NCBI RefSeq assembly: GCF_030682935.1
Contig: NZ_JAUXNA010000140.1
Span: 1 to 54,463, forward strand
DNA: 54,463 bases
From: Polaromonas sp.
GTDB lineage: Bacteria; Pseudomonadota; Gammaproteobacteria; Burkholderiales; Burkholderiaceae_C
Reading direction: 5' to 3'
In this document: positions 1 through 54,463 of the stretch, piece by piece
How positions within the stretch are numbered: the stretch's first letter is position 1
How the letters are laid out: each line of letters begins with the position of its first letter
Notes under the pieces: model-generated
Databases searched by the model: none
What the model was told of the DNA's origin: nothing
Seen by the model: only the letters and a program-made list of their open reading frames with translations
Position numbers and translations under genes: made by a program

Positions 1-723
1 GGCTTCATCCCCTACGGCGGCACTTTCCTCACCTTCAGCGACTATTCGCGCAACGCCATCCGCATGGCCGCGCTGATGAAGCTGCGCGTGGTGCATGTGT
101 TCACCCACGACTCGATTGGCCTGGGCGAAGACGGCCCGACGCACCAGTCGATCGAGCACGCCGCCAGCCTGCGCCTGATTCCCAACCTCGACGTCTGGCG
201 TCCGGGCGACACCGCTGAAACGGCCGTGGCCTGGGCCGTGGCGCTGCAAAACAAGCACAAGCCAACGGCCTTGCTGCTGAGCCGCCAGAACCTGCCATAT
301 GCGCCCAAGGACGACCTGGGCCAGATCAGCAAAGGCGCTTACGTGCTGGCAGAACCGGTGGAGGTCGGTCTCAACAAAAAGATGCAGGCCGTCATCATTG
401 CCACCGGCTCCGAGGTGCAGCTGGCGCTGAAGGCGCAAGAGCTGCTGGCGACCTACAAGATCGCGGTGCGCGTGGTTTCCATGCCCAGCACCACCACGTT
501 TGACCAGCAAAAACCCGCTTACAAATCCGAAGTCCTGCCCGAAGGCATTCCGCGCATTGCCGTGGAAATGGGCGTGACCGATGGCTGGTGGAAATACGGC
601 TGCGCTGCCGTGGTGGGCATCGATACCTTTGGCGAATCGGCACCGGCCGCCGTTTTGTTCAAGCACTTTGGCTTCACGCCCGAGAACGTGGCCGACACCG
701 TGCGCAAGGTGCTGAGGAAATAG
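1..723 (+). CDS. tkt: Transketolase, C-terminal part (5' end outside window)
   Basis: This is the C-terminal 240 residues of transketolase, the thiamine-diphosphate enzyme that moves two-carbon ketol units in the pentose phosphate and Calvin cycles. The frame is open from base 1, so the gene begins outside the window. Family landmarks are FSDYSRNAIRMAAL, the DSIGLGEDGPTHQ loop and the C-terminal transketolase domain (VSMPSTTTFDQQ, VEMGVTDGWWKYG). It stops at 723. A tkt-gap gene order would be natural in this group, but a DUF262 gene starts only 25 bp after the stop and separates tkt from gap. Identity is secure; only the fragment is visible. Confidence 0.97.
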   Translation, partial: GFIPYGGTFLTFSDYSRNAIRMAALMKLRVVHVFTHDSIGLGEDGPTHQSIEHAASLRLIPNLDVWRPGDTAETAVAWAVALQNKHKPTALLLSRQNLPYAPKDDLGQISKGAYVLAEPVEVGLNKKMQAVIIATGSEVQLALKAQELLATYKIAVRVVSMPSTTTFDQQKPAYKSEVLPEGIPRIAVEMGVTDGWWKYGCAAVVGIDTFGESAPAAVLFKHFGFTPENVADTVRKVLRK

Positions 724-748
724 AGTTTCACGCGGCATCAATAGCGCC

Positions 749-2431
749 ATGGCTTCTTCTTTGTTGTTAAATACCGCTACGCCAACATTTGGCGAGCTGT
801 TCACCAATGGGCGAACCTTTGCTGTTCCACGATTCCAGCGGAGCTACAAATGGGATGAAGATCAATGGGAAGAACTCTGGCAGGACTTGATTGCTGCCGC
901 TGAAAACGACAAAGAGCACTACATGGGCTCTATTGTTCTCAAGACGCATGAAACGCGAAAGCACTTTGAGGTAATCGATGGCCAGCAGCGTCTGGTTACT
1001 CTCACGCTGTTTGTGTTGGCCGCCGTGAAGTGTTTTGAGTTATGGGCAGAAGAAGGCCATGACGCCAACGCCAACAAAGAGCGGGCACAACTCTTTCGTG
1101 GTCGATTTTTACGTGCCAAAGATGCTGCTTCGCTTGTGGAAACCAGTCGGCTTGAGTTGAACCGCAACGACGGCGCTTTTTTCAGAAGCACGCTTTTGCA
1201 ACTTCGCAAGCCGGTTTCCGTCAACCGGCTGCGTGAGTCAGAAAAGCTGATGTGGCGCGCTTTCAGTTATTTCTTGAATCAATTACAAGCCCGATTTGGG
1301 GCTGAACATGACGCAGCGGGCCTGAGTCATCTGCTTGATGCGGCGTCCGATAAATTGCTCTTCATCCAAATTCTGGTGAGCGATGAGATGGATGCTTACA
1401 CGGTGTTTGAGACGCTCAATGCGCGAGGCACCCAGCTCACCGTGACTGATCTGCTGAAGAACTATTTGTTTTCCCGGTTTGGACATGACGAACACGCGAT
1501 TGATGTGGCTGAAGATCAATGGATTCGGATCACCACCAACCGGGAAAAAGAATTTCCCAAGCTGTTACGGCATTACTGGAATTCCTACCATGGGGTGACG
1601 CGGCCCCCTCGGCTATTCAAAGAGATTCGCGAGTCGATCAAGAAGCATGACGATGCGCTGGTGCTTCTTGATGAGTTGGAAACCGTTTCCGTTCTCTATT
1701 CAGCGCTTCGTAATCCGGACGACGAGCTATGGCTCGAAGTCCCTGCTGCGCGAAAATTTGTTGGAGAGATCGACCTGTTTGGCGTAACGCAATGCTACCC
1801 CCTGCTTTTTGCCGCCTGGCAGCACATGCGGGATGAGTTTGTGGCGGTGCTCCGGATGTGCGCTGTGATTTCTTTTCGGTACATCGTGATTGGCAAGCTC
1901 AATACACAGCCCATGGAGCGCGAGTACGTTGAGGCGGCCCGCAAAGTGCGGAGCGGCACGATTACAACTCCAGCGCAACTGTTTGCAAGTCTGCGGTCTC
2001 TCTATGTTTCTGATGAACAGTTCGAGGCCGATTTTGCTTTGGCGAAAATCCCCACCCCCAACAATCGTGAACTGGTCCGCTACGTGTTATTTGCGATTGA
2101 AAACCAGCTGAGCGGAAATAGCCGCTCTTACCGCAGCGATGGTGCAACTGTTGAGCATATCCTTCCAGAAAATCCTGACGAAGCATGGCTGGCGGTTTTT
2201 CCGGAGCCAGGAGCCGATATTTACAGGCTGGGGAACTACACCCTGCTTGAGGCTGCGACTAATCGAAAAATTGAGCGCAAACAGATCATCGATAAGAAAT
2301 CCGAATACTTGAAAAGTGGATACAAGCTCTCCAGCAATTTTGGCTGGCGAGAATGGACACGTACTCAGCTCAATGATCGGCAACGATGGATGGCGAAAAC
2401 AGCAACTGCTGTTTGGCGATTGAATTATTAA
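749..2431 (+). CDS. DUF262/DUF1524 (GmrSD-like) putative restriction protein
   Basis: This 560-residue protein has the layout of single-chain GmrSD-type modification-dependent restriction enzymes. The DUF262 domain lies at the N-terminus, with PRFQRSYKW near residue 27 and the nucleotide-binding IDGQQRLVTL motif near 75-85. The DUF1524 HNH-like nuclease lies at the C-terminus, with EHILPE near 469 and LGNYTLLEAATNRK near 494. GmrSD relatives cut foreign DNA, typically phage DNA carrying modified bases; that role is inferred from the family. The gene sits between tkt (25 bp away) and gap (18 bp away) and is visibly poorer in GC, which suggests horizontal insertion between two housekeeping genes. 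The ATG at 749 was chosen because the conserved domain begins about 12 residues later. It could share the transcript of tkt and gap. Confidence 0.88.
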   Translation: MASSLLLNTATPTFGELFTNGRTFAVPRFQRSYKWDEDQWEELWQDLIAAAENDKEHYMGSIVLKTHETRKHFEVIDGQQRLVTLTLFVLAAVKCFELWAEEGHDANANKERAQLFRGRFLRAKDAASLVETSRLELNRNDGAFFRSTLLQLRKPVSVNRLRESEKLMWRAFSYFLNQLQARFGAEHDAAGLSHLLDAASDKLLFIQILVSDEMDAYTVFETLNARGTQLTVTDLLKNYLFSRFGHDEHAIDVAEDQWIRITTNREKEFPKLLRHYWNSYHGVTRPPRLFKEIRESIKKHDDALVLLDELETVSVLYSALRNPDDELWLEVPAARKFVGEIDLFGVTQCYPLLFAAWQHMRDEFVAVLRMCAVISFRYIVIGKLNTQPMEREYVEAARKVRSGTITTPAQLFASLRSLYVSDEQFEADFALAKIPTPNNRELVRYVLFAIENQLSGNSRSYRSDGATVEHILPENPDEAWLAVFPEPGADIYRLGNYTLLEAATNRKIERKQIIDKKSEYLKSGYKLSSNFGWREWTRTQLNDRQRWMAKTATAVWRLNY

Positions 2432-3448
<1,017 letters not shown>

Positions 3449-3466
3449 TCGCTGCCGGTTCCGCTA

Positions 3467-3491
3467 AAAAACGCGCCTTCGGGCGCGTTTT
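3467..3491 (+). terminator. Rho-independent terminator after gap
   Basis: The arms AACGCGCC and GGGCGCGTT pair around a TTC loop and are flanked by A- and T-rich runs. The structure lies directly downstream of gap. The run of A on the left side means it could also terminate leftward transcription coming from the remnant at 3501-3730. Confidence 0.9.
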
Positions 3492-3500
3492 GTTTTGGGG

Positions 3501-3551
3501 TCAGTACAAGCGCTTCGCGATGAAGTCCAGAAACGCGGTGATGCGCGAGGC
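3501..3551 (-). pseudogene. Remnant of a LysR-type regulator C-terminus
   Basis: On the minus strand these bases encode ASRITAFLDFIAKRLY followed by a stop, which reads like the last residues of a LysR-family regulator (compare R-x-x-AFLDFLAxRL endings). No start or upstream domain exists, because at about 3551 the sequence switches directly into the LRR fragment in another frame. This suggests a deletion that fused the tail of one leftward gene to the head of another. Confidence 0.6.
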
Positions 3552-3730
3552 TTGTGCAGCCGGGGCAGGTCGTCGGGCAGAGACGACAAAGCGTTGCCCG
3601 ACAGATCCAGAATTTCCAGCGTATCGGCCAACTCAAAAATCTCGGGTGGAAAGGTCTGAAGGCCACACGACAAACGCAGCCGCTGGCATTCCGCCAGCTT
3701 GCCGGCGCGCAGTTGCTCAAGGGTGTTCAT
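3552..3730 (-). pseudogene. Truncated leucine-rich-repeat protein, N-terminal fragment
   Basis: About 58 residues starting at 3730 match the opening of a leucine-rich-repeat family found next to slyX-like genes: MNTLEQLRAGKLAECQRLRL, then LEILDLSGNALSSLPDDLPRL. After RLHK the similarity ends, and the same strand continues as a LysR tail in a different frame. The open frame runs on to 3464 but encodes no recognisable product there. Full-length relatives have several LRRs and in some cases a kinase domain; that is family knowledge, not visible here. It lies 23 bp downstream of slyX and was probably once in its operon. Confidence 0.65.
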
Positions 3731-3753
3731 GGCGAACGGGCGGCGGCTCAGTT

Positions 3754-3969
3754 TCAGTAATGCGGCGGCAGGTCGTCGCCGGGCTGGCTCAAGGCGCGGG
3801 CGCCGCCTTCCGGCTGCTGCTGCCTGAGCGCGCCGACCTCGCGCACCAGCAGGTCGATTTGCCGCTGCTGGCGCACGATGATTTCGTTGAGCTGGTCCAC
3901 CAGGTCTTCTGTAAAGCTGGCCTTGATTTCCAGATCGGTCAGGCGCTGGTCAGTGTTCGGGTGTTCCAT
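3754..3969 (-). CDS. slyX: SlyX family protein
   Basis: This small 71-residue protein has the SlyX pattern: an N-terminal heptad coiled coil (DQRLTDLEIKASFTEDLVDQ, then LNEIIVRQQRQIDLL) and a C-terminus ending in DDLPPHY, which matches the family's conserved PPHY tail. The molecular function of SlyX is unknown. The start at 3969 gives the expected length; the open frame continues upstream, but only into the end of the pirin gene. It lies 40 bp downstream of the pirin gene, so they are probably co-transcribed. Confidence 0.9.
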   Translation of the reverse strand: MEHPNTDQRLTDLEIKASFTEDLVDQLNEIIVRQQRQIDLLVREVGALRQQQPEGGARALSQPGDDLPPHY

Positions 3970-4009
3970 GGCCCTATTGGACACGAATTCAGCGCCTGCC
4001 CGGATGCGG

Positions 4010-5056
4010 TCAGGACGCTGCGCCGTCCGCCGGCCGCTCTTCGCGCCCGCCGGGGTGCCGCGCAAAGCGCGCCGGGTCGCGCCCGTGCACCGGCGCGCTG
4101 TCGGGCCAGGGCCAGCCGCCAAACTGGGTACGCCGGTAGTCGTCCACGGCTTGCGCAATTTCGGCCCGGGTGTTCATCACGAACGGGCCGTGCTGCGCCA
4201 CCGGCTCGCCAATCGGCCGGCCCTGCAGCAGCAGGAATTCGGCGGCTTCTTCACCGTTGAGCAGTGCCACATCAGCGCCTGCACGCAGCGTGATGGCGCT
4301 GCCCGCAGGCACCGCCTGGCCCGCCACCGTGATCGACGCGCCCTTGAAAAAATACAGCTGGCGCTGCGTGTCCGCGCCGGTGGCGGCGGGCAGCGTCCAG
4401 CGCGCGCCGGGCGCCATGCGAAGGGTCCAGATCGCCACATCGGCGTCTGTCTGCGCGGCCCAGGAATCGGGCGGCGGGGGCAGCGGCGCAGCCACGTCGG
4501 CGCGGTCCAGCCGGCCGGCAATCACGGCCACCTCGGTGCTGCGGCCCTGGTCGTCGGTCGCGCTCAGCCGCGGAATGTCGGGCGACCACAGCATGGTGAA
4601 GTGCGGCGCCGCCATCTTGTTGCGCGCGGGCAGGTTCAGCCAGATCTGGAACAGTTCCAGCGGATTCGGCCCGGCCGGGTCCAGCAGCGGAAACATCTCT
4701 GAATGCACCACGCCCTGGCCCGCCGTGAGCCACTGCACGTCGCCCCGGCCAAAGCGCGCCGTGGCGCCCAGTGAATCCGAATGGTCAATTAGGCCCTTGC
4801 GCACAATCGTCACGGTCTCAAAGCCCCGGTGCGGGTGGGCAGGAAAGCCCGGCACTTCTGCGCCGTGGTACATGCTCCAGCCGTCCTTGCGGCTGAAGTC
4901 CTGGCCGATGTCGCGGCCCGCCAGCGAAGCGTTCGGCCCCATCTGCGCGTTGCCCTGCGGGTAGGCGTCGTCGTGGTACACGCAAAACAAAAAGGGGTCC
5001 ACGGTTTCCCACGGAAAGCCTAAAGGTTTGATCTGGACGATGGGGTGGGTGGGCAT
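4010..5056 (-). CDS. Pirin family cupin protein
   Basis: This 348-residue bicupin belongs to the pirin family, whose characterised members are metal-binding proteins with quercetinase or regulatory roles. The N-terminal cupin contains the metal-site signatures PAHPHRGFETVT, LTAGQGVVHSEM and the substrate-pocket segment LELFQIWLNLP. A second, C-terminal cupin follows (VPAGSAITLRAG, EFLLLQGRPIGEPVAQHGPFVMNT). The MPTHP start at 5056 gives the expected length (family about 280-350 residues). It leads a short leftward operon with slyX. The physiological substrate cannot be read from the sequence. Confidence 0.93.
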   Translation of the reverse strand: MPTHPIVQIKPLGFPWETVDPFLFCVYHDDAYPQGNAQMGPNASLAGRDIGQDFSRKDGWSMYHGAEVPGFPAHPHRGFETVTIVRKGLIDHSDSLGATARFGRGDVQWLTAGQGVVHSEMFPLLDPAGPNPLELFQIWLNLPARNKMAAPHFTMLWSPDIPRLSATDDQGRSTEVAVIAGRLDRADVAAPLPPPPDSWAAQTDADVAIWTLRMAPGARWTLPAATGADTQRQLYFFKGASITVAGQAVPAGSAITLRAGADVALLNGEEAAEFLLLQGRPIGEPVAQHGPFVMNTRAEIAQAVDDYRRTQFGGWPWPDSAPVHGRDPARFARHPGGREERPADGAAS

Positions 5057-5305
5057 GGCGGCGCTTTCAAAAAATGCACCTGAGGCTGGCCAACGCCGCT
5101 TTCAAGTGTTCGCCACTCTACCCGCTTATCCGTACAGGCAGGCGTGGGGCCGTCCTACAGCGCGCCCGGCGCGCCCTTGGTATCTTTGTGCATCGTTCTG
5201 TTGAGCTTACCGAGAAATAATTTTCAGGCAGTTCATGACCGAGGCAGAGAAACTGCCTGCGCACAATTTCCGCGCACATGTCTTTCAATACCTCCAAGGA
5301 TCATC

Positions 5306-5641
5306 ATGAAATATTCAATACTCTTAGCCGCACTGATTGCTACCCTGGGCCTGACCGCCTGCGAACGAACCGTGGTCACGCCGGCCCCTGCTGTCGTCAC
5401 GGTTCCCGGCCCTGCCGGTCCTGCAGGCGCCACCGGAGCCACCGGCTACGACGGCGCCAAGGGTGACACCGGTTCCAGCACGGGCGTTCCCGGCGCAACC
5501 GGTGCCACAGGCGCAACCGGCGCCACGGGTTACACCGGCGCTACCGGCGCAACGGGTTACACCGGCGCAACCGGTGACACGGGCACCAAAGGCGACACCG
5601 GTAAAACCGGCGATACCCTGGTGATCGTTCCCGCGAAGTAA
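5306..5641 (+). CDS. Small collagen-like lipoprotein
   Basis: This 111-residue protein has a lipoprotein signal peptide ([19 protein letters not shown], lipidated Cys19). It is followed by a short Pro/Val linker and about 20 Gly-X-Y triplets dominated by GAT, GYT, GDT and GKT. Collagen-like triplets form triple helices in bacterial surface proteins, and a trimer anchored at the membrane is a fair inference. An AAGGA Shine-Dalgarno at 5296-5300 fixes the ATG at 5306 rather than the upstream in-frame start at 5144. A strong terminator follows. The exact role is unknown. The repeat is Thr-rich and almost without Pro in the triplets, unlike animal collagen. Confidence 0.8.
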
Positions 5642-5698
5642 TGGACGCCCAGGCAAGGGCTGTGAAACATCACAGGCCGTTGCCGGTGGCCAGCCTTC

Positions 5699-5736
5699 AT
5701 GCGCCTTTCCCTTTTTGAAGGAAAGGCGCATTTTTT
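5699..5736 (+). terminator. Rho-independent terminator after the collagen-like gene
   Basis: Perfect 12-bp arms, ATGCGCCTTTCC and GGAAAGGCGCAT, are separated by a 9-base loop and followed by a T run. It lies 58 bp after the stop codon. Confidence 0.92.
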
Positions 5737-5742
5737 ATGGGC

Positions 5743-5800
5743 CAAATTGGCTTGTGGCCCAGGCACCCTGCGCCCAAACAGCTATTGATTCCGTAGCGCC
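5743..5800 (+). repeat. Dispersed Comamonadaceae-type intergenic element, copy 1
   Basis: This is a degenerate copy of the repeated element seen eight times in the window. It shows an AAATTGGC start and an AACAGCTATTGAT...GTAGC end. It lies between the collagen-like gene's terminator and the SUMF1-like gene. Confidence 0.65.
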
Positions 5801-5904
5801 CATTGGCCCGCACAAACCGGCGCCTTCCGGCCCCGGGCGCAGCGCTCCGGCAGCGCGCAAAGCCACTGCGCTACAGTGTCCCCACACCGACTCCCGAGCC
5901 CCCC

Positions 5905-6921
5905 ATGCGCCGACTTGCCCTGCCTTCTTTGCTGGCCTTCACGCTGCTGTTGCCGGCCTGCTCCGTGTTGCCCAACGCGCCCTTGCCCCAGGTCATGGAA
6001 AACGCGCTGGGCATGAAGTTCGTGCTGATTCCCGGCGGCGAATTCCTGATGGGCAGCGACGAATCGCCTGACGCCCTGGCCAAGGATTACCCGCGCTACG
6101 AGCGCCAGCGCCTGGCGGAACTCGTTGACGAAGCGCCAGTGCACCGCGTGCGCATCACGCGGCCCTTTTTTCTGGGCCAGCATGAAGTCACCGTGGGCCA
6201 GTTCCGCAAGTTCCTCGAAGCCTCGGGCTACACGCCTGAATCGGTGGCCGATGGCACCGGCGGCTACGGCTATAACGCCGACTACGATCCGTCAAAAACA
6301 CAAGGCGGCGATGCCTTTGAAGGCCGTGACCCCCGGTATTCATGGCGCAACCCCGGCTTTGCGCAGGACGACACGCACCCCGTGCTCAACGTGACCTGGA
6401 ACGACGCCGTGGCCCTGACCCGCTGGCTGAGCCAGCACGAAGGAAAAACCTATCGCCTGCCGACCGAGGCCGAATGGGAATACGCCTGCCGCGCCGGCTC
6501 GCCCTCGCGCTATTCCAGTGGAAACGATCCCCAATCATTGCTGCAAACCGCCAACACCTTCGATGCCGACGCCGCCCAAAACTGGCCGGCCTGGCAGCCC
6601 TATGCGCTTGAAGGCCACGACGGCTACGCCTTCACCGCGCCGGTCGGCAGTTTCAAGGCCAACGCGTTCGGGCTGCACGACATGCTGGGCAACGCCTGGG
6701 AATGGGTGGCCGACTGGCACGACGAAGCCTATTACGCCCGCTCGCCCGTCAACGATCCGCCCGAGCCTGATGCCGGCAACGTGCGCGTGCGCCGTGGCGG
6801 CTCCTGGCACACCTGGTCGCTCTATGCGCGCTGCAGCTACCGCAACTGGAACTCCGCCCAGACCCGTTACACCCTGGTCGGCATGCGGCTGCTGCGCGAG
6901 GTGGACGGCGCGGCGCCCTGA
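5905..6921 (+). CDS. Formylglycine-generating-enzyme (SUMF1) family lipoprotein
   Basis: This 338-residue protein has a lipoprotein signal (lipobox LLPAC, Cys19) and a full SUMF1/FGE-type domain. Landmarks are PGGEFLMGSDE, VTWNDAVALTRWLS, TYRLPTEAEWEYACRAG, GNAWEWVADWH and a C-terminal RRGGSWHTWSLYARCSYRNW. Authentic formylglycine-generating enzymes use a pair of cysteines in the segment after the GGS motif; here only one cysteine (in ARCSYR) is visible, so oxidase activity is doubtful. Many SUMF1-fold proteins have other roles. The ATG at 5905 was chosen because it opens the signal peptide; the open frame starts earlier, at 5803, but with non-signal sequence. Function unknown. Confidence 0.85.
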   Translation: MRRLALPSLLAFTLLLPACSVLPNAPLPQVMENALGMKFVLIPGGEFLMGSDESPDALAKDYPRYERQRLAELVDEAPVHRVRITRPFFLGQHEVTVGQFRKFLEASGYTPESVADGTGGYGYNADYDPSKTQGGDAFEGRDPRYSWRNPGFAQDDTHPVLNVTWNDAVALTRWLSQHEGKTYRLPTEAEWEYACRAGSPSRYSSGNDPQSLLQTANTFDADAAQNWPAWQPYALEGHDGYAFTAPVGSFKANAFGLHDMLGNAWEWVADWHDEAYYARSPVNDPPEPDAGNVRVRRGGSWHTWSLYARCSYRNWNSAQTRYTLVGMRLLREVDGAAP

Positions 6922-7033
6922 GCCGTCATCAGCCGCAGCCGGCCGCTTTTACGCCCGCTGGGTTACGCCCGGGCTGGTCGGCCCATTCAAGGGCGAGCCC
7001 GTTTCGGGCAGGTGGTGAGGCGGGCTGGCGCCC

Positions 7034-7603
7034 TCAGCGCAGCGGCTTGGCCACAAAGCCGATCAGCAGCCCCTGGGGCGTGACCGTGATGCTGTCGGGC
7101 TGCAGCCCCAGGCCATCGGGCAGCGCCAGATCCTGCGGGCGCAGCCGGTGCAGCACGACTTCGTGCAAGGTCTGTTCGGCGAGCGCTGGCCCGTAGGCAT
7201 CAAGCAGCGCCGACGGGCCCGGTGGCAGGTCGGCAAAGCGCAGGGAATTGACCCGCAGCTGGTGGGCGCGTATGGAGCGGTCGCTGGCTTCATAGCGCAG
7301 GCCAAAATCCAGATCAAACGCGCCGGTGTAGCTGCGCCCGAGCGCCGGGCCGGTGGCCTGCACCAGCATCTCGGTTCCCAGGCGGTTCAGCGCCGGCAGC
7401 AGGCGCAGGCGTGGCGCCTGCACATCGAGGGCAAGCAGCCCACCCAGCGGATACCGCAGCGGGAAACGCTCCGCCACCGCCCGCTGCAATTGATCGGCCG
7501 ACACGGTGTAGCCGCCGGGCTGGCCGCGCGCGTCCGGCGAGGCTCGGGCGGCCCCGCCAAGCACCAGTGTGCCGGCCAGTGTCAACAACAGTCTGCGTTT
7601 CAT
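7034..7603 (-). CDS. DUF1439-like (YceB-type) exported protein
   Basis: This 189-residue protein has an N-terminal signal peptide (MKRRLLLTLAGTLVLGGAARA). The body (YTVSADQLQRAVAERFPLRY..., then LDVQAPRLRLLPALNRLGTEM) resembles the DUF1439/YceB family of periplasmic beta-sheet proteins in the BPI-like lipid-binding group. A GGAGG seven bases upstream supports the start at 7603 over the longer in-frame start at 7726. It is convergent with the SUMF1-like gene. No specific function is known; lipid binding is only an inference from the fold. Confidence 0.75.
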   Translation of the reverse strand: MKRRLLLTLAGTLVLGGAARASPDARGQPGGYTVSADQLQRAVAERFPLRYPLGGLLALDVQAPRLRLLPALNRLGTEMLVQATGPALGRSYTGAFDLDFGLRYEASDRSIRAHQLRVNSLRFADLPPGPSALLDAYGPALAEQTLHEVVLHRLRPQDLALPDGLGLQPDSITVTPQGLLIGFVAKPLR

Positions 7604-7779
7604 CCATGTCCTCCATTGGCACTGCCATTGTGCGCCCCGTGTGGTGCCAGTGCGTCTGGCGTGCGCACAGCTGGTAACGTGCCGACACACCTCTTCCGCA
7701 GTGCGACACACCCGCGATACCTGCACCCTGTTTAATAATCAAGCCCGACAGTTGTATGGACGGGTGTCAGGAATGCTTT

Positions 7780-8118
7780 ATGAAAACAATTTTTGTGCTG
7801 TTGGCCGTTGCCGGTTTGTCTGGCTGCGCGGTGTACCCGGTGCCCGTTTATGAGCCCTATGGCATGGGCCCGGTTTATGGGGCGCCGCCGCCAGTGGTCT
7901 TTTATGGCAGTGGTGTGTACCGGCAAGGCGGCTATCAAGGCGGCTATCCCGATGTCCATCCACCAGGCTACATCAGGCCCCGCCCCGGCGTCCTGGTGCA
8001 ACCTGCGCCATGGCCCCTCGTCCAGGCGCCGCATCCCGGCCATCGCGCGCGCGACCGCGATGGGGACGGCATCCCCGACCGTCTGGACCGCCGGCCCAAC
8101 GATCCGCGCTTCCGGTAG
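7780..8118 (+). CDS. Small lipoprotein with DxDGDGIPD calcium-type repeat
   Basis: This 112-residue protein has a lipobox (LSGC, Cys16), a Tyr/Pro/Gly-rich middle (VYPVPVYEPYGMGPVYG, GGYQGGY) and the C-terminal segment DRDGDGIPDRLDRRPNDPR. The DxDGDGIPD pattern is the thrombospondin type-3/EF-like calcium-binding signature common in bacterial outer-membrane proteins. An AGGA at about 7769 favours the ATG at 7780 over an in-frame ATG at 7756. Likely an outer-membrane lipoprotein; role unknown. Confidence 0.78.
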   Translation: MKTIFVLLAVAGLSGCAVYPVPVYEPYGMGPVYGAPPPVVFYGSGVYRQGGYQGGYPDVHPPGYIRPRPGVLVQPAPWPLVQAPHPGHRARDRDGDGIPDRLDRRPNDPRFR

Positions 8119-8229
8119 GCCGCCGGTGTTGGTGGTCAGGCGCTAAATAAGTGCCAAACAGGTCTCTGGTCGGCGTGTTTGCTGCGCCAGCGCTCAGCGC
8201 CTGATCCATCAACCACCCGCAGCAACAAC

Positions 8230-8481
8230 TCAGCCCCGCTTGCCGGCGACCATGCGGTACAGAAACAGCAGAATGATCGCGCCCAGCACGGCGGCGATAA
8301 AGCCCGCTGATTCTCCGACCTGGTAGAAGCCCAGGGTTCTGCCCAGAAAAGTGGCAATGACAGAGCCCGCGATGCCAATGATGACCGTGATGATGAAGCC
8401 CGCAGGATCGCGCCCCGGCATCAAAAACTTGGCAACAATGCCGACGATGAGGCCAATAAGGATGGTCCAGAGAATGCCCAT
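8230..8481 (-). CDS. GlsB/YeaQ/YmgE family membrane protein
   Basis: This 83-residue protein belongs to the 'transglycosylase-associated' GlsB/YeaQ/YmgE family of tiny stress-linked inner-membrane proteins. It shows MGILWTILIGLIVGIVAKFL, the conserved P-G-x-D-P motif (MPGRDPAGFI) and three hydrophobic segments with glycine-rich helices ending at YRMVAGKRG. The start at 8481 gives the standard family length. No enzymatic function has been shown for the family despite its name. Confidence 0.9.
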   Translation of the reverse strand: MGILWTILIGLIVGIVAKFLMPGRDPAGFIITVIIGIAGSVIATFLGRTLGFYQVGESAGFIAAVLGAIILLFLYRMVAGKRG

Positions 8482-8705
8482 GGGTTGTGTCTTTCGTGAA
8501 GCGTAAAAAATGCTGAGTATGGCCGTAGGGTCAGGGTGACGACTGGTTTCGCCGCCATGGCGTTGCGGCCAGGCACCCCGAAAGGTTACCAAGCCGCCCG
8601 GCCGCGCCTATCGGATAAGCCATTGCCGCGCTGTAGGACCAGGTGGATATTGAACCTGGACGGGTAACGGCCAATTGCTTCGCGACACATTTTTGAATTC
8701 AAAGC

Positions 8706-8759
8706 AAAATCAGGCGCTAGCCAGCGTCCTGCCTGCCTGAGCAGCTATCAAATCAGGAC
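8706..8759 (+). repeat. Dispersed intergenic element, copy 2
   Basis: This is a well-preserved copy: AAATCAGGCGCTAGCC, then GTCCTGCCTGC, then AGCTATCAAATCAGGA. It is closely similar to the copy at 10270-10322. It overlaps the 3' end of the GST gene by a few bases. Confidence 0.85.
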
Positions 8760-9457
8760 CGCGCCGGAATTCCCAGCCCGCGCACCACCGCCGGCCGCGC
8801 CACAAACGCCGCCAGCGCCCGCGTCACATGCGGGAAGTCCTGCATGCCCACCAGTTCACCCGCCGCGTAAAACTCCACCAGGCCGCGCACCCACGGAAAA
8901 ATGGCGATGTCGGCAATGCTGTAGGCCTCGCCCATGACCCAGTCGCGGCTGGCCAGGCGCTGGTTCAGCACGCCCAGCAGGCGCTTGGCTTCCGCCACAT
9001 AGCGGTCGCGCGGCCGCTTGTCTTCATAGTCCTTGCCCGCGAACTTGTAGAAAAAGCCCAGCTGGCCAAACATCGGGCCCATGCCGCTTGAATGCCACAT
9101 CAGCCACTGGATCGTCTCGTAGCGCTGCGCCGCATCCTGCGCAATGAACTGCCCGGTCTTGTCGGCCAGGTAAAGCAAAATCGCGCCCGACTCAAACAGC
9201 GCCAGCGGCTTGTTGCCCGGCCCGTGCGGGTCGAGGATGGCCGGAATCTTGTTGTTGGGGTTGAGCGACAGGAACGCCGGCGACAGCTGGTCCTGGGTTT
9301 CAAAGCTGACCAGATGCGCTTCATACGGCAGGCCGGTCTCTTCCAGCATGATCGGCACCTTCACGCCGTTGGGCGTGGGCCCCGAGTAAAGCTGCAGCAA
9401 CTCGGGGTGCTGGGCCGGCCATTTATGGGTGACGGGAAAGGCAGAGAGATCGGTCAT
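8753..9457 (-). CDS. Glutathione S-transferase family protein (YfcG-like)
   Basis: This 234-residue GST-fold protein has an N-terminal thioredoxin-like domain with TPNGVKVPIMLEETGLPYE and SLNPNNKIPAILDP, then FESGAILLYLADK. The all-helical C-terminal domain includes WLMWHSSGMGPMFGQ and ADIAIFPWVRG. The T-P-N-G-x-K motif and overall pattern match the YfcG/Ure2p-like (Nu) group, which act as disulfide reductases of glutathione. The start at 9457 (MTDLSAFPVTHKWP) precedes the domain; the longer open frame upstream lacks similarity. Substrate unknown. Confidence 0.92.
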   Translation of the reverse strand: MTDLSAFPVTHKWPAQHPELLQLYSGPTPNGVKVPIMLEETGLPYEAHLVSFETQDQLSPAFLSLNPNNKIPAILDPHGPGNKPLALFESGAILLYLADKTGQFIAQDAAQRYETIQWLMWHSSGMGPMFGQLGFFYKFAGKDYEDKRPRDRYVAEAKRLLGVLNQRLASRDWVMGEAYSIADIAIFPWVRGLVEFYAAGELVGMQDFPHVTRALAAFVARPAVVRGLGIPARS

Positions 9458-9636
9458 CGGGTTCCTTGAAATGGCGTCGGGCGGCCAGCGCCCTGATGCG
9501 GCCATTTTGACCCAAGGCCATTTGGCTGCACCGTACACCGGGATGACCGAGATCAAGCGCCCTCCGGGCCGGTTGAACGCGCCGCTGACGGTTGACTCAG
9601 GGCGCCAGGGGCTGACCGGCGTGCAGCGCGCCGGCC

Positions 9637-10056
9637 CTAAACGTCTTCGGGGCCTATGCTGATGACGGCGGGCTCCATGCACATGATTTCCCACAGGTGC
9701 CCGTCGAGGTCCTGAAAACCATGCTGGTACATCAAGCCATGGTCCTTGGGCCGGTTGGGTGTCTTTGCGCCCGCCGCCACCGCGTTGCGAACCATCTCGT
9801 CAACCGCTTCCCTGTTGTCGCTGGAGAGGCACACGATCACCTCGGTGCTTTTGGTCGCGTCGCAGACCGGGTTGGGCGTGAAGGTCTTGAAAAACGCTTC
9901 CACCAGCAGCATCACGTAAATGTTGTCGCCCACGACCATGCAGGTGGCGTTCTCGTCGGTGTACTGGGGGTCGAAGGTGAAGCCAAGCCGGGTGAAAAAC
10001 CGCACCGACCTGTCAAGGTTTTTAACCGGAAGGTTCACGTAGATTTGGGAGGCCAT
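9637..10056 (-). CDS. VOC family (glyoxalase/bleomycin-resistance fold) protein
   Basis: This 139-residue protein has two beta-alpha-beta-beta-beta modules typical of vicinal-oxygen-chelate proteins: MASQIYVNLPVKNLDRSVRFF and, in the second half, MYQHGFQDLDGHLWEIMCMEP. The ending DLDGHLWEI is the family's usual metal-site region. The start at 10056 gives the normal family length. Substrate cannot be deduced; the PhnB-like/YaeR-like class is plausible. Confidence 0.9.
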   Translation of the reverse strand: MASQIYVNLPVKNLDRSVRFFTRLGFTFDPQYTDENATCMVVGDNIYVMLLVEAFFKTFTPNPVCDATKSTEVIVCLSSDNREAVDEMVRNAVAAGAKTPNRPKDHGLMYQHGFQDLDGHLWEIMCMEPAVISIGPEDV

Positions 10057-10384
10057 GCGATTCCCCTTGAAGACTGGATTGCCGGTTGCTGTTGAAGCGC
10101 CAACAGATTTCGGGGGCCAAGGCGTTTTCACGTTCGGCGGTTTTTTATCCAAACCATAGGCTGGCATTTCAGGCCAGGCGGGCGTGTCAGACAAGGCGCC
10201 GTTCTCTGGTCGGCCAGCGTGCCCGCCGAGCCGGACACCAAACGGCCCGAGGAATAGAAAATTTAAGCCAAATCAGGCGTTAGCCCATGTCCTGCCTGCG
10301 GTAACAGCTATCAAATCAGGACTATGGAGCAGCCGACGAAACGCCCGCCTGAAACCGGTCGGGCCGCAAAACTGTGAGCGCCGT
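10057..10384. other. Intergenic region, 328 bp, containing a repeat copy
   Basis: No gene is convincing here. The only recognisable structure is the repeat copy at 10270-10322. The short open frames over this stretch have no family similarity. Confidence 0.6.
10270..10322 (+). repeat. Dispersed intergenic element, copy 3
   Basis: AAATCAGGCGTTAGCCCATG is followed by TCCTGCCTGCGG and AACAGCTATCAAATCAGGAC. It is nearly the same as copy 2 at 8706-8759, which makes these two the clearest pair in the window. Confidence 0.88.
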
Positions 10385-10636
10385 CTACCGCCCCACCACC
10401 GACCAGCCCGCATGGAGGTTGGGCTTGTCGTTCTCGTACTCCCACCGGGTGCCGCAGCGGTCGCAGCGGTACTTGGTGACGGTGGCAAGGTGGTTGCCGC
10501 GCTTTTCCTGGCGGTTGTCGCCCTGCACCAGCTCGGGGTGGCCGGGCGCCTTGCGCCAGTTGCGCTGGATGCCGGCGCACGATTCGCACAGCTCCATTTT
10601 TTTCAGTTCGTTCTTTCGGTTCAGGTCTTCGGTCAT
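10385..10636 (-). CDS. Small protein with two CxxC pairs (zinc-ribbon-like)
   Basis: This 83-residue hypothetical protein has CESC (17-20) and CDRC (58-61), spaced as expected for a four-cysteine zinc ribbon, and a terminal WEYENDKPNLHAGW segment. An in-frame ATG upstream (at about 10702) would add 22 residues without similarity. It is likely a small metal-binding protein; partner and role are unknown. It lies downstream of the DTW-domain gene on the same strand. Confidence 0.7.
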   Translation of the reverse strand: MTEDLNRKNELKKMELCESCAGIQRNWRKAPGHPELVQGDNRQEKRGNHLATVTKYRCDRCGTRWEYENDKPNLHAGWSVVGR

Positions 10637-10724
10637 GGTGTTGCTTTTCAGGTGGGGCGAGCTTGCCTTGGGTGTGGGGGTCGATTGTCGCTCTTCGGTC
10701 ATCCGCGTTGACGCCAGCTTCCCG

Positions 10725-11477
10725 TCAGGCGCCAGCGCCGCTGCCGCCAGGCCAACGCAGGCTGCGCAAACGCTGGTGCGCCGCGTCTTCCCCATCGACG
10801 GGCAACTGCTGCTTGGCCTTCAGGTAGTGGCTGGTGAACACATCCAGGTAAGCCTCCAGCGTCTGCGCCGCATGCGGCTCGCCGGCCAACTCCAGACACA
10901 AGGCGGCCACCTCCGAGGTGCAGAAATGGTCCGCGCGTTTGGACCGGCGCAGGCGGTAGCTGGAGAGTTGCTCGGTCTGCAGGCTGAGCACCGGCAGGTG
11001 GTCCAGGTAGGGGCTCTTGCGAAACATCTTGCGTGCCTCGGGCCAAGTGGCGTCGAGCAGCACAAACAGCGGCCGCTTGCCGTTTTGGGGATCGGTGGCT
11101 TGCACCCCTGCCACGACCCGCCCAGCCGCCACGAACTCACCCGGAAACACCAGATACGGCTGCCACTGCGGATCGGCCAGCAGGGCCAGCAGCGCAGGGT
11201 CCACCTCGGTGCGCGCCCAGCCAAAGGCAAACGTGTCCGCCACCACATCGGCAATCAGCCAGCCGGTGTTGCTGGGCTTGAGCGGCTCGATGTCGGCCAT
11301 GATCAGGCACACCCCCGCACGCGTGGGCACGGCCGGGCGCAAGGCGCACAGGCAGTGGCTGGGAATCAGGCGGCAACCAGCGCAGCGCTCCCCACGCGGA
11401 CCGCCCCGGGCCAGAAAGGGTTTGGAGCTGCGCGCCAGGCGGGCGGTGCGCAGGCGGGAGACGGCGTGGGTGAGCAT
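10725..11477 (-). CDS. DTW domain-containing protein (TapT-like tRNA acp3U transferase)
   Basis: This 250-residue protein has the complete DTW-domain signature. Four cysteines occur at C32, C35, C42 and C44 (CAGC...HCLC), PGE at 112-114, and DATW at 142-145 in place of the name-giving DTW. DTW proteins such as E. coli TapT (YfiP) attach the 3-amino-3-carboxypropyl group of SAM to uridine 47 of tRNAs. Function here is inferred from the family. The start at 11477 (MLTHAVSRLRTARLARSSKP) gives the typical length. Confidence 0.88.
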   Translation of the reverse strand: MLTHAVSRLRTARLARSSKPFLARGGPRGERCAGCRLIPSHCLCALRPAVPTRAGVCLIMADIEPLKPSNTGWLIADVVADTFAFGWARTEVDPALLALLADPQWQPYLVFPGEFVAAGRVVAGVQATDPQNGKRPLFVLLDATWPEARKMFRKSPYLDHLPVLSLQTEQLSSYRLRRSKRADHFCTSEVAALCLELAGEPHAAQTLEAYLDVFTSHYLKAKQQLPVDGEDAAHQRLRSLRWPGGSGAGA

Positions 11478-11608
11478 GGGACGCACTGTAGCAGTGGGGC
11501 GCATGGCACGCACGGCAGACCAGGGTGCACTACCCGTGCTGGACGGCGGGGGTAGACGGATTGAGTACCGGGGATGCATCGTGTGCAAAATAAGGGTCGC
11601 GCAAAAAT

Positions 11609-11626
11609 GTAGCACGAACGTGCTAC
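11609..11626. promoter_or_regulatory. Palindromic operator upstream of the parDE-like pair
   Basis: Perfect 8-bp arms GTAGCACG and CGTGCTAC flank a central AA. The right arm overlaps a TACTAT -10-like hexamer (11623-11628). It lies 26 bp before the antitoxin start, the usual place for the autoregulatory site of a ribbon-helix-helix antitoxin. Confidence 0.75.
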
Positions 11627-11652
11627 TATTTCACCTCCTATGGAGACACCGC

Positions 11653-11937
11653 ATGTCCACCACCACCATCCGAATTGAAGACGAGCTCAAGGCCCGCGTG
11701 GCCGTTGCCGCAAAGCGTGCCGGCAAAACGGCCCATGCCTTCATCCTTGACGCCATTTCCCAAACCGTGGAGCAGGTCGAGCTGGACAACGCCTTCAATG
11801 CCATTGCCGACCAGCGCTGGGCCAACCTTCAGTCCACCGGCAAGACGGTGCCCTGGGAGGACGCAAAAGCCTACCTTGCAGCCCGCGCGCGCAGTGAGCC
11901 CGCGCGCAAACCCGCAGCACGCAAGCGCACGGTGTGA
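11653..11937 (+). CDS. Ribbon-helix-helix antitoxin (ParD/RelB-like)
   Basis: This 94-residue protein opens with a ribbon-helix-helix DNA-binding motif (TTTIRIEDELKARVAVAAKR, then AGKTAHAFILDAI). It continues with an amphipathic region ending in the acidic/aromatic VPWEDAKAYLAARA segment that would wrap the toxin. The C-terminal tail is Arg/Ala/Lys-rich. A GGAG seven bases upstream supports the ATG at 11653. The pair is probably autoregulated through the palindrome at 11609-11626. The stop codon overlaps the possible GTG start of the toxin gene. Confidence 0.9.
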   Translation: MSTTTIRIEDELKARVAVAAKRAGKTAHAFILDAISQTVEQVELDNAFNAIADQRWANLQSTGKTVPWEDAKAYLAARARSEPARKPAARKRTV

Positions 11938-11945
11938 GCGGGCGC

Positions 11946-12239
11946 ATGACGCGCATCGAACTGGCGCCCGAAGTCTTTGATGACTTTGACCGATTCTTCG
12001 AGCACATCGCGCAGTTTGACGCGGGTTCCGCGCTCCAGCGCATCGGCGAAATTCTGGAGACCATCCAGATCCTGACCCACAGCCCCCTGATCGGGCGGCC
12101 CGTGAAAGACGGCAAGCGCGAACTCGTCATCGGCCGCGCCACGCGCGGCTATGTGGCGCTGTACCGCTACGTGCCGGCGATCGACACGGTATTTCTGCTG
12201 GCGGTGCGGGCCCAGCGCGAGGCGGGCCGGCAAGATTGA
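11946..12239 (+). CDS. RelE/ParE superfamily toxin
   Basis: This 97-residue protein matches the RelE/ParE toxin fold: IELAPEVFDDFDRFFEHIAQ, then the central HSPLIGRPV turn, RELVIGR and GYVALYRYVPAIDTVFLLAVRAQREA. ParE members poison DNA gyrase and RelE members cleave mRNA; which applies cannot be settled by sight. The start is either ATG 11946 or GTG 11934; the latter overlaps the antitoxin stop in a GTGA and would ensure translational coupling. Confidence 0.9.
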   Translation: MTRIELAPEVFDDFDRFFEHIAQFDAGSALQRIGEILETIQILTHSPLIGRPVKDGKRELVIGRATRGYVALYRYVPAIDTVFLLAVRAQREAGRQD

Positions 12240-12251
12240 CCGCAGCGCGCC

Positions 12252-12632
12252 TTATTTGGCAGGGCGGTGCAGCGCGCAGAGCTTGTTGCCGTCGGGGTCG
12301 CGCAGATACGCCAGGTAGAGCTTGCCCGCCGGGCCTTCGCGAAACCCCGGGGGCTCTTCACAAGTGGTGCCGCCGTTGCCGACGCCAGCCGCATGGAATG
12401 CGTCACCTTGTTCGGCGGACTGCACGGTAAACCCGATCGTGCTGCCATTGCCGTGCATAGCGGGCTCGCCATTGATGGGCGTGGTGATCGCGAACGTCCC
12501 GGTTGGGCTCCGGTAGAAATACCGGTTCTTGTTGGCAACCCCCGGGGCTATGCCCAGCGTGCCGAGCAGCGCGTCGTAAAACTTCCTTGAAACCTCGAGA
12601 TCATTAACACCAAGCATCACATGACTGAACAT
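12252..12632 (-). CDS. VOC family (glyoxalase-like) protein
   Basis: This 126-residue protein has the VOC fold: MFSHVMLGVNDLEVSRKFYD, a central GNGSTIGFTVQSAEQGDAFH and a C-terminal LYLAYLRDPDGNKLCALHRP. The ending RDPDGNKL is the usual second-module signature. The start at 12632 was chosen at the conserved MFSHVMLG; the long upstream extension lacks similarity. It is convergent with the toxin gene. Substrate unknown. Confidence 0.9.
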   Translation of the reverse strand: MFSHVMLGVNDLEVSRKFYDALLGTLGIAPGVANKNRYFYRSPTGTFAITTPINGEPAMHGNGSTIGFTVQSAEQGDAFHAAGVGNGGTTCEEPPGFREGPAGKLYLAYLRDPDGNKLCALHRPAK

Positions 12633-12783
12633 TGCTTTCTCCGTTGGGGCCCGGTATCGGGCGAAGTTGAATCGGGGGAATGGTACTTGATGGTTGGTCA
12701 ACGCCTGGTTGGTCAAACAAGCGTTGCACGGGTGTGCTGCAAGTGGGCGCGTTGCAGGCAGGTTTCTGCCGAACTGTTGATGC

Positions 12784-12840
12784 AAAATCGGCTTCTAGCC
12801 CCCGTGAAATGTGCGTCAGCACCTATCAAAAATAAAGCAT
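12784..12840 (+). repeat. Dispersed intergenic element, copy 4 (diverged)
   Basis: AAAATCGGCTTCTAGCCCC and, 25 bases on, CACCTATCAAAAAT match the two ends of the repeated element with several substitutions. It lies between the VOC gene and sbcD. Confidence 0.55.
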
Positions 12841-12919
12841 GCGAGAAGCAATACTGCTTGTTGAATTCATTTTCGGAACAGTTCGTTCGCTACGCACATC
12901 AAGACTACCCAACTAAACA

Positions 12920-14155
12920 ATGCGCATCCTCCACACATCCGACTGGCATCTGGGTCAGCATTTCATGGGAAAGAGCCGCCAGGCGGAGCACCAATCCTTG
13001 ATCGACTGGCTGCTGATTCAAGTCGATGCGCACGCGGTGGATGCAGTGCTGATAGCAGGCGACATCTTCGACACGGGTTCACCCCCCAGCTATGCGCGCG
13101 AGCTGTACAGCCAGTTGGTGGTCCGGCTGCACGGTGCGGGTGTTGCACTGCTACTGCTCGGGGGCAACCATGATTCAGTCGCCACCCTGGGCGAGAGCCG
13201 CGCCATGCTGGCCTGCCTGAGCACAACCGTGGTCGCTGCGGTTGACGATGCTGCCAGCCAGGTCGTCGTGCTGCCTTTGCGGGGTAGCAAGGGCGAGGCG
13301 GGCTGCATCGTCTGCGCGGTGCCTTTCATCCGCCCCCGTGACGTGTTGCTGAGCCAGGCCGGGCAGAGCGCCGAGGAAAAGCAGCAGTCCATGCAAGCGG
13401 CCATTCAGGCCTATTACCAATCGGTCCATGAAGCAGGCCGCACGCGCCAGACGGCCCTGACCCAAGAGCTGGGTCGCGTCGTGCCGCTGATTGCCACCGG
13501 GCATCTCACCACGGTGGGTGCCAGCAGCAATGAATCCGTCCGCGAGATCTATGTGGGCTCACTCGATGCCTTTCCCACGTCTGCGTTTCCGCCGGTTGAC
13601 TACATCGCGCTGGGGCACATCCACAAGCCACAAAAAGTGGGTGGGCTGGACCACATTCGCTACTGCGGCTCGCCCATCCCACTGGGGTTTGACGAAGCGC
13701 GGCAGCAAAAAGAGATGTTGCTGGTGGACTTGGGCGCGGACGGGCTGACTGCCATTACGCCCTTGTTGGTGCCCCGGTTTCAGCCATTGATCTCTGTCAG
13801 CGGCAACCTGGTGGCGCTGGCCATTGCCATCAGCGCCGCCGCCATGGAAGGGTCTGCCGAACAATCCGTGTGGATTGAAGTCACCGTGGTCGAGGACGAC
13901 TACTTGTCCGACCTGCCAGCGCGCATCGAAGCCATGACGCAAGGCCTGCCAGTGGATGTTTTGCGGGTACGCCGCCAGCGCGGCAATGCAGCTGTCAGCA
14001 TCGCTGGCGAGGTGAGTGAAACCCTGAATGAACTCAGCCCCGACGAAGTCTTTGCGCGCCGATTGGCGCAAGAAGAACTGGCGCCAGATCTGCAATTGGC
14101 CCTGGGCGAGCGCTACCGCGCAGTGGTCACCAGTCTCACGGAGGGCGCAGCATGA
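12920..14155 (+). CDS. sbcD: SbcD exonuclease subunit (Mre11 family)
   Basis: This 411-residue calcineurin-like phosphoesterase is the nuclease subunit of SbcCD, which cleaves DNA hairpins and protein-blocked ends. All metal-site motifs are present: [10 protein letters not shown] (6-15), [25 protein letters not shown] and GHIHKPQ. A C-terminal capping domain follows, rich in short beta strands. The length is normal. Its stop overlaps the start of sbcC by four bases (ATGA), so the subunits are translationally coupled. Confidence 0.97.
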
Positions 14156-17100
14156 AAATTCTGAGCTTGCGCCTGAAAAACCTCAACTCACTAAAAGGTG
14201 AGTGGACCATCGACTTCACCAAAGCCCCCTTTGCCGACAACAGCCTGTTTGCCATCACGGGCCCAACAGGCGCGGGCAAATCCACATTGCTCGACGCGAT
14301 CTGTCTTGCGCTGTACCACGAGACACCGCGTTTGAAAAGCATCTCGGCCTCGGCCAACGACATCATGACGCGCCACACCGTCGATTGCCTTGCTGAGGTG
14401 GAGTTTGAAGTGAAGGGCGCTGTGTACCGCGCCTTTTGGAGCCAGCGCCGCGCCCGCGACAAAGTGGACGGCGCGCTGCAGGCCCCCAAAGTGGAACTGG
14501 CCACAGGGGATGGCACGATTCTGAGCAGCCAAAGCAACGACAAACTCAAGCGCATTGCCGAGATCACCGGCCTCGACTTCCCTCGCTTCACCAAATCCAT
14601 GCTGCTGGCCCAGGGCGGCTTTGCGGCTTTTCTGAACGCGAGCGCCAACGACCGGGCCGAGCTGCTGGAGGAACTGACGGGCACCGAGATCTACGGCGAC
14701 ATCTCGCGGAGCGTGTTTGAGCAGGCGCGCGAGGCCAAGCAGCAACTGGACCAACTCAAAGCCCGCGCCGAAGGCGTGGAACTATTGACTGCTGAAAGAC
14801 ACGATGCCATGCAAGGCGACGTTGACCGCTGGGGCAACGAACTGGTCGGCGTGCAAAGTGCCCATCAAACCACCTTGGCGCAACGCCAGTGGCAGCTGAA
14901 TCTGGCGCAAAGCGGGCAAGAGGTCCAAGCCACGGAGGCCACACGCACTGAAGCGGCGGCCGCGCTTGAAGCCGCCGCGCCCGAACTTAGCCGCCTTGCC
15001 GACGGCGAGCCTGCGCAAGCGCTCAAGCCGCTGCATCAAACGTGGCAACAAGCGCAAACCATGTGCAAGGACAGTGAAGCCGTGCTGGCAACGCTGCACC
15101 GGGAGCGCCAGCGCGAGACAACCGCGCACTACCAGCACCACCACCTTGCCCACACCCTGGCCAGCCAGATTGCGGAGAACGCGCAGGGCCAACTGACGCT
15201 TACAGAAAAAGAACGACAACAACACGCCGCCTTTTGCGCCGCGCACCCACAACGCGCCGCCTTGGGCGAGCGCCTTGGCAGCTGGCGGCAGCAATTTGAA
15301 CAACGCCACAAGCTGCAACACAACGTGGCCACCCAGCAATTGGCGTTGCGGGACCTGCAGGACGAGCAAGCCGCCCGCAGCGGCAAGCTCACAGCCCAGA
15401 GCGCCCAGGTTGACACCGCGGCGCTGGCAAAAACTGCATCCGAGTCCGCGCTGCAGTCTGCGCAGGCAGAACAAGACCAGCGCCTGGCCGGGCAGACGCC
15501 TGCGGCGTTGCGCACGCAGTGGCAGGCCGAACAAGGCCATCTCAATCGTTGGCAACAACTGGAGGCCAATGCCAAGCAGCGCCGTGAACTCGCCACCCAG
15601 CAAGCCACGCTGGCTGCAGGGGTGCAGCAGGGCGAGACCACCATCACCGAACAAAATGCCACGGTGTTGACGCTACGCGAGCAGCACAAGGCATTGAAAG
15701 AGCAAGTGGCAGACAAGCAAAAACTGCTCGACCAGGAACGCCGCATCCAAAGCCTGGACGCACACCGCCTGGCACTGCAGCCGGGCGAGGCCTGCCCCCT
15801 GTGTGGCGCAGTGGAGCACCCGGCCATTGATGCCTACCAGGCACTCGACGTTTCAGCCACTGCCGCCGCCTTGCAGCACAAGCAAGACGCGCTTGAAGAA
15901 TTGGTGACGCAGGGCCAAACCGCCGCTGCCGCTTTGGCTGCCAGCAAAGCCAATCAAGCAGAGCGGCTGAGCCAACAAGAAAAAATCGCCCAGCAGATCA
16001 GCCAGTGGCAAACCGATTGGGCAGCGTCCATCAGCCAAGTCAACGCAGCCCCACCGCTGACCGGTGACGATTGGCAATGCGCCGAGACCTTGACCGCTGG
16101 GCACCAGGCTGCTGCGCAGGCCCTCGTCCAACGCACCAGCGACCTGCAAGCTGCGGAAACGGGCGAGCAAACGATTCAGCGCGCCCAAGCAGCCGCCAAC
16201 CAAAACGCCCAAGCGCTGCAGGCAGCGCAAAGCCAGCTTGCACTGCTGCAACAGGCTGCCCAAGACGCGCAGGTGCGCCAGGCGGCACTGGTGCAAACCG
16301 GCCAAACCAACCAGGAAGACCTCACCGCCTTGGAGTCGACCCTGCAAGCAACTTTGGCTGAAGCTGGCTACGCCTTGCCAGCCGAGCCCAAGCCATGGCT
16401 ACAAGAGCGAGACGGTGAATGGCAGCACTGGCAACAAACCCAACGCCAATTGCAAGAACTGGCGCAAGCGATTACCCGCCAGCAGGCACAGCGCGACGCC
16501 ACACAGGCACAGGCAACCGCATGGGCACAACGGTGGACCGACCTGCAGGCGAGTGCCAGTGATGAAGCCCTTGCACTGCCCACGATTAAAGAGCTTGCCG
16601 CCGATGACTTGCCCGCAGCGCTTGCAGCTTGCACCCATGCAATAGCCAGCCTGACCGAGTCCATAGCCGCCCTGAACGGCCGGCACGCGCAAGCACAGGC
16701 TGCCCTCGTGCAGCAACGCACAGCCTTGCTGGACTCTGAGGCCGCGTGGCACGCCGCCCTGCACGCCAGCCCTTTCGCCGACGCAACAGCGTTTGAGGCC
16801 GCACTCTTGCCCGAGCCAGAACGTCAGCGCCTGACCGTGCTGAAAGAATCACTGCACGCCGCGCAACAGCGGGCAAGCGCACTGCTGCAGGCCGCAAGCG
16901 ACAAGCAAACGCAATTGGCAGCACAAGCGCTCACGCCACTGGCGCCCGAAGAAATCGCCGCGCAACTGGCGGCGCTGGAGGCGCAGCGCAGCAGCCTCAG
17001 CGAGCAAATCGGCGCCCAGCGCGCCTTGCTGGCCAGCGACGCGCAACACCGAATAAATCAGCAAACACTGTTCGAGCAAATCAGCACGCAAACCGCAGAA

Positions 17101-17604
17101 GCCGATATTTGGCAGCGGCTGGACGGTTTGATCGGCTCCGCCAAAGGCGACAAGTTCCGCAAGTTTGCCCAAGGCCTCACGCTGGACCATTTGCTGCACC
17201 TTGCCAACCGGCACCTGGCACGCCTGCATGGCCGCTACCTGCTGCGCCGCAAGCCCACGGGGGAACTGGAGCTGGACATTGTGGACGCGTGGCAGGGCGA
17301 TGCCACGCGCGACACGCGCACCCTGTCAGGCGGCGAAGGCTTCTTGGTCAGCCTGGCCCTGGCCTTGGCGCTATCGGATTTGGTGAGCAACAAAACGTCC
17401 ATCGATTCGCTTTTCCTCGACGAAGGCTTTGGCTCACTGGACGGCGACACCCTGGAGATTGCGCTGACGGCATTGGACTCACTGAACGCCAGCGGCAAGA
17501 TGATCGGCATCATCAGCCACGTGGAGGCGCTGAAAGAGCGCATCCCCGCGCAGATCCGGGTGGAGAAGGGCGGCGGCGTGGGGCATTCGCGGCTGGTGGT
17601 GTAG
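14152..17604 (+). CDS. sbcC: SbcC exonuclease ATPase subunit (Rad50 family)
   Basis: This 1150-residue SMC-like ATPase has Walker [10 protein letters not shown] near residue 40 and long Gln/Ala-rich coiled coils. The zinc-hook CPLC lies near residue 547 at the apex. The C-terminal lobe has the signature [19 protein letters not shown] and Walker [17 protein letters not shown]. Together with SbcD it uses ATP to process hairpins and stalled forks. The arms are strongly enriched in Gln and Ala, giving a compositionally biased but uninterrupted frame. No downstream terminator is evident. Confidence 0.97.
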
Positions 17605-17697
17605 CAGCAGGGCGCGGGCGCGAGTCCAAGGGATGTGTTATCGCCGGATGCGGTGCAGGAACTGCGGGATCGGTATTTTGTTGCGCATTTAAGTGTC

Positions 17698-17753
17698 AAA
17701 TTGACCGCTATCGCTCGTGGAATATGCACAGGCAGCTATTTAATATGTAGCAA
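17698..17753 (+). repeat. Dispersed intergenic element, copy 5
   Basis: AAATTGACCGCTATCG, a variable middle, and GCAGCTATTTAATATGTAGC reproduce both ends of the element. It lies between sbcC and the Fic gene's operator. Confidence 0.7.
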
Positions 17754-17779
17754 TGTTGATCCGGTTGAGGTGTTGTGAG

Positions 17780-17837
17780 CCGCATTGCGGCGTTATTCGC
17801 CGCACAAATTGCGGCGAATAAGCGCCATAATCGCCGC
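17780..17837. promoter_or_regulatory. Nested palindromes directly upstream of the Fic gene
   Basis: Three interlocking inverted repeats share a GCGGCGA/TCGCCGC core. CCGCA-T-TGCGG lies at 17780-17790. Perfect 12-bp arms TTATTCGCCGCA and TGCGGCGAATAA lie at 17793-17804 and 17810-17821. GCGGCGA and TCGCCGC lie at 17811-17817 and 17831-17837 and end on the base before the ATG. A CATAAT -10-like hexamer sits at 17826-17831. A multi-site operator is the natural reading. Confidence 0.75.
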
Positions 17838-19052
17838 ATGCGCCCCCATCGCCTCACCCGCAACCCTTGCTACATCTGGCAGTTGCCTGATTGGCCCAAC
17901 CTCACCTATGACGTCGCCGCACTTTCCGCGCCCCTGGCCCAAGTGCACCGGGCGCAGGGCCTGCTCGTGGGGCGCATGGCAGAGCTGGGCATGGCCCAGC
18001 GCGAGCAAGCCACCTTGCAGGTGCTCACGCAAGAAGTCATCAAAACCAGCGAGATAGAAGGCGAGCGCCTCAGCCTGGACGCCGTTCGCTCATCCATCGC
18101 CCGCAGGCTGGGGCTGGACATTGGCGCCCTGGCCCCCAGCGACCGGCATGTGGACGGCGTGGTGGATGTGGTGCTGGACGCCACCCGCAACTTTGACCAA
18201 CCCTTGACCGCAGAGCGCCTGTTTGGCTGGCACGCGGCGCTGTTTCCCACCGGCTACAGCGGGCGCGTACGCATCACCGTGGCGGCGTGGCGCACGGATG
18301 CCAGCGGCCCGATGGAAGTGGTGTCTGGCCCTGTGGGGCGGGAGAAAGTGCACTTCACCGCACCGCCTGCCAGCACATTGCCCGCGCAAACCGATGCGTT
18401 CTTGAAGTGGTTCGAGGCCGCCCCCTTGGGCGACGCCCTGATCAAAGCCGGGCTGGCGCACCTGTGGCTGGTGACCCTGCACCCGTTTGACGACGGCAAT
18501 GGCCGCATCAGCCGCGCCGTGGGCGACATGGCGCTGGCCCGCGCTGAGGGCTTTAGCGCTGCCGGGCCGCCCCAAAGCGCGGACGGCCCCCGTGGGGGCA
18601 GCGACCCGCGTAGCGGCGGAGCGTGGGGGCAACATCCTGGTCAGCGCTTCTACAGCTTCAGCGCCCAGATACAGCGCGAGCGCAAAGACTACTACGACCA
18701 GCTGGAAGCCACCCAAAAAGGACCGCTGGACGTGACGCCCTGGCTCAACTGGTTCTTGGGCTGTCTGCTGCGCGCCGTGCAAGGCGCAGACGCCACGCTG
18801 GCCGGTGTGCTGGTCAAGGCCCAGTTCTGGCAACGCTGGGCCGGTACACCCATGAATGCGCGGCAAACCCAGGTGCTGAACCGCGTGCTGGACGGCTTTG
18901 AAGGCAAGCTCAGCAACGCTAGGTGGGCCGCGCTGGGCAAGTGTTCTGCCGACACGGCACTGCGCGACATCAACGACCTGCTGGCGCGTGGCGTGCTGCG
19001 CAAGCTGGAAGGTGGCGGGCGCAGTACGGGGTATGAGTTGTGCGCCAAATAG
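17838..19052 (+). CDS. Fic domain protein with N-terminal inhibitory motif and C-terminal winged helix
   Basis: This 404-residue protein has an N-terminal DUF4172-like segment (CYIWQLPDWPNLTYD) and the inhibitory-helix motif TSEIEG at 70-75, which matches [ST]xxxE[GN]. The catalytic Fic motif HPFDDGNGRISR starts at about residue 215. A C-terminal winged-helix-like region follows (LGKCSADTALRDINDLLARG, then GGRSTGYEL). Fic enzymes transfer AMP to protein hydroxyls, and the inhibitory glutamate keeps them off. Start 17838 follows the operator; the upstream start at 17775 would translate through the palindromes. About 25 residues after ARAEG (GPPQSADGPRGGSDPRSGGA) derive from an inserted REP-like sequence that keeps the frame open. 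Confidence 0.9.
   Translation: MRPHRLTRNPCYIWQLPDWPNLTYDVAALSAPLAQVHRAQGLLVGRMAELGMAQREQATLQVLTQEVIKTSEIEGERLSLDAVRSSIARRLGLDIGALAPSDRHVDGVVDVVLDATRNFDQPLTAERLFGWHAALFPTGYSGRVRITVAAWRTDASGPMEVVSGPVGREKVHFTAPPASTLPAQTDAFLKWFEAAPLGDALIKAGLAHLWLVTLHPFDDGNGRISRAVGDMALARAEGFSAAGPPQSADGPRGGSDPRSGGAWGQHPGQRFYSFSAQIQRERKDYYDQLEATQKGPLDVTPWLNWFLGCLLRAVQGADATLAGVLVKAQFWQRWAGTPMNARQTQVLNRVLDGFEGKLSNARWAALGKCSADTALRDINDLLARGVLRKLEGGGRSTGYELCAK
18557..18631 (+). repeat. REP-like GC-rich element inserted in the Fic coding sequence
   Basis: The stretch beginning GCTGCCGGGCCGCCCC and ending GCGGAGCGTGGGGGC resembles a family of GC-rich imperfect palindromes that I associate with intergenic regions of Comamonadaceae. 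Here it lies inside a coding sequence, just after the Fic motif, and adds Gly/Pro/Ser-rich residues not expected in the fold. Confidence 0.65.
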
Positions 19053-19105
19053 GCCGCTAGCCCGCGTAGATATTTCGAACACAGCTATCAAATGCGTAGC
19101 AATTG
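19047..19105 (+). repeat. Dispersed intergenic element, copy 6
   Basis: AAATAGGCCGCTAGCCCGCG and ACAGCTATCAAATGCGTAGC are both clear. The element begins at the Fic stop codon: its AAATAG supplies the TAG. Confidence 0.85.
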
Positions 19106-19181
19106 AGGCATCAAACATCTTGCGTCTCTACCACTTCAACCAGGCGAGAACTCTCGCGGTTGGTAACTTGATCCGCGTGGC

Positions 19182-22100
19182 CTACTGCGTGAGCTCGTTC
19201 GCAATCATCTCCGCCTGCTTTAGCACTGTTTCTGTCGCGAGCAATTCCATGTTGGGCGGATAGCCAAATTGCCGCAGGGTGCGTTTCACAATCACCTTAA
19301 GCTTGGCTCTGACGTTCTCTTTGATAGTCCAGTCTATGGATGCGTTTTCGCGCACCCGATGGGTTAACACCACTGCCAGTTCGCGTAACTTGTCTTGCTG
19401 CATCAACTCGCGGGCACTGTCGTTGTTGGCGACTGCGGTGTAGAACGCATATTCAAAGTCGGAAAGTCCCATGTGCTTGGCTTCATCATCGGCGGCGACG
19501 ATCTCTTTGCTGACCTTGATCAGCTCGTCCATCACCTCGGCAGCAGTCAGAATTTTGTTGTGATATTTCTTGATAGCGGCCTCTAACATCTCCATCAGTG
19601 ACCGGCTCTGCACCAGGTTGCGCTTGGCGCGTATTTTCAATTCGTCATTGAGGAGTTTCTTGAGCACCTCCAAGGCCACATTTTTATGCTCGTAGCCTTT
19701 CAGTTCGGCCAAGAATTCGTCAGACAAAATGGAAATGTCTGGTTTTTTTATGCCCGCCGCGTCAAACACATCAATCACTTTTTCCGACACCAACGCTTGG
19801 TCGATCACCTGGCGAATGGTGGTCTCGATTTCTTCGTTGCTGCGCCCGCCCTCGACACTGTCGTACTTCACCAGCCGCGCCTTCACGGCCTGGAAGAAGC
19901 CCACCTCGTCCTTCACGTCCATCGCTTGTTCATGCGGTATGGCAATGGCGAAGGCTTGCGAAAGCGCCGTGACCTCGTTGATATAACGTTTGCGGCCGTC
20001 ATCCAAGCCGAGGATATGCTCTTCCGCCGCGAGAATCAGAGACAGTTTCTGGGCGGTATTCGCTCCGAAATAGTGTTCATAGGCAAAGCCGTGATACAGG
20101 GCCGAGATCACCTCAAGTTTCTCCAGCATCAGGCTCACGGCTTGCTCCTGCAACAGGGTTGGATCACCCTTGCCGCCCGCATCGGAATAGAACGAAAGCG
20201 CCTCTTTGAGGTCCGCCGCGATTCCCAGGTAATCCACCACCAAGCCGCCGGGCTTGTCTTTGTACACACGATTGACCCGGGCAATGGCTTGCATCAGGTT
20301 GTGCCCCTTCATGGGCTTGTCGATGTAGAGGGTGTGCATGCTCGGCGCATCGAAGCCGGTCAGCCACATGTCGCGCACGATCACCAACTTGAGCGGGTCA
20401 TCTTCTGCCTTCATGCGCTCGGCCAGCAGCTTGCGCTGCTCCTTGGTAGTGTGGTGCTTGGCGAGCTTCGGCCCATCGCTCGATGCGGCAGTCATCACCA
20501 CCTTGATAACGCCTTTGCTCAGTTCGTCGGCGTGCCAGTCGGGCCGCAGTTTGATGATTTCGTCATACAGATCGGCGGCAATGCGCCGCGACATGCTCAC
20601 CACCATCGCCTTGCCTGCGAAGACCTCTTGCCGGACTTCAAAGTGACCAACGATGTCGCGGGCAATGTTTTTGATGCGCTGCTCGCTGCCAATCAGCGCC
20701 TCCATCTTGGTCCACTTGGCCTTGGCTTTTTGTGTCTCGGTCAGCTCGTCTTGCTCCAGCTCTTCATCCAGTTCGGCAATCAGCTTTTTACCTTCATCGC
20801 TCAGACTCACCTTGGCCAGGCGGCTCTCGTAATAAATACGCACCGTGGCACCATCCTCCACCGCTTGGGCAATGTCGTAGATGTCCACATAGTTGCCAAA
20901 CACCGCCGGGGTGTTCACATCGGTCTTCTCAATCGGTGTACCGGTAAAACCCAGATAGGTGGCGCGGGGCAAAGCATCGCGCAGATACTTGGCAAAACCA
21001 TAGACCACCTTCTTGCCGATCACCACGCCATCTGCGTTCTTTTCGTCTACCGTCTTGGCGGCAAAACCGTATTGGGTGCGGTGGGCTTCATCGACGATTA
21101 CCACGATGTTTGGACGATTGGAAAGCTGGTCGTAAACATTGCCCTCATCGGGCTGGAACTTCTGGATGGTAGAGAAAACCACGCCGCCCGCTGCCACCTT
21201 CAGCAATGCCTTCAAGTGCTCGCGATCCTTGGCCTGCACTGGCTCCTGTCGCAACAGCTGTTTGGATGCGGCAAAGGTGTCAAAAAGCTGGTCGTCCAGA
21301 TCATTGCGGTCGGTAATCACCAGTACCGTCGGGTTGTCCAGTGCCAGCACGATCTTGCCAGTATAAAAAACCATGGAGAGCGACTTGCCCGACCCTTGGG
21401 TGTGCCACACCACACCCGCCTTCATGTCACCCTTGGGCTGATCTGCAATACCCGGCAGGCCATAACTGGCCGGATTCTCGCGCACGGACAGCGGCCCGCC
21501 CATGTCCGCCGCCCGCAAGGTGGAGGCCACCGCCGCATTCACCGCGTAATACTGGTGATAGGCCGCCAGCTTCTTGATGGTGCTGATCGTGATCTGGCCC
21601 GTTTTCGGGTCTTCCTTGCTGCCCTTCTCGAAAACGATGAAGTGGCGCACCAAGTCCAGCAAGGTCCCCTGGTTCAACATGCCGATGATCAGCGTTTCCA
21701 ACTGGCTGACCAGATGAGAAGCTTCTGCTTTGCCATCAGCGCTCTTCCAGGCCATGAAGCGCGACAAGCTTGCTGAAATGGAGCCAGCCTTGGCCTCCAG
21801 TCCATCAGAGATGACGACCAAAGCGTTGGCAGTGAACAGACTCGGTATGGCTTGTTTGTAGGTCTCAATCTGCTGATACGCTGCCTTGAGCGTGGCGTTT
21901 TCATCGGCTGCGTTCTTGAGTTCGATCACCACCAGCGGAATGCCATTGACAAACAGCACCAGGTCAGGCCGTTTTTTTTGATGGTTTTCGATGACGGTGA
22001 ACTGGTTTGCCACCACGAACTCGTTGTTCTCAGGCCGGGCGAAGTCAATCAGCCACACCCGTTCGCCGCGTGTGTCACCATCCTTTTGCATGCTGACCGG

Positions 22101-22385
22101 CACCCCTTCGGTCAACAGGCGATGGAAAGCCTCATTGCTGGCCAGCAGGTCTGGCGAGTGGGCCCGTTGCACTTCCTTGAGTGCCATCTCAACCACATCC
22201 CGGGGCAGCCTGTGGTTAATGCGCCCGGCGGCTTGGGCCAGCCGACCGGGCAACAACACCTCTGCGTAACTGCTGCGCTCGGGGCTATCACTGTCGGGGG
22301 CAATGTCCGGGCCGTGCAAGTAGATGTACCCGAGCCTTTCAAACAGCTTGATGGCAAAGGTTTCGATGGCAGATTCGGTGAGCAT
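19182..22385 (-). CDS. hsdR: Type I restriction enzyme, R (motor/nuclease) subunit
   Basis: This 1067-residue protein has the HsdR architecture. The N-terminal PD-(D/E)xK nuclease shows RPDLVLFVNGIPLVVIELKN. The SF2 translocase shows Walker A HTQGSGKS near residue 332, VDEAHRTQYG, FTGTPIE and LTGFDAPSMHTLYID with QAIARVNR. A helical C-terminal domain should dock on the methylase. HsdR moves DNA and cleaves it at a distance when the HsdMS site is unmethylated. It is the last gene of the leftward defence operon, separated from the AlbA_2 gene by 127 bp that hold a long hairpin. Confidence 0.96.
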   Translation of the reverse strand: MLTESAIETFAIKLFERLGYIYLHGPDIAPDSDSPERSSYAEVLLPGRLAQAAGRINHRLPRDVVEMALKEVQRAHSPDLLASNEAFHRLLTEGVPVSMQKDGDTRGERVWLIDFARPENNEFVVANQFTVIENHQKKRPDLVLFVNGIPLVVIELKNAADENATLKAAYQQIETYKQAIPSLFTANALVVISDGLEAKAGSISASLSRFMAWKSADGKAEASHLVSQLETLIIGMLNQGTLLDLVRHFIVFEKGSKEDPKTGQITISTIKKLAAYHQYYAVNAAVASTLRAADMGGPLSVRENPASYGLPGIADQPKGDMKAGVVWHTQGSGKSLSMVFYTGKIVLALDNPTVLVITDRNDLDDQLFDTFAASKQLLRQEPVQAKDREHLKALLKVAAGGVVFSTIQKFQPDEGNVYDQLSNRPNIVVIVDEAHRTQYGFAAKTVDEKNADGVVIGKKVVYGFAKYLRDALPRATYLGFTGTPIEKTDVNTPAVFGNYVDIYDIAQAVEDGATVRIYYESRLAKVSLSDEGKKLIAELDEELEQDELTETQKAKAKWTKMEALIGSEQRIKNIARDIVGHFEVRQEVFAGKAMVVSMSRRIAADLYDEIIKLRPDWHADELSKGVIKVVMTAASSDGPKLAKHHTTKEQRKLLAERMKAEDDPLKLVIVRDMWLTGFDAPSMHTLYIDKPMKGHNLMQAIARVNRVYKDKPGGLVVDYLGIAADLKEALSFYSDAGGKGDPTLLQEQAVSLMLEKLEVISALYHGFAYEHYFGANTAQKLSLILAAEEHILGLDDGRKRYINEVTALSQAFAIAIPHEQAMDVKDEVGFFQAVKARLVKYDSVEGGRSNEEIETTIRQVIDQALVSEKVIDVFDAAGIKKPDISILSDEFLAELKGYEHKNVALEVLKKLLNDELKIRAKRNLVQSRSLMEMLEAAIKKYHNKILTAAEVMDELIKVSKEIVAADDEAKHMGLSDFEYAFYTAVANNDSARELMQQDKLRELAVVLTHRVRENASIDWTIKENVRAKLKVIVKRTLRQFGYPPNMELLATETVLKQAEMIANELTQ

Positions 22386-22439
22386 GCTGGTTATCCCTGT
22401 TCACATTTTTTTCTTTAACTGATGGTATTCAAGAAGCCG

Positions 22440-22505
22440 TTATGAGAGCGCAACCTGTTGATTTATATCGGTTTTTAGTCTTAAAAACCCATCAACCTCT
22501 CATAA
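22440..22505 (-). promoter_or_regulatory. Long interrupted hairpin between the AlbA_2 gene and hsdR
   Basis: Three collinear pairs of arms nest perfectly: TTATGAGAG (22440-22448) with CTCTCATAA (22497-22505), GTTGAT (22457-22462) with ATCAAC (22491-22496), and GGTTTTTA (22470-22477) with TAAAAACC (22482-22489), closing on a GTCT loop. It begins 8 bp past the AlbA_2 stop and ends 55 bp before the hsdR start. It lacks a classic T-tail and so may regulate or process the transcript, or be a mobile or REP-like remnant. Confidence 0.75.
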
Positions 22506-22512
22506 GCTCTCA

Positions 22513-24174
22513 TTAATTTTTTGAACTTACGAGAGCCCAAGAGGGGCGAGTATCGCTACCGCGATTGATAATTTTCTTTTGTCGCCGTAGCTCGGCAACC
22601 AAGTTCCCTACCTTGATTTTCCGTTGCCGATCATCCATCCACTCCGGCAGCTTGTTCCACAGCAGTTCATCAATATCCTTGCGAGCCATTGAACCGTGTT
22701 CTTTCACAGCCTTGCAAATTAGGTCCAGGTAATACTGCTTGTCGAACGCAAGGTTTTTGCTGTAGCGCGCTTTCTGGCCTGTTTGCTGAGCCAACGACTT
22801 GGCGACAAAGAAGTTTGGCTTGCGGCCTTCAATCAAGGCTTTTGCCTTCAACAACTTTTCTTCATCACTACTTAGTTCTTGGCGCTTTTGCACTTTGTCC
22901 AGTGCAATGATGTCTTGCAGCGTTAAGCCGCCGTCCCGCGCCAGCAAACGAGCGTAATCAATGTCCAACACCTTGCCGGTTAGTGTCAGCATCACGCGGT
23001 TGCCTGAGAGGTCGTAGTCCGGCATTGGAAAAAACCGTTGCCGCTGGAACAAAAACAGCTTTCGAATGCCGCCGCCCGCCGTATCCACCATCTTTAGGTT
23101 GAACATGGCGGTAGCCAGAAAGCGGTTGCGGTAATGTTCCTCGGGTGCGTCCTCCATCACCACCCGGCTCACATCCCCTGGAACAAAGCTGCCCTTGTTG
23201 GTAAAGCTCAGACTCTCTTCCCGCTCCACCACATTGATGCGCCCCGCCAGCGTGTAGTCTTGGTGCGCAATGCAATTGTTCAGCGCCTCACGAATCGCAT
23301 AGGGTTCATACTGATCAATTTCATCTGGGAACAGCGTACCTTCGCGGATGTAGCGGTATTTGAGGTTGCGAATCTTGGCGTACACCTTGTCCACCGCCAG
23401 CAGCAGCGGCATGCCAAACAGGGCGTAGTCCCGGTCGTTGCCTAGATGGTCTTTCAGCAGCCAACGAATCTTGGCCTCTGCTGGCAACCGGAACTGCTCG
23501 GCTTCCTCCCGGGCCAGCAGCAACAGCGCGGTGCGGGTGACGTGCCCTTTGATGGTTAGCTTGGCCTTATTCAAAAAGGTTGGCATGTCCCAGCCATCCA
23601 CCTCGGCAGCCTTATCGGGAAACTTGCTCTTGAAGTTGCGCCGCGCCATCTCGAGGGCTTCTTCATCCAGATCAGTCAGGCTGGCAGCGGGCACGATCAC
23701 TGCACTCCAGTCCTCCACCGTCGATTGCGCCCGGATGCGCTCAATCTCCTCCAGGTTTAGCGGCGACAGCGCTTCGCCATCGCGCCCATAGTAATGGCCG
23801 TCGAAGGCCACGGGCAAGCCCTTGGGTGCGGCCGGAATCTCAAACAACACCACGCGCCCGTTGGCGTGCGCCACCTCGTGAATCTCGATGAAGGTAATGC
23901 GATTGGTCGTCTTGTTCGCAATCTCTTCCTTCAGGCTGTCCAGATCCTTGCGCGTCAAACGAAAGTTGGAACCCACCACCTGCCGCTGGTCATTTACGCC
24001 AAAGACCAACCAAGCCGAGGCCTGGCGTTTCAGGTTGGCCTCGTTGCACAGCGCCGAAAAATACTTGCCCAGTTTGGTGAAGTCGTAGCCCTTCTTGGCT
24101 TCCTTGAACTCCACCACCTCGTTTTCGGCGGGCAAGGCCAGCAGTTGGGTTAGCTTGGTGATGTACGCGATCAT
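22513..24174 (-). CDS. AlbA_2 (Schlafen-type) / HATPase_c_4-like protein of the R-M operon
   Basis: This 553-residue protein has an N-terminal AlbA_2 domain (ENEVVEFKEAKKGYDFTKLG, SALCNEAN, AWLVFGVND) and a middle region with PYAIREALNNCIAHQDYT, typical of the HATPase_c_4 family. The C-terminus has winged-helix-like character (LQDIIALDKVQKRQELSSDE, then EWMDDRQRKIKVGNLVAELR). Such proteins are frequent companions of type I R-M loci and are annotated as regulators or putative helicase-like ATP-binding proteins; their biochemical role is not established. The start at 24174 overlaps the upstream gene's stop (ATGA). Confidence 0.87.
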   Translation of the reverse strand: MIAYITKLTQLLALPAENEVVEFKEAKKGYDFTKLGKYFSALCNEANLKRQASAWLVFGVNDQRQVVGSNFRLTRKDLDSLKEEIANKTTNRITFIEIHEVAHANGRVVLFEIPAAPKGLPVAFDGHYYGRDGEALSPLNLEEIERIRAQSTVEDWSAVIVPAASLTDLDEEALEMARRNFKSKFPDKAAEVDGWDMPTFLNKAKLTIKGHVTRTALLLLAREEAEQFRLPAEAKIRWLLKDHLGNDRDYALFGMPLLLAVDKVYAKIRNLKYRYIREGTLFPDEIDQYEPYAIREALNNCIAHQDYTLAGRINVVEREESLSFTNKGSFVPGDVSRVVMEDAPEEHYRNRFLATAMFNLKMVDTAGGGIRKLFLFQRQRFFPMPDYDLSGNRVMLTLTGKVLDIDYARLLARDGGLTLQDIIALDKVQKRQELSSDEEKLLKAKALIEGRKPNFFVAKSLAQQTGQKARYSKNLAFDKQYYLDLICKAVKEHGSMARKDIDELLWNKLPEWMDDRQRKIKVGNLVAELRRQKKIINRGSDTRPSWALVSSKN

Positions 24175-24992
24175 TTCCGTTGCCCCCCTAAATTGGCAAC
24201 AGCAGCCTGTAAAACCTGCCAACAAATTTTTGCCGTGTGTGAATCTGGCTTGAAGTTTTGAACTGCTTGTTGACGTGGATGAATGTAATTGCGAAAGTCC
24301 TTCAACGAATGGCTGTGTTTCTTGATATCCAGAGATAACAAGCCGACTTCGTGTGCTGTGTTTATCAGGCTATCGAGCGTCCACTCATGAAATGGCCGCA
24401 CTTCCCCACTTCTGCCCTTCGGGGCGGAAGTGGCACGGTTAAAACTTTGGTTGTTTTTGGTTGCGGCATCCAGCAACAAACCCTCCAATGTGCTGCCACA
24501 TAAAAAAATGACGGCTAGCGCTGCATCGGCATTTAGTGATTTATGTATTTCACTTATTCTTTGCTCAATCACACCCTGAAATGCAGCATCCATTTCCAGT
24601 CGTGCCAAGTCAATAGTTTGTGAATACTCCTGCGCCAGGAAATCCTGCTCGTTGGAAGCGCTTTTTGGTTCGCTGGTTCTCTGACCTGATAAACGATTGA
24701 GGATGGCGAGGGCTTTGTTTTTTTCAGATTCATCCACTGTTTCAGTTACGCAGGCGTATTCCAGTAATGCGTCCAATACCCCTGCAACGAGAGCATCCTG
24801 TTCGGTCTCCCAAAATGCCCTCAAACGTTTCATCTTTGATGACCCATTGAATCGATACTTTTCGTTATCGATATCAACCCCATGCTCCCTGAAAAACTCA
24901 GAGAACGTCTTGTCAGTAAAGCTCAAGACGAAACCACCTCTGTCAAAGAGCTTTTCAAAAACAACTTTTTCGTAGGTTTTCAATTGGGACAT
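24171..24992 (-). CDS. Unrecognised protein of the R-M operon, possible abortive-infection (HEPN-like)
   Basis: I do not recognise this 273-residue protein with certainty. The N-terminal part (SFTDKTFSEFFREHGVDID, GSSKMKRLRAFWETEQDALV) looks like the accessory N-terminal domains found in some Abi-family proteins. The C-terminal part carries a helical segment ending SLKDFRNYIHPRQQAV, whose RNYIH resembles the R-N-x-x-H core of HEPN/Abi-C-type RNases. It is translationally coupled to the AlbA_2 gene (ATGA) and begins one base after the stop of the truncated RhuM gene. A defence role is inferred from context only. Confidence 0.7.
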   Translation of the reverse strand: MSQLKTYEKVVFEKLFDRGGFVLSFTDKTFSEFFREHGVDIDNEKYRFNGSSKMKRLRAFWETEQDALVAGVLDALLEYACVTETVDESEKNKALAILNRLSGQRTSEPKSASNEQDFLAQEYSQTIDLARLEMDAAFQGVIEQRISEIHKSLNADAALAVIFLCGSTLEGLLLDAATKNNQSFNRATSAPKGRSGEVRPFHEWTLDSLINTAHEVGLLSLDIKKHSHSLKDFRNYIHPRQQAVQNFKPDSHTAKICWQVLQAAVANLGGQRK

Positions 24993-24993
24993 G

Positions 24994-25305
24994 CTAAACC
25001 TCCACCCGAGCCCAGACGGGGAACTGCGTCGTTTCCAGCTTGTAGTTTTTGGGCTGGCAGCTTTTACCATCGGCGGCAGTTGTTTCCAAAATGGAAATAA
25101 CTGCCTTGTCCTGCAACTCCCCGGTATCGAATATGTTTTTCAGGTGTTTGTTGATGGCGGGCACCCCCACCGCAAAGAGATCAGCCATCGCCTTCTGGGT
25201 CAGCCAGACCGTCTCATCCCGCAGGGCCACGTTCAAGTTGATATCGCCATTGGCGGCCGTGTAGAGGATGAAGTTGGCGGCTTGCGGCAGGTTTTTGTCA
25301 GTCAT
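24994..25305 (-). CDS. Truncated RhuM-like DNA-binding protein
   Basis: This 103-residue product matches the N-terminus of the RhuM family: FILYTAANGDINLNVALRDE, TVWLTQKAMADLF with a helix-turn-helix, KHLKNIFDTGEL and TAADGK. RhuM proteins are usually about 300 residues or more. Here the tail KNYKLETTQFPVWARVEV looks like an internal join: the usual YNLDxIISVGYRV segment is shortened and followed by a TQFRxWA-like sequence, then a stop. It overlaps the Abi-C gene by four bases and was probably once full length. It may survive as a small DNA-binding protein or be a decaying remnant. Confidence 0.75.
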   Translation of the reverse strand: MTDKNLPQAANFILYTAANGDINLNVALRDETVWLTQKAMADLFAVGVPAINKHLKNIFDTGELQDKAVISILETTAADGKSCQPKNYKLETTQFPVWARVEV

Positions 25306-26000
25306 GCTTGTTCACTTTGCAAATCAGCAGCTTCTGCAGGCAGTTGTTCGGATTCCATAAAGTCTTTGTATTCCGCTTGATAGGCCTGCAAGTCCACATT
25401 GAACAAGATCTCACTGGCGGGGTAGGAGTACTGACCCATGGTGAATTCGCCGAAAGATTCATCCCAATAGTTATTGAAATCTTCGTGATCGTCGTACTCA
25501 GGGGGGACATCGGCAGCCCCGGCACCAGCCGCTGGTGCGACGACATCGCCTTTTCTCTCCTCAAACGCCCGAATCAGGAACACCGCCACGACCAAGGTGC
25601 TGTCGATCAAAAAATCTCGGGTGAGCAAATCGACTTTGTCATTCCTGTCGCTCAATTCTTTCAGCGATTTGCCGTGCGACGTCGGGCTGATTTCGTTTCG
25701 CAGCGTGCCAATCAACTGGCCAATGTTGGCCAATGAAGTCGACACCTGGGTCACCAGTTGCTCGCCGTTGTAGCCCAATGCGCGAAAGGCTGTCTTCAAC
25801 ACGACGCTGATGGCGGGTGCATTCGCGAGCGCAATGCACTTCGCATCGCAAATTTCCTTGCCAATGCCTTCCAGCAGCGCCTTTGCATTTTCAACGGAGA
25901 CACTGAAGTCCGATTCAAGATGACCCTCCATCCGGTCCACATAGACCCCATAGGGTTGCCAGCGGCTGTATTGGGCAAGCGTCGCCTTGAGCTTTTCCAT
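25302..26000 (-). CDS. Abi-C family (abortive infection, HEPN-like) protein
   Basis: This 232-residue protein has the C-terminal abortive-infection domain: NAPAISVVLKTAFRALGYNG, then LANIGQLIGTLRNEISPTSHGKS. The LRNE...SHGK segment is the R-N-x(n)-H core that places these proteins in the HEPN RNase superfamily. An acidic, low-complexity tail follows (PPEYDDHEDFNNYWDESFGE). It lies between hsdS and the rhuM fragment, overlapping each by a few bases. A likely role is a second-line, suicidal defence coupled to the R-M system; this is inference. Confidence 0.82.
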   Translation of the reverse strand: MEKLKATLAQYSRWQPYGVYVDRMEGHLESDFSVSVENAKALLEGIGKEICDAKCIALANAPAISVVLKTAFRALGYNGEQLVTQVSTSLANIGQLIGTLRNEISPTSHGKSLKELSDRNDKVDLLTRDFLIDSTLVVAVFLIRAFEERKGDVVAPAAGAGAADVPPEYDDHEDFNNYWDESFGEFTMGQYSYPASEILFNVDLQAYQAEYKDFMESEQLPAEAADLQSEQA

Positions 26001-27160
26001 CAGTAGGCTACCCGCACTTCACCACTCATCAACTTGGGCAGCAGGGTGTCACGCAGCTTTTCCAGCGTCTTGCGCTGCCGGGCACTCGCGATCTGCTTGT
26101 CCAGCAGTGGCTGCATCTGCTTTGACATGGTTGCAAGCACAGGTGGTGGCGGCACCAGCACCATCGCCGCGTCCAGGTCGCCGCGCTTGATGTGCCCCAT
26201 GGTGGTGGCATGGCTGGCAGCGACGGCGATGAACTCGGCAAGATGGTGCTTGCACCACCGCAGATAAAACCACTTGGGGAACTCGTCCGACGTGACCTTG
26301 AACAGGTGCTGGTTCAGCACACACTTTTCGCCATCCCAGACCTTGACCATCAAGGACGCGGACCAAGCAAAGATTACATCGCCAGCTTCGACAATGTACC
26401 CGGGCTTGACGTGGCTCGTTGCCCAGTCCGCAGTGTCAGAGATGCCATTGCTTAGCTCGCGAATTTTCAGAACGGGCAGTTTTTCAACATCATCGGTTGG
26501 CGGATATTTCTGGCAGGCCAAACCATTCAAGAAATTGGCAATGCTGCTGAGCGGCCTTTCATGCCAGCCCTCTTGCGCGTCTTCCACAAACCATTGGCGA
26601 AATAGAGCTTCAGCCATGGCTTCGAGGGTTTTGTTCTGACGGTGCAGCAGGTCGATTTTGGCGTCGAGGCTGCTGAGTACAGCGGCGATGGCTTTTTGTT
26701 CGGCAAATGGGGGTAGCGAGAATTCAAAACTTCCTAATTGTTTTGCATTTGCTCCCGGTTGCGCAGACCCGCCTGCAATGGCATCCACATAGTCATACCA
26801 TGCCGAAGATTGCAAAATATGACCAACAAAATCAGGTACGGCTTTAGTTGCGTCTATTTCGTACCTAATCAAGTACGACGCATACACAGCATCAAATGAA
26901 ATATCTTTTATAAGCTTGTTGTATCCAGTTGTGGCACCCGTCCGCGCAATAACGATGTCGCCATTTTTCAGCTTATATTTATGAACGTCTTTTTTATCGG
27001 CAACGCAATATGGAACATCGGCCCAATTTATTCGATCAGGAGTAATGTCAGTGATTCGTAGAAATTTGGGGCCAACTGCGGTTTGCTTGGCACTAGTCGT
27101 ATAGCCGTAAGAAATGTCCGAACATAGATCAGCAAGCGTTGTCGCCTCCCACCTGCTCAT
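26000..27160 (-). CDS. hsdS: Type I restriction enzyme, specificity subunit
   Basis: This 386-residue HsdS has two target-recognition domains, each followed by a conserved coiled-coil spacer. TRD1 ends in [20 protein letters not shown], then [23 protein letters not shown]2 ends in [20 protein letters not shown], then [20 protein letters not shown]. The two TRDs set the bipartite DNA target and the spacers bind two HsdM. GC falls noticeably across TRD1 (26700-27150), as is common for frequently exchanged TRDs. It overlaps hsdM and the Abi-C gene by a few bases. Confidence 0.95.
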
Positions 27161-28701
27161 ACATTTACCCTCGCCAGACTCTCGGCAATAGTCTGATTCA
27201 GCTTCGCTTCATCAAATAGCTGAGCCTCAAACTCCGCTTTTAGCGCAGCAAAGCGTTCCGCAAAATCGAAATCATCCTCCTCATCCGGCAGCCCCACATA
27301 ACGCCCCGGCGTCAGTACGTAATCCAGCTCCGCCACCCGCGCCAGCGGCACCGAGGCGCAGAAGCCCTTTTCGTCCGCGTACTCGCTCTCGCCGGTGCGC
27401 CAGGCGTGGTAAACGTCGGCAACCTTCTGGATGTCCTCGTCGCTCAGTTCGCGCGTGCGGCGGTTGATCAGGTGGCCCAGGTTGCGGGCATCGATGAACA
27501 AAATTTCGCCCTTGCGCGGGTGGCCGTTGTTGCGGGCGCGGTTCATGAACCACAGGCCCGCCGGAATCTGCGTGTTCAGGAACAGCTTGGCGGGCAGATT
27601 GACAATGCAGTCGATCAGGTTGCCATCCGCCACCAGCGCCTTGCGGATGTCGCCCTCGCCGCTGCTCTTGCTGGTGAGCGCGCCCTTGGCCAGCACCACG
27701 CCCGCGCGGCCATTGGGGGCCAGGTGATGGTTGAAATGCTGCAGCCAGGCAAAGTTGGCATTGCCGGTGGGCGGCACGCCGTATTGCCAGCGGCCATCCT
27801 TGCGCAGCAGCTCGCCACTCCAGTCGCTGACATTGAAGGGCGGGTTGGCGATGATGAAGTCGGCCTTCACGTCTTTGTGCGCGTCGTTGAGGAAGGAGCC
27901 TTCGTTGTTCCATTTCACTTGGGATGCGTCAATGCCGCGAATGGCCAGGTTCATCTTGGCCAGCCGCCAGGTAGTCTGGTTGCTTTCCTGCCCGAAGATG
28001 GAGATATCGTTGATGCGGCCCTGGTGTTCGGTGACGAATTTCTCCGACTGCACAAACATACCGCCGGAGCCACAGCAGGGGTCAAACACCCGGCCCTTGT
28101 AGGGCTCCAGCATGACCACCAGCAGCTCGACGATGGAGCGCGGGGTGTAGAACTGCCCGCCCTGCTTGCCTTCGGCCAGCGCAAATTCGCCCAGGAAGTA
28201 TTCAAAGACATGGCCCAGCACATCGGCGCTGCGGGCCTTGGCATCGCCCAGGGCGATGTTGCCCACCAGGTTGATTAGTCCGCCCAGGCTGGCGGGATCG
28301 AGGTTTTGTCGTGCAAAGACCTTGGGCAGAACGCCCTTGAGGGAGGGGTTCTCTTTCTCAATGGCGTCCATGGCGCCATCCACATAGCTGCCAATGTCTG
28401 GCTGCGTGGCTTTGCCCAGCAGGTGAGACCAGCGCGCATCAGGCGGCACGAAGAAGATGCTTTCTGCCTTGTATTCATCTTTGTCCTCCGGGTCAGCACC
28501 GGCAAAGTCACCTGCACCAGTCTGCAGCTTGATGAAGTGCTCCTCGAAGGAGTCGGAGATGTACTTGAGGAAAATAAGGCCAAGCACCACATGCTTGTAT
28601 TCGGCCGCATCAATGTTCTTACGCAGCTTGTCGGCAGCCTTCCAGAGCTGTTTTTCCAGTGGCTCTTCTTTGTCGGGTTTTGCTGTGAGTGCACGGGCCA
28701 T
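27157..28701 (-). CDS. hsdM: Type I restriction enzyme, methyltransferase subunit
   Basis: This 514-residue N6-adenine methyltransferase has a helical HsdM_N domain ([38 protein letters not shown]), the SAM-binding motif [11 protein letters not shown] and the catalytic NPPF ([12 protein letters not shown]). It modifies the site chosen by HsdS and so protects host DNA. Length is typical. It starts 48 bp after the NERD-helicase stop and overlaps hsdS by four bases (ATGA), so the subunits are translationally coupled. Confidence 0.97.
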
Positions 28702-28749
28702 GGGAGTCGGTCTTTCAAATAACTAGTGGGGTACTGTACGACACGACAC

Positions 28750-30567
28750 TCAGGTCAACCTCACCCCAAACCCCCCATCCCCACCCACCCCAATCACCAA
28801 CCTCTGCGTCGCCCGCGTCGCCGCCACATAGAACACCCGCGCGGCCTCCTGCTCGTCTTCGCCCTTGGCAGGCATGTGCCCCACGCCGGGCAGGGCCACC
28901 ACGGGGAACTCCAGGCCTTTGCTGACCTTCATGGTCATGATCTGTATGGCGTCGGCTGCGGGGTTGTATTCGCCGGTGCGCTTGCGCACGTTGAACGGCA
29001 GCTTGCGCTGGTGCAGGGCATCGGCGCACAGGTCCATGCTCTTCCAGTCCGCGCACAGGATGGCCATGTCGCCCCAGGCGTGACCTTCCTTGTGGGCGTG
29101 GCTCAGTTGGTCGGCAATGGCAAATGCCTCTTCGCGCAGGCTGGGCAGTTTGATGAGGATGGGCGCTTGGCCGTCGCGCCCGCAGCTGATGGGCTTGAGC
29201 AGCGGTATGCCGTCGTCGTCCTTGTCGTCGGCCGTCAGCAGGTCCGCCGCAATCAGGCTGGCGGTTTGCAGAATCTGCCGGGTGTTGCGGTAGTTGATTT
29301 TCAGAATCGTGGTGCGACCTTGCGCCTGAATGCCCACGCTTTTGAAGCTGAACTGTTTGCTGCGGCTGCGCTCGTAAATGCTTTGCGCATCGTCGTACAG
29401 CACCAGCAGGCTGTTCGTCGTGGGGTCCACCATTTGCGTGACCAGTCTGAGCCACTCGGGCGCAAAGTCGTGGCCTTCGTCGATCAGCACGGCCTGGTAT
29501 TGGCCGCTGGGGATTTGCTTGCGGTCCACGCCCTGGATGACGCGTTGCACCATGTCGACCATCTTCATGTCCACCGGCATGTTTTGCGCAGGCAGTGTTT
29601 GCCCAAACGCCACCAGTTGGTCGCGGCACCATTTATGAAAATGCCGCGCATGCACCATGTCGCCCAGACCCTTGGCCTCCATCACGGAGGCCAGCTTGAC
29701 GGCCAGCGGCTCGTTGTAGCAAAGAATCAGGATGGGTTTGCTTGCGGCGGTGTGGGCCTTGGCCAGGTACTCGGCGCGGTAGCCGAGGATCATGGTTTTG
29801 CCGGAACCGGCCACGCCGTGGATCACGCGGTGGCCGTCGCCCAGGCTACGGGCGAGTTGCTCTTGCTGCAGGTCCATCACGCGCATGATGCTGGGCAGTT
29901 CGGCCTCGGCATCGCTGTCGTCAAACAGCGCGCCCTGGGTTTGCACGCGCATCTCAGGAAACATGATCCAGCGCACGCGGTCCAGCTGCGGCAGCGACAT
30001 GACGCCGCGCATCATGAACGGGAACATGCCCCACAGGCGGCTTTGCAGGTCTTCGGCGTCCACCTTGTCCAGCATTTCGTCGCTGCAAATCACCTGGTGC
30101 GGTTCAATGACCTGATCGAGTTGGCCTTCGGTGAACTGCTTGCGCGTCATGTTGGGAAACACCACGCCGTAGCTCCACGGAAAGCACAGTCCGCCCTGGT
30201 GCTGGCCATCGGCATGCACCAGCTGCGGGTCGCGCTTGAGGGCATCGGCAACTGCGTGCGCGTACTGCCTGGCCTGCTCGGCGGGGTTGGGCTGCGTCTT
30301 GAGCATGCCGTCCACAAAGACTTGCCAGCTTTGCTTGTCGGCCCGTTGAATGGTCTTGGGGCTCCAGTCTTTGACTTCCAGAATCAGCAGGCCGCGCCTC
30401 GGGTGCATCACGACAAAATCAGGGTGCAAATGCCTGGGGCCCACGGGCACGTCGTACCAGAGCAAATAGTCGTCGTCGAGTTTTTGCTCCAGCCGTTCGG
30501 CCAGCCGCCGTTCGCCGCTAGTCATGCGTGAAACGCACGTACCGATTGCAGGAATAAGAATCGCCAT
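28750..30567 (-). CDS. NERD-nuclease / superfamily I helicase
   Basis: This 605-residue protein joins an N-terminal NERD nuclease-related domain (RHLHPDFVVMHPRRGLLILE then VKDW, with D-xn-ExK-like residues) to a UvrD/PcrA-type SF1 helicase core. The core has Walker A VAGSGKT near residue 252, VLIDEGHDFAPEW, LYDDAQSIYERSR, KINYRNTRQI and MTMKVSKGLEFPVVAL. NERD-helicases occur in phage-defence loci, commonly beside type I R-M genes. It is the first gene of the leftward operon, 48 bp before hsdM. Its own substrate is unknown. Confidence 0.92.
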   Translation of the reverse strand: MAILIPAIGTCVSRMTSGERRLAERLEQKLDDDYLLWYDVPVGPRHLHPDFVVMHPRRGLLILEVKDWSPKTIQRADKQSWQVFVDGMLKTQPNPAEQARQYAHAVADALKRDPQLVHADGQHQGGLCFPWSYGVVFPNMTRKQFTEGQLDQVIEPHQVICSDEMLDKVDAEDLQSRLWGMFPFMMRGVMSLPQLDRVRWIMFPEMRVQTQGALFDDSDAEAELPSIMRVMDLQQEQLARSLGDGHRVIHGVAGSGKTMILGYRAEYLAKAHTAASKPILILCYNEPLAVKLASVMEAKGLGDMVHARHFHKWCRDQLVAFGQTLPAQNMPVDMKMVDMVQRVIQGVDRKQIPSGQYQAVLIDEGHDFAPEWLRLVTQMVDPTTNSLLVLYDDAQSIYERSRSKQFSFKSVGIQAQGRTTILKINYRNTRQILQTASLIAADLLTADDKDDDGIPLLKPISCGRDGQAPILIKLPSLREEAFAIADQLSHAHKEGHAWGDMAILCADWKSMDLCADALHQRKLPFNVRKRTGEYNPAADAIQIMTMKVSKGLEFPVVALPGVGHMPAKGEDEQEAARVFYVAATRATQRLVIGVGGDGGFGVRLT

Positions 30568-31041
30568 CCGGGAATCACCAACCTCTCAACACACACGTCA
30601 ACTCTTTGTAACTGACCATCATGCCGGTGAATGAGGGGCGGGGCCAGCCCGCATTACTGAAAAAGTAAGCGTAAGGTATTCATTTGCGCGAATGAGTAGG
30701 GTAAATACTCGCCAAAAGCAATCTGGCGATGCTGCGGCTGGCTGAAGTGTGATTAAGCATAAAAACAGCCTTTAGCCCAGGTAAGACGGGCGCAATTAGC
30801 TATTAATAACATAGCAATCAAGGCCGGGCCGCATCAATGGCCGGATGCCCGCAAGGGTGCTTGTGCGGCGTGCTGACAGGCTTTGTGGGGGCTGACCTAC
30901 AGACGGCTGCGCTGGCGACGGTAAGGTGGTGGCTGGTCAGCGCGCAACGACAAAACGCTGACCCGCGAGTGCTTTACAGGCACGCTGTTGTGTCGGGCCT
31001 GGCCTGGCGTTATCGAGTCGATTTCACAAGGAGTTTTGAGC
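30568..31041. other. Intergenic region, 474 bp
   Basis: This separates the defence operon from the rightward csbD gene and should hold divergent promoters. The only clear structure is the repeat copy at 30761-30820. No convincing gene is seen; the short open frames do not resemble known proteins. Confidence 0.6.
30761..30820 (+). repeat. Dispersed intergenic element, copy 7
   Basis: AAAAACAGCCTTTAGCCCAG and AATTAGCTATTAATAAC followed by ATAGCAATC match both ends of the element, with a degenerate middle. Confidence 0.75.
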
Positions 31042-31221
31042 ATGAACAAGGACCAGATCAAAGGCGCTACCAAGGAAGTCGCTGGAAAAATTCAGGAAGC
31101 GGCCGGCAAACTGGTGGGCAGCAAAGAGCAGGAGGCCAAAGGCTTGGTCAAGCAGGTGGCGGGCAGTGCCCAAAAAGCCTTCGGTGACGCCAAGGAAATC
31201 GTCAAGGACGCGACCAAGTAA
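31042..31221 (+). CDS. CsbD family protein
   Basis: This 59-residue protein of the CsbD family (small, hydrophilic, mostly helical, stress-induced) reads MNKDQIKGATKEVAGKIQEA, AGKLVGSKEQEAKG and ends VKDATK. The pattern of NKDxxKGxxKEVxGKxxEAxGKLxG is highly conserved in the family. A GGAG (AAGGAG) eleven bases upstream supports ATG 31042 rather than the upstream in-frame ATG at 30988. Function of the family is unknown; members are general-stress genes in other bacteria. Confidence 0.93.
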   Translation: MNKDQIKGATKEVAGKIQEAAGKLVGSKEQEAKGLVKQVAGSAQKAFGDAKEIVKDATK

Positions 31222-31299
31222 GCCTTCTGTCGCCGGGCCGGCCTTGCCCGCCACGCGCCACGGGGCGGTTTCGGGTATCGTCAATGCCCCCAACCCCCT

Positions 31300-31932
31300 G
31301 TGGACTTGCCTGTGACCAATGCCATTCACTTTTACGAACCGCGTGACGGCCACCGCCTGCCGCACGACCCTTTCAACGCGATCGTCGGGCCGCGCCCGAT
31401 TGGCTGGATTTCGTCGCGCAATGAGGCGGGCGCGCTGAACCTGGCGCCCTACAGTTTTTTTAACGCCTTCAATTACACGCCGCCCATCGTCGGCTTTGCC
31501 AGCATTGGCTACAAGGACACGGTGCGCAACATCGAGCAGACCGGCGAGTTTGTCTGGAACCTGGCCACGCGCCCGCTGGCCGAGGCCATGAACCAGACTT
31601 GCGCGGCCGTGCCGCCCGAGGTCAGCGAGTTTGAGCTGGCGGGCTTGACCCCGGTGGCATCGCGCCTGGTTGCGGTGCCGCGCGTGCTGGAAAGCCCGGT
31701 GTCGTTTGAATGCCGCCGCACGCAGATCGTGCAGCTGGAGGGCGCCAACGGCGACAAGGTGCCGACCTGGCTGGTGCTGGGCGAGGTGGTGGCGGTGCAC
31801 ATCGACGAGGGGCTGCTGAAAAACGGGGTGTACGACACCGCTGCGGCCGGGCACATTTTGCGCGGTGGCGGGCCGGCCGACTATTTCACGGTGGGCCCGG
31901 AGCAGTTGTTTCGCATGCATCGACCCCGGTGA
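31300..31932 (+). CDS. Flavin reductase-like domain protein
   Basis: This 210-residue protein has the FMN-binding split-barrel pattern of the flavin-reductase-like family: IVGPRPIGWISSRNEAGALN, LAPYSFFNAFNYTPP, ETGEFVWNLATRPLAEAMN-type segment and a C-terminal GEVVAVHIDEGLL. Such proteins reduce FMN or act as FMN-bound oxidoreductases of unassigned substrate. The frame opens with GTG 31300; a second GTG at 31312 is possible. It follows csbD by 78 bp on the same strand. Confidence 0.9.
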   Translation: MDLPVTNAIHFYEPRDGHRLPHDPFNAIVGPRPIGWISSRNEAGALNLAPYSFFNAFNYTPPIVGFASIGYKDTVRNIEQTGEFVWNLATRPLAEAMNQTCAAVPPEVSEFELAGLTPVASRLVAVPRVLESPVSFECRRTQIVQLEGANGDKVPTWLVLGEVVAVHIDEGLLKNGVYDTAAAGHILRGGGPADYFTVGPEQLFRMHRPR

Positions 31933-32080
31933 AGCGGCCTGGCAAGGCATCGATACACCCAGGAATACGGCCGTGCTGACGCGCGTCGATGATGCAATCT
32001 TGATCAACGCGGTTGCGGTGAGAGGGCAGGCTGGCTAATATGGTCGCTGCATTTGCGCATTCACCCCTGGGAGGCCCGCC

Positions 32081-32521
32081 ATGAAATACGTTGCCAACAT
32101 TCTGAAGTCAAAAGCGGACCCTGGCGTGTACGCCATCGCCCCCACCGCGTCGATGTTTGACGCGCTCCAGCTGATGGCTGAAAAAAACATTGGTTCACTG
32201 ATAGTGAAGGACGGCGAGGCGATTGTCGGGATCGTGACCGAACGCGACTACGCCCGAAAAATCGTGCTGCTGGGACGCACCTCCCCGCAAACCCGGGTGC
32301 GCGAGGTCATGAGCAGCTCGGTGATGTTTGTCAGCCCGCACCACACCACCGAGCAGTGCATGGCGCTGATGACCGAAAACCGGCTGCGCCACCTGCCGGT
32401 CATGGAGGACGGCAAACTGCTCGGCATTGTCTCGATTGGCGACCTGGTCAAGGACATCATTTCCGAGCAGCAGTTCATCATCGAGCAGCTGGAGCACTAC
32501 ATCACGGGCGAGCGGCCTTGA
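32081..32521 (+). CDS. CBS domain pair protein
   Basis: This 146-residue protein consists almost entirely of two CBS motifs: VYAIAPTASMFDALQLMAEK then IGSLIVKDGEAIVGIVTERD, and MSSSVMFVSPHHTTEQCMAL then RLRHLPVMEDGKLLGIVSIG. A helical tail ends in the protein (DIISEQQFIIEQLEHYI). CBS pairs bind adenosyl ligands such as AMP or ATP and regulate partners; no partner is encoded beside it. A GGGAGG Shine-Dalgarno seven bases upstream supports ATG 32081. Confidence 0.93.
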   Translation: MKYVANILKSKADPGVYAIAPTASMFDALQLMAEKNIGSLIVKDGEAIVGIVTERDYARKIVLLGRTSPQTRVREVMSSSVMFVSPHHTTEQCMALMTENRLRHLPVMEDGKLLGIVSIGDLVKDIISEQQFIIEQLEHYITGERP

Positions 32522-32556
32522 CGCATCCTGGTGTGGAGTTGCACGCTATCCGGCAC

Positions 32557-32661
32557 ATAAAACCGCGTCTTTTTGTCCATGGCGGCGTTGCAAATCCGCG
32601 CAATAGCGGGGCTATTGCTGTGGTTTGCGCCTTGCCCTGAACAAAAAGCCACCGGTTTTAT
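32557..32661. repeat. 105-bp imperfect palindrome, REP/BIME-like, between convergent genes
   Basis: The arms ATAAAACCG...GTCTTTTTGT (left) and ACAAAAAGCC...CGGTTTTAT (right) enclose an inner pair, GTTGCAAATCC and GGTTTGCG-like sequence. The core is GCAATAGC (32600-32607), GGG, then GCTATTGC (32611-32618). The whole sequence can fold into a long hairpin. It lies between the stops of the CBS and MFS genes and could serve as a bidirectional terminator. Confidence 0.8.
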
Positions 32662-32688
32662 TGGTACCGTCAAGCATGCAACACCACA

Positions 32689-33969
32689 CTAGCGCGCCGG
32701 GTTCGGGGCCGGCCCCGGCAGCAGCACAAACGCCATCGCCCCGGCGGCCAGCAGCGCGGCAATGCTGGCCAGCACGGCCGTGAACGGGTCGGCGCCCTGG
32801 GCGCTGGCCACCGAGGCCACGATGCCGGTGAACCACTGCATGGCGGCCACGCCCAGAAACATCGCCATGGTGAACACCGCCATCGCGCGGCCGGTGATGG
32901 CGGCCGGGTAGGCGGCGCGCACGTCGGCGTACTGCAGCACCAAAAAGCCCGACAGCGCGCCAATCACGATCGGGCCCAGCACGTCGATCAGCGGGTTGTG
33001 CGTCAGCGCAAACGCGGCAAACAGGCCGGCCAGCAGCAGCGTAAAGCCCACAATCCAGCGGCGCCGGTGCAGTGGCCCGGGGTCAAGCCGGCCAAACAGT
33101 GGCGGACCGATCAGCGAGGCCAGCGACATCACCAGCGCCACGTTGCCGCTTTGCACCAGCGTGAAATCGTGGCGCTGCATCAGCAGCGGCCCCAGCCAGA
33201 GCCCGCGCAGCGAAATGAACGAGGCATAGCCGACGCTGGCCAGCAGCACAATGCCCAGCGTGTGCGGCAGCATGAAGATGGCGCCAAATTGGCCAATCGC
33301 CTGGCGCAGCGATTCCTTGCGGGGGGGCGCGCCAACCAGGCTGGCCGGCGGCGCTGGCTCATGCACCAGCGTCCAGATCAGGCCCCAGGCCAGCGCGGCA
33401 CACGCGCCCAGCACCCAAAATCCCATGCGCCACGAGGTGGCCTCGATCAGCCAGGCCAGCGGCGTGCCGGTCAGCAGCATGCCGATGCCGCCCAGTCCCA
33501 GCGTGAGCCCGGAAATCGCGGCAAAGCGCTCGCTGGGCAGGTGCCGCGCAATGAACACCGTACAGACCAGAAAGGCCGGCGCGCAGCCCATGCCGATCAG
33601 CACCTGGCCCAGCACCAGCACGCTGTAGTTCGTTGCCAGCGCCGACAGCGCCGAGCCGGCAATCGCCACCGGAAACGCCACCAGCACGGTGCGCCGCACG
33701 CCGTGCAGGTCGATGCCGATGCCCATGAACAGCTGCATGGCGCCAAAGGCAAAGTGAAAGGCGCCCGCAAACAGGCCCAGCGCTTGCGCGCTGAGGTGAA
33801 AGTCGGCTTGCAGCGGCGCGGCCATGATGGCGGCCACCGTGCGGTAGGCCTGGCTGAGCGCAAACGCGGTGGTCAGCGCAAACAGCATGACCCACACCGA
33901 GCGGGCGGGCGCGGCACGGGCTGCGGGGGAGGTCGGAGAGGACGGAGAGGACGGAGAAGTGGATTTCAT
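32689..33969 (-). CDS. MFS transporter
   Basis: This 426-residue membrane protein has about twelve hydrophobic segments and major-facilitator features: the loop 2-3 signature GIGIDLHGVRRTVLVAF, a GMGCAPAFLVCTVF segment in helix 4 and PPLFGRLDPGPLHRRRW between helices 8 and 9. It may export a small compound; the substrate is unknown. The start at 33969 gives a Ser/Pro-rich amino terminus of repeated SPSSP units, encoded by a GGAGAGGAC-type microrepeat, so the first 20 residues may be variable. Confidence 0.9.
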   Translation of the reverse strand: MKSTSPSSPSSPTSPAARAAPARSVWVMLFALTTAFALSQAYRTVAAIMAAPLQADFHLSAQALGLFAGAFHFAFGAMQLFMGIGIDLHGVRRTVLVAFPVAIAGSALSALATNYSVLVLGQVLIGMGCAPAFLVCTVFIARHLPSERFAAISGLTLGLGGIGMLLTGTPLAWLIEATSWRMGFWVLGACAALAWGLIWTLVHEPAPPASLVGAPPRKESLRQAIGQFGAIFMLPHTLGIVLLASVGYASFISLRGLWLGPLLMQRHDFTLVQSGNVALVMSLASLIGPPLFGRLDPGPLHRRRWIVGFTLLLAGLFAAFALTHNPLIDVLGPIVIGALSGFLVLQYADVRAAYPAAITGRAMAVFTMAMFLGVAAMQWFTGIVASVASAQGADPFTAVLASIAALLAAGAMAFVLLPGPAPNPAR

Positions 33970-34162
33970 GGCGGGGTGCTGGGCGTTGAGGTTACATCGG
34001 CCGGGCTGCGCCCACTTGCCACTGTGGCGACACCGGGCGCTGCGGTCCCGGCGCTCAAGTGCAACGCCGTGTAATGGCGGTCAACAGGCTGCGCTTGCCT
34101 GCCGTTGAGCTCTTGGTCGTCACGAAATCATTCGGCAGACGAATCCAATTCACAGGAATACC

Positions 34163-34657
34163 ATGAACAAATTACTCGCTACCTTGATCTCCGGTCTGTT
34201 TGTCAGCGCCGCATTTGCACAAGCGCCCGCACCGGTTATTGCGCCTGCGACACCTGCCGTGGTGAAAGCAGAAGTCAAGGCTGTCAACGCCGTAGCTGCT
34301 GCCAACAAATCCGAAGCCAAAGTGGATGCCACTGCCGATGCCAAAGTGCAAAAAGCCGAAGTGACCGCCACCGAAAAGAAATCCACTGCCAAGGCCAAGG
34401 CGGCAAAAGCCAAATCCAAAGCCCGCGCCAAAGTGGCCAAGGCCAAAGCTGCCGACAAGGTGACTGCCCAGGCCAAGGCCGATACGGTCAATGTCAAAGC
34501 CGATGCGAAAGCCGATACGGCGATTGTGAATGCAACCGCCAAAGTCGACAAAGTCAAGGTCGATGCAAAAGCCGACAAGGCCGCTGCCAATATCGAAACT
34601 TCTGCCGTGAAAGCTGAAGGCAAGGTTGACGTGAAAGCCGCTGGCGCCGTCAAGTAA
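34163..34657 (+). CDS. Exported Lys/Ala-rich low-complexity protein
   Basis: This 164-residue protein has a signal peptide (MNKLLATLISGLFVSAAFA) followed by a body made almost only of Ala, Lys, Val, Asp, Glu and Thr: KAEVKAVNAVAAANKSEAK, AKAKAAKAKSKARAKVAK and repeated VDAKADK/VKADAKADT units. It resembles histone H1-like tails in composition but appears to be exported. AGGA eight bases upstream supports the start. A strong bidirectional terminator follows. No function can be assigned; relatives in this group are annotated as hypothetical. Confidence 0.75.
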   Translation: MNKLLATLISGLFVSAAFAQAPAPVIAPATPAVVKAEVKAVNAVAAANKSEAKVDATADAKVQKAEVTATEKKSTAKAKAAKAKSKARAKVAKAKAADKVTAQAKADTVNVKADAKADTAIVNATAKVDKVKVDAKADKAAANIETSAVKAEGKVDVKAAGAVK

Positions 34658-34674
34658 TCGTTTTTCGCGCGCTC

Positions 34675-34703
34675 AAAAAAGACAGGCTTGGCCTGTCTTT
34701 TTT
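34675..34703. terminator. Bidirectional intrinsic terminator
   Basis: AAAAAAGACAGGC, a TTG loop and GCCTGTCTTTTTT form a perfect hairpin with A and T runs on both sides. It lies between the convergent Lys/Ala-rich gene and slyD-like gene and can terminate both. Confidence 0.93.
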
Positions 34704-34773
34704 ATGTCCGCAGCACTTGCAGCCGTTGCGCATTCAGTCCGCCTGGGGCCTTCGCGCTGGCCGCATCAAGGCG

Positions 34774-35250
34774 TCAGTGCTGGTGCCCGTGTTCGCCATG
34801 CACATGCTGGTGCGCAATTTCTTCGGCAGACGCCTGGCGCACGTCCATGACCTTCAGGCTAAAGCGCAAGGCCTTGCCGGCCAGCGGGTGGTTGCCGTCG
34901 AGCAGGACGATGTCGCCCTTGATTTTCGAGACGTTGAAGATTTGCTCGCGGCCGTCGCTACCGCGGCCTTCGAGCTGGCCGCCGACTTTGACGCCGGCCG
35001 GAAACTGGCTGCGCGGAATGGTGCGCACCAGGCTTTCGTCGCGCAGGCCGAAGGCGTCTTCGGCCTGCAGCGCCAGCACGGTCTCGAAGCCGGGCTCCTG
35101 GCCTTGCAGCGCTTCTTCGATCTTGGGCAGGGTGTTGCCGTAGCCTCCGTGCAGGTAAACCATGGGCTCGGCGCTTTCCTCAATGCGCTTGCCCTGCGCG
35201 TCGGAGACTTTGAAACGCAGGGTGACGGCGGTGTCTTTTTCGATTTTCAT
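34774..35250 (-). CDS. slyD: FKBP-type peptidyl-prolyl isomerase, SlyD-like
   Basis: This 158-residue protein has the SlyD arrangement. A split FKBP domain (DTAVTLRFKVSDAQGKRIEE, GYGNTLPKIEEALQGQEPG, then NHPLAGKALRFSLKVMDVRQ) carries an inserted IF domain in the middle (RDESLVRTIPRSQFP...). A short His-rich C-terminus (HQHVHGEHGHQH) can bind Ni2+. Such proteins isomerise Xaa-Pro bonds and chaperone, and SlyD also delivers nickel. Start 35250 gives normal length. The His-rich tail supports SlyD over the shorter FkpB/SlpA type. Confidence 0.92.
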   Translation of the reverse strand: MKIEKDTAVTLRFKVSDAQGKRIEESAEPMVYLHGGYGNTLPKIEEALQGQEPGFETVLALQAEDAFGLRDESLVRTIPRSQFPAGVKVGGQLEGRGSDGREQIFNVSKIKGDIVLLDGNHPLAGKALRFSLKVMDVRQASAEEIAHQHVHGEHGHQH

Positions 35251-35386
35251 GGGGTGTGCTTTCGGGTGCGTGGCTGGGAGGGCGGTAGCCGGCCGGGTGG
35301 CTCGTTCCGCGGTGGCACGATCTTAGCAATGATGGCTGGCTGCCGCCGACCCAATCGTCCCGCGCCATTGCGCAAGCATCAAGTAT

Positions 35387-36409
35387 TCAGGCATGCAGGC
35401 GTTTGGCCATGCCCGCCGACAGCCACAGGCGCTGGTTAGACTCGACGAGCAATGCGTCCACGCCCTTGAGCGGCGCAAGCAGACGGCGGCCGGCTTCGGC
35501 GCCGGCCACCATGATGGCCGCGCCCAGGCCGTTGATGTCCTCCAGCTTGCGCGACACCAGGGCCACGCCATGCGGGCCGGCCGTGGGCTGGCCGGTCTTG
35601 GGATCCAGGATATGGTGGTAGCGTCGGCCATTGCGCATGAAGCCGCGCTCGTAGTCGCCCGAGGCCGCCACAAAGCCCTCGCTCAGATCCAGCACCCCCA
35701 CGATGCGCTCCGGTGCGCGCGGATCGCGCAAGCCCACGCGCCAGTCGCGTCCCTGCAGCTGCCCGCTCACGAGCACATCGCCGCCGCCATTGATCATCGC
35801 GTCGGCCATGCCATGGCGCTTCAATACCTGCATGCCCGCTTGCAGTATCGGGAGCTTGGCAATCCCGCCCAAATCGACGCGCATGCCGCGGCGCCGCAAA
35901 TAGGCCGTGGCGGATTTCTCGTCGAGTATCAAGTCCCGGTAGTTCACCAGCGGCAATTCACGCGCAATTTCCGCGGCATCCGGAATAATTGTTTGCGCCG
36001 GGTCAAAATTCCAACCCTGAAATGCCCCCACCGTAATGTCAAACGCGCCTTGGCTGCGCTCCGACATCTGCCTCGCCATTTTCAGCGCGTGCATCATCTC
36101 GGGTGCCACCGCGACGGGCTGCAGTCCCGCAGCCAGGTGCAGGGCGCTGACCACACTGGTGGCGCGATAGCGGCTCATCATGTCGCTCAGTCGCGCCATT
36201 TCGGCGAATGCGGCTGCCATCGCCGCCTCGGCTGCGTCGGCGTTCAGGGCCTGCACGGTGATGTCCACGCGCGTGCCCATCAGGCTGCGCGAGGCCTGCC
36301 GTACCCTCGGATCTGCCAGGGCCGGTTTGAGGAACAGCGCAGTGGCCAGCAAGGGCAGGCCGGCGAGCATGCGCCGGCGTCCGTTGTTCAGGCGAGGCGT
36401 GAGCGTCAT
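35387..36409 (-). CDS. nosX: NosX / ApbE family FAD:protein FMN transferase
   Basis: This 340-residue ApbE-family enzyme moves FMN from FAD to Thr of a D-x-x-[ST]GA[TS] target. Family landmarks are MGTRVDITVQALN, INGGGDVLVSGQL and HHILDPKTGQPTAG. It has a twin-arginine-type signal (NNGRRRMLAGLPLLATALFL), so it acts in the periplasm. In this position it is the NosX homologue, which would flavinylate the periplasmic domain of NosR. It starts 10 bp after the cytochrome c stop; the two form a leftward operon diverging from nosZ. The start at 36409 opens the signal peptide; the open frame extends upstream to 36469 without similarity. Confidence 0.93.
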   Translation of the reverse strand: MTLTPRLNNGRRRMLAGLPLLATALFLKPALADPRVRQASRSLMGTRVDITVQALNADAAEAAMAAAFAEMARLSDMMSRYRATSVVSALHLAAGLQPVAVAPEMMHALKMARQMSERSQGAFDITVGAFQGWNFDPAQTIIPDAAEIARELPLVNYRDLILDEKSATAYLRRRGMRVDLGGIAKLPILQAGMQVLKRHGMADAMINGGGDVLVSGQLQGRDWRVGLRDPRAPERIVGVLDLSEGFVAASGDYERGFMRNGRRYHHILDPKTGQPTAGPHGVALVSRKLEDINGLGAAIMVAGAEAGRRLLAPLKGVDALLVESNQRLWLSAGMAKRLHA

Positions 36410-36419
36410 CGCCTGGCCT

Positions 36420-36818
36420 TTAGCGTGATTGAGCCACCATGTAGTCCACGGCGGCCTTGACTTCATCATCCGGGAGCGTGGTGCCGCCGCCGCGCGCCGG
36501 CATCATGCCCTTGGCGCCGGTGAAGCCCTCCAGCGCATGCTTGTACAGAATGTCGGTGCCCTGGGCGATGCGCGGCGCCCAATCAGCCTTGTCACCGGGC
36601 TTGGGCGCGCCGGCCACACCGGCTGCATGGCACAAGGCGCAAGCCTTGCCAAACACGCTCTTGCCCAGTGCGTTCTCGGCGACCGGCGCCGTAACCGCAG
36701 CAGGTGCCGTCGCGGGCGCTGGCGCGGGGGCGCCGGTGGTGGCCTGGTTTTTATCGCCGCAAGCGGTCAGGAAAAAGGCCAGCGCGGCGATGGCCAGCGC
36801 ATTCAGGGGTTTGTGCAT
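36420..36818 (-). CDS. Lipoprotein cytochrome c (c5-like), putative NosZ electron donor
   Basis: This 132-residue cytochrome has a lipoprotein signal (lipobox LTAC, Cys20), a flexible linker (GDKNQATTGAPAPAPATAPA) and a class I haem domain with CALCH (60-64) and axial-ligand methionine in GMMPARGG (105-106). The pattern of a short c5-like cytochrome ending DDEVKAAVDYMVAQ fits periplasmic electron carriers. It leads a leftward operon with nosX and shares the FNR-type control region with nosZ, so a donor role to NosZ is a fair inference. The start at 36818 was chosen for the signal peptide. Confidence 0.9.
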   Translation of the reverse strand: MHKPLNALAIAALAFFLTACGDKNQATTGAPAPAPATAPAAVTAPVAENALGKSVFGKACALCHAAGVAGAPKPGDKADWAPRIAQGTDILYKHALEGFTGAKGMMPARGGGTTLPDDEVKAAVDYMVAQSR

Positions 36819-36924
36819 GGAAGGACTCCGTTGGAATGTGATGCAAATTCTAGACACCTAAGCCGACGTATGCACCATGCTTTGCACGCCTTGGCGGACA
36901 AAAAGTTGCATTTGAAATGGATCA

Positions 36925-36938
36925 TTGATCTCGCTCAA
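36925..36938. promoter_or_regulatory. FNR/DNR-type binding site in the nosZ divergent promoter
   Basis: TTGAT-CTCG-CTCAA differs from the consensus TTGAT-N4-ATCAA at one position. It lies about 97 bp before the nosZ ATG and 107 bp before the cytochrome start, and could control both directions in response to low oxygen or nitric oxide. Confidence 0.78.
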
Positions 36939-37034
36939 TGTCGGTGAAGCATCTTGAAGCAATCATAAAGGCTGTCACCGAGCAAGCACCGTCCGCAAGG
37001 CAGCCAAGCGCCTTGTCTACTTAGGAACTCCACC

Positions 37035-38966
37035 ATGAGCCAGAAACCAAACACTCCGTCCGAACAACCCAGCGGTCTCGGCCGCCGCAGGTTCATCAAC
37101 ACCGCCGCGCTGGCGGGCCTGACGGTCGGCGTGGCCGCCTGTACCGACAAGGCGACCACGGGCGCACCAGCGACGCCGGCGGCAAGCGGTGCATCCACGG
37201 GCGCTGCCCGGGGTGGCGACAATGCCACGCATCTGAAGCCGGGCGAGCTGGATACCTATTACGGCCTGTGGAGTGGCGGCCATACCGGCGACATGCGTGT
37301 GCTGGGCCTGCCCTCGGGCCGCGAGATCCACCGCATCCCCTGCTTTGTGCCCGATGCGCTGGTGGGCTGGGGCATTACCAATGAATCGAAGAAGGTGATG
37401 GGCACCAAGGCTGACGGCAGCCTCAGGTACACGGTGGGCGACTCCCACCACACCCATGCCTCCTACAAGGACGGCAACTACGACGGCCGCTACGCCTGGA
37501 TCAACGACAAGATCAACAGCCGCATCGCGCGCATACGCCTGGACTATTTCGTCTGCGACAAGATCACGGACCTGCCCAATGTGCAGGGCTTTCACGGCAT
37601 CTTCCCGGACAAGCGCGACCCGGTGGACGAGAAGATCAACTACACCACGCGCGTGTTCTGCGGCGGCGAGTTTTCCATCCCCCTGCCCAACACCGCCACC
37701 GAGGATGCATCCAAGTACCGCTCGCTGTTCAGCTGCGTGGACGCCGAAAGCATGGAAGTGCGCTGGCAGGTGCAGATCGACGGCAACTGTGATCTGGTCG
37801 CCACTTCCTATGACGGCAAGCTGGCCGCGGTCAACCAGTACAACACCGAGATGGGCGCGAAGTACGAGGACATGATGTCCGCCGAGCGCGACGCCTGCCT
37901 GTTCTTCAACGTGGCCCGCATCGAGGCCGCAGTCAAGGCCGGCAAGTTCAAGACCATTGCGGGCTCCAAGGTGCCGGTGGTGGACGGCACGCACGAGGCC
38001 AACAAGGACCCCAAGACCGCGCTCACGGCCTATGTGTCCGTGCCCAAGAACCCGCACGGCGTGAACGCCAGCCCCGATGGCAAATACTTCATTTGCGCCG
38101 GCAAGCTCTCGCCCACCGGCACCGTGATCGAACTCGCCAAGGTGCTCGACTGGTTCGAGGGCAAGCTCGAGAAGCTGGACTCGGTCATCGTCGCCGAGGT
38201 CGAACTGGGCCTGGGCCCGCTGCACACCGCCTTTGACGGCCGCGGCAACGCCTACACCACGCTGTTCCTGGACAGCCAGGTGGTGAAGTGGAATGTGGGA
38301 GCCGCGATCAAGTTCCACGCCGGCGACAAGAGCGCCAAGTACGTGGTCGATCGCCTGGATGTGCATTATCAGCCGGGCCACATCAACGCCTCGCAGTCGG
38401 AAACCATGTTTGCCGACGGCAAGTACCTGGCCGTGGGCTGCAAGTTCTCCAAGGACCGCTTCCTGCCGGTGGGCCCGCTGCACCCCGAGAACGAGCAGAT
38501 CGTGGACATTTCTGGCGAGAAGATGGTGCTGCTGGCCGACCACCCGGTGCGCGGCGAGCCGCATGACTTCATCATCTTCAAGCGCGATCTGGTGCGCCCG
38601 AAGCAGGTGTATGCGCTCGACGACTTCCCGCTGGCCATCAAGGACCCCAAGGAATCCGGCGTGTTCCGCAATGGCAAGAAGGTCACGGTCAAGATGACCT
38701 CGCAGGCGCCGGCCTTCAGCCTGCGCGAGTTCAAGCTCAAGAAGGGCGACGAGGTCACGCTGATCCTGACCAACCTGGACAAGATCGAGGACCTGACGCA
38801 CGGCTTCGCGATTCCCAACCACAACGTGAACTTCATCGTCAATCCGCTGGAAACCGCCTCGGTCACGTTCGTGGCCGACAAAGTCGGCGTGTTCTGGTGC
38901 TACTGCACCCACTTCTGTCATGCGCTGCACCTGGAAATGCGCACGCGTATGATCGTTGAAGCCTGA
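37035..38966 (+). CDS. nosZ: Nitrous oxide reductase, Tat-exported with lipobox-like signal
   Basis: This 643-residue copper enzyme reduces N2O to N2 in the periplasm. The twin-arginine signal (GRRRFINTAALAGL) places it in the Tat-exported clade I. The beta-propeller CuZ domain shows DSHHTHASYKDG and the C-terminal cupredoxin CuA domain shows C624-x3-C628, H632 and M635 in CYCTHFCHALHLEM. Unusually, the signal ends in VAAC (C36), which fits a lipobox, and is followed by a Thr/Ala/Pro linker (DKATTGAPATPAASGAS) before the usual core at HLKPGELDTYYGLWSGGHTG. An additional cysteine, C622, precedes the CuA pair. Confidence 0.97.
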   Translation: MSQKPNTPSEQPSGLGRRRFINTAALAGLTVGVAACTDKATTGAPATPAASGASTGAARGGDNATHLKPGELDTYYGLWSGGHTGDMRVLGLPSGREIHRIPCFVPDALVGWGITNESKKVMGTKADGSLRYTVGDSHHTHASYKDGNYDGRYAWINDKINSRIARIRLDYFVCDKITDLPNVQGFHGIFPDKRDPVDEKINYTTRVFCGGEFSIPLPNTATEDASKYRSLFSCVDAESMEVRWQVQIDGNCDLVATSYDGKLAAVNQYNTEMGAKYEDMMSAERDACLFFNVARIEAAVKAGKFKTIAGSKVPVVDGTHEANKDPKTALTAYVSVPKNPHGVNASPDGKYFICAGKLSPTGTVIELAKVLDWFEGKLEKLDSVIVAEVELGLGPLHTAFDGRGNAYTTLFLDSQVVKWNVGAAIKFHAGDKSAKYVVDRLDVHYQPGHINASQSETMFADGKYLAVGCKFSKDRFLPVGPLHPENEQIVDISGEKMVLLADHPVRGEPHDFIIFKRDLVRPKQVYALDDFPLAIKDPKESGVFRNGKKVTVKMTSQAPAFSLREFKLKKGDEVTLILTNLDKIEDLTHGFAIPNHNVNFIVNPLETASVTFVADKVGVFWCYCTHFCHALHLEMRTRMIVEA

Positions 38967-38985
38967 TTTGACGGGTTGAACCTTG

Positions 38986-39011
38986 CAAGCGCCGCATCCG
39001 CGCGGCGCTTG
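38986..39011 (+). terminator. Hairpin between nosZ and nosR (attenuator or RNA-stability element)
   Basis: Perfect 10-bp arms CAAGCGCCGC and GCGGCGCTTG around a six-base loop lie 19 bp after nosZ and 15 bp before the nosR start. No strong T-tail is seen, so partial termination or protection of the nosZ mRNA 3' end is more likely than full termination. Confidence 0.75.
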
Positions 39012-39026
39012 TTCTTCAGGGAAGAT

Positions 39027-41663
39027 ATGTATTTGAGATGCCGACAGTTGGCAGCCAGGGGGGATGCCTGCCTGGCTGCGTTGTTTCTCGTGCTCGCCAT
39101 GTCGGCGGGCAGTGTGCGCGCAGGCGCCTATGAGGCGGCGCTGCCGCCCGAACTCAATACCGCCAGGGACATGTGCGCCCTGGTGCCTTGCGCCGAGGTA
39201 TTCCCCGGCGCCACGAACTTCTCCGAGCGCAAGGGCCAGCCGCCTTACGTGGAGGCCTACGATAACGCCAGCGCGCAAAAGAAACTGCTGGGCTATGTGA
39301 TGCTGTCCACCGACATCACCGACACGCCGGCCTATTCGGGCAAGTCGGTGGTGACGCTGATCGGCATGGACAAGGCCGGCCGTTTCGTGGGCGTCAAGGT
39401 GCTCAAGCATTCCGAGCCGATTTTGCTGCTCGGCATTCCCGAGTCAACGCTGCTGCGCTTCAATGCGCAATACATCGGCAAGTCGGTGGCCGACAAGATA
39501 GAAGTGGGACAGTCGCGCCCCGATGAAGGCGTGCTGGGCCTGGACGCGATCTCCGGCGCCACCGTCACCGTGATCGCGCAGAATCAGGTGATGATGACCT
39601 CCGGCACGGTCGTGGCGCGCCAGGTCGGCATTCTGGCGCCCACCGTGCGCGAGCCCGCGCGCTACGTCGTCAACGGCAAGCGCTCCAGCTGGGACGAACT
39701 GGTCAAGCAGGGCGCTGTGCAGCGCTTGCGGGTCAACCCCGAACAGGTGGGCCTGGAGCGTGGGCCCGAGCCCTTTATCGAACTCTGGTTTGGCGACCTC
39801 AACCACCCCGACATCGGCAAGAGCCTGCTGGGTGACAACAGCTGGAACAACCTGCGCCTGCAGCTCAAGGAAGACGAGCACGCGATTTTTGTGATTCGCA
39901 CGCGCGGCGCGGAATCGTTCAAGGGGTCGGGCTTTGTGCGCGGCGGCATTTACGACCGCGTGCAGGTGCGCCAGGGCGCCGATGCCTTCACTTTTCGTGA
40001 TCTTGATGCGCTCAACCTTTACGGCATCGATGCTGCGGGCGCGCCGTCGTTCAACGAATCGGCCATCTTCATCATCCGCCCGACGTCGTTTTCAGCCGCG
40101 TACCCATGGAAGCTCAGTTTTCTGGGCAACCGCGTGGACCGCGCGACCGGCGCGCGCGTCTTCACGAGCTTTGATGCCCCCTACTGGCTGCCCGCCGCCG
40201 CTCTCGAAGGCGGGCGCCCGAAAATTGAAGAGCCCGACGCGCCGTGGGTGCGCATCTGGCAGTCGCGCGCTGTCGGGATCGCGCTGTTTGCGCTGCTGCT
40301 GGTGGCGGTGACCGTGGTCTATGCGCTGCGCGAAAAGCTCACGCGCCGGTCCACGCACAAGAACAAATGGCCCGTCAACGCGTTCAAGTACAGCGCCTGG
40401 GCCATCAGCATTGTGTTCGTCGGTTTTGGCGCCATGGCCCAGCCGTCCATCACGCAGGTGCTGACCTGGTTCCATGCGCTGCTGTTCCAGTGGACCTGGT
40501 CGCTGTTCCTTTCCGACCCGTTCATTTTCTTGTTCTGGATCTTCATCATCATCACCGTGTTCCTGTTCGGCCGCGGGCTGTTTTGCGGCTGGATGTGTCC
40601 GTTTGGCTCGCTCTCCGAGGCGATTTACAAGGTGGCGCGCGTGGTCGGCTTCAAGCGCTTTCAGACCCAGTTGCCACAGGTCTGGCATGACCGCCTCAAA
40701 TGGCTGAAGTACGCGGTGTTCTTCGGCCTGATCACGGTGTCGATGTTCTCGATGGGGCTGGCCGAGAAACTCTCCGAGGTCGAGCCGTTCAAGACCACCT
40801 TCCTGGTCGGTATCAACAACCGTGCATGGCCCTATGGCCTGTTTGTGGCCGTGCTGCTGGGCTTGTCGATCTTTATTGAACGACCCTACTGCAAATACCT
40901 TTGCCCTCTGGGCGCCTCGCTGGCGATGCCCAGCACCTTCCGCTGGTTTGGTCTCAAGCGCAAGCAGGACTGCAACAGCTGCAAAGCCTGCGCCGTGGGC
41001 TGCGGCGCGCAGGCCATCGACGCCGACGGCCGCATCGACCACCGCGAATGCCTGCACTGCCTCGATTGCATGGTGCTCTACACGGATACCAGGGGCTGCC
41101 CGCCGCTGGCCAGGGAGCGCAAGCGCCGCGAGCGCGATGGGCTGGAGATCACGCCGGTTGACGTCAATGGCTATTTCATCCCGATCCACCCGGCCAGCAG
41201 CTTCACCGAACAGATCAGCGCCAAGGCGGCCCAGGGGCCGGATCCACGCATGCCCACAGATTCAGCGCTGCCGCCACACAAGGGGGGTCCGCGTGGGCTG
41301 CAGTGGCTATGGCTCGAACTGCGCGACCACCTGTGGCCATGGAGCAGCGAAGGCTGGCACTCGCAGCGGGCGCTGCAGGTAGCGGGCTTCTCGCTGGCCG
41401 TAGCGGCGAGCGTGGCCTGGGTGATGACGGCGATGGGAACCCTTTCCTCAGGGGCCATCATTGGATGGTGGTTTGGCTGGAGCGTCTACGAGGTGCTGAT
41501 CCGCCTGTCGGGCAAGCGCTACGTGAAGGACGGCCCGTGGTGGCAGGACCATTACCGCCGTGCCAGCGTGATGGACATGCTGAGCTATGTCGGATTCAAG
41601 AATCTGCTGATCGGCGCGGCGCTGTTCCTCGCGCTCAAGGCGCTGGGCTTGTTGTCATTATGA
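39027..41663 (+). CDS. nosR: NosR, membrane flavo/iron-sulfur protein of N2O respiration
   Basis: This 878-residue protein has a signal peptide (LAALFLVLAMSAGSVRA) and a periplasmic FMN-binding domain with the flavinylation site in DAISGATVTVIAQ (T179 acceptor). Several membrane segments follow, with CxxxCP motifs (CGWMCP near 520, CKYLCP near 621). A cytoplasmic double-cluster ferredoxin part has CNSCKACAVGC (near 649-659) and CLHCLDC...GCPP (674 onward). It passes electrons towards NosZ and is needed for nosZ expression in other bacteria. ATG 39027 has a preceding AGGGAAG, so it was preferred to the TTG at 38976. A C-terminal membrane extension ends the protein. The stop overlaps the nosD start (ATGA). 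Confidence 0.95.
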   Translation: MYLRCRQLAARGDACLAALFLVLAMSAGSVRAGAYEAALPPELNTARDMCALVPCAEVFPGATNFSERKGQPPYVEAYDNASAQKKLLGYVMLSTDITDTPAYSGKSVVTLIGMDKAGRFVGVKVLKHSEPILLLGIPESTLLRFNAQYIGKSVADKIEVGQSRPDEGVLGLDAISGATVTVIAQNQVMMTSGTVVARQVGILAPTVREPARYVVNGKRSSWDELVKQGAVQRLRVNPEQVGLERGPEPFIELWFGDLNHPDIGKSLLGDNSWNNLRLQLKEDEHAIFVIRTRGAESFKGSGFVRGGIYDRVQVRQGADAFTFRDLDALNLYGIDAAGAPSFNESAIFIIRPTSFSAAYPWKLSFLGNRVDRATGARVFTSFDAPYWLPAAALEGGRPKIEEPDAPWVRIWQSRAVGIALFALLLVAVTVVYALREKLTRRSTHKNKWPVNAFKYSAWAISIVFVGFGAMAQPSITQVLTWFHALLFQWTWSLFLSDPFIFLFWIFIIITVFLFGRGLFCGWMCPFGSLSEAIYKVARVVGFKRFQTQLPQVWHDRLKWLKYAVFFGLITVSMFSMGLAEKLSEVEPFKTTFLVGINNRAWPYGLFVAVLLGLSIFIERPYCKYLCPLGASLAMPSTFRWFGLKRKQDCNSCKACAVGCGAQAIDADGRIDHRECLHCLDCMVLYTDTRGCPPLARERKRRERDGLEITPVDVNGYFIPIHPASSFTEQISAKAAQGPDPRMPTDSALPPHKGGPRGLQWLWLELRDHLWPWSSEGWHSQRALQVAGFSLAVAASVAWVMTAMGTLSSGAIIGWWFGWSVYEVLIRLSGKRYVKDGPWWQDHYRRASVMDMLSYVGFKNLLIGAALFLALKALGLLSL

Positions 41664-42934
41664 AAACGCCGGTGCTGGCTCTGGCGCTAGCCCTGGCGGC
41701 CCTCATCGGCGCGGGCAGTGCGGTCGCCGCCACGCTGACGGTGCGGCCAGGCGACGACCTGGCCGCCGTGGTCAAGGCGGCGGCGCCGGGCGATGTGGTC
41801 GAGGTGGCGCGGGGCTTTTACCGTGTCAACCTGCTGATCGACAAGCCGCTGACTTTGCGCGGCATCAATCGCCCCACGCTCAGCGGCGGCCAGACCGGCG
41901 ACACCATCCGCGTCACGGCGCCCGACGTGGTGATCGAGGGCCTGATAGTGCGCGACTCTGGCGACAGCCTCAAGGACCAGAACGCCGGCATTTACCTCTA
42001 CCCGGGCGCGCACCGCGCCGTGGTGCAGAACTGCGACCTGACCTACAACCTGTTCGGCCTGTGGATCGAAAAGGCCAACGACGTGCGGGTGCAGGGCAAC
42101 ACGATTACCGGCAAGCGCGAGTACAACTCCTCGCAGCGCGGCAACGGCGTGCAGCTCTACAACACCACGGGCGCGCGCATCTTTGACAACAACATCAGCT
42201 TCATGCGCGACGCGCTGTACGTGGACGTGTCGCACCATGCGATTTTTCGCGGCAACAAGCTGCACCACAGCCGCTACGGCACCCACTACATGAATTCCTA
42301 CCACAACCTGTGGGAAGACAACGACAGCTACTACAACCGGGGCGGCCTGGCGCTCATGGAGGTGCGCGACCAGGTCGTGCGCAACAACCGCGCCTGGGGC
42401 AACTCCGACCACGGCATCATGCTGCGCACCATCCAGGATTCGGTGATCGAGAACAACGTGGTGGCCGGCAACAATCGCGGGTTTTTCATCTACGACGTCG
42501 AGTACGCCACGCTCAGGGGCAATCTGGTGGTCGACAACGTGGTTGGCGTGCACCTGGCGGCGGGCTCGACGCGCAACGTGGTCGAGGGCAACGATTTCAT
42601 CGCCAACCGCGAGCAGGTACGCTATGTCGGGGCGCGAGACGAGCGCTGGGGTGCCCAAAGCGGCAACCACTGGAGCAACTACCTCGGCTGGGACCGCGAC
42701 GGCAATGGCATTGGCGATGTGCCCTACGAGGCCAACGACATGGTCGATCGCCTGACCTGGCAACATCCCAGCATGAAGCTGCTGCTGGCCAGCCCGGCCG
42801 TGCAGGCGCTGCGCCTGGTGGGCCAGCAGTTTCCGATTTTGCGCGTGCCTTCGGTGGTTGATCCCAAGCCGCGCATGCAACCGGGCAACCAACATTGGAG
42901 TCAATGGCGTGGCAAGCATTTTTCCGGTCAATAA
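41660..42934 (+). CDS. nosD: NosD, periplasmic CuZ maturation protein
   Basis: This 424-residue exported protein has a signal peptide (MKTPVLALALALAALIGAGS) and a right-handed parallel beta-helix made of repeated coils such as GLIVRDSGDSLKDQNAGIY, NNISFMRDALYVDV and NNVVAGNNRGFFIYDVEYAT. NosD works with the NosFY ABC transporter and NosL to assemble the CuZ sulfide-copper centre. The ATG at 41660 overlaps the nosR stop by four bases, and its 3' end overlaps the nosF start by 26 bases. Confidence 0.95.
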   Translation: MKTPVLALALALAALIGAGSAVAATLTVRPGDDLAAVVKAAAPGDVVEVARGFYRVNLLIDKPLTLRGINRPTLSGGQTGDTIRVTAPDVVIEGLIVRDSGDSLKDQNAGIYLYPGAHRAVVQNCDLTYNLFGLWIEKANDVRVQGNTITGKREYNSSQRGNGVQLYNTTGARIFDNNISFMRDALYVDVSHHAIFRGNKLHHSRYGTHYMNSYHNLWEDNDSYYNRGGLALMEVRDQVVRNNRAWGNSDHGIMLRTIQDSVIENNVVAGNNRGFFIYDVEYATLRGNLVVDNVVGVHLAAGSTRNVVEGNDFIANREQVRYVGARDERWGAQSGNHWSNYLGWDRDGNGIGDVPYEANDMVDRLTWQHPSMKLLLASPAVQALRLVGQQFPILRVPSVVDPKPRMQPGNQHWSQWRGKHFSGQ

Positions 42935-43841
42935 CGGCATCGCGGTTTCGCTGCGCGGCGTGACCAAGCATTACGGCCCGCTGCATGCGGTCGACGGTGT
43001 CGATCTGGACATTCAGCGCGGCGAAATCTTCGGCCTCATCGGGCACAACGGCGCGGGCAAAAGCACGCTGTTCAAGATGATGCTCGGACTGGTACCGGTT
43101 ACGGCGGGCGAGATTCTGGTGGGCGGTGCGCAGGTAGCCGGGCGCGGCTTTCGCGCGGCGCGACGCCACCTGGGTTACCTGCCCGAAAACGTCGTGCTCT
43201 ACGACAACCTGAGTGGCCTTGAAACCCTGCGTTTTTTTGCCCGCCTCAAGCACGCGCCGCTGGCCCAGTGCGCGCCAGCGCTCGAGCGCGTCGGCCTGGC
43301 GCATGCCGGGTCGCGCCCGGTGCGCGAGTATTCCAAGGGCATGCGCCAGCGCCTGGGTTTTGCGCAGGCGCTGCTGGGCTCGCCGCAGGTGCTGTTTCTT
43401 GACGAGCCCACCAACGGCCTGGACCCGCAGGCCATCCGCGACTTCTATGCCACGCTGCGCGGCCTGCAGAGCGAGGGTGTGACCATCATCATTACCTCGC
43501 ACATCCTGGCCGAACTGCAGGAGCGGGTGGGGCGCCTGGCCATCATGTCGGCCGGCAAGCTGCAGGCCGTGGGTAGCGTGCAGGCCTTGCGCGAACAGAC
43601 GCACATACCGCTGGTGTTTGAGTTGCGGCTGGACGCCGCTGATGCGCCGGCCGTGGCGCAAGCGCTGCTGCAATCAGTCGGCGTTGCGCCGGAACCCATG
43701 GCAACGGGCCTGCGCCTGCGCTGCCCGCGCGAATCGAAGATGGCCGTGCTCGCGGCGCTGGCGCCGTTTGGCACGCGCGTGCTCGACGTGAAGATGCAGG
43801 AACCGTCGCTCGAAGATGTGTTCTTCGGATTTTCCGATTGA
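42909..43841 (+). CDS. nosF: NosF, ABC ATPase
   Basis: This 310-residue ABC ATPase has Walker A GHNGAGKST, the signature YSKGMRQRLG and Walker B VLFLDEPTNGLDP, with an H-loop ITSHI. It powers NosDFY, which supplies sulfur and/or copper for CuZ assembly. A GGAG at 42897-42900, eight bases before the GTG at 42909, fixes an unusual GTG start inside the 3' end of nosD; the upstream in-frame starts lie within nosD and lack a Shine-Dalgarno. Confidence 0.94.
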   Translation: MASIFPVNNGIAVSLRGVTKHYGPLHAVDGVDLDIQRGEIFGLIGHNGAGKSTLFKMMLGLVPVTAGEILVGGAQVAGRGFRAARRHLGYLPENVVLYDNLSGLETLRFFARLKHAPLAQCAPALERVGLAHAGSRPVREYSKGMRQRLGFAQALLGSPQVLFLDEPTNGLDPQAIRDFYATLRGLQSEGVTIIITSHILAELQERVGRLAIMSAGKLQAVGSVQALREQTHIPLVFELRLDAADAPAVAQALLQSVGVAPEPMATGLRLRCPRESKMAVLAALAPFGTRVLDVKMQEPSLEDVFFGFSD

Positions 43842-43851
43842 AGGAGCACCC

Positions 43852-44667
43852 ATGGAACTGACGCAAATTTTCACGATCGCCGCCAAGGAATTTCGCGACC
43901 GCATGCGCAACCGCTGGGTGCTGGCGGTGGCGCTGGTGTTCACCGTGTTTTCGCTGGTGATCGCTTATTTTGGCGGTGCGCAGCAGGGCACGGTCGGCTT
44001 TCGATCGATCGAATTCACCATCGCCAGTTTGGTCAGTCTGGTGATCTACCTGATTCCGCTGATCGCGCTGCTGCTGGGCTTTGACGCCATCGTCGGCGAG
44101 CGCGAACGCGGCTCGCTCGACTTGCTGCTGGCGCTGCCCATCACGCGGCTGGAGCTGCTGCTGGGCAAATACCTCGGTCTCGCGGCAGCGCTCACGCTGT
44201 CCACGCTGGCGGGCTTTGGCCTGGTGGCGGTGCTGCTTTACAGTCAGTTCAGCTGGGCCGGGCTGTACCACTATGTCGGCTTCATGATCAGCTCGGTGCT
44301 GCTGGGCCTGGCATTCCTGAGCCTCGCCGTGCTGGTGTCGGTGGTGGCGCGCGACCGCACGCGCGCTTCGGGGCTGGCGATTGCGATGTGGTTTTTCTTT
44401 GTGTTGGTGTTCGACCTGCTGCTGCTGGGCGCGCTGGTCGGCACGGGCGGCGCCTACGGCGGCGAGGCCTTCGCCTATATGCTGCTGCTCAACCCCGCGG
44501 ATGTGTTTCGCATCCTCAATGTGTTTTCGCTCGAAGATGTTCGCACCCTGTATGGCCTGGCCAGCATCGTGCCGCCCGCCCTGGCCAAGCCCTGGCTGAT
44601 GGGCGCGGTCATGCTGGCCTGGATTATTGTGCCGCTTGCGCTGGCACGCTGGAGATTCAAATCATGA
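43852..44667 (+). CDS. nosY: NosY, ABC permease
   Basis: This 271-residue membrane protein has about six hydrophobic segments, from RNRWVLAVALVFTVFSLVIA to the terminal MLAWIIVPLALARWRFKS. It carries the conserved EREALxSLDLLLALP-like coupling segment (ERERGSLDLLLALPITRLEL). It forms the transmembrane part of NosDFY. An AGGAG six bases upstream supports ATG 43852. Its stop overlaps the nosL start (ATGA). Confidence 0.94.
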   Translation: MELTQIFTIAAKEFRDRMRNRWVLAVALVFTVFSLVIAYFGGAQQGTVGFRSIEFTIASLVSLVIYLIPLIALLLGFDAIVGERERGSLDLLLALPITRLELLLGKYLGLAAALTLSTLAGFGLVAVLLYSQFSWAGLYHYVGFMISSVLLGLAFLSLAVLVSVVARDRTRASGLAIAMWFFFVLVFDLLLLGALVGTGGAYGGEAFAYMLLLNPADVFRILNVFSLEDVRTLYGLASIVPPALAKPWLMGAVMLAWIIVPLALARWRFKS

Positions 44668-45215
44668 GCTACACCTGTTCCTGCCGCCGCCGCCAACTGC
44701 TGGGCCTGGCCGCGCTCGCCTCGCTGGGGGCACTGGGCGGCCTGGCCGCTTGCGGTGACCGGCCCGGCGATGCCCGGGCGCTGGCGCCGGTGGAGATCGG
44801 CGCGGCCACCTCGTGCGAGCTCGACGGCATGCTGCTGGCCGACTACCCCGGCCCCAAGGCGCAGATCCACTACGCCGGCGCTGCCGCGCCGGTGTTCTTT
44901 TGCGACACGGTGGAATTGTTCAACATGCTGCTGCGGCCCGAGCAGGTGCGCAAGGTGCTGGCGGTGTACGTGCAGGACATGGGCCAGGCCGACTGGGAGC
45001 AGCCGCGCGGCCACTGGATCGACGCCAGGACCGCCGTCTATGTGCCGGGCAGCAAGCGCCACGGCTCGATGGGGCCCACCATTGCGAGCTTTGCGCAGGA
45101 AGCCGACGCCGCCAGGTTTGCCGTCGAGTACGGCGGCAAGGTGCGGCGCTTTGCAGACATCAGGCCCGACATGGTCGACCTGAGCGGCGGCGCACTGCAC
45201 GACTCGCGGATGTAA
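44664..45215 (+). CDS. nosL: NosL, lipoprotein copper chaperone
   Basis: This 183-residue lipoprotein has an RRR-containing signal (SCRRRQLLGLAALASLG) with lipobox LAAC (Cys30) and the NosL domain: TSCELDGMLLADYPGPKAQI, then VFFCDTVELFNML and WIDARTAVYVPGSKRHGSMG. NosL binds Cu(I) for CuZ assembly. Its metal motif here is C51-x-x-D54-G-M56, with Asp where the second paralogue has Cys. Translational coupling to nosY is shown by ATGA. Confidence 0.93.
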   Translation: MSYTCSCRRRQLLGLAALASLGALGGLAACGDRPGDARALAPVEIGAATSCELDGMLLADYPGPKAQIHYAGAAAPVFFCDTVELFNMLLRPEQVRKVLAVYVQDMGQADWEQPRGHWIDARTAVYVPGSKRHGSMGPTIASFAQEADAARFAVEYGGKVRRFADIRPDMVDLSGGALHDSRM

Positions 45216-45222
45216 GCGCGCC

Positions 45223-45843
45223 ATGGAACTGCCCTGCCGGCACACCTCACCGCAGGTGCTGCGCGCGCTGGTGTTCGGCGCCATCGCCCTGGCGCTGTGG
45301 GTGGTGCCGACCGTGCAGCAAGCGCTGGCGCCCGCCGCATCTCCGGCTCTGGCGCCCGATGTCTGCGTGGTCGCGCCGCCGACGCCGTACGACCCGGCAT
45401 TGGGTCAGCCGCTGGCCGCGCCGCGCGCCGTGCCTGCCGATGCGCGCTGCCCGGTCTGCGGCATGTATCCGGCGCGCTCGCCCGACTGGGCCGCGCAGGT
45501 GATCTTTGCCCATGGCGATGCCCAGTTTTTCGACTCGCCCCTGAGCCTGTTCATGTACTTGCAGGACGTGGGCCGCTACACCCGCGGCCATCGCGCGGAC
45601 GAGATCGTCGCCAGCTATGTCACGGATGTCGACAGCGGACGCTGGATTTCTGCCAGCAGTGCCATTTATGTTCACGGCTCGTCGGCCATGGGACCCATGC
45701 GAGCGGGCAATCTACCCGCATTCGCCGAAGCCGTTGCGGCACAGCGCTTTGCGAGCGCGCGCGGCGGGGTGCTGCTGCGCGCCTCCGACATCGGCCCCGA
45801 CTTGCTGCAGCGCCTCAGTGGTGGGATCTCTCACAGGCATTGA
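45223..45843 (+). CDS. Second NosL-like protein (CxxCGM type)
   Basis: This 206-residue NosL-family paralogue starts 7 bp after nosL. It has an N-terminal membrane anchor (LVFGAIALALWVVPTVQQAL) instead of a lipobox, then CPVCGMYPARSPDWAAQVIF (Cys76, Cys79, Met81), FDSPLSLFMYLQDVGRYTRG and IYVHGSSAMGPMRAGNLPAF. A second copper chaperone with a different ligand set, possibly for the CuA site or a distinct copper donor, is suggested by the context. The function is inferred. Confidence 0.87.
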   Translation: MELPCRHTSPQVLRALVFGAIALALWVVPTVQQALAPAASPALAPDVCVVAPPTPYDPALGQPLAAPRAVPADARCPVCGMYPARSPDWAAQVIFAHGDAQFFDSPLSLFMYLQDVGRYTRGHRADEIVASYVTDVDSGRWISASSAIYVHGSSAMGPMRAGNLPAFAEAVAAQRFASARGGVLLRASDIGPDLLQRLSGGISHRH

Positions 45844-45937
45844 GCCGCACGGGTGCATGACCCGGCTGCAAGTGATGCCCGCGTCCCCGCCAAAGCATCC
45901 TCGCATCGACGCGCAGCCTGCGGGGCCGGGTCGTGCA

Positions 45938-46606
45938 TCAGCGGCAGGCTTGCAGCGTCTTGTCTGCAAGCTGCGGTTTGAGCGCTTCGAGTTGGGCCTT
46001 CAGTGCGGCATCGACCGAGGGCAGTCTGAGCATCTGGCCGTTCACTTCGGGCAGCTCCAGCACCACCCTGGCGGTGCGCACGCCGCGCTGGGCGACTTTG
46101 GTCAACTCACTTTCAGCGTCGTCCCGGCTGCTAAAGTGGCCCAGTGACAGGCCGGGCCTGAGCGCCGGATTGATCAGCGGCCCGACCGACAGGCCCAGCT
46201 GGCGCAACTCGCTGCGTTTTTTGGCCAAAGATTCTTCGCTGCTGTATTTGCCCATATAGACAATCCAGCGCTCCGGCGCCTGGCTGCTTTCAAGCGCCCA
46301 GCTGCCTGCGGGCAGGCTGCTTTGCAGGCGGGGGCGCAGTGCCTCGGCCTGCTCATCGGTAAAAAGGCCGGCCTGCAGGCATTCGGTGGGGGCGGGGCGC
46401 ACCGCTGCAGAAGGCGGGTTGCCCTGCGCTTGCCCGGCTTCGTTGGCACTCAGCAGGCGCATGGCTTCGGGCCGGATCTGCTGCGCCAGGCGCTGCGGCT
46501 CCGACAGGGTGGCCGGGGCAAAACCGTAGGCCGCCAGCAGGCCTTGCGTCCAGGCCCAGTAGCCGGCGTTGGCCAGCAGCAGCGCCAGCACCAGCAGCCT
46601 CAGCAT
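45938..46606 (-). CDS. SPOR-domain-like protein
   Basis: This 222-residue protein has an N-terminal membrane segment (LVLALLLANAGYWAWTQGLL) and a C-terminal region similar to SPOR (peptidoglycan-binding) repeats: WIVYMGKYSSEESLAKKRSE and GHFSSRDDAESELTKV. It lies directly downstream of birA, overlapping it by 7 bp, as is common in betaproteobacteria. In many relatives, type III pantothenate kinase (coaX) lies between them, but no coaX is seen here. Confidence 0.8.
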   Translation of the reverse strand: MLRLLVLALLLANAGYWAWTQGLLAAYGFAPATLSEPQRLAQQIRPEAMRLLSANEAGQAQGNPPSAAVRPAPTECLQAGLFTDEQAEALRPRLQSSLPAGSWALESSQAPERWIVYMGKYSSEESLAKKRSELRQLGLSVGPLINPALRPGLSLGHFSSRDDAESELTKVAQRGVRTARVVLELPEVNGQMLRLPSVDAALKAQLEALKPQLADKTLQACR

Positions 46607-47487
46607 GGAGGCGCTGCCGTGGTGGCTGAAACGGGCCGCACGCTGACTTCGGAGCTGGTGATTTCTTTCATGCCAGCCGCAGTATGCACCAGCAGGGCGC
46701 CGTTTTCGCCGACGCCATGGGCAGTGCCCTGGGTGCCGTCCGACAGCTGCACGGCCCGGCCTGCGAGCACATCGCGCGCGGCAAAGCGCGCCTGAAACGG
46801 GGCAAAACCAAAGTGCTCGAAGGCCTGCACGGCCTGCACCAGCGGCGGCAGCACGCGCAGCAGCGTGGCGGCCGCGTCAAGCTCGGGGTGCAAGTCCTGC
46901 AGGCAGCCCGGCGGGATGGCGGCCATGGCGGGCGTCGCTTCCGAAGGCGCGGGAAGCTCAAGCGCCCGGATGTTGATGCCGACACCGATCACCACATAGC
47001 GCAGGCCTTCCCAGCTGGCGGTTTCCACCAGAATGCCGGCCAGCTTGCGCTCGCCGCCCTCGCCGTCCTTGGCGCTGGCCGGCCCGCACAGCCACAGGTC
47101 GTTGGGCCATTTCAGGCCAATCCGGGTCGGGCCGGTGTTGAGGGGGGCCAGGCTTTCGGCCAGGCTGATGCCCACCACCAGCGACAGGCCCGCCCAGTCG
47201 GCGGGCTGCAGGCACAGGCCCAGCGAAAACGTCAGGCTGTCCCCGCGCCGGCTTTGCCAGCTGCGGCCCAGCCGGCCGCGCCCGGCGCTTTGCTGCTCGG
47301 CCACCAGCAGCAGCGGCTCGGGCTGGGGCTGCGCGCTGGCGCTGCCCCTGAAGCGCCGCATCAGCTCGCTGTTGCTGGAGTCGACCTCGGGCAGCACCTC
47401 GACCGTGAAACCGGGCAGGGCGGGCGCCAGGGCCTCCCAGACGGCTTCGGCGGGCCAGCGGATGGGGGATGTCAGGGAATTGGTCAC
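46600..47487 (-). CDS. birA: Biotin--[acetyl-CoA-carboxylase] ligase
   Basis: This 295-residue enzyme attaches biotin to BCCP of acetyl-CoA carboxylase. Motifs are EQQSAGRGRLGRSWQS (biotinyl-AMP loop), GLKWPNDLW and KLAGILVETAS, followed by a C-terminal domain with VGENGALLVHT. There is no N-terminal HTH, so this is the monofunctional type and does not repress biotin genes. A GTG at 47487 (VTNSLTSPIRWPAEAVW) is the probable start; the open frame extends upstream without similarity. Confidence 0.93.
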   Translation of the reverse strand: MTNSLTSPIRWPAEAVWEALAPALPGFTVEVLPEVDSSNSELMRRFRGSASAQPQPEPLLLVAEQQSAGRGRLGRSWQSRRGDSLTFSLGLCLQPADWAGLSLVVGISLAESLAPLNTGPTRIGLKWPNDLWLCGPASAKDGEGGERKLAGILVETASWEGLRYVVIGVGINIRALELPAPSEATPAMAAIPPGCLQDLHPELDAAATLLRVLPPLVQAVQAFEHFGFAPFQARFAARDVLAGRAVQLSDGTQGTAHGVGENGALLVHTAAGMKEITSSEVSVRPVSATTAAPPC

Positions 47488-47509
47488 GGGCGGGCGCTGG
47501 GTGTCGGGC

Positions 47510-48043
47510 TCAAGCCTTGGGGCTTTGTTTCTTGCCGGACTTCTTTTTGTCCTTGGGCGCCAGCAGCGTGCCCCGGCAGTTTGGGGCGCCGCACCAGCAG
47601 GGGTAGTCGGCCAGCAACTTGGGGGTGTATTTGGCGTCAATGATCAGGCCGTAGTCGTAAAACAGCTCTTCGCCCGCCTTGATGTTGCGCAGCGCCTTGA
47701 TGAAAACGCGCCCGCCGTCCTCGTCGGCTTCGCAGTTGGGGGCGCAGCTGTGGTTGATCCAGCGCGATGAATTGCCGCCCACCTTGGCATCGATCACATG
47801 GTCTTCGTCGATGTGAAAGTAAAACGTGTGGTTGGGATTCGCCGGGTCGTGCGGGTGGCGGCGCAGCGCGTCTAGCCAGCTGATGACCTCGCCCACATAT
47901 TCAATCAGCGTCTCGCCTTCGGCCAGGTCCTGCAGGGCAAACACGCCCTTGCCGTGCACGCCTGACAGGCGGGTTTGAATGCGCCGGCCATCGCTGCCCG
48001 GCGCGGTCGGTGAAGGGGCTGCAGAGGCCTTGATTTTTGACAC
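47510..48043 (-). CDS. SET domain protein with post-SET motif (putative lysine methyltransferase)
   Basis: This 177-residue protein is a near-minimal SET methyltransferase: SGVHGKGVFALQDLAEGE, then NHSC...NC (97-104), GEELFYDYG (124-132) and the post-SET CWCGAPNC (149-156). It ends in a Lys-rich tail. SET enzymes use SAM to methylate protein lysines, chiefly histones in eukaryotes, with rare bacterial members such as chlamydial NUE. Start is GTG 48043. It diverges from topB across 207 bp, so the two share a promoter region. Its substrate is unknown; TopB's Lys/Ala-rich tail is a candidate. Confidence 0.9.
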   Translation of the reverse strand: MSKIKASAAPSPTAPGSDGRRIQTRLSGVHGKGVFALQDLAEGETLIEYVGEVISWLDALRRHPHDPANPNHTFYFHIDEDHVIDAKVGGNSSRWINHSCAPNCEADEDGGRVFIKALRNIKAGEELFYDYGLIIDAKYTPKLLADYPCWCGAPNCRGTLLAPKDKKKSGKKQSPKA

Positions 48044-48250
48044 GGCGTTTTTTTTGGTATGGTTAATTCATGCAGGTGCGCGTGGGCGGGCATGCGCACC
48101 CGCGAGCGCTTGCGCGCGAGAAGTTGTATTGTAGTGAGGCGCCCGGAGCGCCCCCGGTAGGGATTTATCAGCGTGCCCGATGAAAAAATCGTGGCTACGG
48201 AGAGCGGGGAAATTTTCCCCGCTGGTGTAGAAAAATTTGAAGAAGTACTT

Positions 48251-51223
48251 ATGAAAACTCTGGTCATTGCAGAAAAGCCTTCGGTGGCACAAGACATTGT
48301 GCGTGCCATCACGCCCACGGCGGGCAAGTTTGAAAAGCACGACGAGTACTTTGAAAGCGACGACTGGATCGTCACCTCGGCGGTCGGCCACCTGGTCGAA
48401 ATCCAGGCGCCCGAAGAGTTTGACGTGAAACGCGGCAAGTGGAGCTTTGCCAACCTGCCGGTGATTCCGCCTTACTTTGACCTCAAACCGATGGACAAAA
48501 CCAAGACGCGGCTGAACGCCATCGTCAAGCTGACCAAGCGCAAGGACATTGGCGCCATCGTCAATGCCTGCGATGCGGGCCGCGAAGGCGAGCTGATTTT
48601 CCGGCTGATCCAGCAGTACGCCAAGAGCAAACACCCGGTCCAGCGGCTGTGGCTGCAGTCGATGACGCCGGCCGCGATTCGCGACGGCTTTGCCTCGCTG
48701 CGCAGCGACGCGCAGATGCAGCCGCTGGCCGACGCGGCGCGCTGCCGCTCGGAAGCCGACTGGCTGGTCGGCATCAACGGCACGCGGGCCATGACGGCCT
48801 TCAATTCGCGCGACGGCGGTTTCTTTCTGACGACCGTGGGCCGGGTGCAGACGCCCACGCTGTCGGTGGTGGTCGAGCGCGAAGAAAAAATCCGCAAGTT
48901 CGTCAGCCGCAACTACTGGGAAATCCACGCCACGTTTGCGGCCGAAGCCGGTGAATACAGCGCCAGGTGGTTTGACCCCAAATGGAAAAAGGCCGCGGCC
49001 AACGCCGACAATGCCGAGCCCGATGCCGAGCTCAGGGCCGACCGGGTCTGGACCGAGCCCGAGGCGCGGGCGATTGCCGATGCGGTGCGCGGCCAGAGCG
49101 CCACGGTCACCGAGGAATCCAAGCCCACCACGCAGGCCGCCGGGCTGCTGTTTGACCTGACCTCGCTGCAGCGCGAAGCCAACGGCAAGTTCGGCTTTTC
49201 GGCCAAGGCCACGCTGCAAATTGCGCAAAGCCTGTACGAGCGCCACAAGGCGCTGACCTACCCGCGTACCGATTCCCGCGCGCTGCCCGAGGACTATGTG
49301 CCGGTGGTCAAACAGACTTTTGAAATGCTGGCCGACAGCGGCATGCGGCATCTGGCGCCGCATGCGCTGACGGCGCTGCAGGGCAACTACATCAAGCCGA
49401 CCAAGCGCATTTTTGACAACGCCAAGGTCAGCGACCACTTTGCCATCATCCCCACGCTGCAGGCGCCCAGCGGCTTGAGCGAGGCCGAGCAAAAGATTTA
49501 TGACCTGGTGGTGCGCCGCTTCATGGCGGTGTTTTTCCCGAGCGCCGAGTACCTGGTCACGACCCGAATTTCACTGTCAGTCGGTCACAGCTTCAAGACC
49601 GAGGGCAAGGTGCTGGTCAAGCCGGGCTGGCTGGCGATTTACGGCAAGGAAGCGGCCGAAGAAGTGGCTGACGCCAAGGAAGGCGACAAGGGGCAAAGCC
49701 TGGTGCCCGTCAAGCCCGGCGAGCGCGTGCGCGCCGAAGCGGTGGACGCCAGGGGCCTGAAAACCCGGCCGCCGGCGCGCTACTCTGAAGCGACCTTGCT
49801 GGGCGCCATGGAAGGCGCCGGCAAAACCATTGACGACGATGAGCTGCGTGAAGCCATGCAGGAAAAAGGCCTGGGCACGCCAGCCACGCGCGCCGCCACC
49901 ATCGAGGGCCTGATCGCCGAAAAATACATGCTGCGCGAAGGCCGCGAGCTGATCCCGACGGCCAAGGCCTTTCAGCTCATGACGCTGCTGCGCGGCCTGG
50001 GCGCCGAAGACCTGTCGCGCGCCGAGCTGACGGGCGAGTGGGAATACAAGCTGGCGCAGATGGAGCAGGGCAAGCTCAGCCGGGAAACCTTCATGGCCGA
50101 GATTGCGGCCATGACCGAGCGCCTCGTCAACAAGGCCAAGGGCTACGACAAGGACTCCATTCCCGGTGACTACGCCACGCTGCAAGCGCCCTGCCCCAAT
50201 TGCGGCGGCGTCATCAAGGAAAACTACCGGCGCTACACCTGCACCGGCAAAGCAGGCGATCCCAACGACCACGGCTGCGGCTTTTCGTTTGGCAAAACCC
50301 CGGCAGGCCGGACCTTTGAAACCGCTGAAGTCGAGCAGTTTTTGCGCGACCGCAAAATCGGCCCGCTGGAGGGCTTTAGGTCCAAGGCGGGCTGGCCTTT
50401 CACCGCTGAAATGGTGATCAAGTTCGACGAGGAAACCAAGAACTACAAGCTCGAATTCGATTTTGGCGACGACAAAAATGCCGAGTCGGGCGAGATTGTG
50501 GACCTGGGCGACCAGCCATCGCTGGGCGCCTGCCCCAAGTGCGGCAGCGCCGTGGTTGAACTCGGCAAAAACTACATCTGCGAAAAGTCTGTGCCTACGC
50601 TGGCGCAGCCGACGCCGAGCTGCGACTTCAAGACCGGCCAGGTCATCCTGCAGCAGCCGATAGAGCGCGAGCAAATGGTCAGGCTGCTGGAAACCGGCAA
50701 GACCGATCTGCTCGACAAGTTCGTGTCCATGCGCACACGCCGCCCCTTCAAGGCCATGCTGGCCTGGGACAAGGCGGCGGGCAAGGTGAACTTCGAGTTT
50801 GCGCCGTCCAAGTTTCCGCCGCGCAAAACGGCGGCTGCCAAGTCGGGCACCATCAAGACGCCGTTCGGCAAAACCGTGGCCGTCAAAGCCGCCGGCGACA
50901 AGCCGGCGGCCCAAAAGGTGGCCGCCAAAAAAGCCGCGCCCAAAGCCGCAGCGGCCAAAACCGCCAAGCCCAGGGTGGCCCGCGTCAGCACCCCCGGCGC
51001 CGGTCTCAAGCCCAGCGATGCGCTGGCCGCAGTGATTGGCAGCGAGCCGGTGGCGCGCACCCAGGTGATCAAGAAACTGTGGGACTACATCAAGGCCGAG
51101 GGCCTGCAGGACGCCACCAACAAGCGCGCCATCAATGCCGATGCCAAACTGCTGGCGGTGTTTGGCAAACCGCAGGTGACGATGTTCGAGCTGGCCGGGA
51201 TTGTGGGCAAGCACCTGAGTTGA
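48251..51223 (+). CDS. topB: DNA topoisomerase III with Lys/Ala-rich linker and C-terminal SWIB domain
   Basis: This 990-residue type IA topoisomerase has Toprim motifs (AEKPSVAQDI, CDAGREGELIFRL) and active-site tyrosine Y337 in ALTYPRTDSRALP. Zinc-ribbon segments (CPNCGG, CPKCGS) follow the catalytic core. Residues of about 856-916 form a Lys/Ala-rich, histone-H1-like linker (PAAQKVAAKKAAPKAAAAK). The last 75 residues form a SWIB/MDM2 fold (GLKPSDALAAVIGSEPVART, VIKKLWDYIKAEGLQD, KLLAVFGKPQVTMFELAGIV). It relaxes negative supercoils and decatenates DNA. ATG 48251 was chosen at MKTLVIAEKPSVAQD, the conserved family start. Confidence 0.96.
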   Translation: MKTLVIAEKPSVAQDIVRAITPTAGKFEKHDEYFESDDWIVTSAVGHLVEIQAPEEFDVKRGKWSFANLPVIPPYFDLKPMDKTKTRLNAIVKLTKRKDIGAIVNACDAGREGELIFRLIQQYAKSKHPVQRLWLQSMTPAAIRDGFASLRSDAQMQPLADAARCRSEADWLVGINGTRAMTAFNSRDGGFFLTTVGRVQTPTLSVVVEREEKIRKFVSRNYWEIHATFAAEAGEYSARWFDPKWKKAAANADNAEPDAELRADRVWTEPEARAIADAVRGQSATVTEESKPTTQAAGLLFDLTSLQREANGKFGFSAKATLQIAQSLYERHKALTYPRTDSRALPEDYVPVVKQTFEMLADSGMRHLAPHALTALQGNYIKPTKRIFDNAKVSDHFAIIPTLQAPSGLSEAEQKIYDLVVRRFMAVFFPSAEYLVTTRISLSVGHSFKTEGKVLVKPGWLAIYGKEAAEEVADAKEGDKGQSLVPVKPGERVRAEAVDARGLKTRPPARYSEATLLGAMEGAGKTIDDDELREAMQEKGLGTPATRAATIEGLIAEKYMLREGRELIPTAKAFQLMTLLRGLGAEDLSRAELTGEWEYKLAQMEQGKLSRETFMAEIAAMTERLVNKAKGYDKDSIPGDYATLQAPCPNCGGVIKENYRRYTCTGKAGDPNDHGCGFSFGKTPAGRTFETAEVEQFLRDRKIGPLEGFRSKAGWPFTAEMVIKFDEETKNYKLEFDFGDDKNAESGEIVDLGDQPSLGACPKCGSAVVELGKNYICEKSVPTLAQPTPSCDFKTGQVILQQPIEREQMVRLLETGKTDLLDKFVSMRTRRPFKAMLAWDKAAGKVNFEFAPSKFPPRKTAAAKSGTIKTPFGKTVAVKAAGDKPAAQKVAAKKAAPKAAAAKTAKPRVARVSTPGAGLKPSDALAAVIGSEPVARTQVIKKLWDYIKAEGLQDATNKRAINADAKLLAVFGKPQVTMFELAGIVGKHLS

Positions 51224-51269
51224 GTTCAGGTGAGGGCGGCCCGCCTGCCGTCTGGGTCAATCACGGGCG

Positions 51270-51331
51270 AAAACAGCTATTGATAATGTAGCTGCCGGTG
51301 CCCGTACTGTATGCGCTAAAGGCGTTTTTTG
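51270..51331 (-). repeat. Dispersed intergenic element, copy 8 (inverted)
   Basis: Read on the minus strand, AAAAACGCCTTTAGCGC, a variable middle and AGCTACATTATCAATAGCTG match the element in the opposite orientation to the other seven copies. Confidence 0.78.
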
Positions 51332-51369
51332 TTCTTATTTTGCTAACTAATCAGCATCCCCGATTTTCT

Positions 51370-51528
51370 CCTTCCCCCTCTGGGGGAAGGTTGGGATGGG
51401 GGGCTCTTGGCAGCGCTCATAAAAGCCAGTAGCCCAAGGACTATTTCCAGAGTCCTCCACGAATCAAACAGCGGCTACCCGGCCACTTCCGCTAGCCCCC
51501 ATCCCCGCCTTCCCCCAGAGGGGGAAGG
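51370..51528. repeat. Pair of near-identical GC-rich inverted arms (genomic repeat)
   Basis: The left arm (51370-51405) starts CCTTCCCCCTCTGGGGGAAG and ends GGATGGGGGGCT. The right arm (51494-51528) starts AGCCCCCATCCCC and ends CCAGAGGGGGAAGG. They are inverted with few differences, and each arm is itself a short palindrome (CTTCCCCC/GGGGGAAG). This is a common dispersed bacterial repeat type and can fold as a cruciform. Confidence 0.85.
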
Positions 51529-51552
51529 TGCCATGCGGACTCGGGACCCGGT

Positions 51553-52380
51553 TCAGGATGCCAGCAGCGGCAGCGTTGGCTGGCGGCGGTTCTGGGTATC
51601 TTTGGCGGCGGCCACGGCCTGCAGAAAATCCTGCAGCACGGCGCCGTCGTCAATCGTGTCCGAGCCCGCCTGGTGGAACTCCGGGTGCCACTGCAGCGCG
51701 GCGATATAGCTTTTGGACCGGTCTTTGCGGCGTATCGCTTCCACAATGCCGTCCGTCACGCTATGGGCCTCGGCTTCGAACTCGGGCGACAGGTCCTTGA
51801 TTCCCTGGTGGTGAATGCTGTTGACGCGCACCCGTTCCACGCCGGGGTAGAGCGCCGACAGCCGCGAGCCCTGCACGATGTCGACGCTGTGAAAATTCAG
51901 GTCGTAGGTGCTGGCGTCGCGGTGGATAAAAGAGTCGGGCACCTGCGTCTCGATGTCCTGGTAGAGCGTGCCGCCAAAGGCCACATTGAGCAGCTGCAGG
52001 CCGCGGCAGACGCCAAACACCGGTTTGCCGACGGCCTCGAACGCGGCGACCAGCGCCTTGTCATAGTCGTCGCGCAGGTGGTCGCCCGACCATTGTTCTT
52101 TCAACGGCGTTTCGCCGTAGCTGCCGGGCCAGACATCGGCCCCGCCATGCAGCACCAGGCCGTCCAGCCACTGCGCGTAGTGCGCGTAGGTCACGTCGCC
52201 GCGCTGCGTGCTGCCGGTCGGGCAGGGCACCATGACCACCATGGCGCCCGAGGACATGAGCCAGTGCGCAATCGACTGCTCGACGTACTGCAGCGTTTTT
52301 CCGGTGAACAGGGAACGCGCCGGGTCGGCGTGTGAAAAGCAGGCGGAAAGCCCGATCTTGAGGCGGCTGGCAGCTGGCAT
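51553..52380 (-). CDS. Gamma-glutamyl-gamma-aminobutyrate hydrolase family (PuuD-like) class I GATase
   Basis: This 275-residue hydrolase of the class I glutamine amidotransferase fold has nucleophile motif GVCRGLQLLN, a DGLVLHGGADVWP glycine-rich oxyanion segment and the catalytic His-Glu in LQWHPEFH. PuuD hydrolyses gamma-glutamyl-GABA in putrescine catabolism; the family is broad and the true substrate here is unknown. The start at 52380 (MPAASRLKIGLSACF) fits the family start. It is downstream of the sensor kinase gene on the same strand. Confidence 0.9.
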   Translation of the reverse strand: MPAASRLKIGLSACFSHADPARSLFTGKTLQYVEQSIAHWLMSSGAMVVMVPCPTGSTQRGDVTYAHYAQWLDGLVLHGGADVWPGSYGETPLKEQWSGDHLRDDYDKALVAAFEAVGKPVFGVCRGLQLLNVAFGGTLYQDIETQVPDSFIHRDASTYDLNFHSVDIVQGSRLSALYPGVERVRVNSIHHQGIKDLSPEFEAEAHSVTDGIVEAIRRKDRSKSYIAALQWHPEFHQAGSDTIDDGAVLQDFLQAVAAAKDTQNRRQPTLPLLAS

Positions 52381-52573
52381 GGTGCTCCTTCGCGGCTGGC
52401 GTGTTCAGGTTTGATTACCGGCAAGGGTCTTGCAAAAGAGTGGGGGCGCCCATTCGGTCAAGCCCATCGCATCGCTGCAGCTTGCACAGAGTGTGCACCT
52501 GTGCGTGCGTGCCGGGTATAGGACGGCGCCGCCTTGTCGTGCCGCTTGTGGTGCAGACCGGCGGGCGCAACCA

Positions 52574-54031
52574 TCAGGCATGACTCGGCGCCGTGCCGGT
52601 AAAGCGCACGGCGACGCGCGCGCCGGGCGTTTCCGGGTGACCGGGCAGTCTGGCGTCTTCTATCGAAATGGTGGCGCCGTGCTGCTGCGCAATTTCAAGA
52701 ACAATCGCCAGCCCCAGCCCGGAGCCATCGACATTGGTGCCCAGCGTGCGGTAAAAGGGCTGGAACACCAGCTCGCGCTCGGACTCCAGAATGCCTGGCC
52801 CCGAGTCTTCCACCAGCAGCAGCAGCACGCCGCTGAAACGGTCGGTCAGCAGCCGCAGCGTGACCTGCCCTTTTTCCGGCGTGTAGTTGACGGCGTTGTC
52901 CAGCAGATTGCGCACCAGCTCCTTGAGCAACGTCGGGTTGCCTTCGAGCGCGGTGGCGGGCTTGCCGCCGGGCGGCCCGTCGTAGCCCAGGTCAATTTTC
53001 TTTTCAAGCGCCCGTGGCACCGTGTCGGCCATGACTTCCGAGACGATGTCGACCAGGTCAACGCGCTGCTTGGCCAGGCTGCGGCCGGTGGTTTCGGCAC
53101 GGGCCATGGACAGCAGCTGGTTGACGGTGTGGGTCGCGCGTATGCTGGCGCGGCCAATGTGCTTGAGTGATTTTTTGAGCTCGTCGGCATCGGTTTCCCG
53201 CTGCGCCAGGTCGGCCTGCATGCGCAGGCCCGCCAGCGGCGTCTTGAGCTGGTGCGCGGCATCGGCCAGAAAGCGTTTTTGCGTGGTCAGCGACACCTTG
53301 AGCCGGCTCAGCAAATCGTTGATCGAAGACACCAGTGGCGCCACTTCCTCGGGCACGGTGGTGTCGTCGAGCGGGCTCATGTCGTCGGGTTTTCGGGCGC
53401 GTATGCGCTTTTCCAGCTGCGCCAGCGGCTTGATGCCGCGCACCAGCGCCAGCCACACCAGCAGCACGGCCAGCGGCAGCGTCACGAACTGCGGCACCAT
53501 CGTGCCCTTGACGATCTCGGTGGCCAGCGTCTTGCGCTTTTCCAGCGTTTCCGCCACCTGCACCAGCACCGGGCGTGTTGCCGGTGTCGCGCCTTTCATA
53601 TCCATCTTGATCCAGGTGTAGGCCACGCGCACCGCTTCGCCCTGGATCACATCCTCACGCAGCCGCACTTCCCCGTTGGTGGGTTTTTTCTCGTCGGGCG
53701 GCAAGGGCAAATCGTGTTCGCCGCCCAGATGCTCGCCCTGCGTTCCCACCACCTGGTAATAGACCAGGTCGGTGTCATCGGCGCGCAAAATCTCACGTGC
53801 CGGCGCCGTCAGATTGAAATGGACCTTGTTGTCTTTGACCACCAGCAGCTTGGACAGCGCCTGCACGTTGTATTCAAGCGCCCGGTCAAAGGGCTTGCCT
53901 GCAATGTTCTGCGCTACCAGCCAGGTCAGCGTCAAGCTGATCGGCCACAGCAGCAGCAGCGGCGTGAGCATCCAGTCGAGAATCTCGCCAAACAGGCTGC
54001 GCCGCTCGCGCTGAAAAAGTCTCAAGCCCAC
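52574..54031 (-). CDS. Sensor histidine kinase (TctE-like)
   Basis: This 485-residue membrane kinase has an N-terminal segment (ILDWMLTPLLLLWPISLTLT), a periplasmic sensor region (residues about 40-175), a second membrane segment (VPQFVTLPLAVLLVWLALV) and a HAMP-like linker. The kinase core has the phospho-acceptor His260 in ADAAHQLKTPLAG, NLLDNAVNYTP (N box), DSGPGI (G1) and GSGLGLAIV (G2). The sensor type resembles TctE of citrate/tricarboxylate systems. It is encoded after the response regulator, 105 bp downstream. The signal sensed is unknown. Confidence 0.92.
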   Translation of the reverse strand: MGLRLFQRERRSLFGEILDWMLTPLLLLWPISLTLTWLVAQNIAGKPFDRALEYNVQALSKLLVVKDNKVHFNLTAPAREILRADDTDLVYYQVVGTQGEHLGGEHDLPLPPDEKKPTNGEVRLREDVIQGEAVRVAYTWIKMDMKGATPATRPVLVQVAETLEKRKTLATEIVKGTMVPQFVTLPLAVLLVWLALVRGIKPLAQLEKRIRARKPDDMSPLDDTTVPEEVAPLVSSINDLLSRLKVSLTTQKRFLADAAHQLKTPLAGLRMQADLAQRETDADELKKSLKHIGRASIRATHTVNQLLSMARAETTGRSLAKQRVDLVDIVSEVMADTVPRALEKKIDLGYDGPPGGKPATALEGNPTLLKELVRNLLDNAVNYTPEKGQVTLRLLTDRFSGVLLLLVEDSGPGILESERELVFQPFYRTLGTNVDGSGLGLAIVLEIAQQHGATISIEDARLPGHPETPGARVAVRFTGTAPSHA

Positions 54032-54136
54032 GATATTGGAGTGTCAGTTGAAGGCGAATCGCACGGTACGCATGTAGAAAAACATGAAAGTTATTTTTAG
54101 CCGCATCTTCTAAGTCTAAGCGTGGGGCCCAACTGT

Positions 54137-54463
54137 TCAGTTGGGAATTTTTTCCAGGCAATAACCAAGACCGCGCACCGTGGCAATCCGGATCGGGCCC
54201 TTTTCAATCTTCTTGCGCAGGCGATGGATGTAGACCTCAATCGCGTTGTTGCTGACTTCCTCGCCCCATTCACACAGGCGCTCGACCAGCTGGTCCTTGC
54301 TGACGAGCCGGCCGGCGCGCTGCAGCAGCACTTCAAGCAACCCCAGCTCGCGCGCCGACAGTTCCAGCATCTGGCCGTCTATGGTGGCCACGCGCCCGGC
54401 CTGGTCGTACACCAGCGGACCGTGCTTGATGGTGGAACTGGCCCCGCCCATGCCGCGGCGGGT
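54137..54463 (-). CDS. OmpR-family response regulator, C-terminal part (TctD-like; 5' end outside window)
   Basis: The last 108 residues of a winged-helix response regulator are visible: VATIDGQMLELSARELGLLE, VSKDQLVERLCEWGEEVSNN, AIEVYIHRLRKKIEKG and IATVRGLGYCLEK. The frame is open to the window edge (TRRGMGG), so the receiver domain lies beyond. It is the partner of the kinase at 52574-54031. Confidence 0.92.
   Translation of the reverse strand, partial: TRRGMGGASSTIKHGPLVYDQAGRVATIDGQMLELSARELGLLEVLLQRAGRLVSKDQLVERLCEWGEEVSNNAIEVYIHRLRKKIEKGPIRIATVRGLGYCLEKIPN

What the first reader, a model, noticed from the sequence alone, without database searches (positions are those of the whole stretch)
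47510..51223. SET methyltransferase divergent from a SWIB-tailed topoisomerase with a histone-like linker
A minimal SET/post-SET enzyme shares a promoter region with TopB, which carries a Lys/Ala-rich, H1-like linker of about 60 residues followed by a SWIB domain. Chlamydia is known to pair a SET enzyme (NUE) with histone-like proteins and SWIB topoisomerases. The SET enzyme may methylate the TopB linker lysines and so tune DNA binding.
Basis: partly seen in the sequence, partly recalled or inferred. Interest (0 to 1): 0.75.

Follow-up and report, generated by a model that had tools for sequence, protein, structure and literature searches.

The report
SET enzyme paired with lysine-rich tails
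A bacterial relative of histone-methylating enzymes sits beside a DNA topoisomerase with a histone-like tail, and related bacteria that lost the enzyme also lack paired lysines in that tail, which suggests, but does not prove, that the enzyme marks such tails.

Summary
Confirmed: a canonical SET/post-SET protein (47510-48043, -) is divergent from TopB (ATG 48251), which ends in a K/A-rich linker and SWIB; TopB is a known family (PRK14724). SET was found in 378 of 397 family genomes, between birA and topB in 76 of 76 evaluable named loci and 20 of 20 more; G494 is an exception. SET also neighbours TopB without SWIB (34 loci).

New: the TopB tail motif [AV]KK[AVTSPK] is in 109 of 116 SET+ and 0 of 15 SET- family genomes. 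A pre-stated held-out test gave 17 of 20 and 0 of 8, with only one new loss. The loss is not TopB-specific: AKK[AV]xAKK repeats occur in 24 of 27 SET+ but 1 of 15 SET- genomes; 11 of 20 array stretches read are H1-like or SWIB proteins. So TopB is probably one of several substrates of an intracellular lysine methyltransferase.

Against: family f6 keeps SET beside TopB without the motif; many SET-less families keep arrays; only about four independent losses, in small genomes. No methylation was measured.

The parts
47510..48043 (-). SET/post-SET protein, 177 aa, putative protein-lysine methyltransferase
   Evidence: PF00856 E 3.7e-25; best solved relatives KMT2/MLL SET domains by sequence and by predicted fold; motifs invariant in 32 homologues
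47576..47599 (-). post-SET CxCx4C (C149, C151, C156); with C100 a likely zinc site
   Evidence: invariant columns; the zinc role is recalled from SET enzymes
48044..48250 (.). 207-bp intergenic region between divergent SET and topB
48251..51223 (+). topB, DNA topoisomerase III of the PRK14724 type, 990 aa
   Evidence: NF011313 2014 bits, profile 1-988
50807..51004 (+). K/A-rich linker of TopB (66 aa, 13 K, one AKKA), proposed methylation target
   Evidence: weak match to H1-like NF038053 (E 0.0037, 17.5 bits, cut-off 80)
51005..51220 (+). SWIB domain of TopB
   Evidence: PF02201 E 2e-23
46600..47487 (-). birA (biotin ligase), 22 nt after SET, perhaps co-transcribed; neighbour, not claimed as part of the mechanism
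   Evidence: BPL_LplA_LipB E 5.1e-14; GTG 47487

Best explanation
The SET protein is an intracellular, housekeeping protein-lysine methyltransferase. Its substrates are lysine pairs in unstructured AKKA-type tails of DNA-binding proteins. In this family these would be HC2/H1-like proteins, the standalone AKKA-SWIB protein and the C-terminal tail of TopB; the SWIB-bearing TopB tail resembles a fused AKKA-SWIB protein. Methylation would keep the positive charge but change DNA contacts or block other lysine modification, and so tune how tightly these proteins hold DNA. Shown: gene order, domains, co-variation of SET with AKK motifs. Inferred: methylation, its sites, its effect.
For: SET is divergent from topB with birA behind it in 76 of 76 evaluable named loci, 9 of 9 and 20 of 20 further family genomes. 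TopB tail motif: SET+ 109 of 116, SET- 0 of 15; held-out 17 of 20 versus 0 of 8 (prediction in note). Simulation of independent evolution on the TopB tree: all SET- tips lacking the motif in 4 of 4000 runs (rates from all tips) or 0 of 4000 (rates from SET+ tips), a difference as large as observed in 0 of 4000 in both. Composition control: SET- tails with 8 or more K have the motif in 0 of 9 versus 4.0 expected after shuffling (p 0.0015), SET+ tails with 8-12 K in 40 of 43 versus 21.5. Genome-wide AKK[AV]xAKK: 24 of 27 SET+, 1 of 15 SET-. Order: 4 or more matches in 31 of 56 strong-SET versus 42 of 228 SET-less genomes. TopB is near SET in other families in other arrangements: convergent with about 10-70 bp between matches (f6, 3 of 3), same strand 1.5-1.6 kb (f19, 2 of 3), within 10 kb (f4, 6 of 8), while birA was not detected in 23 non-family loci. 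One f12 SET protein carries its own AKKAAPKK array (L171). The predicted fold resembles KMT2 histone lysine methyltransferases.
Against: No methylation data. The independent-pairs sign test cannot reach 0.05 with four pairs (median p 0.25). SET-less genomes are small and use fewer lysines in the TopB core (0.426 versus 0.545 K/(K+R)). f6, f46, most f12 and three of four f7 SET+ genomes have few or no AKK arrays; f17, f24, f29, f38, f49 and some f9 and f18 genomes have arrays without SET. Outside f1 the TopB tail motif is only weakly associated (SET+ 31 of 52, SET- 7 of 20). The motif was chosen after looking at the first set. SET is absent in several lineages, so it is not essential.
Confidence: 0.5

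Rival explanations
1. TopB is the dedicated substrate: the neighbouring SET methylates only the TopB linker and so tunes topoisomerase activity.
For: Conserved adjacency in the family and proximity in f6, f19 and f4; motif co-variation in the TopB tail; two SET+ genomes with no AKK[AV]xAKK repeat anywhere (G396, G358) still have the shorter motif in TopB (L133, L134).
Against: AKK repeats are missing genome-wide, not only in TopB, where SET is lost; f6 keeps SET beside TopB with almost no tail lysine.
Confidence: 0.1
2. Bystander: SET, birA and topB stay together by frozen gene order. SET loss and AKK loss are separate outcomes of genome reduction and a lysine-to-arginine drift in a few small genomes.
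For: The 15 SET-less genomes are 2.3-3.0 Mb and lower in core K/(K+R); only about four losses; sign test not significant; SET stays beside TopB in f6 without the motif.
Against: Six small SET+ genomes (2.3-2.6 Mb: G431, G403, G552, G369, G457, G305) have 10-26 AKK repeats, though two others (G376, G437) have one each; 28 of 30 SET+ genomes with core K/(K+R) no higher than the SET- maximum keep the TopB motif; shuffles that keep composition still show depletion.
Confidence: 0.25
3. The SET protein methylates something else, for example a ribosomal protein, or a small molecule like BurB, a SET enzyme that S-methylates methionine.
For: BurB shows that a bacterial SET fold can act on methionine (PMC12542666: abstract, introduction and the first part of the results read).
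Against: The 60 best solved sequences and 50 best solved folds shown are all eukaryotic histone lysine methyltransferases; co-variation with AKK tails is then unexplained. BurB's sequence was not compared.
Confidence: 0.1
4. The protein is a secreted nucleomodulin acting on eukaryotic histones, as claimed for BtSET, NUE and RomA.
For: Reviews describe BtSET of Burkholderia thailandensis as an H3K4 methyltransferase secreted by type III secretion (passages of PMC7819608; part of PMC3980110). The only NCBIfam match is to the effector AnkI/LegAS4, far below its cut-off (43.8 against 550 bits).
Against: SET is in 378 of 397 genomes of the family, at one chromosomal place between birA and topB in the loci examined, and the named members are mostly environmental genera (recalled). 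Secretion signals were not tested.
Confidence: 0.05

Closest known systems
cpnSET / NUE of Chlamydia with Hc1/Hc2 and topoisomerase I-SWIB
   Same: A SET enzyme in bacteria that also have HC2-type H1-like proteins (PF07382 hit in a family genome), a standalone SWIB protein and a topoisomerase-SWIB fusion; a chlamydial paper already suggests a chromatin-modifying complex from these parts (PMC6426960 passages); cpnSET is reported to methylate Hc1
   Different: Here the topoisomerase is type III (TopB) and the SET gene is its neighbour; NUE did not methylate Hc1 (PMC2904774 passages)
BtSET (Burkholderia thailandensis)
   Same: SET protein of the same order, reported H3K4 methyltransferase
   Different: Discussed as a host-directed effector in the passages seen; sequence not compared here, so orthology is untested
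Go1-SET of Methanosarcina mazei and MC1-alpha
   Same: Prokaryotic SET acting on the cell's own DNA-binding protein (named in a PMC3980110 table and a PMC10117894 reference title)
   Different: Archaeal, other substrate family; not compared here
PRK14724 / NF011313 DNA topoisomerase III
   Same: TopB matches it end to end with linker and SWIB
   Different: Nothing found; it is a member
BurB methionine S-methyltransferase
   Same: Small bacterial SET protein in Burkholderiales
   Different: Small-molecule substrate; not among the 60 best sequences or 50 best folds shown

Membership tests
SET-domain protein lysine methyltransferases with post-SET | SET fold with GxG, NHSC-type motif and catalytic tyrosine | tested here: met
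   PF00856; invariant G31, G33, N97, H98, C100, Y131 (roles recalled); fold match to KMT2
SET-domain protein lysine methyltransferases with post-SET | post-SET cysteines | tested here: met
   C149, C151, C156 invariant in 32 sequences
SET-domain protein lysine methyltransferases with post-SET | transfers methyl to protein lysine | not testable with these tools
   needs an enzyme assay
Topoisomerase III with SWIB tail (PRK14724) | full-length profile match over the curated cut-off | tested here: met
   2014 bits, cut-off 1088, positions 1-988
Histone H1/HC2-like proteins (for the TopB linker) | match to NF038053 or PF07382 over the cut-off | tested here: not met
   TopB 17.5 bits against NF038053 cut-off 80 and no PF07382 match listed; it is H1-like in composition only
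Histone H1/HC2-like proteins (for a free AKKA protein of family genome G564) | match to PF07382 or NF038053 over the cut-off | tested here: met
   PF07382 45.5 bits, cut-off 40; NF038053 66.5 bits is below its cut-off of 80
BurB methionine S-methyltransferases | closest relative is BurB | tested here: inconclusive
   BurB not among the 60 best sequence or 50 best fold matches shown; 131 and 140 sequence matches in all, the rest not shown
Secreted nucleomodulins | secretion and host nuclear targeting | not tested
   no secretion prediction was run

The most novel reading that the evidence does not exclude
Free-living Burkholderiales have a histone-tail-like lysine methylation system of their own: one SET writer acts on AKKA tails shared by HC2/H1-like, SWIB and topoisomerase III proteins. 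Related bacterial SET proteins now described as host-directed effectors could then be derived from this housekeeping writer.
Probability: 0.4. Interest if true: 0.85.

Novelty: new variant of a known kind. Interest (0 to 1): 0.62.

Why it matters
What bacterial SET enzymes do inside bacteria is open: the Hc1 result is disputed, and the reviews seen here discuss them mainly as effectors. The co-variation with AKK motifs names candidate substrates, sites and tractable hosts, so the question becomes directly testable. If true, bacteria would use lysine methylation of unstructured DNA-binding tails much as eukaryotes do.

Tried and rejected
Promoter/operator idea: the near-perfect palindrome at 48203-48223 upstream of topB was considered as a shared operator. 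It lies where, in several Polaromonas-type loci, a TlpA-like reading frame ends between SET and topB (L035, L043, L044, L046, L065; read by eye), so it is more likely a remnant and was dropped. Palindromes of arm 8 or more occur in 43 of 111 intergenic regions; of the 15 with arm 9 or more, only the window's and L038's share this sequence.

SWIB as the reason for the pairing: rejected, because SET stays beside TopB without SWIB in 34 family loci that I fetched as SWIB-less.

Apparent SET-less genomes G374 and G414 were set aside: their TopB lies at the start of a contig, and both keep the AKK motif, as a SET lost only in the assembly would predict. G347 and G671 gave no TopB and were not counted.

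BirA as functional partner: not pursued; birA was not detected in the 23 non-family loci examined (flanks of about 7 kb or less).

Papers: the searches listed no title or abstract that reports a SET-TopB link in Comamonadaceae; 'topoisomerase III' with 'SWIB domain' gave 0 papers. The library holds open-licence papers only, and listings were capped.

After the report check I fetched 20 more family loci and recounted.
Full report
What is there. The window is part of a Burkholderiales genome (G000 contig C165, 89% complete) whose nearest named relatives are Polaromonas and other Comamonadaceae (the best 80 of 572 confirmed matches). A 177-aa SET protein lies at 47510-48043 on the minus strand and is the only SET match in the genome. 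It has the complete SET domain (E 3.7e-25), and N97-H98-x-C100, Y131 and the post-SET cysteines are invariant in 32 homologues. An AlphaFold2 model (mean pLDDT 83.6) matches KMT2/MLL SET domains best, as does the sequence. Divergent from it, topB starts at ATG 48251. TopB is a full-length member of the known PRK14724 topoisomerase III family, with a 66-aa K/A-rich linker and a SWIB domain. birA follows SET at 22 nt.

Is the neighbourhood conserved? SET was found in 72 of 300 genomes of the order and in 378 of 397 of the family f1. Of 80 named loci fetched by SET, 76 reach topB, and in all 76 SET is divergent from topB with birA behind it (four loci have no topB). The nine other family loci agree. 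Twenty family genomes whose SET position had not been listed also agree, 20 of 20. Of the 21 SET+ genomes of the held-out set, 19 have SET in the TopB locus; in G545 TopB starts at a contig end, and in G494 neither SET nor birA is within 1.5 kb, a real exception. The order holds where TopB lacks SWIB (34 loci), so SWIB is not the reason. Twelve of the 76 named loci have more than 300 bp between SET and topB, and in several a TlpA-like frame sits there, so a shared promoter is not essential.

Outside the family (positions). f6 has SET and topB convergent, about 10-70 bp between matches, in 3 of 3 genomes. f19 has them on the same strand 1.5-1.6 kb apart in 2 of 3 (third on separate contigs), f4 within 10 kb in 6 of 8 (two on separate contigs), f7 in 1 of 4 at 8 kb, f9 at 17 kb (one genome), f31 from about 12 kb to over 100 kb. 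In f10, f12, f46 and two of three f38 genomes they lie on different contigs. TopB was found in 52 of 62 non-family SET+ genomes and in 20 of 52 non-family SET-less genomes that I picked in handle order. birA was not detected near SET in 23 non-family loci.

Does SET track the tail? The TopB tail is usually K/A-rich with or without SWIB. In seven family genomes birA abuts topB with no SET between. Their tails lacked AKK doublets, so I defined the motif [AV]KK[AVTSPK] after looking: SET+ 94 of 98, SET- 0 of 7; outside the family only SET+ 31 of 52 and SET- 7 of 20. I then wrote down a prediction for the family, about 95% of SET+ and no SET-, and searched it again. Held-out genomes gave 0 of 8 for SET- (G671 had no TopB) and 17 of 20 for SET+, somewhat under the prediction (21 SET+ genomes picked by me, mostly small, one without a complete tail). 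Seven of the eight held-out SET- genomes belong to genera already seen; only G663 is a new loss. On a FastTree tree of 131 TopB cores SET changes state at least four times; SET+ tails carry the motif in 109 of 116, SET- in 0 of 15. Independent pairs: 3.4 of 4 the same way, none opposite, a test that cannot reach 0.05. A simulation of the motif evolving independently of SET, root fixed as motif present, gave all SET- tips lacking it in 4 of 4000 runs with rates from all tips, 0 of 4000 with rates from SET+ tips, and a difference as large as observed in 0 of 4000 in both.

Composition. SET- TopB cores use fewer lysines (K/(K+R) 0.426 versus 0.545; GC3 0.885 versus 0.857), and in genus g161 the tail has 0 or 1 lysine. 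But 28 of 30 SET+ genomes with core K/(K+R) no higher than the SET- maximum keep the motif; at or below the SET- median there is just one SET+ genome, and it lacks it. In SET- tails with 8 or more lysines, shuffling would give the motif in 4.0 of 9 and none has it (p 0.0015); in SET+ tails with 8-12 lysines 40 of 43 have it against 21.5 expected.

TopB or more than TopB? The DNA pattern for AKK[AV]xAKK, searched in 44 chosen family genomes, occurs in 24 of 27 SET+ genomes (none in G387, G396, G358), in 1 of 15 SET- genomes (a single match in G663), and in both assembly-gap genomes. I read 20 listed stretches with such arrays, from six SET+ genomes, one gap genome and G663. By eye seven are H1-like proteins with a common C-terminus and four are standalone SWIB proteins with an AKKA N-terminal tail; the rest include tails of proteins that look like sigma factors, phasins and a ribosome silencing factor. 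One H1-like protein was tested and matches HC2 (PF07382 45.5 bits, cut-off 40; NF038053 66.5, under its cut-off of 80). One AKKA-SWIB protein was tested and matches PRK14724 positions 854-988, linker included, so the SWIB-bearing TopB tail looks like a fused copy. This genome has such a protein too (C172). Not all relatives keep it: G090, G127 and G189 are SET+ with short SWIB tails, and G189 has no AKK[AV]xAKK match at all.

Across the order, 4 or more matches occur in 31 of 56 genomes with a strong SET match, 5 of 16 with a weak one and 42 of 228 without (Fisher p 9e-8 strong versus none; excluding f1, 24 of 46; within-family odds ratio 5.9, p 4.6e-4). These p values only partly allow for relatedness. 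Exceptions are many: f6, f46, most of f12 and three of four f7 genomes have SET with few or no arrays, and f17, f24, f29, f38, f49 have arrays without SET.

Interpretation. The best reading is a housekeeping lysine methyltransferase for AKKA tails, TopB being one target. The chemistry is inferred from the SET family and precedents: cpnSET on Hc1, contradicted for NUE (passages of PMC2904774, part of a section of PMC3980110), and BtSET on histone H3 (passages of PMC7819608). The methionine methyltransferase BurB (PMC12542666) is a warning that a SET fold alone does not prove lysine as substrate.

Noticed in passing
48170-48250: Upstream of topB lies a near-perfect palindrome (48203-48223) and a short in-frame extension where, in several Polaromonas-type loci, a TlpA-like thioredoxin frame ends between SET and topB; the gene seems lost in the window.
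   Followed up: partly
L171:6780-7469: An f12 SET protein carries its own N-terminal AKKAAPKKVAPKK array in front of the SET domain, that is enzyme and candidate substrate in one chain.
   Followed up: partly
L228, L229, L230: In family f6 SET and topB are convergent and almost touching, although the TopB tail there has almost no lysine.
   Followed up: partly
L322 and L333: The N-terminal region of what looks, by eye, like the primary sigma factor also carries a K/A-rich stretch with AKK motifs.
   Followed up: no
L282, L284: In G552 (one contig) topB appears split into two adjacent frames.
   Followed up: no
43816-45843: Nearby genes look like an ABC permease and NosL-like parts of a nitrous oxide reductase cluster (by eye, from the ORF list).
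   Followed up: no
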